Positions 1 through 64,000 of a DNA stretch of 64,000 nt are shown here, in pieces. Positions within the stretch are counted from its first letter, which is position 1. Each line of letters opens with the position of its first letter. The notes under the pieces are model-generated. The model worked only from the letters and a program-made list of their open reading frames with translations. It was not told where the DNA came from and did not search any database. Source of the DNA: Tetrahymena thermophila SB210 (taxonomy: Eukaryota; Ciliophora; Oligohymenophorea; Hymenostomatida; Tetrahymenidae); NCBI RefSeq assembly GCF_000189635.1, contig NW_002476052.1, forward strand, positions 63,784 to 127,783, written 5' to 3'. Made by a program: the position numbers and the translations under genes.

Positions 1-3000
1 AAGAATCCTAAGAAAATTATTATAGCAGATAAAACAGTTATATATTCCGGATTACTCCTACACTCTAAACTGGTATTAGCTTAATTATATTTCTTATTAT
101 CATAAGTTTTGCAAGTAATTAATTGGATTGCTTGAAAAACAAACTCAGGTTAAAAATAAGTAAAAAAGAAAATTACTCCAGCCTTAAGATCACTGATATT
201 AAATTTCTCTCTCTTATATAAGCTCAGTACCTTTAATGACAAGGCAAGGAAGAAAAAGTGTAAAACTGGAACAAATAAGGATATGAAATAATTATAGTAA
301 ATATAATGTATCTGGAAAAAGTATTCAGGGAGCAGACAGTTTATGTTCATAGTTGAATTGGTAGCAGGATTTCCAAAATAAAATGATATTTCAGGTAAAA
401 AGTTTGGAATTTTAATTTCAATAGTACGAATGATGCTTATAAGCTAAAAGTATGTCATTAAAATTTTAATAAGAATATTCTAGCTTTAAAGTTAATCTAC
501 TTCTCTTATTCTCTTAAACTTCAAAATTTTCATGAATTTTACAAGGATCTATATAATTTTTTAGATACAAAAATGTTTATATATTAATTTATTTTTGTGT
601 TCATTTAATTAAATTTTTTTTGAATAGTTAGTTTATAAAGTATTTAACTTATAATTTAATGATATTGTTGTCTGCGTTTAGTTTGCAAAAGCATAGATTT
701 TATTTAATTTTTAAGTAAAAATATACTGCTGCTTCTCATAAAATTAAACTGGATTTAATTAACTTTAAAAATATTTTTTTTTTTTAATTAAATTTATATT
801 TTCTGATTATAGGGTAGTAGTAGTAGTTAATTAATAAGGACTAAAGGTAATTAAAAAAAATATTTATAATTTTTAAATAAACTTGATTTGCTTATTTTCC
901 TAACATTTTAAAATGCATTTATTCAATTATGAGCATTTTTCATTTTTCTCAGTTAAAGCACATTAGTGCAACAATTTTAGAATAATTAAACAATAAAAAT
1001 GAAAAAATTCTAAAGTAAATGAAAATTTATAATGATAAAATTTAAAAGTTTATAATTACTTGTGCTTTAAGATAATTGGAAATTGAATAAATTGCTCTTA
1101 CTGTGAAGTATACTGATATAAAAAGTACTCCTAAAACCATAATTAGGCTTATAAAATCAAATTTACAAATTTTGCATAAAGTTTTTCCTAAACGAGAATA
1201 GCTTCCAAAACCTCTGGAATTGAACAAATCACACTCTTAACATAATGGACCAATATAGCCTATTTCACATAATTCGTTACCGACTGTTTATCCACCTTTG
1301 CAACCTTCGAAACCTGAGGAACATTGTAATATTGTGTAGGTTTAATTGGATTCTCTCCAGTAACCTTACTTGATAATTAATTCTTAATTTGCCTTACAGT
1401 TTGCTCCTATTTGACATTGATCACATACTTCTTTATTCCTAGAATAAGATAAATCAGGACATACTTAGCATTTACTGATATTTGGGTTTAACTGTGAAAT
1501 TTGATTGTTTGTTATTATCTCATATTTTGTGCATCCACGAAAGCGAATGTTAATAATGAATTTGTAATCTTCAAATTGAATGTTTCCACTTTATTCTACT
1601 ATTTATTTCTTTTTTATTATAGGAGAAGTTATCATCAAGTAAACTTCTGTATTTTCTTATCCGTATAATTCTATATTAGAGAAATAAATTGAGTTTGATT
1701 CTTCGTTGTATGAAGAAAATAGATTGCCTCTTATAAAATAATTAACTTATGAATTTGAATCAGAGACTTTTACTGAATTTTTTTTATCCTAACTCATCGA
1801 AATCTCTAAAATTTCCTTTTGCTTTGGAAGGAAAGAATTATTAACAGTTTGATACTCACCATTAAAGTCTTAATATTATAAAATTGCCTCAACTTTTGGC
1901 AATTGTAAGCCAGATCCATGAATTAGAGTATACTCTCCGCTTTTAGATACAAAAATTTCTTCTCCAGTTTCTGTAGTTAACTTGACACTTAAGCGAGAAG
2001 GCATTGAAAATATTTCATTACCCATGTTAGCTTTGTTATTCTCGAATATGTTATCCTTAAACTTAATAGGATTGAGATAATAAGAAGTAAAATAAATTGC
2101 TCCACTAATGTATGCTTCATTTTACACAAATTTATTTTATTCTATGTTAATCACTGATTTGATTTCATTAATAGAACCTTCAAGACTCATTGCACCTCCG
2201 TATTTTTGAACTACGTTCTTTTAAAAATGATTTTTTCTTATATTAATATTTACTTGTTACAGAATATCGCTATAATATAAGTAAATAGCTGCACCATAGC
2301 CAGAAGTTAATAAATTGTTAAAGGAGCAGTCTTATATTATTAAATTCTCCTTAGGATTTTATACAAAGAGGGCTGTACCATTTTAATTTGTTAAAATAAA
2401 ATTGGAAAAGTTAGAATTCTTTAATGATAAAGATCCCTTCTACGAATTAATTACTCTCCCTTAACATTTCGAAGCTGATGGCTAGATACTACAAGTAGCT
2501 ATTAGGGTATCGATTAAGCAATCTGAATTAAGGCAATTAACAAATGCAAATGATGAGTCAGTTTCTTAGTAGATTTACATTTAATTATTTTAAACTTCAT
2601 CTGAATTCAAATTAGTTAAGGCTATATTATTTAATTAGGCTAATTAAGAATTTTAAATTAATAGTAAACCTCCATTCACATTTGTATTTAAGTTATATAC
2701 TTTTAGGCCATTTATATTGACAGTACTTGATAGTGTGGTTAAAAGATTTGCTGATTGGACTTCATTAGGAATATTTAAATATTTGTTATTTATTATTATA
2801 GATCCTTACAGCTCAATATCTATGAGATTCGTGACTCCTTAAGATGAATAAATTATAGATGATCCATAAAATGTGAATCGATCAAATAAAGAGGCTAAAG
2901 AAATTTCAGTATTTTATTGGGTTATCCTTGAATTTATGGAGAAACAATTAAAGAGATTTCTCATTAAAAATGTCTTTTTATCATTGATTAATTTAATGGT

Positions 3001-6000
3001 GCTTACTATCAAGTTAAAAGAGTCAGAGTATAAAAAATAAGAAGGCTATGGTATTTCGTTACGCATTTTCACATTTCCAATAGAATAAAATTCAATTTTT
3101 GTTATTTTTATTGAGTTCTCGTTTTTAGAGCTAGATTCAAAGTACAAGTGAGCTTTAGTTAATTTTTGCTGATTTCCAAGCCATTAGTTTTAGAAAAGAC
3201 TGTCAGAAATGCTAATGTTTGTGGGAGAACTTATAGAAGAAACGAATAAAGACGTTCCAGTTTAGCTGGCGTAAAGATTGGTAAACTAGCTTTTTTCAAC
3301 ACTTATTAAAAGGAAATTGTTATTAGGTTAGATAGAAATAGCACCTTAATATGAAATTGCATTTGAAAAGGAGTTATTAACAATTCTTACTTATTGAACT
3401 TAAAGCTACATAAATGCTCCTCTCAAGCTACTTTTATCAAACTAGGCCAATATTTATGTTTAACTTAAAGAAGAATCAACTATGTCACCAATATACTGCT
3501 GAAAAGTTGTGTTTTCAGAAATGAAAGATTAGACATTTAAAAAGAGATCTCCAATTACACCATTAGCCAAATAGTTGTGAAAGGTGCAGTTAGTAATTGT
3601 AATATTACTGATTGAGTTTTCTATTGAGATAGTGAGAGAAGATTTCTTTTATGTGTTTTAGTTGACTGCTAAACTATTTTTTGTAAATGTGGTATTCTGT
3701 AGAGTGATAATAGTTGGTGATTTTTCAGCTTTAATTTAAAATAAGCCTATTTGAATGTAGGATTACTCAGTGTCTAATATGTTGTTATTAAAAATACTAT
3801 CTATGATAGAAATACTTGAGATTTAATTATTTTGATTTTAGATTGAAGTAAATAATGAGTCATGAAAAGAGCAATGTTTCACTGTTAAATTTTAAAACAA
3901 AGCTGCTCCACTCTCCTCTATCTGTACAACAATAATTCCATTTGTATTCATTCCTAGGATTAATGAGTCAAATAATTGTATACTATCAATCTCTTACAAA
4001 AGCATCACATTTTAAGAGTAGGTTAGATCAGAGTTTTAAGTATTTAAATAATTACTATTAATAAAATAAATGCCTTTGATGGTTAAATATTATATTTTAT
4101 TGAAATTTCCTATTCCTACAAAACTTTCATCAGTAATATTTATATAATTCATTATCACAGAGCTGAGTTTTGTGAATTCAAAGTAGTAGTTATTACCAGT
4201 ACCATAAGGTATTAAGTTTCCTTAGTTGTTGTAAAAATTAATTTTATTCATTTAAACTGAATACTAAGATGTTGAAATTAATTAAACAAGAGACATTTTA
4301 AAGAATATAACATTAGAATTGACATACTTCTCAAATTTATTTCCACTTACCTCAATATTTGATACGCTTATCTGAATTTTATTTTAATCGTTAGTTGATG
4401 GAATGTTCTAAAATAGGCAGATGTCGCAAAATTGATTATCTATAAATTGAATATTTGAAGCTAATAAATTTTGAAAAGGAATCAAACTAAACTTAGTTCT
4501 TTGAGTCTCTGTTTTTTAACAAGTGTTTATTTTAGTGAATAATATTTAATCTAAAATAAAATAGCTATTAACAGACTCAAAGAGACTTTCTTGATTAATA
4601 ATATTAGAAAATATCAAATTTTTTAAAATAACTTGATTACAGGAGTAAAAACTGAAAAAAGGTCCAGTGTTTAGATCAACATTATTTATATTTGATATTT
4701 ATTAATTCTCTAAGCTAAAAATATTTACATTATTGACTTTTATTTTTATAATAGTATTCATTTAATTAATACTCTCTAATTATTGTTGACTTAAATCAAT
4801 TAGATTTATTATCAAAACAAAGTTTTTTAAGTATATTGATCCACTATTTTATATAGTTAAAGTATTTGAAGAACACTATGGACACATTACTTAAATATCA
4901 GTCAAGTCAGCATATTCCCAACTATTAATAGTGAAATTAAATTATTAAGGGCTATTAACTTTGATATTTATTTTCTGTTTTGATAAACCAGTTGAAGATG
5001 TTCCATCCCATGGTAAGAAGTTGATGTGTGTTTAATCATGAACCCAATCAAAAATGTAATGACTCATCTCAAATTCTTTACTTGTATCTATATAAATGTT
5101 CAGAGTGATGCTTTTAAAATTTATTATACCTTATTTGTATAGCTATGTTTTCAGATATAGTTATATAATATTCATGTCTGTTAAATAAGGATTTTGAATA
5201 GTTCCCTACCCACTATCTAAAAATTTAGGATTAACATATAGCTGTGGTTATACTATTGGCCATTTTGCTCTTTCATACTTTTAATTAAGAAAAGAAAAGT
5301 TAGGATCAAACTTAAAATAGGAGTTTATTTCACAAGTCAAACAGTTTTAAGGATTTTCAAAGCATTTAGAGAGATCTATATAATTGATTTGTATATTAGC
5401 TGCCCAAATCAATTTTTTAGAGTTTGGATTAATTTCAATAGAATTAATTACACAGCAATCTTAAGAGTTAAAATATTAAAAAACTGAGATTATTGATCCA
5501 TCTAAAGGTCGTAAATCGAACACATTAACTTCCATAGTTGAATAAGCTACTATCAAAATATCTTAGTTAGTGACTACAAAAAGAATAACCTTAGACTAAA
5601 ATGAAGTAAAAGTTGTTATCTTTTAATCGCTGTCATTATAGATTATTATCTAGGTATCACATCCTACAAATATTCTCTTTCTATGCACAGCTAAATCATA
5701 ATTTCCTGTGCAACCATCAATTCTTACTTATTTAACTAGGGTGTAATCGTCCAAAGACCAAAACTATAAGCTTGGATCTATGTTTTTACAAACTAAATAT
5801 CCTTAAGAAAAATATGGAGTGCACTTTGAATACTAAGTCAAACCTTTTCCATATTCTATTGCCTTGGTTTAATTTAATTTATAAAAAGACTAAACTACAC
5901 CATTTTTTAGCTTGTAGCACTCTTTGTTATGATATTAAAAGTATTGGTAAGAAGCCTAATTATCAACTGTCTATCCATTTTGATTTACGCTCACCTCTAA

Positions 6001-7626
6001 AACACTATAGAAAACACAAACATTAAGTGAATCTTTATATGTAAAAGCTGAGATTATATCATACGGATTTAAATATTTTGCTGGAGAATCAGGAGGATTC
6101 ATATAAGAAATTAAATTATATGTGTCTGTAATGTTTTAGCTCAACGAAATCTGCTGATAAATGTAAAAGCCTGCGTTAAAAAAAAAGCCATCCTACATCT
6201 CAGAAAAATTATCGTAAACCCAATTCATTTTTTTAATATAGGTGTCATAAGCTAATTTGTATGTGCTGTTTGGATCTTGCAATATTCTTCTCAAAGAAAA
6301 TTGCTTTTTTTCTATTAATCGAGGATACTTTATTCTTGCTATTTCTGTCTGATTCCAATCTCTAATTTAATATCCTTTTTAATTGTCATTAGCTTGAATG
6401 AAATACTCTGAATTACTTCCTAAAAAATAAACACCTATATCCAAATTCCAAGGCCAATGACTAATTGTTTTAGCCATTCTGCATTGAGGATCTATTACTC
6501 CATCTCCATCAAAATCGCACTACGCATCATCACTTTCTAGAAATTCATATTAATAATGCTCGTATTCACTAATAGAATGACCTCTATGTGTTCCTTCATC
6601 AAACAAAAAGAACTCCATATCCTTCCTCCATCTTCTATACTTCCATTATTCCTGAGTTTTAAACGAAAAAGAGGGTTAACCTGTAATAGGATCTGTATTA
6701 TTTTATATTTTTAATACAGTAGCTCCATTATATAAAATATTTTGATTGTCAGTTTTTCCAAGAAAACCAATCACAAAGTAATCGTTTCCACGAGTAATAC
6801 AGTAAAGATTTAGAAACTTAATATCTTAACCTTATGATATTTGGTATGTAGGTTCTTAGTACTAGCCATTATATTAATATTGAGTTTGTCCTTACGAATC
6901 TTTGTAAATAGTACCAAGCTAAATTATATTTGTTAAATTGCTTGTTATTAAAAAATTTGCTTGCTTGAAAGAACAAACCAAGTTATTTGTGTTAGGATTT
7001 TACACATTTCCTAAAAGAAATGCAATTATTTTATTTCCATTATTTCTGTCAAAAAGTATTAATTTACCACTAATAAAGACAGTAAAATCTTTAAGAAATA
7101 CAAGCGAGGACCATTCAGGTCCTTTGATATTTTAATACTCATAAGGTAATGTCTCTGCTATCTTCCTTTAATAGATATCATATAAAAAGGGATTTCCTTT
7201 ATCCCTGGAAATAAGAAGTAGACTATCACTATCTTCTACATCTTCAATATAAACTCCACCAATATTGTATTCGTCAATAACATTAAAACTTTGAGGGTGA
7301 ATTTCTAAGATCTTATGCAGTCCCAAAGCTAATAATTTTCTTTTTTTTTTGCAATAAAGCATCTTTGTGATCTGTATATCTATGTCAAACATCTTTAGCA
7401 TATGATTGTTGCTCATATCCCAAATCATCACATTATTAATTGGTTAAGATGTACCTGGCTAACTTCCTCCTCTTAAAAGCCGAATAGTCGAGTTATGAAT
7501 CTAAACACCTTCAATAATCCATGTCCTTGACTTGTATGGATTTAATATCTAAATTTAGGGACACTCTATTGAGAGGATTTGTTAAATTTAAACAAAAAAT
7601 AACCAAATATTTACTAAAAAAAACAT
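1..7626 (-). CDS. Very large beta-helix membrane protein, C-terminus cut by window edge
   Basis: No catalytic role is evident; it looks like a surface or receptor-like protein of a large ciliate family. Starts at the ATG complementary to 7624-7626 with a hydrophobic signal peptide (MFFLVNIWLFFVQ). Exon 1 stays open without TGA for 2189 codons to about 1060. Residues 1-600 look like a propeller-type extracellular domain; near residue 370 lies a calcium-loop motif DFDGDGVID between cysteines. A long stretch of Asn/Ile/Phe-rich degenerate repeats follows, as in right-handed parallel beta-helices. A Cys-rich segment (GYIGPLCQECD, then CKIC) and a membrane helix (LIMVLGVLFISVYF) close exon 1. Donor GTAATT begins at 1059; the acceptor is unresolved (about 1009 or 830). 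Exon 2 carries more membrane segments and family-like motifs (FYFGNP, FQPEFVFQAIQLITC) and is open to base 1. Coding and strand are sure; the family name rests on recognition. Confidence 0.85.
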
Positions 7627-7758
7627 ATTGTTTATTATTATGTTATTTATCCTAAATTCACTTTTAACTTGTTTTAAAGGATTAGTTTTTATTGATTGAT
7701 TGCTATTAGATTATTAGATGTGAAATTAATTGTATTGAAAGTAAAGAAAATTAATTAT

Positions 7759-8076
7759 TCAAGTTAAAAAACTTCTAAATTAAAATACAAGCTAATTGCC
7801 TAATATTTTGTCCTTGAAATAAAATCTAAATTAATATAATCCTCGAGTTTCTTGATTTACCTTACAATAAGTAACAGCATCTTAACTGAGCTTTAGTATA
7901 TATTTAATCTTCAGATTTATATTTATTTATGTTATAGTCTTTAATTAATTCGCTAATTCCCACTCACTTTCATTTATACTTTTACTATAATTTAAAATAA
8001 AAAATATTGTTTGCCATTTATCATTAATCCTAAATTAAAATATTTCCAACTCTGCTTGCATTTTGAGATATTTCAT
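7759..8076 (-). CDS. Hypothetical 105-residue frame, possibly the end of a decayed gene
   Basis: From ATG (complement of 8074-8076) to TGA at 7759-7761 there is a 105-residue frame beginning MKYLKMQAELEIFQF, with balanced charged residues (SINESEWELANQL) unlike random AT-rich sequence. Directly upstream another frame also looks coding (SDKNRVVKANMLQDEENQL) but is out of register and bounded by TGA codons, so the locus may be a frameshifted remnant of something longer. No family is recognised. It lies head-to-head with nothing and just upstream of the start of the large receptor gene on the same strand. Confidence 0.35.
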
Positions 8077-10441
8077 ATAATTTTTAAACCTTTTAATTAA
8101 TTTTCTTCATCTTGTAGCATATTTGCTTTTACCACTCTATTTTTATCAGATTTTAACAAGTTTATATATAATGCCTCTTCTCAAATTTACACATTTTCGA
8201 AAATAAAAATTCTAGTTAATGGAAAATAAATTTAATTGAGTAAATCAAATTTTCAATATTATAAATGCCTTTTAAATTAATATTTTATATACTCAAATTA
8301 CTAGCTTTTTATTAGGTTTTTTAGTTTGTAAATTAATTTTTAAATCAAAAATAAATATATTTTAAAAAAGTTTTTTACATCCGATTTTAAAGAAAGAATA
8401 TTTAACTATTTACCTTGTTATATATCTTCCAATAAAAAGTATAATAAAATTTGAAAAGGTCCATTAGATATGTATTTATTTATTTTCTTTAACATTCAAT
8501 ATTAATCAATCGCCTATTTTCATTTTTTAGATACCAAAAATAGTAAATTCTATGATGGATAAATAAAATAATACGATTTCAGATAATTACATTATTTTTT
8601 AATAAATGAATTTGATTTATTATTATATAAATCAAAAGTAATAATATCTTGAATAATGAAATAATAAAGAACTAAAAAGCTCATAGTTAAATAGCTTTAT
8701 TATAGATTTAAATATTTATTTAAATCATATTATTTTATTAAATTTTGTATTTAATGTATTTTATTTTTAGCATTTTCCTTTAAGTATTTATTTTCTCCTT
8801 AATCAGTCTTACACTCTTACTGATAAATATATAGTTTTTTTCAAAACAAAATTTAATATAGATTTCTAAATACAAATACTAGAACTAGACTAATAGACAA
8901 AAACTCTCATTTATTTAAGATCATCAATTCAAACTTTAACACCAAGCATTAACTAATATAATCGAAATGCGAAATGATAAAAAATATAAATTAAATTGAT
9001 ATTTATTTAAAAAGAAGTCATCTAGCTCTTTCATATTACAATCTATTTTCCCTATAAAAGTAATAAGAAGTTGTAATTTATTAAAATTAAATTTACCAAA
9101 GATAAATAAGCTGGTTCCAATAGCATTAAGTTTTGTGTATTCTATAGTCTTTAACAACAAATCTTAGCTAGGTTACTGTGTGTATAATAAAAAACAAACA
9201 AAAGTATTCATACATTTTATAAAATATGATTTAATAGTTCTAAGAAAGTACAATAATTTTTAATAAAATCTAACAAAAAAAGTGAAAATAAATAAGGAGG
9301 GTAGTACTGTTTTTGATTGTTTTTTTTAAACTACATAGCCTTTTATTTACTAATATTTTTCATATCCTCATAGTTGTTAGAGCTTTTTAAATTGTTAATA
9401 TCAGTATCTAAAAATAATGATTTGCTCAATATAATATACCAATAAATTTCATTTTTGACACAAATAAAAAAAAGATCTTTATTTAACTAATATTTTTTAC
9501 TTAATAAATTTTTTTGCTAGCTTACTCAATTTTTAAAAATATTAATTAAAGTATTTAAAATTAAATTATTTTGCTTCTATTGAAGAAATCAATAAAAAGT
9601 TTTTGGTAAGACATTCATTTTTTATAATTTTAAAAAAAGTAAATAAAAATTGCAGTCTATAAATATGTGTTTTTCATTGAAGTAGAATTTTATATAAAAA
9701 AAAACTATATTCAGAAACATTTCAAAATTGAAAAGAAATCAAGTAAATTTTATCAATAACTAACTTATGATAAAAGAATGTTTATATCATAAAATTATAA
9801 AAAAGGAGATTATGATTTTAGTATATGAATTATCTTACACTAATACAATAGAGCAGTATTTGTTTTAGTTGATATTTTGGTATCATATAACTAGAAATAT
9901 ACTCAAATTTATTATTTGGACGATGATGCAATTTAAAAATATCCTAAAAATTAATTTACTGTTAACAGTCTTGTTTTCAATTAATTATTTTTATAATTAC
10001 TTCAATAATTCTAAAATACTAATTTTAGTAGAATTACTTAAATAATTTATATAATCTAAATGACGGAATTTTTTTTGAATTCTATAATATATAATAAGAT
10101 TCTGAATTTATTATTGAAATTATTTACATTAATTTATTTATGTATTATAGTTTTCAAATTTTTTGGTATGTACTAATTGTATAAAAGAATAAATAATCTT
10201 TGATAAATTTAATTAAATTTACTTCTATTTCAAAAGAAGAATCGTTCAACCAGCTGTCATTAATTTATTCAACCTAAATTAAGAAAGAGTATAAGGATAG
10301 TAGAAAATTTTACATCTTTTATTAGCTTTTTTATCATACATAATATTTCTTGATTATTATCTTTCTCTTTAATTCATCATATAATAACTATTTATATACA
10401 TAAGTATTATCTCAAATAAAAGCAAACTTTTTTTAGAGTTT
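8077..10441. other. AT-rich intergenic stretch with one weak frame
   Basis: Mostly homopolymer-rich sequence without convincing genes. On the minus strand 8924-9190 an open frame (ELDDFFLNKYQFNLYFLSF) of about 85 codons ends at TGA 8924-8926; it has some coding flavour but no clear start and may be a gene remnant. Nothing else could be supported. Confidence 0.4.
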
Positions 10442-10868
10442 TCATTTTTAACTTAATTATAAAGATGTTATTAATTAAGCCTTTATTGGCTTGAGCTTTT
10501 TTTCGTCCATCTTTAACTTTGATTTAATTCTATGTAAACTCTTCGCTTAATGAGTAAATACTACCAACTTATTTAAAAAATTTTTTTAGATTAAAATATC
10601 TTCCAAAAAATGAAAAATTTTATAAACTTAAGCAAAGTTTTGATTAACAAATATATTATAAAAAATTGAACTTAAGTCAATATTAATAACATATTGAAAG
10701 CATATTTTAGCAAAATCTCTAAGAAAACTAACTATTTGTGTGGAAATGTTTATAATAACTCTTCTAGTTAATTAATATTAACTTAAGTTTCATTGATTAA
10801 GACAAAGTTGAATAAAATATTAAATTAATTAAATTTTTTCTAATAGATGAAAAATTGATTGATTGAAT
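10442..10868 (-). pseudogene. Frameshifted coding remnant, unknown protein
   Basis: Two consecutive minus-strand frames look like protein: the upstream one contains NQLEELLQTFPHKQLVFLE, the downstream one contains FHFLEDILIQKNFLNKL and KLKMDEKKLKPIKAQLI and ends at TGA 10442-10444. They overlap near 10690 in different frames and no GT...AG intron would join them there, so a frameshift or sequencing error is the simplest reading. The family is not recognised. It could be a relic of the same gene as the weak frames at 7.8-9.2 kb. Confidence 0.35.
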
Positions 10869-11761
10869 ATCAGTCCCTAACAAACAAATAGTTCAACAAA
10901 ATACTTCATAAAATTTTATCAAGAAAATTATCATAAACACTTTAAAAAATTAAAAATAATATGAATTCAAAATCAAAATATTTATTTTAAACATATAAAT
11001 TTTTATTCGATTTTATAAATAAGTAAAAAAATTCAAGCAACTTCGAAATTAAATTAAAAATTTTTTCGATTAATAAATAATAAAAAAATAACCAACCAAC
11101 TAAAATAAAACTTAATTATAACTGATAAGAGAATTAACAAATAAAAGTGTATTAATTAATAAAATAAATTTAAGTAATGGTCACCATAAATTATAAAATG
11201 AAAATCAAACTAAATATTTTGTTGATATTTGTTGTTTATTATTGCATATGGCGGAAAAAAATAAGTACTAAATTAAAATTTGTAAATTTGAAATAAATAT
11301 GTAAGTAAGGAATATGTCACTTACTAGTAAAATAATAGTTCTTTCCAAGAATCGCTTTGATTTATTTTTGATTAAAAATATTAATTAGAATAAATATTGA
11401 CATGTGTATTTTATTTGTTTAACTTTTTTAATTTGGGATTTTAATTTTTTTTACATATTATTGTAATTAAATTTCTTTTGTTTTGGTAATTAAATTTTAG
11501 ATGATTTGGTAATTAAATTTCTTATATAAAAATATTAAACACCTATTTGAATTCTAGTAATTTATTAGTCAGACTTAAATAGAAACTACCTTTTTTCAAT
11601 TTTTCAAATAATGTATCATCACATAAAAACCTTGATTTAAAAATAAGGCCAATTAGCTGAAATAATTTAATAATAAATAAACAAAATTAACAATCAATAA
11701 AAATCGACAATCAAATCTTCTAATTTTTCATAAAGAATATTTATCACCCCCCTCATAAAAA
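10869..11761. other. AT-rich intergenic region upstream of the carrier gene
   Basis: No coding frame of convincing composition was seen. The segment just before 11762 (CACCCCCCTCAT, 11745-11756) is unusually C-rich for this DNA and may lie in the 5' leader of the carrier gene; no defined promoter element can be named. Confidence 0.4.
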
Positions 11762-12982
11762 ATGGTTATGACAACTTTCAAAGTTAATTTGTTGCTGGTA
11801 GTCCTTCTCTTCGAAGGTGTTGGCACTGGTATCATCTTTAAGTAGCAGCAAAGAAGTGTTGTAAATGGAGTTCAGTTTAATCACCCGTTTATGCAGACGA
11901 TGCTCATGTTTATAGGTGAAGCTCTTTGCTATTTAATTTATCGTTTGCAAAAAAAATACTAAGCAGCTGACTTTGAACATGAATTAAAAATAGCTAAAGA
12001 AAAGGGTCTCAATCTTAATCCAAGTAAGTGGATTTTCTGCATTCCTACACTTTGTGATTTCACTGCCTCTACAATTCAATTTTTTGCTATGTCTTAAATG
12101 CCTCTATCAATTTATTATATGATCAGAGGTGGTAACATAGTCATTACTGCTGTTTTCTCTGTTATTTTTTTGAAGAAATAGCTATTTAGGTAGCATGTCT
12201 TAGGTCTCTTTTTGGCTGTCTCTGGTTTTATCACTATCGGTATCACTTCTATTTTAGTTAGCTAAGATGGTCTTGATCCTAACTAATTACTACTTGGTAT
12301 TATTTTGCTTGTCATTTCCTTCTTCTTCTCATCAGGATAATCTGTATTGGAAGAAAAGCTTTTCAAAACCATTTACTTGCATCCAAACTAATTGGTAGGT
12401 TATGAAGGATCTGTTGGAATCATAATTACTTGGATAGCATTGAATATTTTCTCTTATATACCTTGCCCTTAATCCATGGCTGATGACTGTCCCAACGGTA
12501 TGATGGAAGACGTTCCATAATTCTTCAAAACTGTCTTCACTTTTGAAGGACCTTATTAACCAACACTCTTCTTTATGATTATTCTAGGTATAATTGCTAT
12601 TGCTATCTTAAATGGTCTCGCTTTTTATGCCACTAAATATGCATCAGCTCTATCAAGATCTATGATTTCTCAAGTTTCTCCTTTTGTTGTTTGGATGTTC
12701 ACAATCGCTATTGGCTGGGATAAGTTTAGAGTTGGGTAATTCTGTGGTTACATAATAGTTGTCTTTGGCTGTCTAATTTATTACGAAGTTATAGTTATTC
12801 CTTTCTTTGGATTTAACCGTAACTTAAAAGCCAATTTCCATAATTTAGCTCACCATGTGGCCTCTACTGCTGAAGTTAAACCTGCTGCTGAAGTAGACTA
12901 AGAAATTGCCCTTAATCAAGTAGTCCCTTCAATATAAAATTAAAACTCTGAATAGCCTATGAATACTGCTGCTGCTAGTTGA
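11762..12982 (+). CDS. SLC35F6-like drug/metabolite-superfamily transporter
   Basis: Single uninterrupted frame of 407 codons, ATG at 11762 to TGA at 12980-12982; Gln is often TAA/TAG. The product has about ten hydrophobic segments. Its N-terminal part (FNHPFMQTMLMFIGEALCYL) resembles the SLC35F6 / C2orf18 branch of the nucleotide-sugar-transporter-like drug/metabolite carriers, which have a conserved Phe-x-His-Pro-Phe and a Gly-Glu in helix 2. A middle helix carries MIRGGNIVITAVFSVIFLKK, a typical pore-helix motif of the superfamily. A loop near residue 240 (CPQSMADDCP) holds two cysteines. The hydrophilic C-terminal tail (about 50 residues, Ala/Gln/Asn-rich) is probably cytosolic. Human SLC35F6 sits in lysosomal or mitochondrial membranes; substrate here is unknown. 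A second in-frame ATG two codons downstream could also be the start. Higher G+C than the flanks supports real expression. Confidence 0.85.
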
Positions 12983-13959
12983 GAATTTAAAGTTTTGAAT
13001 TTTTGAAGACTTCTTAATAATTAATAGTTTCTTTTTCTCTAAAAATAAAATAAAATTCATATTAAATTAAAAAATTCTTACTTTAAAATATATTAAAATA
13101 ATTAATTTTACTACTTAAATTCCACTTGTTTGTTTTTATGTAAATAAATAAATATTTATGTCTTTTTTCATTAAATAATTGATTAACTAAAGAACAAAAT
13201 TTAACTTTTTACTAATAGATATTTAATCAAAATCACTATCAAAAATATTTAAAAAAAAACAATATTTTATATATTTATTTTTTTACTGTAAATTTTTAGG
13301 TAACTTTAAAAAATGATTTAACAATTTAGATTAGTCATTAAAGTTAAATGTTTGGTATATAAATACAATAATATAAAGAGATAAAATTTAATTTTTTTTA
13401 AATTACTTTATTTGATTAATTATTTGCACTGTATTAAAACAATTTTTATAAGCATATTCATTATTAGATTGGTAGATATAATATTAATAAAGAAGAGTTT
13501 TTTTAAAGTTATTTTCATTCTAAATAACCTTTGTTTAGATTAAAGCAATTGATTAAAGTTATACGTTTTGTTTTAAAAATTTTTTTCCTAAGTATTTAAA
13601 TGATGTGAAAATGCTATAATATTTACTTTTATGGAAAGCTAAAAATAAGTAAGTTATTGCACTTAGAAATATAGTATGCTAGTGTAGAAGCAAATTAAGT
13701 ACTCATTCTGTTATTACTATTTTTATTATTGATTAAATAAAATTATTATACTATTCAAAATAAATAAAATACAAAAATTCAAGGGTGAGATTCTTTAAAT
13801 TTTAAAATTAAATTAAGTATCTTCCAATATCAATAGCTTGATCTATTCTTTAAACTTCCATTCTTTTTCAATAAAAATTTTAAACAATTTAATGAAGTTA
13901 AAATTAATTAATCAAATAAGTAAATTACCTAAATTACAAAGCTAAAACTTATAAATTTT
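12983..13959. other. AT-rich intergenic region
   Basis: Contains poly-A/T runs and short direct repeats only. The first 300 bases are probably the 3' region of the carrier gene; I see no gene, RNA structure or defined terminator. Confidence 0.4.
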
Positions 13960-14484
13960 ATGACATCACTAGCTCAGATAAAAAGAGGCTACTCATATAT
14001 GAATCAAAGCTAATTAATTAAAATGATTATTATTTAAGCTTAAAATGCATTATTTGATTTTAACATCAAATAATTTAATTAATATAAGAAATTCTACGCT
14101 CCATATATTTTTAGCTGTTGTAAGTTTACACATTTAGATATTTCTTGTCCTAGAATTTAGCACTATCTTTCTGAAAATGAATCAGATCTTAAAAAATATA
14201 AATTGAATATAAACTTTTAATTTATAAAATTAATTAATTAGTACGTTATATTTAAAGTTAAATTTTTAAGAGTCAAACATTCAGATAGTTAATCGACTAA
14301 GAGTTTGGTATATAGTTTTTTAGTTTACTATTATTCACTAATTAACAAAAAAAAATTTTGGTTCCTCTAATTAATCTAAATTAATAAATTTTACTTTAAA
14401 CATAGATTCAAAGTCTCTAAATGCAACCATTAAGATACTCCTGCTATATATAAATCATTAACGCTTAGTTCTTGCTATAATTGA
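13960..14484 (+). CDS. Hypothetical 174-residue frame
   Basis: ATG at 13960 opens a frame to TGA at 14482-14484. It includes a Cys/His-containing stretch (IFSCCKFTHLDISCPRIQHY) followed by SENESDLKKYKLN, which looks like protein rather than chance, but the second half is dominated by Ile, Asn, Lys, Phe and Tyr codons expected from AT-rich noncoding DNA. Out-of-register frames with coding flavour follow (14400-14560, containing LKDEFTSLEID), suggesting a frameshifted relic. No family assigned. Confidence 0.3.
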
Positions 14485-14973
14485 CTAAAAAAATAAAAAT
14501 ATTTCATTACAAACTCAAATATTAAAAGATGAATTTACAAGCTTAGAGATAGATTTTTCAGTGATCTGAAGTTTTAGAGAGAATATAATGCTTATATCAG
14601 CTAATCCTCGGTAGAAAAAAGGAAACTAATAAATATAAATTTGATAAAAATAATGAAATGTAAAAAAAAATAAACCAAATTTAATATTAAATTAAAAAAA
14701 ATTAGGTCATACAATATCCCAAAATTTAAATCAACGAGTTTTTCTAGCTTAGAAATCATGTGAATAGTTTACTTGAACACTTTTATTTCATCTAATAAAC
14801 TATTTTTATTTTATTAGCAATTTTAAATATAAACAAAGTAGCATTTATTTATTTACAAGTATTTATCGAAATCTATAAATAGTTATTCAAGATTTGTGAG
14901 ATTCGACAATTATTAAGCAACTAGTAAAACTTAATCTTCTTGAATACTTGGCAATCTTTAAATTCAAATTAAT
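14485..14973. other. Short stretch with out-of-register coding-like pieces
   Basis: Holds fragments such as SDLKFQREYNAYIS (plus strand, about 14560-14610) that are open only briefly. They may belong to the same decayed gene as the frames on either side. No other element seen. Confidence 0.3.
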
Positions 14974-15579
14974 ATGGTCTTATTGAAGAGATAAATATCA
15001 TAATTAATTTAAATTTACTTGTATTTTATTTCTAATTAAATCAAATTTTAACATTCTGTGACACAAGTCAATAGCTCATGCAGTTACTCAAAACTATTTT
15101 TGCTATTATTTCTTTTGAAGATTTGTAAAAATTAATTAAATAATCTTAAAATAATTTAGATAGATGCTTACAACGAATTATATGAAAACTTTTTTAATAA
15201 CTTTTATTAGCTTATTTAGTAAAACAAAGTTCCTAGTGAAGTATTACTAATTTTTATTTAACTAATTATATTTAATAAGGTTGATTAAAATAAAGAAATA
15301 ATTAATAAATATTTACTTTAAGTTAATCCTTAGTTCTTAAATATAGCCAGCAAATTTAGTTTCTATATTGAATTCTTCAAATTAATTAAATTAATTTAAC
15401 TGTATTGGTTCACTTAATATTTTTAATTATTTAATAAATAATCACTACTTTTAAATTAAACTAAATTTCCTAAAAGTTAAAAGTAAGTATCGATTAATTT
15501 TTTATTGTTTTAAAATGGTAAAGTTTAAAAATTTTTATCAATCACAAGAAAATCAATATGTTTGCAATAAGTAAAATGA
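14974..15579 (+). CDS. Hypothetical 201-residue frame
   Basis: ATG at 14974 to TGA at 15577-15579, 202 codons including stop. The central part (IDAYNELYENFFNNFY, then QQNKVPSEVLLIFIQL and NPQFLNIASKFSFYIEF) has protein-like composition; the ends are low in complexity. A competing frame at 15060-15190 (FEDLQKLIKQSQNNLDR) also looks coding, again pointing to frameshift decay rather than an intact gene. No domain recognised. Confidence 0.3.
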
Positions 15580-16595
15580 AATGAAATAAGATAGTTAGCT
15601 AATTAGTTTTTATTTAGTGAATAAATATACTTGAAATTTAGAGTTAATTTTTCAAGTAGCAATAGATTATCAAGATGTAGCTTTATTATTTTTTGACTCG
15701 TTTATTCCAATAGTAAATTTTATCTATTTATTTAATTAATTCATTAATGTAAAATTTTAAAACTGTAAATAAAACTACTTAATATTGATACTTAGAGAAC
15801 GAAGATATTTCTAATTAGCAATAAATGGAAAAATAGCATTGCCTAAAGACTTGAATTGAATGTATGAGTATCTGTTTTTAAATATAAATAATTAAGTAGA
15901 TGAAAACTTATTTATTTTTACTCTAAACTTAATTGTAACTATTTCAGATTTTGACATATGAGAGCTTATTTAAATGCTTTTTTACATAATTTGTACGGTA
16001 ACTTAAAGTTTCTAATTCAAAATAATGAAAATATTAAAAATATAAAATTGATTTATCTAAATAATTATATTAATTTTTACTTTAAATTTAAAGTTACATT
16101 TTCTACGGTTTCATTTTTAAATAAAGATTAAGCAATTGAAATAAATGTGGCATCTTTATTGTAATATCTTTAAATTTAATTTATTTTATTATAAATTAAT
16201 ATTTTATTTATAATTCAACTACATTAGACTGAGCGTAAAAGTGTTTAAATTATATAATTGAGGTAAAATCCTTGATATAGATTTCAGAATTGCTTCTGTA
16301 TGAATTGATTTTCTGTTTTAATATACAATTAATTATACTAGAATTATATTAACTATTTGAGTAACCTTACTTTAAATCTAGGTTTAAAATTTTAGTGTTC
16401 ACACATTTATTTAAATAGATGCAAATTTATTCATATACTTCTTTAGATAAATCGGAGGACCTTCAATTAAAAGATCAGTTTACAATTGCAATTTATAAAA
16501 TTTTGAAAATTAAATGTGTAATTAAATACTCTGATAGATTTACAAATAGGTATTAAATGAGATTGTGATAACCAATTAAATTTTATAGCTTTTTA
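15580..16595. other. AT-rich region with one small coding-like fragment
   Basis: Near 16400-16560 on the plus strand a short frame (SLDKSEDLQLKDQFTIAIYK) ends at TGA 16567-16569 and looks like an exon or relic. The rest shows no supportable feature. Confidence 0.3.
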
Positions 16596-17123
16596 TCAAG
16601 AAAGAAAAGAATAAAAAAGTGGATTTGGGCTTAAAAGAAATATTTAGTATATTACATCTTTGAAGTTTGTTGTTTCTGTAAAAAGTTATTCCTTGTGCTA
16701 AATTGTCTTTAAATCAATTTCTTGTATCCATATATTTCTTAATGTTTTATTATCATTAAATTCTAAACACCCATATTTACTTTTCTTATTCAAAAGCTAG
16801 TAGCAATTTTCTGCAGGAAATTTTTCAAACACTTAACTTAGCAAACAATTATTTTATTGCTTAGTATCATTAAGCAGGTTTACACTGCTATTAATATATG
16901 AATCGTCATTAATTTTGATTAGTAATTTGCTTTTAGTATATTTGTTGAATGCACTAACTATAACATATTTTTCTTAGCTGCTAACATAGTCCAGAAACTA
17001 GTAAAACTTTTTTTACTATTTTAACTAGCTTAAAATAATGTCAATTTCATTTTTTAAAAAGCAGTTATTTGAGACTTACTACTTTATGTGAATATATTTT
17101 TATTTACTGCAGCATTTACCCAT
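16596..17123 (-). CDS. Small protein with N-myristoylation/palmitoylation signal (175 aa)
   Basis: Single-exon frame from ATG (complement of 17121-17123) to TGA 16596-16598, 176 codons. The N-terminus MGKCCSKQ fits the N-myristoyltransferase pattern: Gly2, small Ser at position 6, and adjacent Cys4-Cys5 that are typical palmitoylation sites. The product is therefore probably anchored to the inner face of a membrane. The body is hydrophilic and mixed alpha/beta in appearance (EKYVIVSAFNKYTKSKLLI, LRNIWIQEIDLKTIQHKEQ) with no domain I recognise. A competing plus-strand frame of about 190 codons through the same bases is hydrophobic and compositionally an antisense shadow. It lies about 800 bases beyond the end of the histidine-kinase-like gene, same strand. 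Confidence 0.75.
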
Positions 17124-17924
17124 ATTAAATAAATTAATAAACAACTTTAATTAATTAAAAGCAAAGTAGATGTATATTTTGTTATTATTTATGAATGTAT
17201 TTTGCTTCTTTCTTTAATCTTTAAGTGATCTATTTATTTTTGTAATACTTTTATTAGATAGAAAAAAATTAATTATTTTGAAATAGTTAATATGCAAACT
17301 ATATCCAATTTTTATATAAATTAAACATATTTATGTTAATATTTTATAATTAAAAAACACCAATTTATTTGCTTACTTATTTTGATTATTGTGAAAAATT
17401 CAATTAAAATGCAAGTATCAATCATCCATATTTACTGCAAATAAAATAATTAACTCCAAACACAAATATTTATTTCATCCAATAAATTGTCTAAAAATAA
17501 ACCTCAATAAATCGAAGATTTTTTGAATTTGCGGGTTGCGAGTTAACGAGGTTTTATGGTATGTATTATCTTTTCCTTATCAATAAATAATTTTTACCTA
17601 AAATTTTACTTCAAACTACATCAGCCTAATCTGTTTGCTTATTTTTAATAAAGTAAGAAAAGAGACAAAGAGTTAGTTTTTACGATAAATAGAAATATCG
17701 TTAAATTTCAAAAAAATACTTATCAATTTATTAATATTTTTTAATGAAAATTAACACTTTTTAAAGCAACATTTTGATCAAGTAATAAAAATATAAAAAT
17801 AAACTAAATAAGTTTTATAATAGAAAAAGTACAAAAAGAGTTGTTTATTAATATATTTATTTATTAAAGTTTATAAGTTTAGTTAATATCTTTTTATTTA
17901 TATAGTTTTATTTTGTTTTGTTTT
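17124..17924. other. AT-rich intergenic region
   Basis: Probably contains the 5' leader of the myristoylated protein and the 3' region of the histidine-kinase-like gene (both minus strand). No gene or RNA found. A GC-richer patch at 17530-17560 (GCGGGTTGCGAGTTAACGAG) stands out but has no evident function. Confidence 0.4.
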
Positions 17925-20900
17925 TCAATTAATCAAAGTGCTATTATCTGATTCGTTGTTTTAAAAAATTGGTCTTGTGGTTTCATCTCCAGTCAAATTA
18001 CTTTACAAATGATTTAGATTTGTATTTGTATTACTAGTAATAAGATCATTTTTATTAAAGTTATGCCTGTTTTACTAATTATCGGAAGTCTATCTGAAAA
18101 GGCAGGTTTTGGTTTGGTTGATGGTATTATAGATACTAACACTTTTTTTTATAGTATTCATTTTCAACAAAGATACTTTGTAATGAAGGTCAGAGTAAAT
18201 TTTATTTGCTGCACTTGAATCTAAAACTATTTAAGTAGAGCTTTTTAAAATTTCAGAGTCATTAAATTTTTCATCAATTTAAGAAGATTAAATAATAGTA
18301 TTTTCTTCATTTTAATTATTTTAGAATTAAGAAACTTGCTTTGGTCTTAATTTTGGTTAATTTTAATCTCTCATATCTTCTTCTATGTTAATGTCTTCAA
18401 TATTATTTAAGAGTTACTTCGAAAATGTTGAATAGAAATTCGATTTAGAGATATTTAATTGCTAAACAAATTTTAAGTTATCAAAAGGAATATCTTTGTT
18501 TTCTTCAATCGTTATTTTTAAGTTTTGGTATATATAAAAGTGAACTTCTATCCCCTTTTCCAAAATAAAATATTTTTACCTTAAAAATTTTAAATATTAA
18601 ATGGTAATTAAGTAAGAGGTATAAATAAAAAAAATTATTTATTTCCAATTCAAAATAAAGTAATTGTAAATAATTTTAGAAATGAAATTGATTTTATTAT
18701 TTTAATAGTTTATTTTATTTAATTATTAATTTATTAAAATATTTACCTTTGGCATACAAGCTTAGGCAAAGAAATCATGATATGGACCTATCCTTCCTAT
18801 AAGACCTTAGTTAACTTTCCACCCTAAAAATTTAAATTATTAGTAATTTTCGTCTTTTTCAGCATCTCCTATTTCTTTTAAAATAGTAAGCAATTTGGAT
18901 TACTGTAAAATTAACCCATTGTCTTAGATTGATATTTTCAAAATGTTAGACATATTGTTTGACCCTTCGAGGAGCTAAAACTTAATATTGATTTTTTATT
19001 TTTAAATGATTGTTGAAGTGCTTAACTAAAATTCATTTGTATCTTTTTGTAAGTTAATATTTAGCTTGTTAAATTAGCCATCTTAAAATTAATCTTTTAT
19101 AGGTGTAGGATCCTTTTACTAGATATCAGTTTTACTACTATCTAACTAAAATAATTGTGGAGTCGGTAATAAATTTGCACTTAAATTAGTATTACTTTTT
19201 TATGATTTATTAAGTAGTGAGTTGTAATATTAGTTATTGTTATTAAAAGTAAGTTTCCTAGCTCTTTCTCTATCTCTAAATGAAAGTAGAGGAGACATTC
19301 CTGTTTATTCTTCTTATTCGATAGGAGATGTACTTGTATTTTATTATTTTGGGTTTATCTACAGTTTTTGTTTCTAAAATTTGAAAGCATTTTATATTGT
19401 GCTTACTCTTCTGCTGATATCTTAATTTTTTGTCTTCTATTCTATTTGCGATATCTATATAGCTCTTATAGAGTTTTCAATAAAATTGTGAAGTATTTAC
19501 TAAAATCTAGTGTTTAAAGTGTGCAAAACAGTATTTTTATTGCAGTTTTCAAAAATAAACTTTATCATGTTTTATTCAACAGCTTAGTGAAATGATTCTT
19601 AAATATGTTATACTATTTCTCCTATGGTAATGTCATTAAAACTTTAAGGATTTTCATTATTTAGCATTTTTTTTTTTAATCTAGCATGGTCATGAATATT
19701 TTGTAGCTGAAGCTGAGCCAATCTGATGTTTGAAAGAATCAATCGTTTATTTGAAATATTTTATTCTATTTTTGAAAGTTTTTCCCCTTAAATTATATTT
19801 TAAAAATTTACAAATTAATAAATAAATATTATTGAATAAATAAAAGATTCAATAAATTAGTAAAAAAAAAATATAGATGGTATTGATATTAATTCATAAA
19901 TTTGAATTGTTTTTTTTGAAAATAGGTATTTATAATTTAAAGTTAAAAATTTTTTTAGTTATTTGACTTATTCATAAGCAGATGAAAGATTAAAAATAAA
20001 AAAAGACATTAAGAAGTTTTGCTTCAGCATTATAAAAAAAATAAGCGAATGAATAAAAATATGTGATTAGATAACTTATGGTGACTGATAATACTTAATA
20101 TTTTTAATTTTTTTTGTAAGTTTAGTTTGATAAAATTGAGTGATAAGAAGTGATTAAATAAAATATTTTGTATAAAAGTAATTAAGAAAATAAATAAATA
20201 CCCATTTTTAAGCACATTATGTAAAACTTCTGCTCTATATGATTCTTTGCTATTTATAGATTTCTGATTTTTTATTAATCTTTTTCTTCTTCTAGCTCAA
20301 TGCAACAATGATAACAATTTTAATTGAAATAAGTAGATAGCTTTATTTTATACTTTTAGGGTTCTTCTGACTCGTTTCTTTAGTATGTAGAATACAGTAA
20401 AATAGCATTTTACTTTAGCTTACTTGGTTCGCCTGAAGTTAAACTTTAGTTTTTTGGTCTTATATTATTAGTTTTGCTGTTACTTTTTTATCCTTTTTGC
20501 ATTTTATCTTTTTTGTGGAATTCAATAAATGCTTTTATGTATTCAATAATTTTGTTCTCCAACGAACAAGGTATCTCATCCTAAAATTAAGGTAATTTAT
20601 TTAATATTAATATATAATTTTATTGATTTGCTTATTGAATTATGAAATAAATAGATCAATTATCAAAATTGATTACTCTTTCTGACATTTTGACTGAAGG
20701 ATAGACTTTAACTGCTCTTGAGAATATTTTGAAAGAATCGTTTGTATTAACTTAAAATATTTTTTAAGCATGTTAGTTGACAATATCCAAAGTAATAAAA
20801 TTCTGTTTTTAATCATATTTCACCGTCATTATACTAGTAGAAAGTCCAAATTTGACAACCTTTGCCCACTACTTTTCTGACTGCTTTAAAGAAAATGATT

Positions 20901-21621
20901 CTTTCTTGCATTAATAAGACTTAAATAAAAATACAACTATGAATAAATTTAAGACTAAATAGTTGTACTTAATAGCATATATTTCATTTTTCCATGTAAT
21001 AACGACAAAACTTTATTATAAAAATTGAAGATATTTACTACTATCGAATCTAATACATTTATTTATAACCAAGTAGATCCATTTTTAATCATGAAAATGC
21101 TACTTAAAGAAATATTTAAAAATATAAAAATATGAAAATATAATTTTGTAAAATTAAATTTGAAATAAAATTTACACTGACAATTTAAAAGCTACTTAAA
21201 AAATTTGACTCAAAAAATTTTCATTGAAAAAGAAGAGAATCATCTGCATTTAGAAAATCTGTGCTGAATAAAAAAATAATGCATAAGGATCATTAATTTT
21301 CAATTGAGGTCCAAGGTAATACATAAGATAGCCATAAATGGAGGTAGCAAATAATTATAACATATTGATGTAATAATTATAATATTTAGGTATTTTCTTT
21401 AAAATCTAAATTAAAATCAGCAAGCAAATTACCGACACTATGCTAAAAGCTAAAATATACATCTCGCTTTAAACAATAGACATGATAAAATTGGGAATAG
21501 AAACTATTCCCATATAATAATAAGATAGCTAAATGAATATAATTATGTTAGACTTTCTTGTTTGTTCCTGGTATTCCTTTTCTAAATTTTTTGATTTGAA
21601 CCTAAGTGTATGTTTCTCCAT
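17925..21621 (-). CDS. Membrane histidine-kinase-like protein with degenerate catalytic motifs (997 aa)
   Basis: Four exons close in frame: 20677-21621, 20202-20580, 18747-19786, 17925-18554 (introns of 96, 415 and 192 nt, phases 0, 1, 0). Residues 1-27 are polar, about 28-215 hold several membrane helices (GIVSIPNFIMSIV, FSIVSVICLLILIQIL), then a PAS-like stretch (FITLDIVNQHAQKIFQVN) and a coiled linker. The dimerisation/ATP-binding layout of sensor kinases follows: RLILSNIRLAQLQLQN, FNDITIGEIVQHIQESFHQA, N-box-like RFQQILHNFIENSIRA (about 535), D-box-like IQDNGLILQQ (about 735), and GWKVNQGLIGRIGP (about 770). The usual His-Glu-Leu-Arg-Thr-Pro H-box is not visible, the D-box lacks its Gly-x-Gly, and no receiver domain follows; the C-terminus is a long Ser/Asn/Gln-rich tail. 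Likely a pseudokinase. The last intron's acceptor (18555) was chosen by phase and is less certain. Confidence 0.8.
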
Positions 21622-24270
21622 TTTTTGTTCCGTTGAATTTTAAAATTTGAGTTATTCAATCTATTAACTTATCTATCAATTAATTAATCAATAGTATATT
21701 TACTTTTAATATAATTTATTTTACTTCTACTTTAATTTAATTTAATGATTCTCTTAATGAATGAGTGAACAATTAATTTATTAATATAATTATTTATTTA
21801 TAACAAACTCTATTGATTATGTTCTATTCAATTTATCTAGCTTTATTATAATTTTTTTAAAAATACATTTCGATAGGTAAAAAAAATTTACTTAATTTTT
21901 AAAAAAGAAAAATCTCTATTTATTAAAATTATCTAATAAAAGCCTAAGCTACAGTTAATTGTATTAGGTAAAAATAATAATTGTTATTTACATCATGAAT
22001 ATCATGAATGAAGAGAACAAAATAACTTAATGAAAATAATTTTAAATTAATTAATAATTATAATTGTATGTAAGACAACAAAAAATTTTATATAAACATA
22101 ATAACATTTTTGGTAGCACATATTTTGATAGAAAGAGAATACAAAAAGAGAAAGCTGAAATAATTTAATGGTTTGTTAAGAATTAATAAGAAAGATACTT
22201 TTATAAAGTATAAAATATATCATTAAAATTGAAATATATTAAATGAGAGTTATGAGAAGGACACTTTGAAACAAAAGTAAGTTAGAATTTATTTAGATAG
22301 ATTGTATTTTCCAAAATTATATTTAAACTTCATTCATTATAATTTAAAAAAGAAAAGTTAATTAATCACAAATATTCATATTTTTAATTCAATAACTTTA
22401 ATTTCTATTTGTTTAATGACTTATTAATTATAAACAATAATTGGCTTTATAGACTATTTTATTATCTCTTCCTTAAAGCTGTTAGTTGACAATATTTATA
22501 CAAAAAATTTGGTTTCAAGAGATCGATTTGGATTCATTTTCTAAGTTTTTAGTTTCATTTATACATTTTTTGCATGTTATTCAAATTACGAATGAGAATC
22601 GAAGTGAGTTATTTAATCAAATGACATAAATCTTTTTTTGAAGATGTCAATCAAAGCATTCGTATTTATATCTATGAATACATATGCGTTACTAGAAAAA
22701 GAGAGTAATATTTCATTTTGATTAAATTAAAATGCATATTTTTAAATAATATGATTGCTTTTATTAAATTATTACACCAAGTAACTTTTTGAATAAAAAT
22801 ATACGGGTAACAATATTGGATTGGTTACTCTTTTTTTTTCAAAATATGTATAAATAAATCATGCTCCTTCTTAATATTAAATTAAAAAAATTATAATATT
22901 TGATATTAATAATTATTAATATGTAAGCAAAATATTTATTTGTTCAAAAAAAGAAACCCATATATCCACAAAAACAGAGCTAAAATTTATTTTATTTATT
23001 TAATTAATTAATAAATCAATGGAATCAAAAAAATATTTGTTCTTTTGTTTGATTTGGTTGGATTTTTTAAATTGTGTTAATTAATGAATTCAAGCAAATT
23101 ATTATTTTAATAATTCAAGTAAAAATAAAGACCTGTTCATAGATAAATGTTTTTAATTTTTTTTTTCTTTTCTTTATTAGCTTGTTTGCTTACTTATATA
23201 TTTATTTATTCATTCATTAATCACCTCTCAATACTTTAAACTATAACAGAAAAAAATAAGTCAAAATTAAAAGTAAAATTATAATAATATTTTTGCCAGC
23301 CTTAGTTTCCTTCTTTTTTGATTGTTTTTTTAGCTCGCTAGCTATTTTTTATTGTTTATATAATTTTTAGGAACTAAATTTATTGTTAATTTATACTTTT
23401 AAGAAATTATCCTAAGTATTGAGAATAAAAAAAATAAGTTTTAAAAATGTTTTATTTCAAATATATTTTTTATAGTAATATTTACTTTTTTAAAATGAAT
23501 TGAGTATTTTTACTAAATATGCGGATATTTGTATATATTTGAATCAAATTTTTCTAAAATAAATTAAAGCGCTATGATCTACTTACCTAACTTATTGACT
23601 AAATACCAATCAATCATTTATTTGTGGATAAAAAAAAATATGTGATAATTTAGTTAAGACGTCAAACTATTTGCTTATTCGATGTAAATATTGATAAATG
23701 ATTCATATTAAAAATATTTACGCACCAGATTTTTAGATGAAATATAGAGTAAACACTTACTAAAATAAATATAAAATTAAAACCTCAGCATTTATTTTTC
23801 TTGATGAATAAATCAAAAGAACAAAGTGAGTAATCTCTCACCCTTTAAATAGTTTTGATAAATTTAAATATTTCTTGAATGATTGTTAAGCATAATTTGT
23901 AATTTGGAGTTTGAAAAATGGATTTTAGTATTTATTTGAATTTGTTACTTTAGATATACTATAGATTATAAATAAATATACATTTGAAATTACAGCAAAA
24001 TTTTATTGATTTATAAAAAGTATTTAAATTTTATATATGTATTTATTTGTTGATTAATAGGGAAAAGATAATATATGAGTTTCTTAGTTACTTATCTTAG
24101 CAAGCATTACAACTGAACGTAGTTATTTCTTAGTTTTGAAATGTTATTAAGTGTGGTAGAATTTATATTTATGAAGAGCATAAGAGAGAAGATGAATGAA
24201 TTTGTATATTATATTTGAGTATTTGTGTAAGTATAAAAGTTATTTATTTATTTATCTTTGATAAATTAAA
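21622..24270. other. Long AT-rich region with weak coding-like fragments
   Basis: At 22440-22640 both strands show frames of 50-65 codons with some protein character (plus: FQEIDLDSFSKFLVSFIHF; minus: STNSFKEEIIKQSIKP), so at most one is real; the TGTTAGTTGACAATAT motif there also occurs at 20770 inside the kinase-like gene, hinting at a duplicated fragment. The remainder is homopolymer-rich with no supportable gene. Confidence 0.35.
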
Positions 24271-24732
24271 TCAGCAAAGATAGTTGTTTGACAATATAAG
24301 GGTTTTAGCATCATCGAAGCATATATCTGGAATACAAAGAAATTGATAAAGAATAATAGCGGAATTTCTAGTGATGGTTATATTTTCTTCAAGTTCTTGC
24401 CACGAGGAAGACTTTTTCTTTTTTTAGATATATGATATTTCTGAGTCAAGCTATTCGTTTATTTCAAATAAGACATTTAGTCTCGATCTTAATGATTTTA
24501 TTTCGTTTAGCACTGCGTATATCTACTTAAGTATGTTCTCATTTTATATTTTCGCAAGTTTTTTTTATAGGTAATCTGAGAAATTCTTTAGATTGCAGGA
24601 AAATTTGGGGTCGTTAAAGGCAGCTTCCAAGCTTTCTATGCATATTTTTAACTAACCAATTATGTCCAAGTAAGCACTGTGAAGGTTATATGCCCTGTAT
24701 TGCAAATTAGAGTGAGCTTAAGTGCATCCCAT
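24271..24732 (-). CDS. Small helical protein with N-myristoylation signal (153 aa)
   Basis: Single exon, ATG (complement of 24730-24732) to TGA 24271-24273, 154 codons. MGCTQAHSN carries Gly2 with a permitted Ala at position 6 for N-myristoylation and Cys3 as a palmitoylation candidate. Most of the remainder is predicted helix or coiled coil (AYLDIIGQLKICIESLEAAF, IYAVLNEIKSLRSRLNVLF, DSEISYIQKKKKSSSWQEL). G+C is clearly higher than the flanks. No known family recognised. Like the MGKCCS protein it is likely a peripheral membrane protein; the two share no obvious sequence beyond the lipidation signal. Confidence 0.78.
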
Positions 24733-25241
24733 TTTCAATTAATAGATAGTGTTTATTGATGATTAGATTGATACTGTTTTATGCAAATAATAATAATTAT
24801 GAAATTTTAATTAAGGTATCTAATTTATTAATTTTATATTATTTTTATTAATTATCTTTTTTTAGCTTGATCAAGTTATTTAAAAAGATTTCGTTTGAAT
24901 TCAATGCATTTAAAAAATTAACAAGTAAATTTATTAATTAAGAAATAAATAAATTAATTAATGAATGAATGGTTTGGCGGATTAGCGATAAATTAATATG
25001 TAAATTAATTATTTATTTATAAATAAATCAGTGAAATGAGCAAATTGGCTTTTTGTTAATTCTAATGTAATATTATTATACAGTATATGTGAATACAGCT
25101 ATTATTAATTAATAAACACTATGCCAACTAATTCTGTAAAATATAATTTATTTACGCACTATATTCTCTAAAAATTAACTTAAATTGTGATTTCCATTTA
25201 TTATTTATTTTTAAATATTATTTAAAGAAAATATTAATTTA
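24733..25241. other. AT-rich intergenic region
   Basis: No gene seen. The stretch 24940-24980 repeats short AATTAATTAATGAATGAATGG-like motifs; probably leader or spacer for the flanking minus-strand genes. Confidence 0.4.
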
Positions 25242-25424
25242 TCATTCTAAATAATTTTACTCTTTCTCTTCTTGTTCAAATTCAAAGTGTATTTTGTATA
25301 AGCCATCATTATCTTTGAAAATAAAGCAAAGACTCTCTTTTAAAATTTTTAGAACAAGTTTCTTTCTTTCAATTAGGCTGACTTAATTTTTTGAATTTAA
25401 TATTTTTTTTAATATTGTAAACAT
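25242..25424 (-). CDS. Hypothetical 60-residue protein
   Basis: ATG (complement of 25422-25424) to TGA 25242-25244, 61 codons. Sequence is basic then acidic (SLIERKKLVLKILKESLCF, then FKDNDGLYKIHFEFEQEEKE), with composition well above the AT-rich background, so I regard it as a probable small gene or the only surviving exon of one. No family, signal peptide or membrane segment seen. Confidence 0.5.
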
Positions 25425-26336
25425 AATTTTCTATTATAAGTCTTATTTAAGAAAAATATTAATTAAATAAATAAAAATACTAATGAAAGTAAGAAATTTA
25501 CACTATCAACACTTATCATTTAAACTTTATTCTAGTTAAAAATTATTCTAGTTAAAAGTCAATAAATAAAATAAAAGTTTACAAATAATTCAGTTCAAAT
25601 AGAATTTATGCTTACGATATTTTTATAAAAAAGAATGAGCATCACAAACAGATAATGCATTAATTAATTTATAGATAGATAAATAAGTAAACATATAGTT
25701 ATATTAAATAATTTTCATGTAAATAGATTATGTTTACTGCTTTGGTTTTTTATAAAGAAAAAGTGAACTATTTAAATTTTTATGTTTTTACTAACAAGAA
25801 ATTAATTAGTAAATAAATAGATTCAAAAATCATACATGAATAATATAAGTGTTCTATCGAGATATAATTTACGCTAATTTTAATGATTTAAATTCTAATT
25901 ACTTTTTTAATAAAAAAAATATAATAAATAACAGGAAATTTCTTTTGTTCTAATCACAATCATATCATATAAATATTTTTTAAATTTGATAGGTATGGGT
26001 TATTAATAATCAATATTTTAAAATCTGCTGATTAGATTCATTTTTAAGCATTTTTGAGAATTTTTTTCAAGTAATTTTAAACACAAACAAAAATTATTTA
26101 CATACATGCATAAAAATAGAGAGATAAATAGGATTATGAAATTGATCTCCAAAATTATAATTTTTTTATTAATATTACATAAATTTATATTTATTATCTA
26201 TTCACTGGCTACTGGATAGCAAGCTAGCTGATTAGCTGCTTGATGAATGTCATAGTAAAATAAAAATTTAATTAATTCATTGACTCTATTACCAATTTTA
26301 CTTTAAAAATATAAGTATTTTTCTATAAAGCTCTAT
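25425..26336. other. AT-rich intergenic region
   Basis: No supportable gene. Includes a short GC-richer direct-repeat patch at 26205-26245 (GGCTACTGGATAGCAAGCTAG and GCTGATTAGCTGCTTGATG), too short to interpret. Confidence 0.35.
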
Positions 26337-29300
26337 TCACTGTTCTGATCTAGTTGTTTGAGACCTGCTTTGAGAATACTATTAGCTTTCCTTGAAAAAC
26401 AATTTATCATCTTAAAATACTTTTTTTCTCTACTCTGTGACTTCAAATGGGGAGAAGTCTTCACTCTCTACTGAACCTATTAAAATAAATTAAAAAATTA
26501 GTTTATTGCTTCTGCATTAATTTATTTTCAAATTTATCATGAATATTTAAAAAAATCAGCAAAATTAAAATGCCCTTTTGATGCAAAATTAAATTTCCCT
26601 TTTGGTGTAAAATTTATTCATTTTTGAGGTAAATTTAAATAAAATATTCAAAAATAAAAATTTTAAACTAATCCAGCTTTTTACTTATTTTTCTATTGAA
26701 TTTTATTATGTATACACTTTCTTTGTATTTAAAAGTTTTAATTACCTTCACCAGAAACTTAGATTTTCAAAGGTGGTGACTGTGGATCTCTGGAAGTTAT
26801 TGAATATTCACACATATTTTCTTAGCGATTTGTAAAAGTTTCATGAGGTTTATACTATTTATAATAATTATTGTTATTGTTTTATTCTAAATTTCTGCTG
26901 AATTCTTTTTAATATTTATCAGCTGAGTCTTAAAGTTCGTTTTTTTAGAAATGAGGAACAGCAGCTCTTTGTTGGCTCTTACCTTAAATTTATTTATTAA
27001 TTGATTGTGAAGTTGGGTCTTAATAGTAAGTTTTCTGATCAGCTAATTAGCGATTATTGCGATTGCTCAAATCAGGAGAGACATTTTGCTCAGATTTTTT
27101 ACTAATCGAGTTTTGCTAGTCAGGAGAGCGTTCAGTAGTTAATTTGGAGCGCTGAGTTGAATTTAAATTTTAAAGACGATTTGGAATTATATAATTATTA
27201 GAGCTATTTAGATTATTTTAACTGTAATCAGCATAGTTGTTCACAGATTTCAAAGCATCATAAGACTAATTCTAATATTTATTTTGATATTAACTTGCTA
27301 AATTTTTAGTTTATTGTTATTATTACTACTATTAATGCTAAATTTAGTCAGAAAATACTAATTGCTAGGAATTGCCTACTTTCTCTTGTTTTTGCACTAA
27401 TTCTTTATATCTTTATTCATAAATATTTTGGCTTTACTTCAGCCCACCTTTCAAATAGTTTCCGCTTGAAATTACTTCGTCATTGATACTTTATCTATTG
27501 TCTATTTAAGAATTCGACAATCTTTCGATTCCTAAGTAGCTATTTTAATCGTATGTCTTGTTATTATTGTTATTATCTCTGAAAGGATTTTAGATATAGT
27601 TATTGCTTGAGTTTATGTACCCAGAATTATCATACTGGTTTTAATATGATGGGTTCATTTGAGAAAAGCTCCCATTCATATTTCTTTATTTGTTAAAGTG
27701 AATTCTTTATGGTTAATAAGATGCAGCCGTAGCAAATGGATTTTGTAAAATGGAGCTTTAGTCTTGGAAACTATTCTCTGTCCTGTGTGAGTTTCTTTCA
27801 TTGATTTATTGATTTTAGCCTAAGGCCTAAGAAGTTTGTAGATATGGATGAGGTCCATTAAGAGATTAATTGTTTGATCTAATATAGTGCTAAGTAAGGT
27901 GCTAGTTTAAATTCTAATAATTATAATAGCTCCTATTATTAATACTATCATTCACAGTTTAGTTAAATTATGATTATTATTATTAGTTGTTATTATTTGT
28001 TTGGTTTCCTACAAATCTTGAGCTCATACTTTAGCGGTTAGCACTGTCTTGGATAAAAGTGTTTTGCATCTATCCATCATCATGGACAATTATATCGCTT
28101 TCATCACCATCATAATACCTTTGCCCTTATAATTACTATTACTGAATTTAATTTTTGCCGTAGCTTTAATTTTCTACCTTAGGATCGTAAAGTTAATTTA
28201 TTCTTTGGGGAGAAACTTCTACTTAATCATTTGTATATCTAAGCTGATGATTATGATTTTCGTTTACTGCGAAAGATCCAGTAGATTCCTAATGAAATTA
28301 CTTAGATGCTGAGGGATTCTAAGAATTTCTGTTCTAATAATCACTTAAGTCATTGAAATTATTTTTAAAGCTATTTTACTGTTTTGCTCCATAAAAATTT
28401 TAAGAATAAAGGTTTTAGGATTAGCGTATATCTCCGGTTGCAGCAGTTGTAGCTGTGTAACTGCGAGATTTATTCAAAAATGTGTTATTTGCACTGTTAA
28501 CGCTGTAATTATTTATTTATCTGGGTCTATCTTCAAATTGAGCACTATCTTCGTTGATATCATAAAGTTGCTACTGCTACTGGGATTAAATTTAAGAAGA
28601 AGAAGAAATGTTCTATTATTAGGATTATAAATTGTATGAAGAAGGCTAGAAATTTTAATTGTAATAGTTATTATTGTTGCTGCTAGAGACATTTTGATAT
28701 GAATTATTTAGCTAAGAATTATTATTTGCAAGCTGGCTTTCTTATTCACTATAACCAGGTGGTTGATTCACAAAAACTTCTACGTCTTCATATTTTTTAC
28801 CAAATTATTTCTAGTTTAGCTTGCGCTCTTAAATTTCTCCCTTTATTTTGCTTTATGCTCTTTGGACATTTAGTTGCTCTTTCTTGCTATTTACAGGGTT
28901 AAAAATATCTCCTTTTCTCATTTTACGAGGATCATAATATATTTTTCTTGAACCTTTTTGGCTCATTGATTTTTAGCGAGTTTTCTAGTGTTAAGGACTT
29001 TAATTTATTGATCCTTTATTTATTCCCTGAAAGCTTTGATTACTTCTGCCATGAAAGCTTTAGTTACTTCTATTTTTAATTCTTTATGGATGATCAGACT
29101 AGCTGTTAGGTTAAGCATGTTCAAAAGATTGCTGTTAATCATGAATATTATTCTTATTGTAATTATGAAGACTGTTATGGTCATTTTGATTGAAAGAATG
29201 CTAATCATTTCTCGAAGAAAGCTAATTAGTATGATAATTTGCTATAGCATCATTAAACTTTGGTGAAATTTATCCTTGAATACCAAATTAGTTTTAAACA

Positions 29301-30854
29301 TTAAAATTAAATTTATTTTATTCTTTATTTGATTAATATTAATAATAATTTGGGTTTATTTTATTTTAATCCAGAGTCTCAAAGGAGTTCTGGTTTTAAC
29401 CTTTTCTATAATTATTAACCACTTCAGGTTCATTAGCGTTATTGCTTTATTTATTTTACATATCATTAAAGTGGTTTTAACTACCATGCTAATGTTATTT
29501 TTCTACAGGCTAAAATTGATTTTAAACTTCTTTCTACTAGTATTTCTAATGTTAAAAGTTATTATCTTAACTAAACTGACGATAATTACTTTTTTATTTG
29601 TTGCTTTAATGTTAATCATTTTCTATGTTGAATTGCTTATAATTTTCAAAATTGCTTTTCCTATTTAATTTATATATTGATTCAATTAAGTAAATATTAT
29701 AATGTAGATATATAAAAATTATCCTAAAAATTTATTTCATAATTAACTCTATTTTTATTTAAACTATTTTTATATTCAATAAATAATATTTTCTTTTATT
29801 CAAAAAATACTACTTCTTGTACTCAAAAAATAATACTTTCTTTCTTATAACTTTAAATAACAATTGGTTGAGTTAAATTTAAAAAAAAGAAAATTGTAAA
29901 ATTAAAATTATTATAAATATTTAAAGAGTTATAAAATATTATTTTCACTTCTTAAAAAATAAATATTTTAAAATTAGTTTAAAAAAATATTTTTTAACTA
30001 AGTAATAATCAAAAATTATTTTAATACAATACAATAATTTTTATTGTAATAAATTATTTACACTTATTCGTCATTTAAGTGATGGTATTTAGGAGTGTAT
30101 TTAATTGGCTTTGGGATATTTGGAGTTACTTCTGTCACTTTTAGAGCAACTTACTATATAGGCTTTTTACTTTTTGAGCCACTTGTATTTACCTCACACA
30201 AAGAGGAGCTCCTTCCAATTCTCTTTTCTATTATATTTAGAGATAAATTTTTCATTATTGTTGCAATTTTGTAAATTTAAATTACATGTTTAGTTAATAC
30301 TTGCTTCCTAATTTTCTTAATACAACTTTGATAAGCTTGACTAGTTTTTTTCTTAGAAAGGTATTTTTTTTACTCCTTGCTTTCTTTATTCAGATTTATT
30401 TGCTTGCTAGTTGGAAAATTATATTTTTGTTGGAGGAGAAAATTATTGCAAAACAGGAGTTGCTGTTGCTGCTACTACCATCTTTTCTTATTTGCCATCA
30501 AACTTTTAATTAAGCCTTGTTAGTTCTTATCTTAAAGATTCAATTTCATTTTTAAGCTAAGATTGATCTCCTTAAACAAAATAGCTTTATATTTTTTCTA
30601 AAAATAAGTTTAAAACAAAGACAAAAATATTTTCATATATAAACAAAACCCTCTCAAATAATTTTATTAAAATTATAAAATTTACTCGATGCTTTAAGGA
30701 TATCCTCTTGAAGATTATGAGAAAATTTAAAGTTAGAAATAATTGAATCTGCTCCAATAACTAACAATGAATCTAATATTTCTTTTTGATTTTTTCCTTT
30801 AAACTGCTTAAGAAAGTTATTGAGGAACTGATTTTCCTCCACTATTTAATCCAT
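26337..30854 (-). CDS. Gln/Asn-rich low-complexity protein, tandem paralogue A (1233 aa)
   Basis: Five exons join in frame: 30686-30854, 30286-30597, 30062-30227, 26746-29660, 26337-26476; intron phases 1, 1, 2, 1. The N-terminal segment (MDQIVEENQFLNNFLKQF, KEILDSLLVIGADSI) matches the start of paralogue B; a coiled coil follows (LKNEIESLRQELTRLNQK), then a conserved KVTEVTPNIP...HHLNDE motif near residue 215. Exon 4 is about 970 residues, dominated by Gln, Asn and Ser, with poly-Gln (eight Gln after QH) and a duplicated SNQSFHG / SNQSFQG. The C-terminus (KKVFQDDKLFFKES) is again shared with B. Function unknown; such composition is typical of prion-like or condensate-forming proteins, but that is inference. 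An alternative is two genes, with a start at 29740; I prefer one because B shows the same layout and phases. Intron 3 (29661-30061) is the least certain join. Confidence 0.78.
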
Positions 30855-31850
30855 AACTTATGATAATAATTAGGTTTAATTCTTATAAATGTTATTCCAA
30901 GCTAAGCCTTCACCGTTTCAAACTTAAAGATTCACTTTTGTATTGCCTATTTTGATTTATTTAGTTTTTTTAAACTAAAAAAAGGACTTAATAAATAAAT
31001 GAATGAAATTGATTAATTAATTATTTATTTGTTTTTTATCAATCACTATATTTAATTTTGAATAATTTTCTTTTAATTGCTAAATTCAATTTTGAAATAG
31101 TTATTATTGCAAAAGATTTTTCAGTTTGCCATTAATTCATTCATTATTTTATTGATTTATACGATTAATTGAAGTATTAACTCTCTTCATAATTGCACAT
31201 TCATTTTACCAATTAATTAATTCATTCAAATAATATGTAGAGAACTTGAGATTCAAAATATTCTATTGATTATTCAAAAAGATATAATTTAGGTTGATAG
31301 TTGCTACTAAAAGAATTATTGATAAAGCGGTTAATTAATAAATAAACACATATAAATGATAAACATTCTCAACAAAAAATTATTAATTTTACTCTATTTA
31401 TTATTATTATTATAAATTGCTAATTTAAATTTTATAATTTTATTAATTTAGATTTATTTCAAGTATTTTTTAATTATTTTGTAAAAATTATTTTATGAAA
31501 TCAAACTAAATTCTCTTCTAATTTTTTTAAAAAAGAATTAATTAATTAACTATTTTTAAGAATTTAGATTCATATATTCTCAAATATATTTATTTACTTT
31601 GATAATTATTTTAAATTAAGAAACACTTCATTGAAGAGATGAAAATTAATTTTATATAAAAAGCTTGGAATTATATGAAAATTATAAAATAATTTCCACT
31701 ATTTCTATAATTTTGTTATTTATTATTGCATGGAAAGTACACTTGCAATTATTGATTTAAGGGAGAAATATTTTATAATTTTTTCTAATTAATTGCATTT
31801 AAAGATAAATAAAGTTGGTAATGATTATTTTCAAATATTTTTCAAACAAC
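30855..31850. other. Spacer between the two tandem paralogues
   Basis: About 1 kb of AT-rich DNA, presumably the 5' region of paralogue A and 3' region of paralogue B. Around 30900-30930 a GC-richer patch (CTAAGCCTTCACCGTTTC) is seen. No gene or RNA found. Confidence 0.4.
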
Positions 31851-34800
31851 TCAAGATTGCTCTGCAAAGAAGTTGCATAGTCTTTTATCCATCATAGTAC
31901 TTCCGTTGTTGATGTCTTCGTCTCCAAATTAATAATCGTTTGCTGATTAGTTATAGTCCATTTTTTATTATATTTGAGAGTAGTGAGATGGATTTCTTAG
32001 GTTATGATCAATCACAGAGTCATCTTTCATTTTATTATTACTACTATTATGAATGTAGTCTCCTATCTGCTACTTTGTTTGAGATTTGCTATTGAGAATA
32101 TTTCCGTAGTTATTGTTAGATTAATGATAGGAAGTAAATGTGTTATCGAATTTCTATTGAGAAAATTAGTCTTCCCCTTCAAACATTTTTTAGAAAAATA
32201 ATCTATCTTTTTGTAGTACTTCTTTCATGTTGTTATCAAGCTTGAATGAGGATAAAGAACTATTTATACTTCTATTTTGTTGGTCATCTTATTTTTAATT
32301 ACATTAAAATAAATTAGTCTTATTTAATCAATAATAAATTTAATTTATTTACAATTATCCTGTGCCATTGAACTTTAGTCTAAATTATCAGATAAATTCT
32401 TTTAGTATGGAGGAGGATTCATGAGTGTCTTTTTATAACTGATGTCATTCGCAGATTATTAGAGATAAGAAGAATTTTGATATGAATCGTTTAGCTAATC
32501 AAACCCGTTTTAATTGAGCTAGTTTTACCCATTATTTGAGTAGGGATAGGTAGATTGATCTGAAAACATTGGTTTGCTTTGCGAATACTTTTTGCTAGCA
32601 GGTTATATAATATCTTGGTCTGAAATACAGGTCTCTTTTTTGTTTGGCTTTAAGTTTGAGAAATGGTTGATGATTGGACTATGGAGCATATTATTGGCAA
32701 TGGCTGATAAGTTCTAGGAATTTGAAGTTGTATTATTTATGTTGTTGCTATATTATTCATAATTTCCCTTAGCATTATTATTGGAGTAAATACTGCTTTG
32801 ATCGTTATATCTGTAATTGAATGAATTCTATTCACCATAATTAGAGTTAGTAGACTTATCGTGAGGATTATTTGGCATGTTCATATAATTGAAATTTTCA
32901 TCATTATAATTTTGCTTGTTTTCATTAAAGTTGTTATTTCTCATCGCTTCCTGATAATTTGTTGGAGTATATGATGACTTTTAGTCAAAATTGGAATACT
33001 AATCTTCTATCATCTCATTCTAAAATTAGTAGTACTTCTATTGGTTCTGAGACTAAGAGCAAATATTCTTAAATTCGCTATATGACTCATCTATCATTGG
33101 AACAGGTGGTATTTCTTCGGAAATTTCTTTACCCTAATACTCTATGTTTTAGTATTAGTTGCTTGAATTTTACTTCAACAATTTATGTTGATTTCTTCTT
33201 AAATTATAGTTATTAATCTAGTATGATGAATCTTCATCATCGCTATTGTTGTTGTTTTCTTCAACATTATTTGGCTCATCTAAGTTAGAATAGAGTTCAT
33301 TTCCTTTGCTGATCTTTTGTTAGTAAGTTTATTAGTTATACTATTACTAATAGATATAGTCATTATAGGCTTAGCCACCTTAATTAAATTGTAAATCATG
33401 TTTGTAATATGGTCTCATTTCGTCTTCTTCTAATTCAGATCCATTCACAACACGAGTTTGTGATTTATTTCCTTGCATATTCATAGCACCTTTTTCCTTT
33501 ATGACAAATTACACATCATGGTTAAATCCTCCTTTCAAAGACTCTTTCTGAAGTCTTATTTCATCCTTTATTTTAGAAGTAACATTCTTCAAATAAGTAG
33601 GTTGCTACTGTTTTTTCTAAGTCTGCTTTTTAGATTCTTCCATTTTTTTCTGTTTGTTTATTTCTACTTTTTTCTAAAGAGACTTTGTGGTTGCATACTT
33701 TGTTTGTTGTTGTTATTATATTTATGGTTGCTCTTTTTAACTCCCTTAATTACTATTTACTTTTTTCTGCTATATTTATTATTGTTATTAAGGTGGCTAA
33801 GAAGAATATTGATTTGTATTTGGAGGTTAATTCATTATTGCTATAGTTTAATTACTATTTTATGAGAACCCGTTTTTTTTCTAATCTGTAGTATTGTATT
33901 GTGTATTTATTGAGTTTTCTCTTCCATCTTTAAATTTTGGAGAAGTAAAGTTTGCATTATTTGATTTTTAATGTGAGTTTTGATACTAAGCAGCAATATT
34001 AATATTGCTTCCAACACTATTAAAATTTTAAGTTTAAGGTTATTAACTTTACTAAATTTAAGTAGGTAAGAACTGTTAATGCGAAGATAGAGACACATAT
34101 TCATGAATCTCATTTTTAAAAGGTTCTGCTTATTCACTTTTTTGAAGCTCTTATTAGCCAGAATCCCATTTTTTTCTTTGTTTTGAGAGTTAATTCAAAT
34201 TCTCAGCATTTTAAACTCTAGGTTCTTCTTTCATGCAAAATAAAGCATCTTTACTTGAAATAATAAAATTTATTTTATTACAAAACAGAAAGAATCATAA
34301 TTAAAAAATAATACATGTGTTTGTCATCTAAGTGGTGTCTTGTTGTAGTTTTTACTGAGTCATACTTTATAGTAGAGGGGATAGTTTCAGTGATTTTTGG
34401 AGCTATTTGCTCATGATTTTTAATAAATTTTCTTTTTTAAATATCTTAAGATTCTGAGTCATTAAAACCTTAAAGCACTAAAGAACTAGCTTCTTCGCTA
34501 TTGCTCCTTACTTATTCTAAAAATTAAATCAGAAATATAGATTTTGACTTATTAAATATACCATTATTCTATGAAGATTATTGATTTAATGAGTTAGATC
34601 TTTCTCCATTTCTCCAAGCTGAAGAAGGTTTCTTGGTCATATCTAAAAAAATACAAATATTTGAAATAAATACAAGCTATAAAATTATAATATTTATTAG
34701 CTTACTTTTTGCTGTAAATAAAGAGTTTTAGTCTGTTTCAAACAATTTGTGCTAAGAACCAGGACTAGTTTAAAAGTTGATTTGTTACTTTTAATTTTAT

Positions 34801-35416
34801 TGTGGAGTGTTGAGAGTTTTGACAATATTACTATTATTGTTAGATTAATTTGGCAAAGATTGCAATCTTTGCTAAGATAAAAACTAATTAGATCTGTTAT
34901 CTTTCGAAGGTAACGCATTTTATCGTGTTGAAGGAGGTTATGGAGGAATAGAGTTAGTTGGTTTTAAAATAGAACTAGCAGAAATGCTAGATAAATTATT
35001 ACAGTTAAAGCTAGGCTCAGTGTTTTGTTTTTTCTCAGAGCTCAGAGTTTCAAATTTGTTTGACAATTTATTTAACTATTCCTTTATGTTTGATAACTCT
35101 TTTCTTAGATTTCCTGTTTCATCCATTTTCTCAAAAATTTAATCTTTTTTTAAAATAAAATTTGATTTTCCATCAAAAAAATGCAGATATTTTAAAGATA
35201 ACTAAATAAATATTGCCTAATAATAAAAACAAATATCTTCTTTGAATTACTTGAAATTCTATTTATTTGATCAACTTAAACTGCCTCTTTTTATTCTAGC
35301 TACAAAGTTCTTAATCCAATTAGGGCCAAGCGCTAAATAATATCTTACTATTCATCATTTGTGTAATGTCTTAGATGAAAAGAAAGAATTTCTTAAATTT
35401 TATTTTGCATATCCAT
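31851..35416 (-). CDS. Gln/Asn-rich low-complexity protein, tandem paralogue B (1050 aa)
   Basis: Five exons: 35251-35416, 34706-35143, 34315-34642, 32353-34136, 31851-32287; introns of 107, 63, 178 and 65 nt in phases 1, 1, 2, 1, exactly as in paralogue A. Shared features in the same order: N-terminal helical segment (QEILSFHLRHYTNDEQQDI, RLALIGLRTLQLEQ), coiled coil (LRKELSNIKEQLNKLSNKF), the PKITETIPS...HHLDDK motif near residue 300, a long Gln/Asn/Ser/Tyr-rich exon with poly-Gln runs (SSQPPQQQQQIQQKK), and a C-terminal KEVLQKDRLFFQKM. A lysine-rich block (KKVEINKQKKMEESKKQ) could be a nuclear signal. No enzymatic domain. The two proteins diverge strongly in the repeat-rich exon but keep the ends, so the ends are probably the functional parts. 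The 178-nt intron acceptor is chosen by phase. Confidence 0.8.
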
Positions 35417-36981
35417 TTCTACTGGTTGATTCTATTTGTTATTTTGCTTTGATACTAAAAACTGTGGTTACTATTAGTTTAAAGGTCCCCTCTTTTCCCT
35501 ATATTTTACTGAACTTTCTCTTGATAGTTAATTCTGTAAATATTTTTTTATCAAAATTGAAAGATAGATTGATAAATTGATTGATAGATAGAGAGATAAA
35601 TTGATATTTAATTTAATTAAAAAAAAATATTTGAAAACTTATAATTTAGTTTTTGAATTATTTTAAATTACTAACAAGCAAACATTCAATTAAGCGAAAT
35701 AAATATTTCTTAATTACTTATTATTTTGCTTAGTAACATCTCCCTCGTTGCCGATTTTTAAATAAATGGTTAGCCGTAAAAATAAATAATTTAAAAATCT
35801 TAATAAATTTTAGAAGATATTATTAAAATTTGAATTATATCTTTTATCACTGATTAAATCATGCATACTCAATAAAAAAATCAAAATCTATTATTCTTTG
35901 TTTTATTAATGTTTTAAATGAAATAATAAAAATAATATTTGTTTAATACAACAAAAATTATTCTTTTCAATAAGTTTTTATCCTTAAAATCATTTATTTA
36001 AGTAATAAAATCCATTTTTAAAAGTTATAAATATCATTTTTTTATAATTAATTTTAAAATTTATGATTATTTATTCTTCTTAAGAATTTAAATTCCAACA
36101 TTTAAATGCTATAAAAATTATTTTATTTAAATTTCAAATATTAAATTATAAAAATTTTTTAAAGATCTATTTTTTAAAAAACTGAATTTAAAATGACCTC
36201 AATTACAGTAAATTAATTATTTTTTGTAAAATAATTACTTGCTTATTCTATAATAGCAATTAGTTATTATGCTTAACTAAGTATTCAACAAATTCAATTT
36301 TTCTTCATCAATATTACCATTTTTATCAATAATAAATATATATAAAAATTTATTTTAAAATTTAAAACTAAAAAAATTTTACATCATAAATATTAAACAT
36401 TTCTAATTTAATTATTAGTAAAAAAAAAAAAAAACAAATAATTTCAAAAAAAATATTTTTTAATTAAATTAAACAAAAATTAAGTAAAAAAAACGAATAT
36501 ATCAAAAGAAAATAAATAAAATTAATAGCATTTAAAGATACACTTGTGTTTCTAAATGGATAAGTTAGCTGTTTTTAGAATCAAACAATTTATTGTTATT
36601 AAATTAGTTAGTTAACTTTTAATAATCTATTTCTTTTGCTAATATTAAAGTCTAAGGCTCATTTATAAGAAAGAATTTGTTAATAGGAAGCACTCCTGCT
36701 CAGCCAAAGAAATTGCAGAAAATTAGAATAATGGGCAAATTAATAGAAGAGTTAACAAACAATTCTAATAAAAGACATTCTATCTATTTTTAAAATAAAT
36801 GAAGATTTTTGACAAGAAAGATTATACATACATACATAATCATATATTTATTTTCTTTGTTATCATAAAAAACATTAAATAAAACAAATATATTTATTTA
36901 GTTGTAAGAGAAAACAATATAATCAAACAAAAAACTAAAAAGAATCTATAGATTGGTCTATTATTTATTAGTAAAATCAAA
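35417..36981. other. AT-rich intergenic region
   Basis: Mostly poly-A/T. At 36558-36830 a plus-strand frame starts ATG GAT and includes NRKHSCSAKEIAENQNN, then runs into AT-rich sequence that continues into the rhomboid start; it may be a leader frame or relic but is not convincing as a separate gene. Confidence 0.35.
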
Positions 36982-38592
36982 ATGGCAAATATTCATAGAA
37001 TAGGAGATTATGAAAATTAAAATAATGGTAATTACAACCAATTCGGTGGCGGAGATGTGTAATAGGACATGCAAAGATTAAGGGCTATGAATATACCTTT
37101 GATGAGTAATTTATTAAATAAATAAATTTATTCAATTGATATAAAATATATTTTTTGAAATTAAATTTTTATGCGTTATCTATCAATCAATCAAAAACAC
37201 TCTTTTATGAATGAATAGACTTAGATGACTCTCAACCTATTAGCCCTAGAAAAGAGAGCTTCTGGGACATGTTGAAAATCAACTTTTGTCCAAGATTAAA
37301 ATTGGTTTCATTTACAGTTTTTATTTCAACTGTGAACATTATAATATTTATAATCACATCAGCTCAAGGAATACAAAATACCGATGGTAGTTTGCTTCTT
37401 TAATAAAAACCTGATGTAAGAATTTATTAAACAACTCTTTTCAACAATTAAATAATAATCATGTTTAATTTTATTATTTGTAGGTCTTAATTGATTTTGG
37501 AGCTAATTATCCAACAAAAATCAAGCACAATGGTTAAGTATGGAGATTAATCACAGCAGTTTTCCTTCATGGCAGTTTCTATCACATTTTCTTCAATACT
37601 CTTTCAACATTTATCTTTGTTTCTTCAATTGAAAGATCCTATGGAGTTATTGTAACCTTCATTATATGGATCATTTCTGGTATTGGTGGAAATATCTTTT
37701 CTGCAGACTTTGCCTCACCTAATTGTAATATATATATATACATAAATTAATTAATTAATATACAGCAATAGCTTAAAAATAGAATCTAAATCAAAAAGCA
37801 AATCAAATGAAATTATTTTTATTATAAATCAAGCAATTAATAAATAATTAAATACAAATACAAACAAGTTTATGAATGAAGGAATGAATTTCACCATTTA
37901 AATAGAAGCAAATACAAAATATTTTGAATAAAGCATTAAAATTTCAAAGTTAAAAAATGGAAATTATTTGAATTAAATATGAATTTATTGACTAATTTAA
38001 TTATTTGAATATACTATTATGATTATTTTTGATTAAATAAATATCGAATAAACAAAAAAAACTAATTTTTTTTAAATAGTTTTATTAATAAATTTATTAA
38101 AAAAATTAGAAAAATAAATAAAATTAATAAAATATAATAAAAATTATTTTATCATTTAAATGTAAATTGAATAAATTGTCATGTATTTTAATTATTTTTA
38201 CTTAACTAAAAATAGCTCTTTCAGTTGGTGCCTCAACTGCAATTATGGGAATGATCGGATTGTACATAGCTTTTTTGATTTTAAATTGGAAAGCTTTAGA
38301 ATTTATGCAATAATTGAGATGCTGCTTAGTCATGTTTGCCTTTTTAATGGTTGCAATGATATTTTTGCTCGGAGCTTCTATGGGATATGGAACTACTCCA
38401 GGTTATTCACAAAATATAGATAACTATGGACATTTAGGTGGTTTGATTACTGGTATTTTAGCTGGTGTTGTAATTCCAAAGCCGATTTAGAGTGGATAGT
38501 ATGAAAAGAATGCTAAATACATTTGTGGTTTCCTTCTTGGTTTATATACAATTTTAACATTCACCTTGTTCTTTACTGTAACAGATGTTTGA
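36982..38592 (+). CDS. Rhomboid intramembrane serine protease (312 aa)
   Basis: Cuts single-pass membrane proteins within the bilayer. Exons 36982-37105, 37219-37415, 37484-37724, 38216-38592 (phases 1, 0, 1) give 313 codons ending TGA 38590-38592. After a Gln/Asn-rich cytosolic N-terminus (RIGDYENQNNGNYNQFGGG) come the hallmarks of rhomboids: WR in loop 1 (QVWRLITAVFLHGSFYHIF), the His-x4-His-x3-Asn cluster of helix 2, the catalytic serine in VGASTAIMG within helix 4, and the catalytic histidine in NYGHLGGLITGILAG in helix 6; a seventh hydrophobic helix follows (GFLLGLYTILTFTLFFTV). All catalytic residues are present, so it should be active. The Gly-Ala-Ser lacks the usual following Gly (Thr instead), a tolerated change in some eukaryotic members. 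The 491-nt third intron is very AT-rich. Confidence 0.93.
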
Positions 38593-39855
38593 GTATGTAT
38601 GTGTGCTGACTTTAAAATTGAAAAAGAAAGTAATTAATCTGGATAAAAAATATTATTAATTAAATCAAACTAATTTCTAAAAAATAAGTAAATAAATAAA
38701 TATATTTCAATATACATAGAATATTATTAGATTTATTCTAGGTCTTTATCAAATTGTATTTTTGCTGCCTTTGTATTAAATTTCTAAAATATCTCTCTTA
38801 AAGATCACATTTTTAAAAAAAAAGATTTATTGTTTATTCTTATTATACCATTATCTAAATTAAAGCTCATTTTCTTTGCCCTTAAAATACAGGCTAATAA
38901 GCTATAAATCAATCTTACAACCAGTTTTACCTTTTAATTAATATTAAAAAATATTTGTTCTATATTTGAAAATAATATATTACACAGCTTTAATTTATAT
39001 TTATCGATCTATCTATTTATTAATTTATTTATTTATCAATTCTATGATTTTCTCTCAAATTTGAAAGCATTTTTGTGAACAAGTAGATGGTTCTTGAGTT
39101 ATTCCAAAAAATACTGTAAATTAAAATAAAAGTAGGTTTCCTAAAAATTGAGTTACTCTTTTTAAACAATTCAAAATTAAAAGAAAATTGCATATGACGA
39201 TTAGATAAAGAGTATAAATAACAATTTAATGATTAGGCTTAATATTTAGATATTTTTTGTCAGGTTTTACAAGTTTTTGCGCACTTTGAAAGAATACTGC
39301 AATTTTTATATCTAACAACATATATTTTTTTTCTTTTTGCGAGAATCAAACAAAAAAATATCATAAACTAGACCAATTAACAATTAAATGGTTGATTCAT
39401 ATTGAAAAATAGAAAGTTTTTTTGTTAATTATTATTATTATTAATCAATTGATAATTGCTTTTATACAACTATGAGATGTTTCTTATTATTGTATTAGTA
39501 AATAAATTAATAAAAACATAACAAAAAAAGAGATACACAATCAAAGAAACAAACAAGAAACAATAAATAAATTGAAAATTAAATAACTAATTAAGCAAAT
39601 ATACATCAATAATAAAACCAAACAATTGAGCAAATAGTTTATCTATCTATCATTCAACTCAATAAATAATTAAAGGAACAAACAAACAAATAAATTAATT
39701 AATTAACAATCAAAATCTCATCTAACAAAAAAGTGTTTATTCATTAGAATAAAGAGCACTCAATAAAGAAATTCAAGCAACAGAAATTGCAAAACAAATT
39801 TTTAACTTTTTGCTGAAGAGAAAACTTGAGAGTATCTGCAACTAATATTTTGTAT
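38593..39855. other. AT-rich intergenic region
   Basis: No gene found. The last 130 bases carry coding-like sequence in the frame of the next gene (NKEHSIKKFKQQKLQNK) but are cut off by TGA codons, so an upstream noncoding exon or leader is possible. Confidence 0.4.
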
Positions 39856-42800
39856 ATGGAACTATCTAGCTGCATAAAGCCAGGCGTGCTGAGCAGCTTG
39901 GAGAGTATAAAAAATATCTCTGAGATTAGCAAAAATCCATTCAGCTCGTTCTTCTAAATTTTGTAAGAGTAACAAGAAAAAAAAAACTTTTCTAAGTTCC
40001 CAGTTCTAGCTGAAATAAATTCATACGCACATCCAAACGAATATGAGAAATACAACCAATAAAGGTAGATCTACAAGTCGAGAAAAATGACTTTTACTGA
40101 AGAAGAAGATTTATGCAATGACACCTTCAATCTTAATCAAAATACTTCTGATAATTTGTAAGCAATGTAAATAGAATCCAATCAGAATAAATTTAACTTT
40201 AATGTTGGAAACAATCAAAAAGAAGAATGCAATTAATAACCATTCTTCTAGGATGAGCTTTTGTCTTAGAACTTTGAATGTGCTGTATCAGAATACTGCA
40301 ATGGATACGAAGAAGAAGACCAAGAAAACGAAGAAGGAGGAGCAAATACTCCAGGATTCACTTCTTAATACCAATCTCCTTAATCTAAGTGTTTGATTAC
40401 AGATACTATCAATAAATCTAATTCTTATTACACTTAGTAAAACCCTGTTTCAAATGAATTTTTTACGCGCTCCTAATAGCTTTTTGAGGGATCTCCAGTT
40501 TTTAGTAATTATTTTCATAATAATTCAAATAATTAAGCTGTGAAACAAGAGCGTAAGATACACGCTTACAAACAAAACTAAAGCCCAAATCCAAAAAGTG
40601 ACTCTATTTTATTTCCCAATTTAACTTCATAAAATGGTAATCATAAGATTAAAATAATTTTTTACATTAAAAATAAATATAAATCATTTCAATTTTATTT
40701 ACCTTAAATAAGTACTTTTTACCCTAAAAAAAAAACAGAACTTTATATTTTGCCTCAAATTTTAAATAAAAACTTTTTAGCAAACTAGAATTTTAAATTA
40801 GTGGATTAATTTAATAATAAATTCAGTAGATACATAAATATACATTCATAAACATTATTAAAGACTATTTATAAAAAATAAATTTAAAAAATAGTTTAAT
40901 ATAAGATAATCAGTAAACATTTGGAAAGGATTTAGAAGTTGGTAGAAAAGATAAAGAATACCTAAGTTGTTAGAAAGTATATTTTAAATAGCTAGCACAC
41001 AGTAATTACAAAATATTATTTATTTATTAATTTCTTTCTTTTTTTATTTTTTTATTTATTAATAAAAAAATCTATCTTCTTGTCTTACTAACTAGCAAAG
41101 AATAACTCTTTTATTTATTTCACATTAACAAAAGGACTGCTTAGAAAAAGTCAAGAATTGCTTATTGAAACAAAAAAAAATTAACAATTTACCTTTTATC
41201 ACATCTTGTTTGTAAATAATTCGATTCTAACTCTTTTAACAAAAATTTAATGTAAATTATTTCTTTTATTAAATTAATTGATTATTTTTAATAATATTTA
41301 TCGTGTTTCCTGTCAAAAAATCTCTGAATTATAATTTATAAAGTCTTTTGTAAGATAAATGAATAGTTAGATAGATTACTTAATTCAATTTTTATCAATA
41401 AACATAAAAATTTAATTTAATTATTTATTTATTAATAAATTGATTAGATTGCTGCTAAGGATAAACAAAAACAACAAAACTTAGCCTATTAATCTTAAGT
41501 AGCATATCAAAAGGCATTCCTAAAGCTTGAAGAAAATTATCAAAGGACATTAGAATAAATTTAAAGCTACAATTGTCCAACAGAAAACTTGAAATACAAT
41601 TTAAAAGAATAGCTTCTTGACTCTAAAGCGATGGCTCTTCCTTAAAACTATGAACAATTGATAAGATTTATAAGCAGTTTAAGAAATTTGATAAATTAAA
41701 TATATTAAATTAAATTATAATAATAAGACCAGTCTTTAAATCAAAATAATTTAACTACACTTAAGAGAAGCATGTCAACTCCAACAGTCTAAATAAGATC
41801 TTAATCTATATTTTCAAATTTTAACCAATCTATAAATAATTTAAAGAAGTCAACCTCTATTCACCTTGCTTCATTTTCTAATAATTTTAATAGCAACTCA
41901 TTGGTTAAAGAATCTGAATTTTAACAAAGACAATCAGAGAATAAATAATTAAATGAAGGCAATATTCCTGTCAATTCCTAATAAAACATAAACTCGTTTC
42001 CCATATTTAACTAGAAAAATAATATACCAAGCTCTAAAAATTAATTCTAAAATGAATAAAACTAGTTTTTCATAAATTTTTCTAACAAAAATTAAGAATC
42101 ATAAAACTAAAATATTCAGCTTTTTAACTTAAATCCTTAAAATATTTTAAACTAACAACAACAACATATTTCAACAAGATCAACAGCGACAACATAAAAA
42201 GATAATAGCAACCAAAATGAGAGCCAAAATGTAAATCTATTTGGACTTTCAGTTTAAAAAAGTTCAAGGTCATCTTCAGTGAGATCGAGCCATTTTAATG
42301 AAGACAACGATATTTGCAACTCGCCTTTATCTACATCAAATAACATCTTTAATTTTACCAATAAATTATAGAGTAAAATTATTTATTTATTTATTAATTT
42401 TCATTTTAATGGCGAATATTTTGTTTAAAAAGTTAATAAATAAATAAACATAAATTTTCTATTTTTAATACCCCATGAAAATAAGACTTAAATTTTTCTA
42501 ATTTTCTATAATCTAAGAAGAAAATACTAAGTTTTTGTTTTTATAATGCTACTTTTTATAACAAAAGTAGTATATAAATAAATAAACATCTAAAAATTCG
42601 CCTTTTTAATAATTTAATTTATTTTAAGACAATATTTTATAAAATAGATATTGTAAAAGAGGATGATAATTCTTAAGTCTGCTACAAGAATTCATTTTCA
42701 AATAAATTTGAATTTTTATCTAATAATTTTATTGAACAAGAATGCCCTTAATAAGAATAGAAAGAAATCAGTGATTTCCAAAACAATTAAAAAATGGAAT

Positions 42801-42988
42801 CAAAAAATAGTAAATTAGAAGCTTAAACAAAATCTCCTTTGATAGCTTCTGATAACGAAGAGACTGCTTTGCCTACTTTCAAATGCTGTTCTAATAATAA
42901 TCCTTTCTTTGATTATAGTCATACTCCAACTATTTAATCTTTTAAATCAAGTCAAAAAAATAAATCTAATGCCATGTTTATTGAGTGA
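39856..42988 (+). CDS. Gln/Asn/Ser-rich protein of unknown function (701 aa)
   Basis: Four exons: 39856-40636, 40906-40976, 41448-42372, 42660-42988; intron phases 1, 0, 1; TGA 42986-42988. The tiny 71-nt second exon (TFGKDLEVGRKDKEYLS) is inferred because it alone restores phase between exons 1 and 3. The N-terminal part is acidic (EEEDLCNDTFNLN, YCNGYEEEDQENEEGG). Exon 3 starts with basic residues and heptad-like helix (KDKQKQQNLAY, then KAFLKLEENYQRTLEQIQS), giving the general look of a basic-leucine-zipper-type region: a lysine-rich stretch followed by Leu-spaced helix. That would make it a DNA-binding candidate, but the match is loose and I would not name it. The rest is low-complexity Ser/Asn/Gln (SSRSSSVRSSHFNEDND) suited to phosphorylation. 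First in-frame ATG after an upstream TGA was taken as start. Confidence 0.75.
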
Positions 42989-44269
42989 AACATAATAATT
43001 TTTCTCGATTCTAAGCTTTAACAGATGGAAAATTTAACGATAACTTAAATAATTAAAACTGTTAATAAAAATAAATTTAAAACCATCTATTAGCTTGATA
43101 ATTGAGAAAGAAAAATAATTAATTAATAAAAAAATATCAAAAACAAAATAAAAAGATTTGTTAATATAAAGAAGAAAGGTATGGAATAAAATGAAATGAA
43201 ATAAAAATGGAGTGGAATGCATAAAATATTTATTTATTTATTAACAATTAATTTAAAACACTTAGCTCACTTCCTATATAAAATAAAATGAATAAACTAA
43301 ATGAAGTATTTTAGAATTATAATTAAATTGTATCACTAAATTTATAAATTATTAACCAATCAATGTTGTAATTAATTCATTAATTTAATTCCAAAAAAAC
43401 TTAAACGTTTCATTAAATTAAAAAAACAAGATAAGTACATTTTTTTATAAAAGAAGGAAGGAAGAAAGTAATGAATAGAATAAAATAAAGGGAATGTTTA
43501 AAATATATTCTTTGATTATTTTTAATAATTGATTTAAAACATTTAGCTCATTTCCTATGTAATATATAATCAATAAATAAATTAATAATTTATTAAACAA
43601 AATAAATATATTTTTTTTATACAAAGAAGTAAGGATTAATAAATAAAATAAAATAAAGGGAAAGAATAAAATATTTATATATTTGTTAACAATTTATTTA
43701 AAGTATTCAACTGATGTAAATAAATAAATGAAGTTTTTAGAATTATTATTAAATTGTAAGGTTATTATTAATTCATTAAATTGATTCTAAAAAAAATAAA
43801 TATTTCTTTACAATTTAAGCTTAAATAAATACACAATTAATATCTTCTTATTTCTTTCAAATTTATCTTACTTCTTTAGAACGGTCAATGGGGTCAAATC
43901 TTAACACCTAACTATATACTATAATTAGTGGTTCAATTTAACTAATTCTTTGTGAATCAATCAATAATTAGTAAGAGAAAGATTTGAAGTTTAAATATCC
44001 AGATTTGATTGCTTCCCTATTTGATGGTTTGGTCAATAGCAAGCTTAATTTAATGATTAGGTAGTTTATATTTCAAACAATATAAATAGAAAGATAGAGA
44101 TAGCTAGAGATACATACATACATGCATAGATAGATAGATACTTATCAGTGCGATTAATAATATTTTTGCAAAATTAATAATTAAATAATTGCTTAAATTT
44201 AATAATCAATAATTTTTTAATAAAGAAATAAGGAAACAAACTAAAAAGCCATAAATTAATTAGGAGTCA
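42989..44269. repeat. Three diverged copies of a noncoding repeat, plus GATA-type microsatellite
   Basis: Copies lie at about 43120-43330, 43440-43570 and 43610-43810. Each begins with a T-rich run and a GA-rich segment (AAGAAGGAAGGAAGAAAG in copy 2), then an AATAAAATAAAGGGAATG-type stretch and ATTTAAAACACTTAGCTCA (copy 1) / ATTTAAAACATTTAGCTCA (copy 2). Divergence suggests old duplication. A GATA/CATA microsatellite occupies roughly 44090-44140. No coding frame. Confidence 0.55.
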
Positions 44270-45252
44270 ATGTAAATGCAATAGATATAAGTTAAAACAG
44301 TTTTTTTAGGAGATGCAAGTAATCAGAACATATTATGAATGGTGTGATTGAGTCTAAATTTCATTTTTTAATTTTAATTAGATGTAGGTAAAAGCAGCAT
44401 TCTCTGTAGATTTATAGATGATTAGTTTGATGAAAATATTTAGGCAACTTCTGGAGCTGATTTTAAAGTTAAATCAATCACTTACAACAATAAAAAAATA
44501 GATTTTCATGTAAGTTGGTTAATTTAGAATTATTTAAGCAGCTAATTTAATCATTTTTTATTTTTCTTCGTTTATTAAGCTTTGGGATACAGCTGGACAA
44601 GAACGCTTTCGCTCTCTTACATAGCTATACTATAAAGATGCTTCTGTGGCTTGCATAGTTTATGACATAACAAATAGGAATTCGTTTGAAGTTTTAAATT
44701 ATTGGTTTAAAGAGTTGAAATAGCATGCCAAAGAAAATATTAGTATGAATTATCAAATCCTTCAATACAAATTATTTTCTTGTTTATTTATTTCTTAGGA
44801 ATTAATAACATTTTTTTAAATAGTAAAAATTATAATTGGCAACAAAATGGATTTAAGTCAATAATAATAAGTCCAATTAGACAAGGCACAAACCATGGCT
44901 AAAGTAAAACAAGCAACTTGTCTTTATTTGTTGATACTTGTTTTATTAATATTTAGAAATATTTTAATTAGGAGAACATAATATTTGGTATTAATTTTAT
45001 ATTTATTTATTTAATAAGACTAACGATGCTATTCTCGTATTAACAAGTGCAAGAGAAGGAACAGGAGTTCAAGTAGAATTTATTTAGTATAAACAAAAAT
45101 TTACCTATTTCATTTATTTACTTATTTAATCAAAGGAAGTCTTTTAAAAGATAGCAGTTTAAATAGAGTAATCACAATCTGAGCAAATTAAATAAAAGCA
45201 AGCCACAAAAATTATGAAGCCTTAAGAATAAAAAAAACCATCCTGTTGCTGA
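44270..45252 (+). CDS. Rab-family small GTPase (196 aa)
   Basis: Membrane-traffic switch. Six exons: 44270-44318, 44382-44509, 44580-44742, 44824-44903, 45019-45072, 45136-45252 (phases 1, 0, 1, 0, 0), 197 codons. All GTP-binding boxes are visible: P-loop GDANVGKSS (split by intron 1), switch I with ATSGADFK, WDTAGQERFRSL (starting exon 3), NKMD, and TSAREG. C-terminus KKPSCC ends in two cysteines for geranylgeranylation. After the switch I threonine the sequence is Ser-Gly-Ala-Asp-Phe rather than the common Ile-Gly. The catalytic Gln of WDTAGQE is kept, so GTP hydrolysis should be normal. The second Met (44276) is an alternative start. Subfamily cannot be fixed by eye; closest in feel to Rab5/Rab21-type or ciliate-specific Rabs. 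Confidence 0.95.
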
Positions 45253-46190
45253 TTGACTGAAAAAAATTCCAAATGGAGTTAATGGTTTCAGTTTTTAAGA
45301 AATAAATTAATAATTTATTAAGAAATTGCAATTTTGTCAAACAAAATAAATAAAATAAACAAACAAACAAATAAATAAACTAATAAACAAAATACATTAT
45401 TAAATTATTACATAATAACATCAAACTTAAGCTTCCATAAATACACATAATAATAACTAAATAAGTAAATAAATCCTACCTTTAAAGCTAAACTAATATT
45501 TAAAAATAAAATATTTAATAATTAACAAATCAATTTAATTTTTAATAAAATAAATTATTATATTAAGGTATTAGAGAAATCTATCTATCTATCTATCTAC
45601 CTTTTATTCAAATATATGTTTTTTAAAATATGCTTAACTAATCATTACTTTTACCACCTTTTAAACAATCATTTATTTATTTAATTAATAATTAGTAATA
45701 AATGTATCTATTGAAAATTTATAATATACTCTATACTTTCAATTTAGTATTAATTTATTTCCAGTTTTAAATTCATGTGGGTACCTAATATCGATTTTAC
45801 GTTTTATTTTTATCAAATTTTAGGTTTTTTTATAAAAGAGGAAAATGGGTATATATGCAAAATATTCATAAATTAGATATAAATTGTTCTAAATGGTTTT
45901 CTTTAATAATTATCAAATAAATAAAAAACAAAAAATATATATAAATATACATATTAAAAATTAATTTTAAGTTGTATTCTGAGTGCATTTATATGTGCGA
46001 GTATTTCTATTCTATTCTATCACCAATATGATTATACCTTAAAAAATATATTAGTTTTAAGTATTTATTAAAATAATAATTCAAGAAAGGCTAAATAAAT
46101 AGTGCCAAAATAATAAATAAGAGTTTTTGGTGCTGTTTATTTATTTTTAGCAATTAGTTGTAAACAATAAATAAACAAATTAATTTTTAC
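45253..46190. other. AT-rich intergenic region with CTAT microsatellite
   Basis: A CTAT repeat (five units) lies at 45579-45599. There may be terminal exons of the minus-strand leucine-rich-repeat gene here, because its last recognised repeat (46191-46280) ends in a splice donor rather than a stop, but I could not identify them. Confidence 0.4.
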
Positions 46191-49100
46191 TTTAGGTTGA
46201 GTATAAAAGTAGATAGTTTAACACATTATGATAAAGCAGAACCTAAGCATGAAATACCTTCATTTCCAATTTGATTACAACTTTAAATTTTATAAGATTA
46301 CTTAGAATTTCAATCAAATAAGAAATATAATTAATAGTTTACTAAAAAATTAAAATATAATGATAAAAAATAAAAAGAACCTTAACAAATGGAAGTAAAA
46401 AATAAAATTTTGCTTTTTTGTTTGCTTTTTATACATAATAGTTACTTACTTATTTACTTATTATTTGTAAAAACTGAAATTATAGGATAAAATTTAAACT
46501 TTTACCTTATATCTAGAGTTAAATTAGAGAGATTTATACAGTTTTATAAGATAGAACCTAAAAACTTTGCTCCTTCGTCAATAATTTAATTATCACTATT
46601 AAATAAAATTTGATAAACTGTCACATCGAATAAAAAAAGAAGGAACAATTTAATTATTTCTACTTCAAAGCATATATAGATATAATTTAAATACTGTAAT
46701 CAAAGAAAAATAAATAAAAGCTCAAATCCAAAAAAATAATAATTCTTTTAAAAATAATTATTTCAGATAAATAGATTGATAGTTAAAAATTAAAGAGAAT
46801 ATATGAGGATTTAAGTTAGTAATTATTTTAACATATAAATATCAAAAAAAATCTAATAGTGATTTGGATATTATAAGATTTTTGATAAATTTATTATATA
46901 TTTTATATTGATTTTTATAAAGTATACACTTCCAAGTTTTATATTCTAAATAAAGTTCATAGATACACAAGATTTAAATAGCTAGATTTGATATAAATAA
47001 ATATATTAGATAATTAAGTATTAAAATAAATTATTTTATTTTAATTTTTGTCATAAAAACTCTGTTTGTTTTCTAATTTTTCAATTTGAATATATGGTAT
47101 AAGATATTAAATTTTATTTATATTTATTTTAAGTAAGTAGACTTTTGTTTTATAAAATTAATTTTGTTAGCCTTAAATTCAAAAAGAAAAAACATTTAAT
47201 TTATTTATGAGATTACACAGTGTGAGTTTAATTAATTTTTTTACCTTAAATCGATTTCAAGAATAGTATGAGATTATAATTCAGAGTTTAATAGCTTTTG
47301 TTGTTATGAAATTAAATTTTAAAATCATGAATGAAATAATAAGTTAATTCTTACATCTTCAAGTTTACCAAAAGATTTTTTTTAATATATCATTTTATAT
47401 TATAAAAGTGTTTTTAATTTCAACTTTTTAATAATTTTTCTATTAAAAAATACTTAAAAAATTTTAATATAAAAGTCAGAGAATATTATCATTTAAAGTT
47501 GATTTATTTTAATTCTAAATTTGTTGAGAAATCATTAAATAAATTTATAAATAATTCTAAAATAAAAATTGATTCTGAAGAAAACATAATTTATTGAGAA
47601 GAAAATTAGTAAGAAATTCATTCAACTTTTTGCAAACAAGTTAACCTTGACTTTTTATATATATAAAATAATTAATTATCAAAAAACTTAAATATTTTTT
47701 AATTTAAAATTAATTTTTTGTTGTTTCTTATTTACTTTTTTAAAATAAAATATTAAATAAATCCTAAATTTGTTAAATAAATTTTTAAAACAAAAGTCTC
47801 AAACAAATAAAATTAGTGAATTTATTAATAATTAAATAATGGAAGAGCAGCAATTTGGAGGACTAATAAATTTACCAATAAACCACACTTATTGAATCCT
47901 TTTATCCAAGTATTTAATTTAGGATTTAGTTAAAATAGAAGAATAGAAGTTTTAATTCTTTCTTGGAAAGATTTTATCAAAAACTAAAAAAATATAGATA
48001 AAAAATTTATATTCATATTTTAATTAAACTAAATTAAGTTCTGAACAGAAAAATATAGGTTGATAGGCACACACATTGCTAGAGACAAGCAAGCAAGCAA
48101 GTAAATTTAATTAATTTAAAAAGAAAAAAAAATATCAATCTAATTAGATTGATTGTGCGTGCTTATTTGCTTGTTTGGTTTATAGATATTAATAGTAAAA
48201 ATATCAACTTTAATATTGATCAAATATTATAATTAGATTAATAATCATTATTCAACTAATTAATTTTGTAGTCAATAGGATAGATTTTATTTCAAAGGAT
48301 ATATATCAAAAATAACCAAAAGCCATACAAACAAACAAAAATAAATTTCTCAAAAAGAAAAAAGAAAGAATAACTCACTTAAAGAATAAGTATATACTGA
48401 TTATCAATGTACGCAGAAGAAATTAAAGTTGTCATATTAGGAAATTCAGGTTTTTTTTAGAACTTTTGACAATATTCCAAACAAAAGTATTAATTAACCC
48501 TATTTGGTTATTCTAAAAAAGGTGTTGGAAAAAGCAGCATTATGATGAGATTTGTCAAGGATGAGTTTTCAGCTACTTAGCCAACAACAATGGGTGCAGC
48601 ATTTATGTCAAAAATAATCAAGACAAATGATAATTAATTTAAATTTTAGGTAACAAATTATTTCTACTGATTATATTGAAAGAAAGAAATAAACAAACAT
48701 ATTAATTAATTGAACAGATTTGGGATACTGCAGGACAAGAGAAGTATAAATCTTTGGCACCCCTTTACTATAGAGGTAAGTAAACTTTATAAGTTTAATT
48801 TAAAATTGCAAAATTTATTTTTATATAAAAAGAGGCCAGAATAGGAATTGTAGTTTATGATATAACTTCTTTAGCTTCTTTTGGAGTATTAAAGACTTGG
48901 ATTACAGAATTACAAAAATAAGGCCCAGAAAACTTGAGTAAATAAATAAAATTAAGATGATTAAGGACTAGAATTGATTCATTGATTGTATTTATAAATA
49001 ATAAAAATAGTATTAGCAATAGTCGGCAATAAATCAGATTTACAGGATAAATAAGAAGTTCCTTACGAAGATGCAATGAATTTCGCTAAGGTATAATTTT

Positions 49101-52100
49101 AGAACAAACTAAACAAAGCAGCAATTTATTAATTAATTGAAATTAATAATTCTTTTATTAAAAAACTAAAAAGTAAGTTGACGCCCTTTTTGAGCTGACT
49201 AGTGCCAAAGAAAACAGAGGAATCAATGTAAAAATAGCATTTTATACATTTAGAATGATTTGAAATAAATAAACTTTTAATTATTCGTTCATTCATTTTA
49301 ATTCCTTCATTAATTTAATTGGTTGATTAATTATTTAGGATTTATTCATGAAGTTAGCTAGTAAAATCGAGTAGTAAAAAATATAAAACAGCATGAAAAA
49401 AAATGTCAGTAGTTAATCTTTTGCAGTTAATAGCAATTAACATAATAAACAAGGATCTTGCCCCTGTTGAAAATGAAGGAACTTTTTTAATATATGGGAT
49501 TAAAATCAATTTAAAGCATGTTTTAAAATAACTTAAAATAGTCATAAAAAATTATATAAAATAAATAAAAGAATTTATTAAAAGTAATTAATATACCTAC
49601 CTACCTAATTATTAATTTGATTGATTAAACTAATTAAATAATTTATAATTTTTATCAATACACATTTATAATAAAGTCTATCAATCAATAAATCTATCTA
49701 TCTACCTGCCTATTCTCTATAATACCTTCTTTGTATTATCCATATTATATATGCATGTATGTATGGATGGATGGATGCATATATGCTTACATCTTTTTCA
49801 GTTCTTATTATCATTTCACTCAAAATTTTATATCTAAGTATTCAACTAACATAAATTTTTATTGTATTAATTGATCAAATCTATTATCTTTTTCAATATA
49901 ACTTATTACATATTCTAATTGTCAATATCTTTATCTACTTATCATAATTTATTTATTTGTTTTATCAATAAATGTACATGTAAAAATTTATTTTTAATTG
50001 ATTTTAAGAAATTATTAACATTTAAGTAATTATTCTAATAAATATACAATCATTTATTGCTATTTGCTATTTATTTCTTTTGTAGCTAGCAAGTTACTTG
50101 TAAAGTATTTTTAATTTAATTTAATTTTATAAAAAGTAAAAAGTTATTTACTAATTTGTTTATTGATTATATGAATAAAATTAAAGTATTCATAATTTCT
50201 TTATAAAAAAATATATAAATATAATATAATTAGATTAAAAAAAGAAAAAAAAACAAATTTATTTTTAAATTCATTCTTTTTTTGTTTATGATATTTATAA
50301 ATATAAAAATAATAATAAATTTATCTATCTATCTATATATCTACCTACCTATCTATATTTTAGGTTAAATTATCCAATTCCAAAATATTATAAAATAAAA
50401 CAAATATAATATATTTATTATTCAAATATATTTATTTTTTTTCACCACTTTTATATCAATTATTATTTATTTTTAAGATAACTAATCTTTTTGATTTTAT
50501 GCACTTTAACTTCAATTATTTTGATTTATCAATTAAGCTGTTGCTTTTAATATAAATTAGTATAAATAACTAAAACCACATAAATAAATAGAATAAAATT
50601 TTTAAAATAAAATATTATATTTTAAATGAATTAATTATTAAAAAATAGTTAGAAAAATTAAAATAAAATGAAAAGAAAATCAAGCAAAAAGCTAAAAGAG
50701 TTAATTATATTTTTTTAAATACATTTTTAAATTAAAAAATATCTCAATCTAAAATAAATTAACATTTTTTACCAAATATGAACTGCCGAAATTGAAAGAT
50801 TAATGCATTTTCCTAAACCAGAACCTAGGCCTAATAATCCTTCTTCACCAATTTAATTTTCACTTTTTAATTATAGAAGAATAAATATATATTAGAAGGA
50901 AAAAATGAAGAGAAAATAAATAATAATCATAAATGAATGAATGAATTAATTAATTAGTAATAAAAGAAAAAGTTGAAAATGAAAATAAAAATTAAATTAA
51001 TAAAAAAACAATGAAAAAAAAAAAAAAACACAAGCAAAATTAAGAATAGAAAAAAAAATTAAATAAAAATTTAATAAATAAAATTAAATAAAATATTTAG
51101 TATGCTATTGTTTTAAATTCATTTTTATAATAAATAATTTCAAAATTCAAAACAAATAAATTGTTTTTACCTAATTTAAAGGGTCAAATTTGAGAGATTA
51201 GTGCACTTTCCTAAACCTTAACCTAAGCCTAATGCTCCTTTGTCACCAATATTATTGTACCTTTTAAATATTGAAGAAAAAATATAAAATTAACTTATTT
51301 GTTTGAAGGAAAAAATGAAAAAAAATATAAAAGCAAATAAATAAATTTAAATAGTTTATTATATTGCTTTATATCCATTTTTATATTAAGTAATAATATC
51401 AAAATCCAAAACAAATAAACTGTTTTTACGAAATTAAAAGTATGAATTTTGAGAGATTAGTGCACTTTCCTAAACCAGAACCTAAGCCTGATGAACCTTC
51501 ATCCCCAATTTAATTTCCACTTTTTAATGAATAAACAATATATAGTTAATTATTTATTAGAGGGAAAAAATACGAATTAATAAGAGATGAATTAATTAAT
51601 TAATTAATTAGCAAATAATAAAAGCAAAAGTTGAAAATGAAAAGATGAGTTAAATTAGTAAGAGAAGAAAATAACAAAAAAAACACAAGCAGTAAAAAAT
51701 CAAATAAAATGCTAAGAAATAAATTAATTAAAATATTTAGTATGCTATTGTTTTAAATTCATTTTTATATTCAAAAATGTCACTATAAAAAGCAAATAAA
51801 CTCTTTTTACTAAATCTAAAGCATCAGATATGAGAGATTAGTGCACTTTCCTAAGCCTAAACCTAAGCATGAGGCACCTTCATCGCCAATTTAATTGTAC
51901 CTTTTTATAAATTTAAGAAAAAATATATGATTAAATAGTTATTTAGTTAGAAGGAAATAATGAAGAAAAAATATGAAATAATAATTAATAATAAAAGTAA
52001 ATGTTGAAAATGAAAAAATGAGTTAAATTAACAAAAAGAAACAAACAAACAAACAAAAAAAACACAAGCGTAGCGAAAAAAAGAAAAAAAATCAAATAAA

Positions 52101-53042
52101 AAGCTAATAAATAATAAATTAAAAGAGTTAGTAATATAGTTTTAAATATATTTTTATATTCAAAAATATCACCTTCCAAAATAAATAATTATTTTTACCC
52201 GAGATTAAGTGTTAAATTTGAGAGATTAGAGCACTTTCCTAAACTAGAACCTAAAACTGATGCACCTTTATCACGAATTTAACACCAACTTTTTTAAATA
52301 TTGAAGAAAAATTATAAGTAAATTCGTTAGTTAGAAGGAAAAAATGAAGAAAAATATGTAATAATAAGAAATCAATAAATTAAATAAATATTAATTAAAA
52401 CAAAAGTTGATTTACCTAAGCTCAAGCTTCAACTTTGAGAGAATTGTGCACTTTACTAAACCAGATCCTAAGCCTGATGTACCTTCATCACCAATTTAAT
52501 TTCCACTTTTTAAATATTGAAGAAAAAAGAATATGGTTAATTAGTTAGTTAAAAGAAAAAATAAAGAAAAATTATAAATTAATAAATGAACAAATTAATT
52601 AGTTTATCATTCAAGAAAAAATTGAAAATTAAAAAAAGAAATTAAAAATAAATAAAGAAAGAAAGAAACAAAAAATTAATACAAGAAGAATAAAAAAAAA
52701 TAAATAAAATAAAAAGCTAATAAATAAATTTAAAGAGTTTGTTATTTTGTTTTAAATTCATTTTTATATTCAAAAATATCACAATCCAAACAAAACAAAT
52801 AAACTGTTTTTACTCAAGAGAAAGTGTCAAATTTGTGAGAATAGTGCACTTTCCTAATCCTTAACCTAAGTCTGATGCACCAACTACACCAAGACGAGAA
52901 TTTCTATTATAAAATAATATTGTAAATAAATTGAAAATTAATTATTAAAAAACATAAAAATATTAATATTAATAAATCAAATTTACCTGCTTAACAGATC
53001 AATATCAAGAGCCTAATGCGATTAAAGTGAAGAGTTTAAAAA
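46191..53042 (-). CDS. Leucine-rich-repeat protein built from one-repeat exons (both ends unresolved)
   Basis: Probable protein-protein interaction scaffold. Nine 90-nt exons (52814-52903, 52416-52505, 52199-52288, 51811-51900, 51430-51519, 51171-51260, 50773-50862, 46506-46595, 46191-46280) each code one repeat of the form x-N-Q-I-G-D-E-G-x-S-x-L-G-x-G-L-x-K-C-x-N-L-S-x-L-x-L-x-L; for example IGDEGTSGLGSGLVKC and LGSGLGKCTNLSKF. Every exon is 1 + 29 codons + 2 nt, so all introns are phase 2 and exons can be added or lost without frame change. An upstream 56-nt exon at 52987-53042 (QALDIDLLS) also ends in phase 2. This is the G-D-E-G type of LRR common in ciliates. The first and last exons are not identified; a coding fragment at the assembly gap may be the N-terminus. 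The last two repeats are separated by 4.2 kb holding a Rab gene and may be a remnant. Confidence 0.8.
46596..48406. other. AT-rich region, possible decayed LRR unit and weak frame
   Basis: At 47240-47310 on the minus strand a degenerate block ending in a GTAAAAAAA donor-like site (YNLILFLKSI) resembles the 3' half of an LRR exon with a broken 5' half. At 47838 a plus-strand ATG opens MEEQQFGGLINLPINH and is followed out of frame by FYPSIQFRIQLKQKNRSFNS; too short and inconsistent to call a gene. Nothing else supported. Confidence 0.35.
48407..49470 (+). CDS. Rab5/Rab21-type small GTPase (199 aa)
   Basis: Endocytic-type Rab. Seven exons: 48407-48449, 48522-48649, 48718-48775, 48833-48937, 49011-49090, 49174-49227, 49339-49470 (phases 1, 0, 1, 1, 0, 0), 200 codons. 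Motifs: VVILGNSGVGKSSIMMRF (P-loop split by intron 1 at the same codon as in the other Rab), switch I PTTMGAAF, which matches the Rab5/21/22 signature of Ile/Met-Gly-Ala-Ala-Phe, IWDTAGQEKYKSLAPLYYR (starts exon 3, same place as the other Rab; KYxSLAPxYYR is Rab5-like), NKSD in place of the usual NKxD, which it satisfies, and TSAKEN. C-terminus GSCPC is a CxC-type prenylation signal. The gene lies on the opposite strand between LRR exons, apparently inside that gene's largest intron. Confidence 0.95.
49471..50772. other. AT-rich region with tetranucleotide repeats
   Basis: Microsatellites: CTAT/CTAC at 49690-49715, ATGTATGGATGGATGGATGC at about 49756-49780, and CTAT/CTAC again at 50320-50355. 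No gene found. If the LRR gene is continuous this is part of its 4.2-kb intron. Confidence 0.45.
50773..52903 (-). repeat. Tandem array of seven exon-plus-intron LRR units
   Basis: Unit starts are 216-397 nt apart. Not only exons but introns are alike: several introns begin GTAAAAACAGTTTATTTG and contain AAATATGAATTTAAAACAATA-like blocks (for example near 51098-51130 and 51738-51770), and most exons are preceded by a T-rich/AAAAAG acceptor with a nearby CTTCA(A)TATTTAAAAAG-type context. Duplication therefore copied genomic blocks of exon plus intron. Confidence 0.8.
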
Positions 53043-53391
53043 CTTTTTTTGTTAGTAAAAATAATTTTAAACAAAATTAATAAAAAATAAATAATTACTT
53101 TTTATAGATCTTTAAACTATTTTATTTCTTACATCATTTATTTATTTATTTATTTATTAATTTTTCTTTAAAATATGAATAACAATTTTTGGAAATTTAA
53201 TTAATTAAATAACTATATAAATAAATAAATATAATTATTTATAAAATTAATTGAGAGAAATAGAAAAATAAATAATTATAATAATTTATAAATTTGCTTT
53301 TAGGAAGAGATATCACAAAAAATTTAGTATAACATACAAAATTAAATATTAATATTTCTATTTAAAACTTATATAGTTGTTTCTACATACA

Positions 53392-53454
53392 TTTGAAATA
53401 TCACCAAGCATTCCATTCATTAATTAATGATATTATGATTTGCGATATTTCAAA
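53392..53454. repeat. Short inverted-repeat element, copy 1
   Basis: Perfect 11-bp arms TTTGAAATATC (53392-53402) and GATATTTCAAA (53444-53454) enclose 41 bases that include CATTAATTAATGATATTATG. A related element with the same arms is at 57247. It could fold as a cruciform or be a tiny nonautonomous mobile element; no coding content. Confidence 0.5.
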
Positions 53455-53881
53455 CCATTATTAATTATATTATTTATGAAAATTTTTTTGTTTAATTTGA
53501 AAACAGTTTTCTGTATTTTTATTAATTTTTGTAAGCATTTTAAAATCAAATATAAAGAAAATAAAACATATATTTTTTAGATTTATTATTCAGATATTTT
53601 TATATTTATTTGTCCTTTTTTCACCACTTTTTTATCACCAAAATTTTATTATTTAGACAACTAATCTTTTTGATTATGATATGATAAATAATAATATATT
53701 TCATTTTATTAGCAAATTAATATTTAAGATATTTGCTATTAATAAAGAGGAATGAATGAATACCTTTCTTGTTTGTTTGTTTGTGATATCAAAAGTATAG
53801 AAACAAAATTTTCTCATATAAATAGAAAAAACTAGAATATTAAATTTTTGTTTGAGATAAATCTAACTAAATTTCAAGTTT

Positions 53882-53919
53882 AGTTTTGTTTTGTTTTGTT
53901 TTGTTTTTGTTTTGTTTTA
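53882..53919 (+). repeat. TTTTG microsatellite
   Basis: Run of TTTTG units (six to seven, one stretched by an extra T) ending in a poly-A segment. No function evident. Confidence 0.85.
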
Positions 53920-53930
53920 AAAAATATCTT

Positions 53931-54260
53931 TCATTAATTTATGAATTCTGATAGTATAAATCTATATTCTTTAATTAAATTTTGATATCTTTATTTATGA
54001 AAGAATTTCAAAATATCTTCATTTATTTCTTTTAAAATATTAAAAAAAGAGTTTCTGATGAAATTAGATTCATCANNNNNNNNNNNNNNNNNNNNNNNNN
54101 NNNNNNNNNNNNNNNNNNNNNNNNNNNNNNNNNNNNNNNNNNNNNNNNNNNNNNNNNNNNNNNNNNNNNNNNNNNTCTTTGTTTTAAAAAGCATATACCA
54201 TATTCCAGATCCATCCTAGTGAAGAGCAAATAATTCAACATTGTTATTATTGAAAGAATA
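53931..54260 (-). CDS. Coding fragment interrupted by assembly gap
   Basis: On the 5' side of the gap (minus strand) NNNVELFALHQDGSGIWYM and on the 3' side ESNFIRNSFFNILKEIN both look like genuine protein, ending at TGA 53931-53933. The residues between are lost in the run of N, so the frame relation is unknown. It lies upstream of the LRR exons on the same strand and might be that gene's N-terminal region, or an independent gene. No family assigned. Confidence 0.45.
54076..54175. other. Assembly gap of 100 N
   Basis: Exactly 100 unknown bases, the conventional placeholder for a gap of unknown size in a draft assembly. True length and content are unknown. Confidence 0.99.
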
Positions 54261-54619
54261 ATAATAAACTAACTAGATTTGAGTGAAATACTTTAAAAAA
54301 ATATATTTTAAATTCAAAATCTAATCTGTGTGAGTGAGTAAAGAAAAAAATTAAATTGAAAATTACTATTAAAAATAGTGTTCAGAAATTTCTAATTAAT
54401 TATTAGAAATATCTTATCAGAAAATATATAGAAAATTTTATTTATTTTGTTATATTTAAATAGAATTTTCATATAGAAAAAAAATTAAAAGTATTTGTCA
54501 ATTCTTAAAATCTGTAATAAATAAATAAATAAATCACATCACACATAATTTTGTTTAAATAAATAATTAATTAAAAGAAAAGATAAAATAAAATAAAATT
54601 ATAAAAAAAGAAAAATAAA

Positions 54620-56709
54620 ATGATCTCACTTAACCAAAAAAAATCTATCTTTTATAGTCGAAAATATTTTTAATCATAATTTAATAGAATTTTCTTGTGC
54701 TCAATTAAATAGCAAAAAAACTTTGATAAAATAAATCAAAAAAATAATAATAAAAAATTATTTTAATTATTTTAGAAATAAACCTTTTTAAATTGTATTC
54801 CAGTTTAATTATTTAGCAATTAAGTTGATAAAAACAAGCCAAAAATTATAAAAGCCAATGATGAACTACTTAATCGCTTTAATGAAAGTCCTTAAGATTC
54901 TTAAATTTGGTTTAAATTAGGTGTGGATCAATTTAATACCAATATGCATGAAGATGCAAAGAAGTTCTTTGAAAAAGCTATTGAATTAAATCCTTAATTG
55001 GGTGAAGCTTATATGTATTTAGGTGCTATTTCTCAACAAAAAGGAATGATAGAAGAGTCAAAAGAACTTTTATTAAAAGCTATTTAACTTGATGATAAAT
55101 GTTATAGTGCTCATATGTATATAGCAAACTATTATTTAGCTACTAACTAGGTAAAAAAGGCTATTAAATCCTGTGAAAAGGCATTGAAAATTGGACCAAT
55201 TAATCATTGGGCATATCATGTTTTAGGAATGTGCTATTACAGATAATAAGATCTAGAAAAAGCTAAAACATATTATTATAAAGCTATTGAATTAAACTCA
55301 AAAGTAAAAGAACCTTTTTTAAATTTAGGAAATATTTATTTAGAGTAAAATATGAAAAAAGAAGCTATAGAATGCTATGAAAATGCTTTGAAACTTAATA
55401 CAAAAAAAGAAGATTTATATTATATTTATACTTAATTAGGCTAAGCTAATTATTTCATTAATGAAAAAGAAGCTATAAAATACTTAAAATTAGCTATCTA
55501 GATAAAACCTGATATTAAATCTTTTTATTTATTAGCAATGTCATATATTTCTCTCGATAAAATAGAAGAGGCTAAGGAATGCTATCTAAAGGTTTTAGAA
55601 GGAGATCCTCATTCTTTAGATAAATATGAATATTTATTTAGTATGCCTCTCTCCAATTAGTAGTGGTAACGAGTGAAAAAAGGGCTAGAAAAATCCTTAA
55701 AATAAAATGATGATAATCCTTTTATCTATTATTTCCTAAGTTAAGCATGTGCTTATTTGAGTTTGATTGATGAGGCAATTCTATACGGTGAAATGTACTT
55801 AGAATATTATCCATTTAATTTTTTTACTCCAGATGAAGCATTATATAAAAAAGCAAGTATCTATCACTTTCTCATTACTTTTGGAAATAGGGGTAAATTA
55901 ATTTTTTTAATTTTTAACTCAAAAAATATTTTTTTTTTAATTTAAAATTATTTTGAAAAAATAAATAAATAATTAATTTAATGATTTTATTTTTATTTAA
56001 ATTAGATTCTACAGAAAAAGATAACTTAATTTAAGAAGCAAAGGAATGTTTTTAAAAATATTCTTTACTAATGTTGTCCCATTTTAATGTATCTTTGGGG
56101 TTTGTCAATATACTTTAGGGAAATGTAAAAGAGTCAATTAAAATATTTTAAGAGTATATGAAAACTTATCCTCATTATTAGCATGTTAACTTTTTAACTG
56201 GAATTAGTTATTATTTAGAAGGAATAACAGATAAAGCTTAATATCATTTTGAAAATTGTTTAAACACTAACCCTAAGCACAAAGATGCAATCTATAATCT
56301 AGGAATAGTTTATGATAAGCTCAAAAATTAAGATATGGCCAGACATTTTTATAAAAAAGCTTTTGAAATTAATCCTTCGTTTAAAGAAGTTTAATAAAAA
56401 ATAAATCTCAATTATGATCCTAATAATAAACCTCAAATCACTGAAGAACTTAAAAATATATGTATAAAAGCAATAGAAGGGGAAAATATTTTTATATAAT
56501 CTTTCTCTGTTGAATTATTCTAAGTAGCAATTATTTATGCTTTGTTAGATATGAAAAAAGAAGCTCTAAAATTTTGTGACTATGCTATTATTAATAATTT
56601 GTTATTTGCAGATGCTTATTGTCTTAAAGCAACAATATTAACTGAATTAGGTTAAAATTAAGAAGCAAAAGAATTTTTTGAAAAAGCTAAAAAGTTAAGA
56701 AATTTTTGA
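54620..56709 (+). CDS. Tetratricopeptide-repeat protein (658 aa)
   Basis: Two exons, 54620-55892 and 56006-56709, joined by a 113-nt phase-1 intron; 659 codons, TGA 56707-56709. From about residue 95 on the protein is a chain of 34-residue TPR units with the usual small-residue and Tyr/Ala pattern: DAKKFFEKAIELNPQLGEAY, AHMYIANYYLATNQVKKA, AKTYYYKAIELNSKVKEP, AIECYENALKLNTKK, AIYNLGIVYDKLKNQDMAR. At least ten repeats are recognisable across both exons, forming an alpha-solenoid for protein binding. No catalytic domain, so partners define its role; in ciliates such proteins often serve in intraflagellar transport, basal bodies or chaperone complexes, but nothing here decides between them. The N-terminal 80 residues are AT-biased, and the true start may be further downstream or in another exon. 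Confidence 0.88.
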
Positions 56710-57600
56710 ACAAATCATTTAGATAAATATTTAGATAGATAGATAGTTAGTTGCTGATTAAATAATCAATAAATAATAAAAAAATTTTAATTTATAAAAT
56801 TTTACAATATTGTTGATAGTTTTTTAACTTAAATTTTATATAAAATCTTAAATTTGCTCATAAAGCTATCTATTTTTTTTTATTTATGTTTTGACAAACA
56901 TATGTTGAATGTTTTATTAATTTTTAAATTCCTTAATATAAATTAAGTGAATATTTTAAATTTGAAATTACTTTTTAAAAAAATCATTAATAAATAAGAA
57001 TCATTTATTTACTATTTATCTATTAAAAAATTTAATCAAATTTTATAATATTTTTTATTATTATAAAACCTTTTTTTGTTTCTGTGTTTACTAAAATTTT
57101 TTGCTTAAAATTTCGAAAAAAAAAATTTTGAAAAAACTTTCTACATTTTGATAAATTTTTGTAAGCATTTTAATAAAATCAAATATAGAGAAAATAATTA
57201 ATTAAGATGTAGAACAAAAAAATGTTCATAATTAATAGAATATTCATTTGAAATATCACAAATCATGATGTCATTAATGGTTGGTTGGTGATATTTAAAA
57301 TGAAGGAAAAGCTATATATATATATTTTAACTTTTGATGTAAGTAATAATTAATTATAAATTAAAAATTTTCATTGATTATAAAATTTAATTCTAATTTA
57401 ATAATAAATATGAATCGAATATAAATAAATAAATAATAAGTATTTATTTTTATCTTAATTTATAAATTTATTTTTGAAGCAAGTCAAACTTAGAACCAGT
57501 TCACTGTAGTTTCTATTTAATTTTAAATGAAATATTTTACTTTAAATTAAATGAAATTTATGATTAAAAATTCATAAAAATAAGTAAAATTATATTAAAC
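56710..57600. other. AT-rich region downstream of the TPR gene
   Basis: Contains a GATA microsatellite (56730-56745), an ATAT run (57312-57327) and the second copy of the inverted-repeat element. A block TAAATTTTTGTAAGCATTTTA near 57150 is shared with 53520. No gene seen. Confidence 0.4.
57247..57300. repeat. Short inverted-repeat element, copy 2
   Basis: Arms TTTGAAATATC (57247-57257) and GATATTTAAAA (57290-57300; one mismatch against the perfect arm of copy 1). Interior ATCATGATGTCATTAATGG differs from copy 1. The two copies flank the gap fragment and the TPR gene. Confidence 0.45.
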
Positions 57601-60600
57601 TTTACCAATAATATTGAATTTTAAGGTTGTTAGTCTTTTGAATTTTTTTGTCATCTAGAGTGCTTTTTTAACTTTACTTATTGGTCCTAAATATTTACTA
57701 ATATTTATATCAGTAAAAAATATAATATAACCATATTAATAAATATGAGGAAAATTTACTTTATTTAAGCCTTAAATTGATATAAATGGCTTAGATTTTT
57801 AACATTTTTGACAAGATGAAACAACGATTCTTACTAAAATCTAAAATAAATAATTTAAATAGTTAAACCTTGAGTTCGTATTTTGTTTTTTATAAAATAT
57901 ACTCTCCTAATATTTTAATTTTCAGTTTCTCAATCGAAATGTTTGTAGACAGCTTGTTAAAGAAACAAGATATAAAGCTATCTTCGAAAGCATTCCTTTA
58001 TAATTATTTATTTTATCATAAATATTAATTATTATAAATGAATAAATAAAAAATAAATATATAAATAAACCAAACAAATAATTGAATAAATTTTTAAAAT
58101 AAAGAAATAAATAACTTACTTGTTCTCAAAATTAAGAGCTAAATATTTTACTTATTTCATTTTGCTTAATTCATTTCCCAAATCATTTAAAAAATTTTCA
58201 TGTTAATTGCTTTAGATAATTTTTTTTTTTAATTTTAATTTATACTGTTTAATATGTTACTCAAAGCTTAATTTCAAGTAATTTAATTTCTCTAAAGTCT
58301 GCAAAGAATTAAATAATTTTATGACTAAACTTTCCTTTTAATCTCTGTTTTTTATTTAATTAAAAATTAAAATTAAAGAGAACATTCTAGGAGATTTGAA
58401 AAATGAATGAATATTAAAAAAGTGACTAATTATTTACTCTTGAATTACAATTTCGCTAAATTTGAGTTAAAGAAACACTAAGTCTTTTAGATATTTCAGT
58501 TATTCTGCTATTATTTCCATAGATTTTGAATTTAGGCTTTTAAAAATGATATTTTAAGCTTATAAAGTTATAATTTTAATAAGGTTTTACTTTATCTTTA
58601 AGTTTAATACTTAGAGATGACTTAAATTTTAAACTTGTTGCACTATTTCTGTACAATATTCAGTTAAATCAATTATTTAATGTTACTTATAAAAGTAATT
58701 TTTACTTTTATATTATTTTAGTGTAAATAAAACAATAATATTTATTTAAAAAATAATAATAGTGATTTTAAAAATTAGTTTTAATATTTTTCAATTATCA
58801 ACTCAGAAAAAAAGAAAGAATAATTTATTATATGGGTCATTTTAATTTTTAAAAAATTTATTTTTATCTATTAAATAAAAATTTAAATTCAGAAAAAATA
58901 TCTATTTATATGAATTATTATTTTATAACCCTAGGCTGAATTACATATTAATAATAATATTTAACTAAAAAATTAGTGATTTTTTTCAAAAATTTAATAA
59001 ATAATTGGGTTACTTACTTCTTTAATAGTTCAAATTTTAAAGTTTTTAAGTCAGTTTTTCTCATCAAGCAATTAGCAAAATCTGAAATGAACTAAGGAGA
59101 TTATGTGCTTTTTTTGATTATTAATTAAATAAGTAAGAAATTGAATAGGGTGTTAATAGTATAAATATTACTAAACATAGAGAGTCAATTCTTTCAAATA
59201 ATGTTATTAATCTATGAACTTAACTAATTAACCAAAATTATCTTCTAACTTTTCACTTTGATAATTATTTTTCTAACTTTAATAATAAATACCTTTGATT
59301 AGATTTATATTAATATTTAGATTATTTACCCAATACAAATTGATATTTATTTAAGATTAGTAATTGGTTAAATGATATCTAGCATATTATTGATAATCTA
59401 CTGATATTTCCTGAATTAAAATAATAAATAAAAAAATTAGAATAAATAATATATGGTTTAAAAATTTAGCAAAGTAGATATTTTACCCAATTAATTCTAA
59501 AGCTTCAATATTCTTCAGAATACTAATGACATATGCAATCACTCTAGACTAAATTTCATTTGCACCAAAAGATTAATTGCTTTAATAATATATAAAGTAT
59601 TCTTCATTCATTAAAATTAAAATTAAAAAATTTTTAAATTAATTATAATTAATTAATTATTTTGATTTAGACAGTATTTTATTTCACAAAATATTTCAAT
59701 AGGTAGATATATTAATAAAATAATAATAAATAAACTTTAATTTCTAGAGTTCAAAGAATCTCAGAATTAGTCGAATAAATTATTTAGTTCTTGCTCATGA
59801 TTAAAAATAATCAAAAAATATTTTTATTTATTTTTAAAAATAGCTAATAAATAAATTTTCTTAAATCTGAAATTAAAAAATTATATGGGATTTTTTAAAT
59901 ATTTACTATGAAAAATAAAAAAATCTAAATAATTAAGTAAATAAATCAATAAATCAATACTTTTTTAAATAAAATATTAATAAATGAATAAAATAAGTTA
60001 GTTAGTTAGTTACTTTAGATTTATTGAAATAAATTTATAGTCCATATATTATTTTTTAGCTTTTTCGATTTCATTGAAAGCCATTTGAAAGCTTACAATT
60101 GAGTTTTAACTATCTTTGTCATTTTAACTAATCCAAAATTATCTTGCTTTGTCGTATAACGTGATCCATTCAAATGTTTCCTTTATGATTAAAAATATAA
60201 TGACAATCTTTTGTAAAATACAAATAATTAATTTTATTTACTGTTTCATTTATTGCTTTATGAATATCACCTATATTTATTTTTAAATTAATAGAAAGTA
60301 AGGAATTATTTTATTTTAATTAATTTTGAGCAAAAAATAAATAATATCACCTTAGAATTCAAGTATTTCTATTAATTAAAACTCTCTCTCAAGATGCAAG
60401 CAGCTTTTTGAGTCCACTTCATAAATGGATTCTTAGTAATTAGTAATATTACATCCACTTTGACTGAATGTTTAAAGAAAATTTTATGTAACATCACTCA
60501 GATAGTGTTGATATCCTAATATTGTTTTATCAAAATCGATTACTTTAAAATATCTATTGTTTATTTCTAAAAATAGCCCATATATATTCTCTTTAAGTTT

Positions 60601-60756
60601 AATTAGATCTCCATTTAATTAGTGCTTTTTCTTTATTAATTCAAACAAAATATCAATACTCTAGAAATTTTATTCTTCATTTTTGCTTTCTGAAAAATCT
60701 AAATTTTTTATTTAAACGCTCTTTTTTTAGCTATTTGGATTGTTTTATTTTTTCAT
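57601..60756 (-). CDS. Second, diverged exon-per-repeat (LRR-like) gene, exon map incomplete
   Basis: Well-defined 5' part: exon 60351-60756 (ATG complement of 60754-60756; MKKQNNPNSQKKSVQ, then SIDILFELIKKKHQLNGDL), a 29-nt exon 60242-60270 (GDIHKAINET), and exon 60014-60180 (ETFEWITLYDKARQFW), phases 1, 0, 2. Downstream, coding-looking segments with donor-like GTAAA sites right after a Leu-x-x-Leu-x-x-x-x-Gly pattern are seen near 59480-59590 (YVISILKNIEALELIG), 59330-59400 (LDIIQPITNLKQISICIG), 59160-59260 (KFIDQQHYLKELTLY), 57930-57990 (STNISIEKLKIKILG), 57765-57840 (HLVKNVKNLSHLYQF) and 57625-57710 (MTKKFKRLTTLKFNIIG). This looks like irregular leucine-rich repeats, one per exon. The stop is not found and intermediate splice sites are not fixed. 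Confidence 0.6.
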
Positions 60757-61001
60757 TTTCGTTAATTTAAATTTCAGAGCAATATTTAATTATTATCAAT
60801 TTTAATATCAAGTTCAAATAATTAATTAAGAATCTTATCAAAGAAGCTGAATTATTAGAATATTTAATTTTATATGTCATAATTATTTTTTAAATTTATT
60901 TTATTTATTTTGTTTAAAATAAATTAATTTAGAAGTTCTTATCTAGAATTTTTCATCATTATTAAAATCAAAATTCATTAAAAACTTTAAAGAAAAAAAT
61001 T

Positions 61002-61073
61002 GATTCCTCCGAGGTTTGAACTCGGGACCTTCAGTGTGTTAGACTGACGTGATAACCACTACACTAAGGAATC
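61002..61073 (-). tRNA. tRNA-Val(AAC), copy 1
   Basis: 72-nt gene reading GATTCCTTAGTGTAGTGGTT at its 5' end. Acceptor stem GATTCCT/AGGAATC is fully paired; anticodon arm TCAGT-CTAACAC-ACTGA places AAC at 34-36 (valine; A34 is presumably inosine). T-arm CCGAG-TTCGAAC-CTCGG is perfect and contains the B-box of the internal RNA polymerase III promoter; the A-box lies in the D-arm. CCA is not encoded, as in eukaryotes. A T7 terminator follows two bases after the 3' end. Confidence 0.97.
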
Positions 61074-61221
61074 CTTTCTATTAACAAATTAATATAGTTT
61101 TAACTAATTTTGTTAAATTACTTATAATTTTTATATTAATTAAGAATAAAAATTTAGTTTTAACATTATTAATGATAGAATTCAATCATAAATATTTTTT
61201 AAAAAAAAGATAGATAAAAAT

Positions 61222-61293
61222 GATTCCTCCGAGGTTTGAACTCGGGACCTTCAGTGTGTTAGACTGACGTGATAACCACTACACTAAGGAATC
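61222..61293 (-). tRNA. tRNA-Val(AAC), copy 2
   Basis: Identical to copy 1 across all 72 bases. Starts 220 bases from copy 1. T5 terminator after the 3' end; the 5' flank (CTTTCTGTTAATT on the plus strand) is like that of copies 1 and 6. Confidence 0.97.
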
Positions 61294-61550
61294 CTTTCTG
61301 TTAATTAAACATTTAGTCATATTAATTTTTTTTCCAATTAAATATTACAAAAATATATTCTAAAATAAGCCAAAAATAAGCCTAAAACATCATTTTTATT
61401 GCATTTATAGTTAAATGATTTAAAAATAATTATAAAAAATAATCCATTGCAATAAAGCTAGAAATAAAAGTAGTTTTATATAGAAAGAAAGATATCAAGA
61501 ATTTGAATGAAAAGAATCAAAACAATATCATTAACATTAAATAAAAAAAT

Positions 61551-61622
61551 GATTCCTCCGAGGTTTGAACTCGGGACCTTCAGTGTGTTAGACTGACGTG
61601 ATAACCACTACACTAAGGAATC
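61551..61622 (-). tRNA. tRNA-Val(AAC), copy 3
   Basis: Identical gene; T7 terminator. Flank GTTTATGCTAATAAAATAAG differs from copies 1-2 and belongs with copies 5, 7 and 8. Longest spacing in the array before it (329 bases start to start). Confidence 0.97.
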
Positions 61623-61751
61623 GTTTATGCTAATAAAATAAGTTTTGCAACTGATTTTATTAATTTTATTGATCATAATTTAATTAAAAAAATTATTATT
61701 TATTTTAGTTAAACATGATATTCATCTAAAATTATTTTGTTTAAAAAAAAT

Positions 61752-61823
61752 GATTCCTCCGAGGTTTGAACTCGGGACCTTCAGTGTGTTAGACTGACGT
61801 GATAACCACTACACTAAGGAATC
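61752..61823 (-). tRNA. tRNA-Val(AAC), copy 4
   Basis: Identical gene; T8 terminator; 201 bases from copy 3. Confidence 0.97.
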
Positions 61824-61970
61824 GTTTGATGATAAATAATAAAATGTTTAGATCAAATTTAATTCATTTTGATAGTTTTTTTTTATTTATTAAAAAAAAG
61901 TAAAAATTAGCAAATTTGTTTAGAAATTATAATTAATTATCTTAAGACATTTAGAAAAATTATAAAAAAT

Positions 61971-62042
61971 GATTCCTCCGAGGTTTGAACTCGGGACCTT
62001 CAGTGTGTTAGACTGACGTGATAACCACTACACTAAGGAATC
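61971..62042 (-). tRNA. tRNA-Val(AAC), copy 5
   Basis: Identical gene; T6 terminator; flank GCTTATGCTATATAATCAAA matches copy 7. Confidence 0.97.
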
Positions 62043-62196
62043 GCTTATGCTATATAATCAAATTTTGCAATTAACTTTGCTAATTTCTTTTGTAAAATTA
62101 ATAGTTTATTTATTAAACTAAAAAATAATTATTTTTATTATTGATTTAATAGAAATGAAAATGTTTTTATTTGTTTACTTAATGAATTAAAAAAAT

Positions 62197-62268
62197 GATT
62201 CCTCCGAGGTTTGAACTCGGGACCTTCAGTGTGTTAGACTGACGTGATAACCACTACACTAAGGAATC
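62197..62268 (-). tRNA. tRNA-Val(AAC), copy 6
   Basis: Identical gene; T7 terminator; flank CTTTCTATACATTAAAA groups with copies 1 and 2. Confidence 0.97.
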
Positions 62269-62428
62269 CTTTCTATACATTAAAAAATTAATCATAGTAA
62301 TTTTATTAAATTTATCTAAAATATTATATTAAATATTTATTTAAAAAAATTCATATTAGGCTTAAAATAAATTAATTTGATTTGAATTAATTTACATACT
62401 CAAAAATTTAGTTAATAAAAAAAAAATT

Positions 62429-62500
62429 GATTCCTCCGAGGTTTGAACTCGGGACCTTCAGTGTGTTAGACTGACGTGATAACCACTACACTAAGGAATC
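62429..62500 (-). tRNA. tRNA-Val(AAC), copy 7
   Basis: Identical gene; the longest terminator (T10) of the array; flank GCTTATGCTATTTACC. Confidence 0.97.
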
Positions 62501-62639
62501 GCTTATGCTATTTACCTATTTTTGCAACTAATTTTGTCAAAATTTATTATAATATCATTTTTAAAAATTATAAATCATAACATGTAATTTTTTTAGATTA
62601 TTTTGAATAGAATTTCTTTGGAGAAAAAAAATTAAAAAT

Positions 62640-62711
62640 GATTCCTCCGAGGTTTGAACTCGGGACCTTCAGTGTGTTAGACTGACGTGATAACCACTAC
62701 ACTAAGGAATC
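62640..62711 (-). tRNA. tRNA-Val(AAC), copy 8
   Basis: Identical gene; T5 terminator; flank GATTATGCTATGAATTAATT. Confidence 0.97.
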
Positions 62712-62843
62712 GATTATGCTATGAATTAATTTTAGCAAATTTTGTCAACCAATTTTTAATTAAAATATAATTAAATTTATAAAATTAATAGAACATTTTT
62801 ATTTAGTTCTTTAATAATTTTCATTTTATAAAAATACAAAAAT

Positions 62844-62915
62844 GATTCCTCCGAGGTTTGAACTCGGGACCTTCAGTGTGTTAGACTGACGTGATAACCA
62901 CTACACTAAGGAATC
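62844..62915 (-). tRNA. tRNA-Val(AAC), copy 9
   Basis: Identical gene; T5 terminator. It is the 5'-most copy on the minus strand; beyond it no tenth copy is seen. Confidence 0.97.
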
Positions 62916-63401
62916 GCTTTAATGTAATTAAAACTATCTGATAGCCATAGGGAATATGATTTTATGATAGTGGCAAAAAGCAGGATTAAAAATGAGTAAA
63001 TTTACAAATTTATAGTAAATTAAATAGTTAATAAATAAATTAATTATTATATTTATCAGCATATTAGATTGATTCTACATAATTTTACTAGACTAATAAA
63101 TGGTTTCAATACAAAAAATAAATCAGTGAATTCGCTTTTTTTATGGATACTATACAAGTTAAATTTTTCTAAGGTTATTTATTATTTAAAATAACAATAT
63201 TGTTTGTAGCTTTTCTATTTCGTGATATTGCTATTCTAAAGCAAGATATATAATATATATTACTTTTTTGATGAAAAATTTTGATTAAAGATAAAGAAAC
63301 ATAAATAGATAGATAAATACATACATACATAAATAGATATATAGATAGTTGGATAATATAAGCTTATTTTTTCATATTATTTCTTAATTGTTAAAGCATA
63401 A
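62916..63401. other. Spacer between tRNA array and the last gene
   Basis: AT-rich, with an ATAG/ACAT microsatellite at about 63304-63350. Presumably holds the promoter of the gene at 63402; no element identified. Confidence 0.4.
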
Positions 63402-64000
63402 ATGATTAATAGAGATTAGCAATTCAAGCAAATTCTTAGTTCTTAGAAATATGAGGGAAGCACTAATAACTAGAATAGAGTGAGTTCTTCTACTTATTTT
63501 CCTCAAGAAAGCCAATCTTCAAGTAATTTAATGATTACACTTTAGAGACCGCAAACTGCGAAGTTAAGCTAAAAATCATTCACGAAGCTGCCATAGCAAG
63601 GAAGCAGTTCTTAGATTAAAAATATAGATTCGTAAAGAAGTTAAAAGAGCAACCCTCTTATGAAGCACAGAAATGTATCTTCTCCTGGTCACATGCAAAA
63701 GTCAGTGAAAATAAATACTAAAAACAGCATATCTAACTATTAATTAGGTAGCACTAAATCAGAATTGACTTTTAAATCATTTGAAAATATTCCTGCTTCT
63801 AGTCATAACATTCAATAAAACAATCAAATAACTAGCAATACTTAGAAAGGATATTCTCCTTAGAAAACTTAGAACACTTTCTATCAGCAAACTGGTTAAA
63901 ATTAAAAGCAGAGTATGATGCATTTGTAGAGTTAAAATTAATATAAATATGAAGAGTTGTCACAAATAAGCGATTCTAATATTATGTACTAGGAATAATA
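63402..64000 (+). CDS. Ser/Gln/Asn-rich protein, 3' end beyond window
   Basis: ATG at 63402 opens a frame with no TGA to the window edge (about 199 codons so far). Composition is Ser, Gln, Asn and Lys rich (EGSTNNQNRVSSSTYFPQES, LPQQGSSSQIKNIDSQRSQ, NIPASSHNIQQNNQ), basic overall, without membrane segments. No domain is visible in the part present; this looks like a disordered N-terminal region with a functional domain perhaps further downstream. G+C is distinctly higher than in the preceding spacer, supporting coding. Confidence 0.8.

What the first reader, a model, noticed from the sequence alone, without database searches (positions are those of the whole stretch)
50773..52903. LRR gene in which one 90-nt exon equals one 30-residue repeat, with all introns in phase 2
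Seven exons of exactly 90 nt, each starting with one base and ending with two bases of a split codon, each code a single G-D-E-G-type leucine-rich repeat. Introns are also similar between units, so whole exon-intron blocks were copied. Symmetric exons allow repeat number to change without breaking the frame and allow alternative splicing to alter the array. This is a clean modular system for making binding-surface diversity.
Basis: seen in the sequence. Interest (0 to 1): 0.75.

Follow-up and report, generated by a model that had tools for sequence, protein, structure and literature searches.

The report
Ordinary Tetrahymena one-exon-per-repeat LRR gene
The finding is a complete-looking, ordinary member of a large, already published family of Tetrahymena genes in which each 90-base exon encodes one leucine-rich repeat; what the comparison adds is that the intron cuts each repeat in the middle of its fastest-changing, probably ligand-facing residues.

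Summary
In detail: seven exons of exactly 90 nt, AG/GT-bounded, phase 2, open in the ciliate code. They lie on the minus strand; 3 of 7 carry literal GDEG, and the gene extends beyond the array. I model ten exons (ATG at 53137, leader exons of 39 and 56 nt, seven 90-nt exons, a 58-nt terminal exon whose TGA ends at 50512), giving an intact 260-aa LRR_6 protein; its first intron is phase 0. The genome is almost certainly Tetrahymena thermophila. The kind is published (Xiong et al. 2019, PMC6564038): 1,500 of 1,874 T. thermophila LRR genes hold such exons, spread by exon shuffling. Here a 27-nt exon core occurs 3,796 times (≤3 mismatches; reversed control 0), and 18 genes with both ends recognised carry 6 to 20 exons. 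What I did not find in that paper: across 317 exons, residues 28, 30 (split codon) and 1 vary most. Neutral-calibrated dN/dS for residues 1, 3 and 28, a group chosen after seeing the data, is 2.1-2.6, against 0.2 for the scaffold. They flank the splice junction, so recombination in introns would join two halves of one putative binding strand. Binding, expression and exon skipping are untested.

The parts
53290..53373 (-). Conserved 5' flank of this LRR gene subfamily, upstream of the ATG (promoter / 5' UTR by inference)
   Evidence: Part of the stretch 52954-53373 that matches 40 other places in the genome at 70-79% identity (lower bound: 40 of 1,007 candidates were scored); alignment of 29 paralogous leaders
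53099..53137 (-). Exon 1, 39 nt, ATG start (MMQEIKQFKDLQK)
   Evidence: ATG, reading frame and donor seen in sequence; conserved in the leader alignment
53043..53098 (-). Intron 1, 56 nt, phase 0
   Evidence: GT..AG, in frame
52987..53042 (-). Exon 2, 56 nt, ends in phase 2
52904..52986 (-). Intron 2, 83 nt, phase 2
52814..52903 (-). LRR exon 1 of 7, 90 nt (its first 25 nt or so differ from the other units but resemble the same place in paralogous leaders)
   Evidence: 100.8 bits
52416..52505 (-). LRR exon 2 of 7, 90 nt
   Evidence: 126.2 bits
52199..52288 (-). LRR exon 3 of 7, 90 nt
   Evidence: 125.4 bits
51811..51900 (-). LRR exon 4 of 7, 90 nt
   Evidence: 125.1 bits
51430..51519 (-). LRR exon 5 of 7, 90 nt
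   Evidence: 138.0 bits
51171..51260 (-). LRR exon 6 of 7, 90 nt
   Evidence: 136.6 bits
50773..50862 (-). LRR exon 7 of 7, 90 nt
   Evidence: 113.1 bits
50570..50772 (-). Last intron, 203 nt, phase 2, similar to the array introns at its 5' part
50512..50569 (-). Terminal exon, 58 nt, TGA stop (YLYQFILKATAQLINQNN*)
   Evidence: in the 31 aligned paralogous tails the start N-L-x-Q-F-I-L-K recurs, 16 of 31 have AG directly before it and 18 of 31 show a stop in the stretch translated
50400..50510 (-). Conserved 3' flank (3' UTR / terminator by inference)
   Evidence: 40 matches in the own genome, self included (lower bound: 40 of 294 candidates were scored)
46191..46595 (-). Two older 90-nt LRR exons (46595-46506 and 46280-46191) of a second LRR gene or relic
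   Evidence: 50.3 and 54.4 bits against -66 best in 20 shuffles
47245..47393 (-). Likely 5' end of that second gene: 39-nt ATG exon 47393-47355, 60-nt intron, 50-nt exon 47294-47245
   Evidence: Leader matrices 22.8 and 20.1 bits against shuffle tops of 8.0 and -0.9; in-frame reading; the exons between 47244 and 46596 could not be modelled

Best explanation
This is a complete-looking, probably functional, short (7-repeat) member of the Tetrahymena '90-bp exon' LRR family. It is made by repeated copying of a 90-nt exon together with a long AT-rich phase-2 intron between a fixed leader (ATG exon + second exon) and a fixed terminal exon. Because units are symmetric, unequal crossing over or conversion between homologous introns can add, drop or swap repeats without breaking the frame (shown: anatomy, intron homology, 6-20 units among paralogues; inferred: the recombination events). 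The product is predicted to be a solenoid of 30-residue RI/NOD-type LRRs without a detectable signalling domain (tested: Pfam). Each repeat keeps a hydrophobic scaffold under purifying selection. Residues around the splice junction (28, split residue 30, 1 and 3; x5, x7, x8 and x10 of LxxLxLxxNxL) vary most along the strand, and 1, 3 and 28 change faster than synonymous sites (30 was not tested for this). The simplest role is binding of varied, possibly bacterial or food-derived, partners (inferred; suggested in PMC6564038).
For: Exact exons, splice sites and phase. Complete 783-nt CDS, 260 aa, no internal stop. Leader conserved in 29 paralogous leaders; leader-exons-tail order in 17 of 20 fetched loci plus the window, with 6-20 exons (lower bounds, since diverged exons are missed). 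262 of 277 exons have AG/GT at exactly 90 nt and 277 of 277 are open; in L051 and L052, picked from the exon-core list, 30 of 30 (these two overlap L044 and L045). 3,796 core matches against 0 control. LRR_6 64.5 bits, cut-off 23.4; no NACHT, NB-ARC or kinase up to E = 0.01. Six Leu columns (12, 16, 22, 25, 27, 29) at 88-99% in 270 exons. Calibrated dN/dS of columns 1, 3, 28: 2.61 [1.26-5.19], 2.21 [1.89-2.59] and 2.11 [1.96-2.26] in three identity bands; scaffold 0.19-0.21; all columns 0.65-0.75. Synonymous change is not raised at these three columns (0.97 and 0.90 of the mean). Neutral simulation at about the real mean divergence 0.97-1.08; locus sets A and B give 2.19 and 2.23. TERT fragment 135/135 identical to 6d6v_A. 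Published family: PMC6564038.
Against: No transcript or protein evidence is held for this gene. The terminal exon is clean here, but only 16 of 31 aligned paralogues keep AG directly before it, so its boundaries are the weakest part of the model. The group 1, 3, 28 was formed after seeing per-column rates on the same exons; with fast columns chosen on one half of the loci and tested on the other, the ten fastest give 1.43 [1.30-1.55]. Counting only codons that differ at one base, the excess at 1, 3, 28 falls to 1.75 (closest 40 pairs) and 1.21 (785 pairs); multi-base codons carry much of the signal. The pairs are not independent, and 27 of the 40 closest are within one locus. The residue-to-face assignment rests on alignment with NOD2-type LRRs and general LRR knowledge; no model was built. 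[quoted passage not shown] One of 254 exon junctions reads TGA, so some paralogues may be broken.
Confidence: 0.86

Rival explanations
1. Neutral expansion: the arrays spread mainly because exon-intron units (with a nearby REP retrotransposon in the germline) duplicate easily; most genes are dispensable, and residue patterns reflect only fold constraints plus relaxed sites.
For: Overall calibrated dN/dS is high (0.65-0.75) and synonymous change is near the intron-derived expectation (1.10). PMC6564038 reports REP association, low expression of species-specific genes (a section title in the outline) and a median Ka/Ks of about 0.4 for LRR genes found in one or two species.
Against: 277 of 277 exons are open, the leucine scaffold is held at 0.2, and three strand residues together exceed 1 with confidence intervals above 1 (group chosen after the fact). 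Relaxation alone gives at most 1.
Confidence: 0.3
2. This copy is a pseudogene or untranscribed fragment that happens to keep frame.
For: No transcript data; the neighbouring LRR copy at 46-47.4 kb could not be modelled as a whole gene.
Against: Continuous 783-nt frame over ten exons with conserved start, splice sites and a stop; the odd 5' part of the first 90-nt exon is shared with paralogous leaders, so it is not decay of this copy.
Confidence: 0.12
3. Alternative splicing of symmetric exons makes variable LRR arrays from one gene.
For: Every 90-nt exon is skippable in frame.
Against: No evidence was available either way; the seven exons all have AG before and GTAAA after, and a text search of the main text of PMC6564038 for 'alternative splic' gives 0 hits.
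Confidence: 0.07

Closest known systems
[quoted passage not shown] 2019, PMC6564038)
   Same: Exactly 90-bp exons in tandem, phase 2 on both sides, six conserved leucines, long homologous introns, variable unit number, thousands of exons in the genome; very probably the same species (TERT test).
   Different: No anatomical difference found. The fixed leader and terminal exon of this subfamily, and the fast residues around the split codon, are not described in the sections and passages I read.
Vertebrate NOD2-type / RI-type LRRs (PDB 5irm, 5irl; Pfam LRR_6)
   Same: LxLxxNxIGDEG repeat pattern; 45-bit match to 5irm (listed there as 'Uncharacterized protein', NOD2 by recall).
   Different: 30 rather than about 28 residues per repeat (the alignment opens two-residue gaps at some strands); no NACHT, CARD or other domain found.
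Plant NLR and receptor LRRs with variable strand residues (PMC8226289, PMC3138743; passages only)
   Same: Variable x positions of LxxLxLxx, which those papers place on the concave face and link to binding.
   Different: Here the variable stretch is split between two exons. No homology beyond the LRR fold is claimed.

Membership tests
Tetrahymena 90-bp exon LRR genes | Tandem array of at least three exactly 90-bp exons | tested here: met
   Seven
Tetrahymena 90-bp exon LRR genes | Phase 2 introns on both sides of the 90-bp exons | tested here: met
   8 of 8 introns touching them
Tetrahymena 90-bp exon LRR genes | Six strongly conserved leucines per exon | tested here: met
   Columns 12, 16, 22, 25, 27, 29 at 88-99% in 270 exons
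Tetrahymena 90-bp exon LRR genes | Tetrahymena genome | tested here: met
   Ciliate telomerase RNA 161.9 bits; TERT fragment 135/135 identical to 6d6v_A (that the entry is T. thermophila is recalled)
Tetrahymena 90-bp exon LRR genes, group III (youngest) | Masked by one of the published consensus repeats | not testable with these tools
The stand-in, nucleotide-level repeats within the gene, is present
Tetrahymena 90-bp exon LRR genes, group III (youngest) | Intron length peak near 257 bp | tested here: inconclusive
   Window introns between 90-nt exons 127-308 nt; median 291 nt over 245 introns of the window and 20 related loci
Tetrahymena 90-bp exon LRR genes, group III (youngest) | Germline REP retrotransposon or its 54-bp tail nearby | not tested
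   I had neither the tail sequence nor the micronuclear genome
RI-type LRR (Pfam LRR_6) | Score above Pfam's curated cut-off | tested here: met
   64.5 bits, cut-off 23.4
RI-type LRR (Pfam LRR_6) | Repeat length 28-29 residues (recalled) | tested here: not met
   Exactly 30
NLR immune receptors | NACHT or NB-ARC domain | tested here: not met
   Only LRR families up to E = 0.01

The most novel reading that the evidence does not exclude
In this family the intron sits inside the binding strand. The phase-2 intron splits the codon of the most variable residue (30, x7), with x5 on the upstream exon and x8 and x10 on the downstream exon; the last three test as changing faster than synonymous sites. 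Germline recombination in the long homologous introns therefore not only changes repeat number but creates new chimeric ligand-facing strands while leaving the scaffold untouched: a heritable, exon-encoded combinatorial recognition repertoire in a unicellular grazer.
Probability: 0.3. Interest if true: 0.62.

Novelty: already known. Interest (0 to 1): 0.34.

Why it matters
The gene itself is one of well over a thousand known relatives (1,500 T. thermophila LRR genes with at least one 90-bp exon, PMC6564038). It matters as a clean example that fixes the grammar of a subfamily (leader, n x 90-nt units, terminal exon) and lets the published exon-shuffling idea be sharpened into a testable claim: the most variable residues flank the splice junction, so recombination in introns would remodel one binding strand at a time. 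If true, it would be a eukaryotic germline analogue of combinatorial receptor diversity in a lab-tractable organism.

Tried and rejected
Intron-tree versus exon-tree timing: no correlation. In an almost star-like family this separates neither reshuffling nor simple expansion, so I draw no dating from it. A linkage-decay test between parts of exons was weak for the same reason.

'Introns more conserved than exons': raw identity suggested it (0.82 against 0.74). With a shuffled baseline for AT-rich sequence (about 0.5 against 0.28) and synonymous change at 1.10 of the intron-derived expectation, the difference is no longer convincing; dropped.

Consensus-based per-column rates gave larger values at residues 1, 3, 6, 7 and 28, but synonymous change at columns 1, 6 and 7 rose as well, a sign that the 'ancestor' is wrong there. 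I replaced it by pairwise counts with a neutral simulation, after which the loop residues 6 and 7 are not convincing (0.92-1.40). The grouping of columns used there was made.

Avoidance of accidental TGA at exon junctions: one seen, 1.9 expected; no effect.

Three-unit super-repeat, suggested by intron lengths (308-127-298, 291-169-308) and by the longest self-match (50653-51878 to 51694-52881, 72% over 1258 columns): similarity by lag shows no clear peak at three units, so not claimed.

Species from a big window protein: no PDB match; settled by TERT instead. Literature comparison for 72-bp or 84-bp one-exon LRR genes: no papers held with those terms.

Dropped rows: for the leader alignment, loci L006, L008 and L042 (duplicates), matches weaker than 1e-30 or spanning under 300 nt; for the tail alignment, nine duplicate loci, matches weaker than 1e-25 and those ending before query position 300. 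In the unit analyses, exons within 140-160 nt of a locus end, exons below 60 bits and repeated sequences were left out (317 units kept; 268). Loci L010-L029 were chosen for similarity to the whole stretch, introns included; L030-L049 for similarity to its tail or leader, and L030 and L040 hold parts of the window gene itself.
Full report
WHAT IS THERE. On the minus strand of 50773-52903 lie seven exons of exactly 90 nt with AG before and GT after each. Read with TAA and TAG as glutamine they are open, start with the third base of a codon and end with the first two bases of the next. A weight matrix seeded with them and trained on paralogues scores them at 101-138 bits, while the best score in 20 shuffles of the window is -66. 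Three of the seven carry literal GDEG.

THE WHOLE GENE. The stretch just upstream (52954-53373) matches 40 other places genome-wide, and the stretch just downstream (50400-50510) gives 40 matches with self; both are lower bounds. Aligning 29 paralogous leaders and 31 paralogous tails gives a model: ATG exon 53137-53099, a 56-nt phase-0 intron, exon 53042-52987, an 83-nt phase-2 intron, the seven 90-nt exons, a 203-nt phase-2 intron and a terminal exon 50569-50512 ending in TGA. The 783-nt coding sequence reads through without an internal stop and gives 260 residues. The terminal exon is the least certain part: 16 of the 31 aligned paralogues have AG directly before it and 18 of 31 show a stop within the stretch translated. 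Pfam finds LRR_6 (64.5 bits, cut-off 23.4) and otherwise only LRR_4 below its cut-off. The best sequence matches in the PDB are LRR proteins, second among them 5irm, listed as 'Uncharacterized protein' (NOD2 by recall).

HOW COMMON. A 27-nt core of the exon with up to 3 mismatches occurs 3,796 times in the genome, against 0 for the reversed pattern. In the 20 loci fetched for similarity to the window stretch plus the window itself, 277 exons were found; 262 have AG and GT at exactly 90 nt and all 277 are open. Eighteen genes (one in each of 17 loci and the window's own) show leader, exons and tail in order, with 6 to 20 exons; 3 of the 20 loci held no complete one. One of the 18 (L010) contains a gap of more than 1,500 nt, and exons below the score limit are missed, so counts are lower bounds. 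Two further loci picked from the exon-core list gave 30 of 30 exons with the same features; they overlap L044 and L045, which the leader search had already brought in.

WHOSE GENOME. It holds a ciliate telomerase RNA (161.9 bits). A 135-residue stretch of its telomerase protein is identical to PDB 6d6v chain A, which I know as Tetrahymena thermophila. The window lies at C377:63784-127783.

WHAT IS KNOWN. Xiong et al. 2019 (PMC6564038; read: abstract, sections 6, 9, 10, 11, 23, 25, 27, the first of two parts of section 15, and passages found by term) describe this kind of gene in ten Tetrahymena species: exactly 90-bp exons, more than 98% of the introns before them in phase 2, 1,500 of 1,874 T. 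thermophila LRR genes with at least one such exon, 1 to 51 of them per gene, clonal expansions, ectopic recombination and REP association. They propose sensing of bacteria or food as one possible role. This gene meets the anatomical features that I could test, except that intron length is inconclusive. It is therefore an ordinary member of a published family, very probably one of the genes counted there (not checked against their gene list).

WHAT THE COMPARISON ADDS. Over 317 exons the residues with the highest entropy are the split residue 30 (3.74 bits, from 254 junctions), residue 1 (3.72) and residue 28 (3.16), followed by 7, 6 and 3. At the nucleotide level, positions 83, 89, 90, 1, 2, 3 and 4 fall to 0.28-0.38 pairwise identity, while the asparagine codon next to them (positions 5-7) stays at 0.82-0.92. 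This is residue-specific, not decay at an exon edge. With mutation rates taken from the introns, and synonymous change as the scale, residues 1, 3 and 28 give dN/dS of 2.61 [1.26-5.19], 2.21 [1.89-2.59] and 2.11 [1.96-2.26] in three identity bands (40, 785 and 3,000 sampled pairs). The eight scaffold columns give 0.19-0.21, all columns 0.65-0.75. A neutral simulation at about the real mean divergence returns 0.97-1.08 in every group (a more diverged one 1.05-1.18), and two separately gathered sets of exons (261 and 56, duplicates removed) give 2.19 and 2.23.

AGAINST IT. The group 1, 3, 28 was formed after seeing column rates on the same exons; choosing the ten fastest columns on half the loci and testing on the other half gives 1.43 [1.30-1.55]. 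With single-base codon changes only, the values are 1.75 and 1.21. Pairs share exons, and 27 of the 40 closest pairs are within one locus. I read it as moderate evidence for diversifying selection on the strand. The overall value below 1 agrees in direction with the purifying selection reported in the paper.

WHY THE POSITION MATTERS. Aligned to NOD2-type repeats, residues 27 and 29 are the two strand leucines, 2 is the asparagine and 4 the following isoleucine, so 28, 30, 1 and 3 are x5, x7, x8 and x10 of LxxLxLxxNxL. Two papers on plant LRRs (PMC8226289 and PMC3138743, passages only) place the x residues of LxxLxLxx on the concave, often ligand-binding face; the second also reports few positively selected residues and none on the concave face of EFR. 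The intron falls inside residue 30. Recombination within introns would thus pair residue 28 and the first two bases of codon 30 of one unit with residues 1 and 3 of another. The terms hypervariable, concave, ligand, solvent, positive selection and diversifying have 0 hits in the main text of PMC6564038. Three further searches of the held library listed no other paper that, by title and start of abstract, deals with selection or shuffling in these genes; most subscription papers are not covered.

WHAT REMAINS OPEN. No transcript data, no second strain and no structure were available. Exon skipping, allelic unit variation and binding are untested. Exon-intron similarity is uncorrelated within the gene and over 268 units, which cannot tell reshuffling from a star-like expansion.

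Noticed in passing
window 61001-62915, minus strand: Nine tandem tRNA-Val (AAC) genes, about 200-330 nt from start to start, all with the same Rfam score (65.6 bits).
   Followed up: no
window 46191-47393, minus strand: A second, older LRR gene or relic of the same subfamily: leader exons at 47393-47355 and 47294-47245 and two 90-nt exons at 46595-46506 and 46280-46191; a truncated exon-like stretch (YNHIGDR) follows near 46,000.
   Followed up: partly
window 48407-49480, plus strand: Split Ras/Rab-type GTPase gene (PF00071, 90.6 bits for the first 77 residues; the 3' extent is read by eye) lying between the two LRR genes.
   Followed up: partly
window 53558-53682, minus strand: A second copy of the LRR-gene 3' flank sequence lies upstream of this gene (60-nt core 83% identical to 50437-50496), as if an upstream LRR neighbour had been lost; the tail weight matrix does not recognise it. 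A 100-base run of N follows from about 54076.
   Followed up: partly
window 53362-53492 and 57213-57330: Inverted pair of similar sequence (72% over 131 columns), just at the outer edge of the conserved leader.
   Followed up: no
window 54620-55984, plus strand: Open frame with TPR repeats (PF00515, 130 bits).
   Followed up: no
related genes in L010-L049: One of 254 exon-exon junctions reads TGA, the only stop of this code, so at least one paralogue may be truncated at a junction.
   Followed up: no
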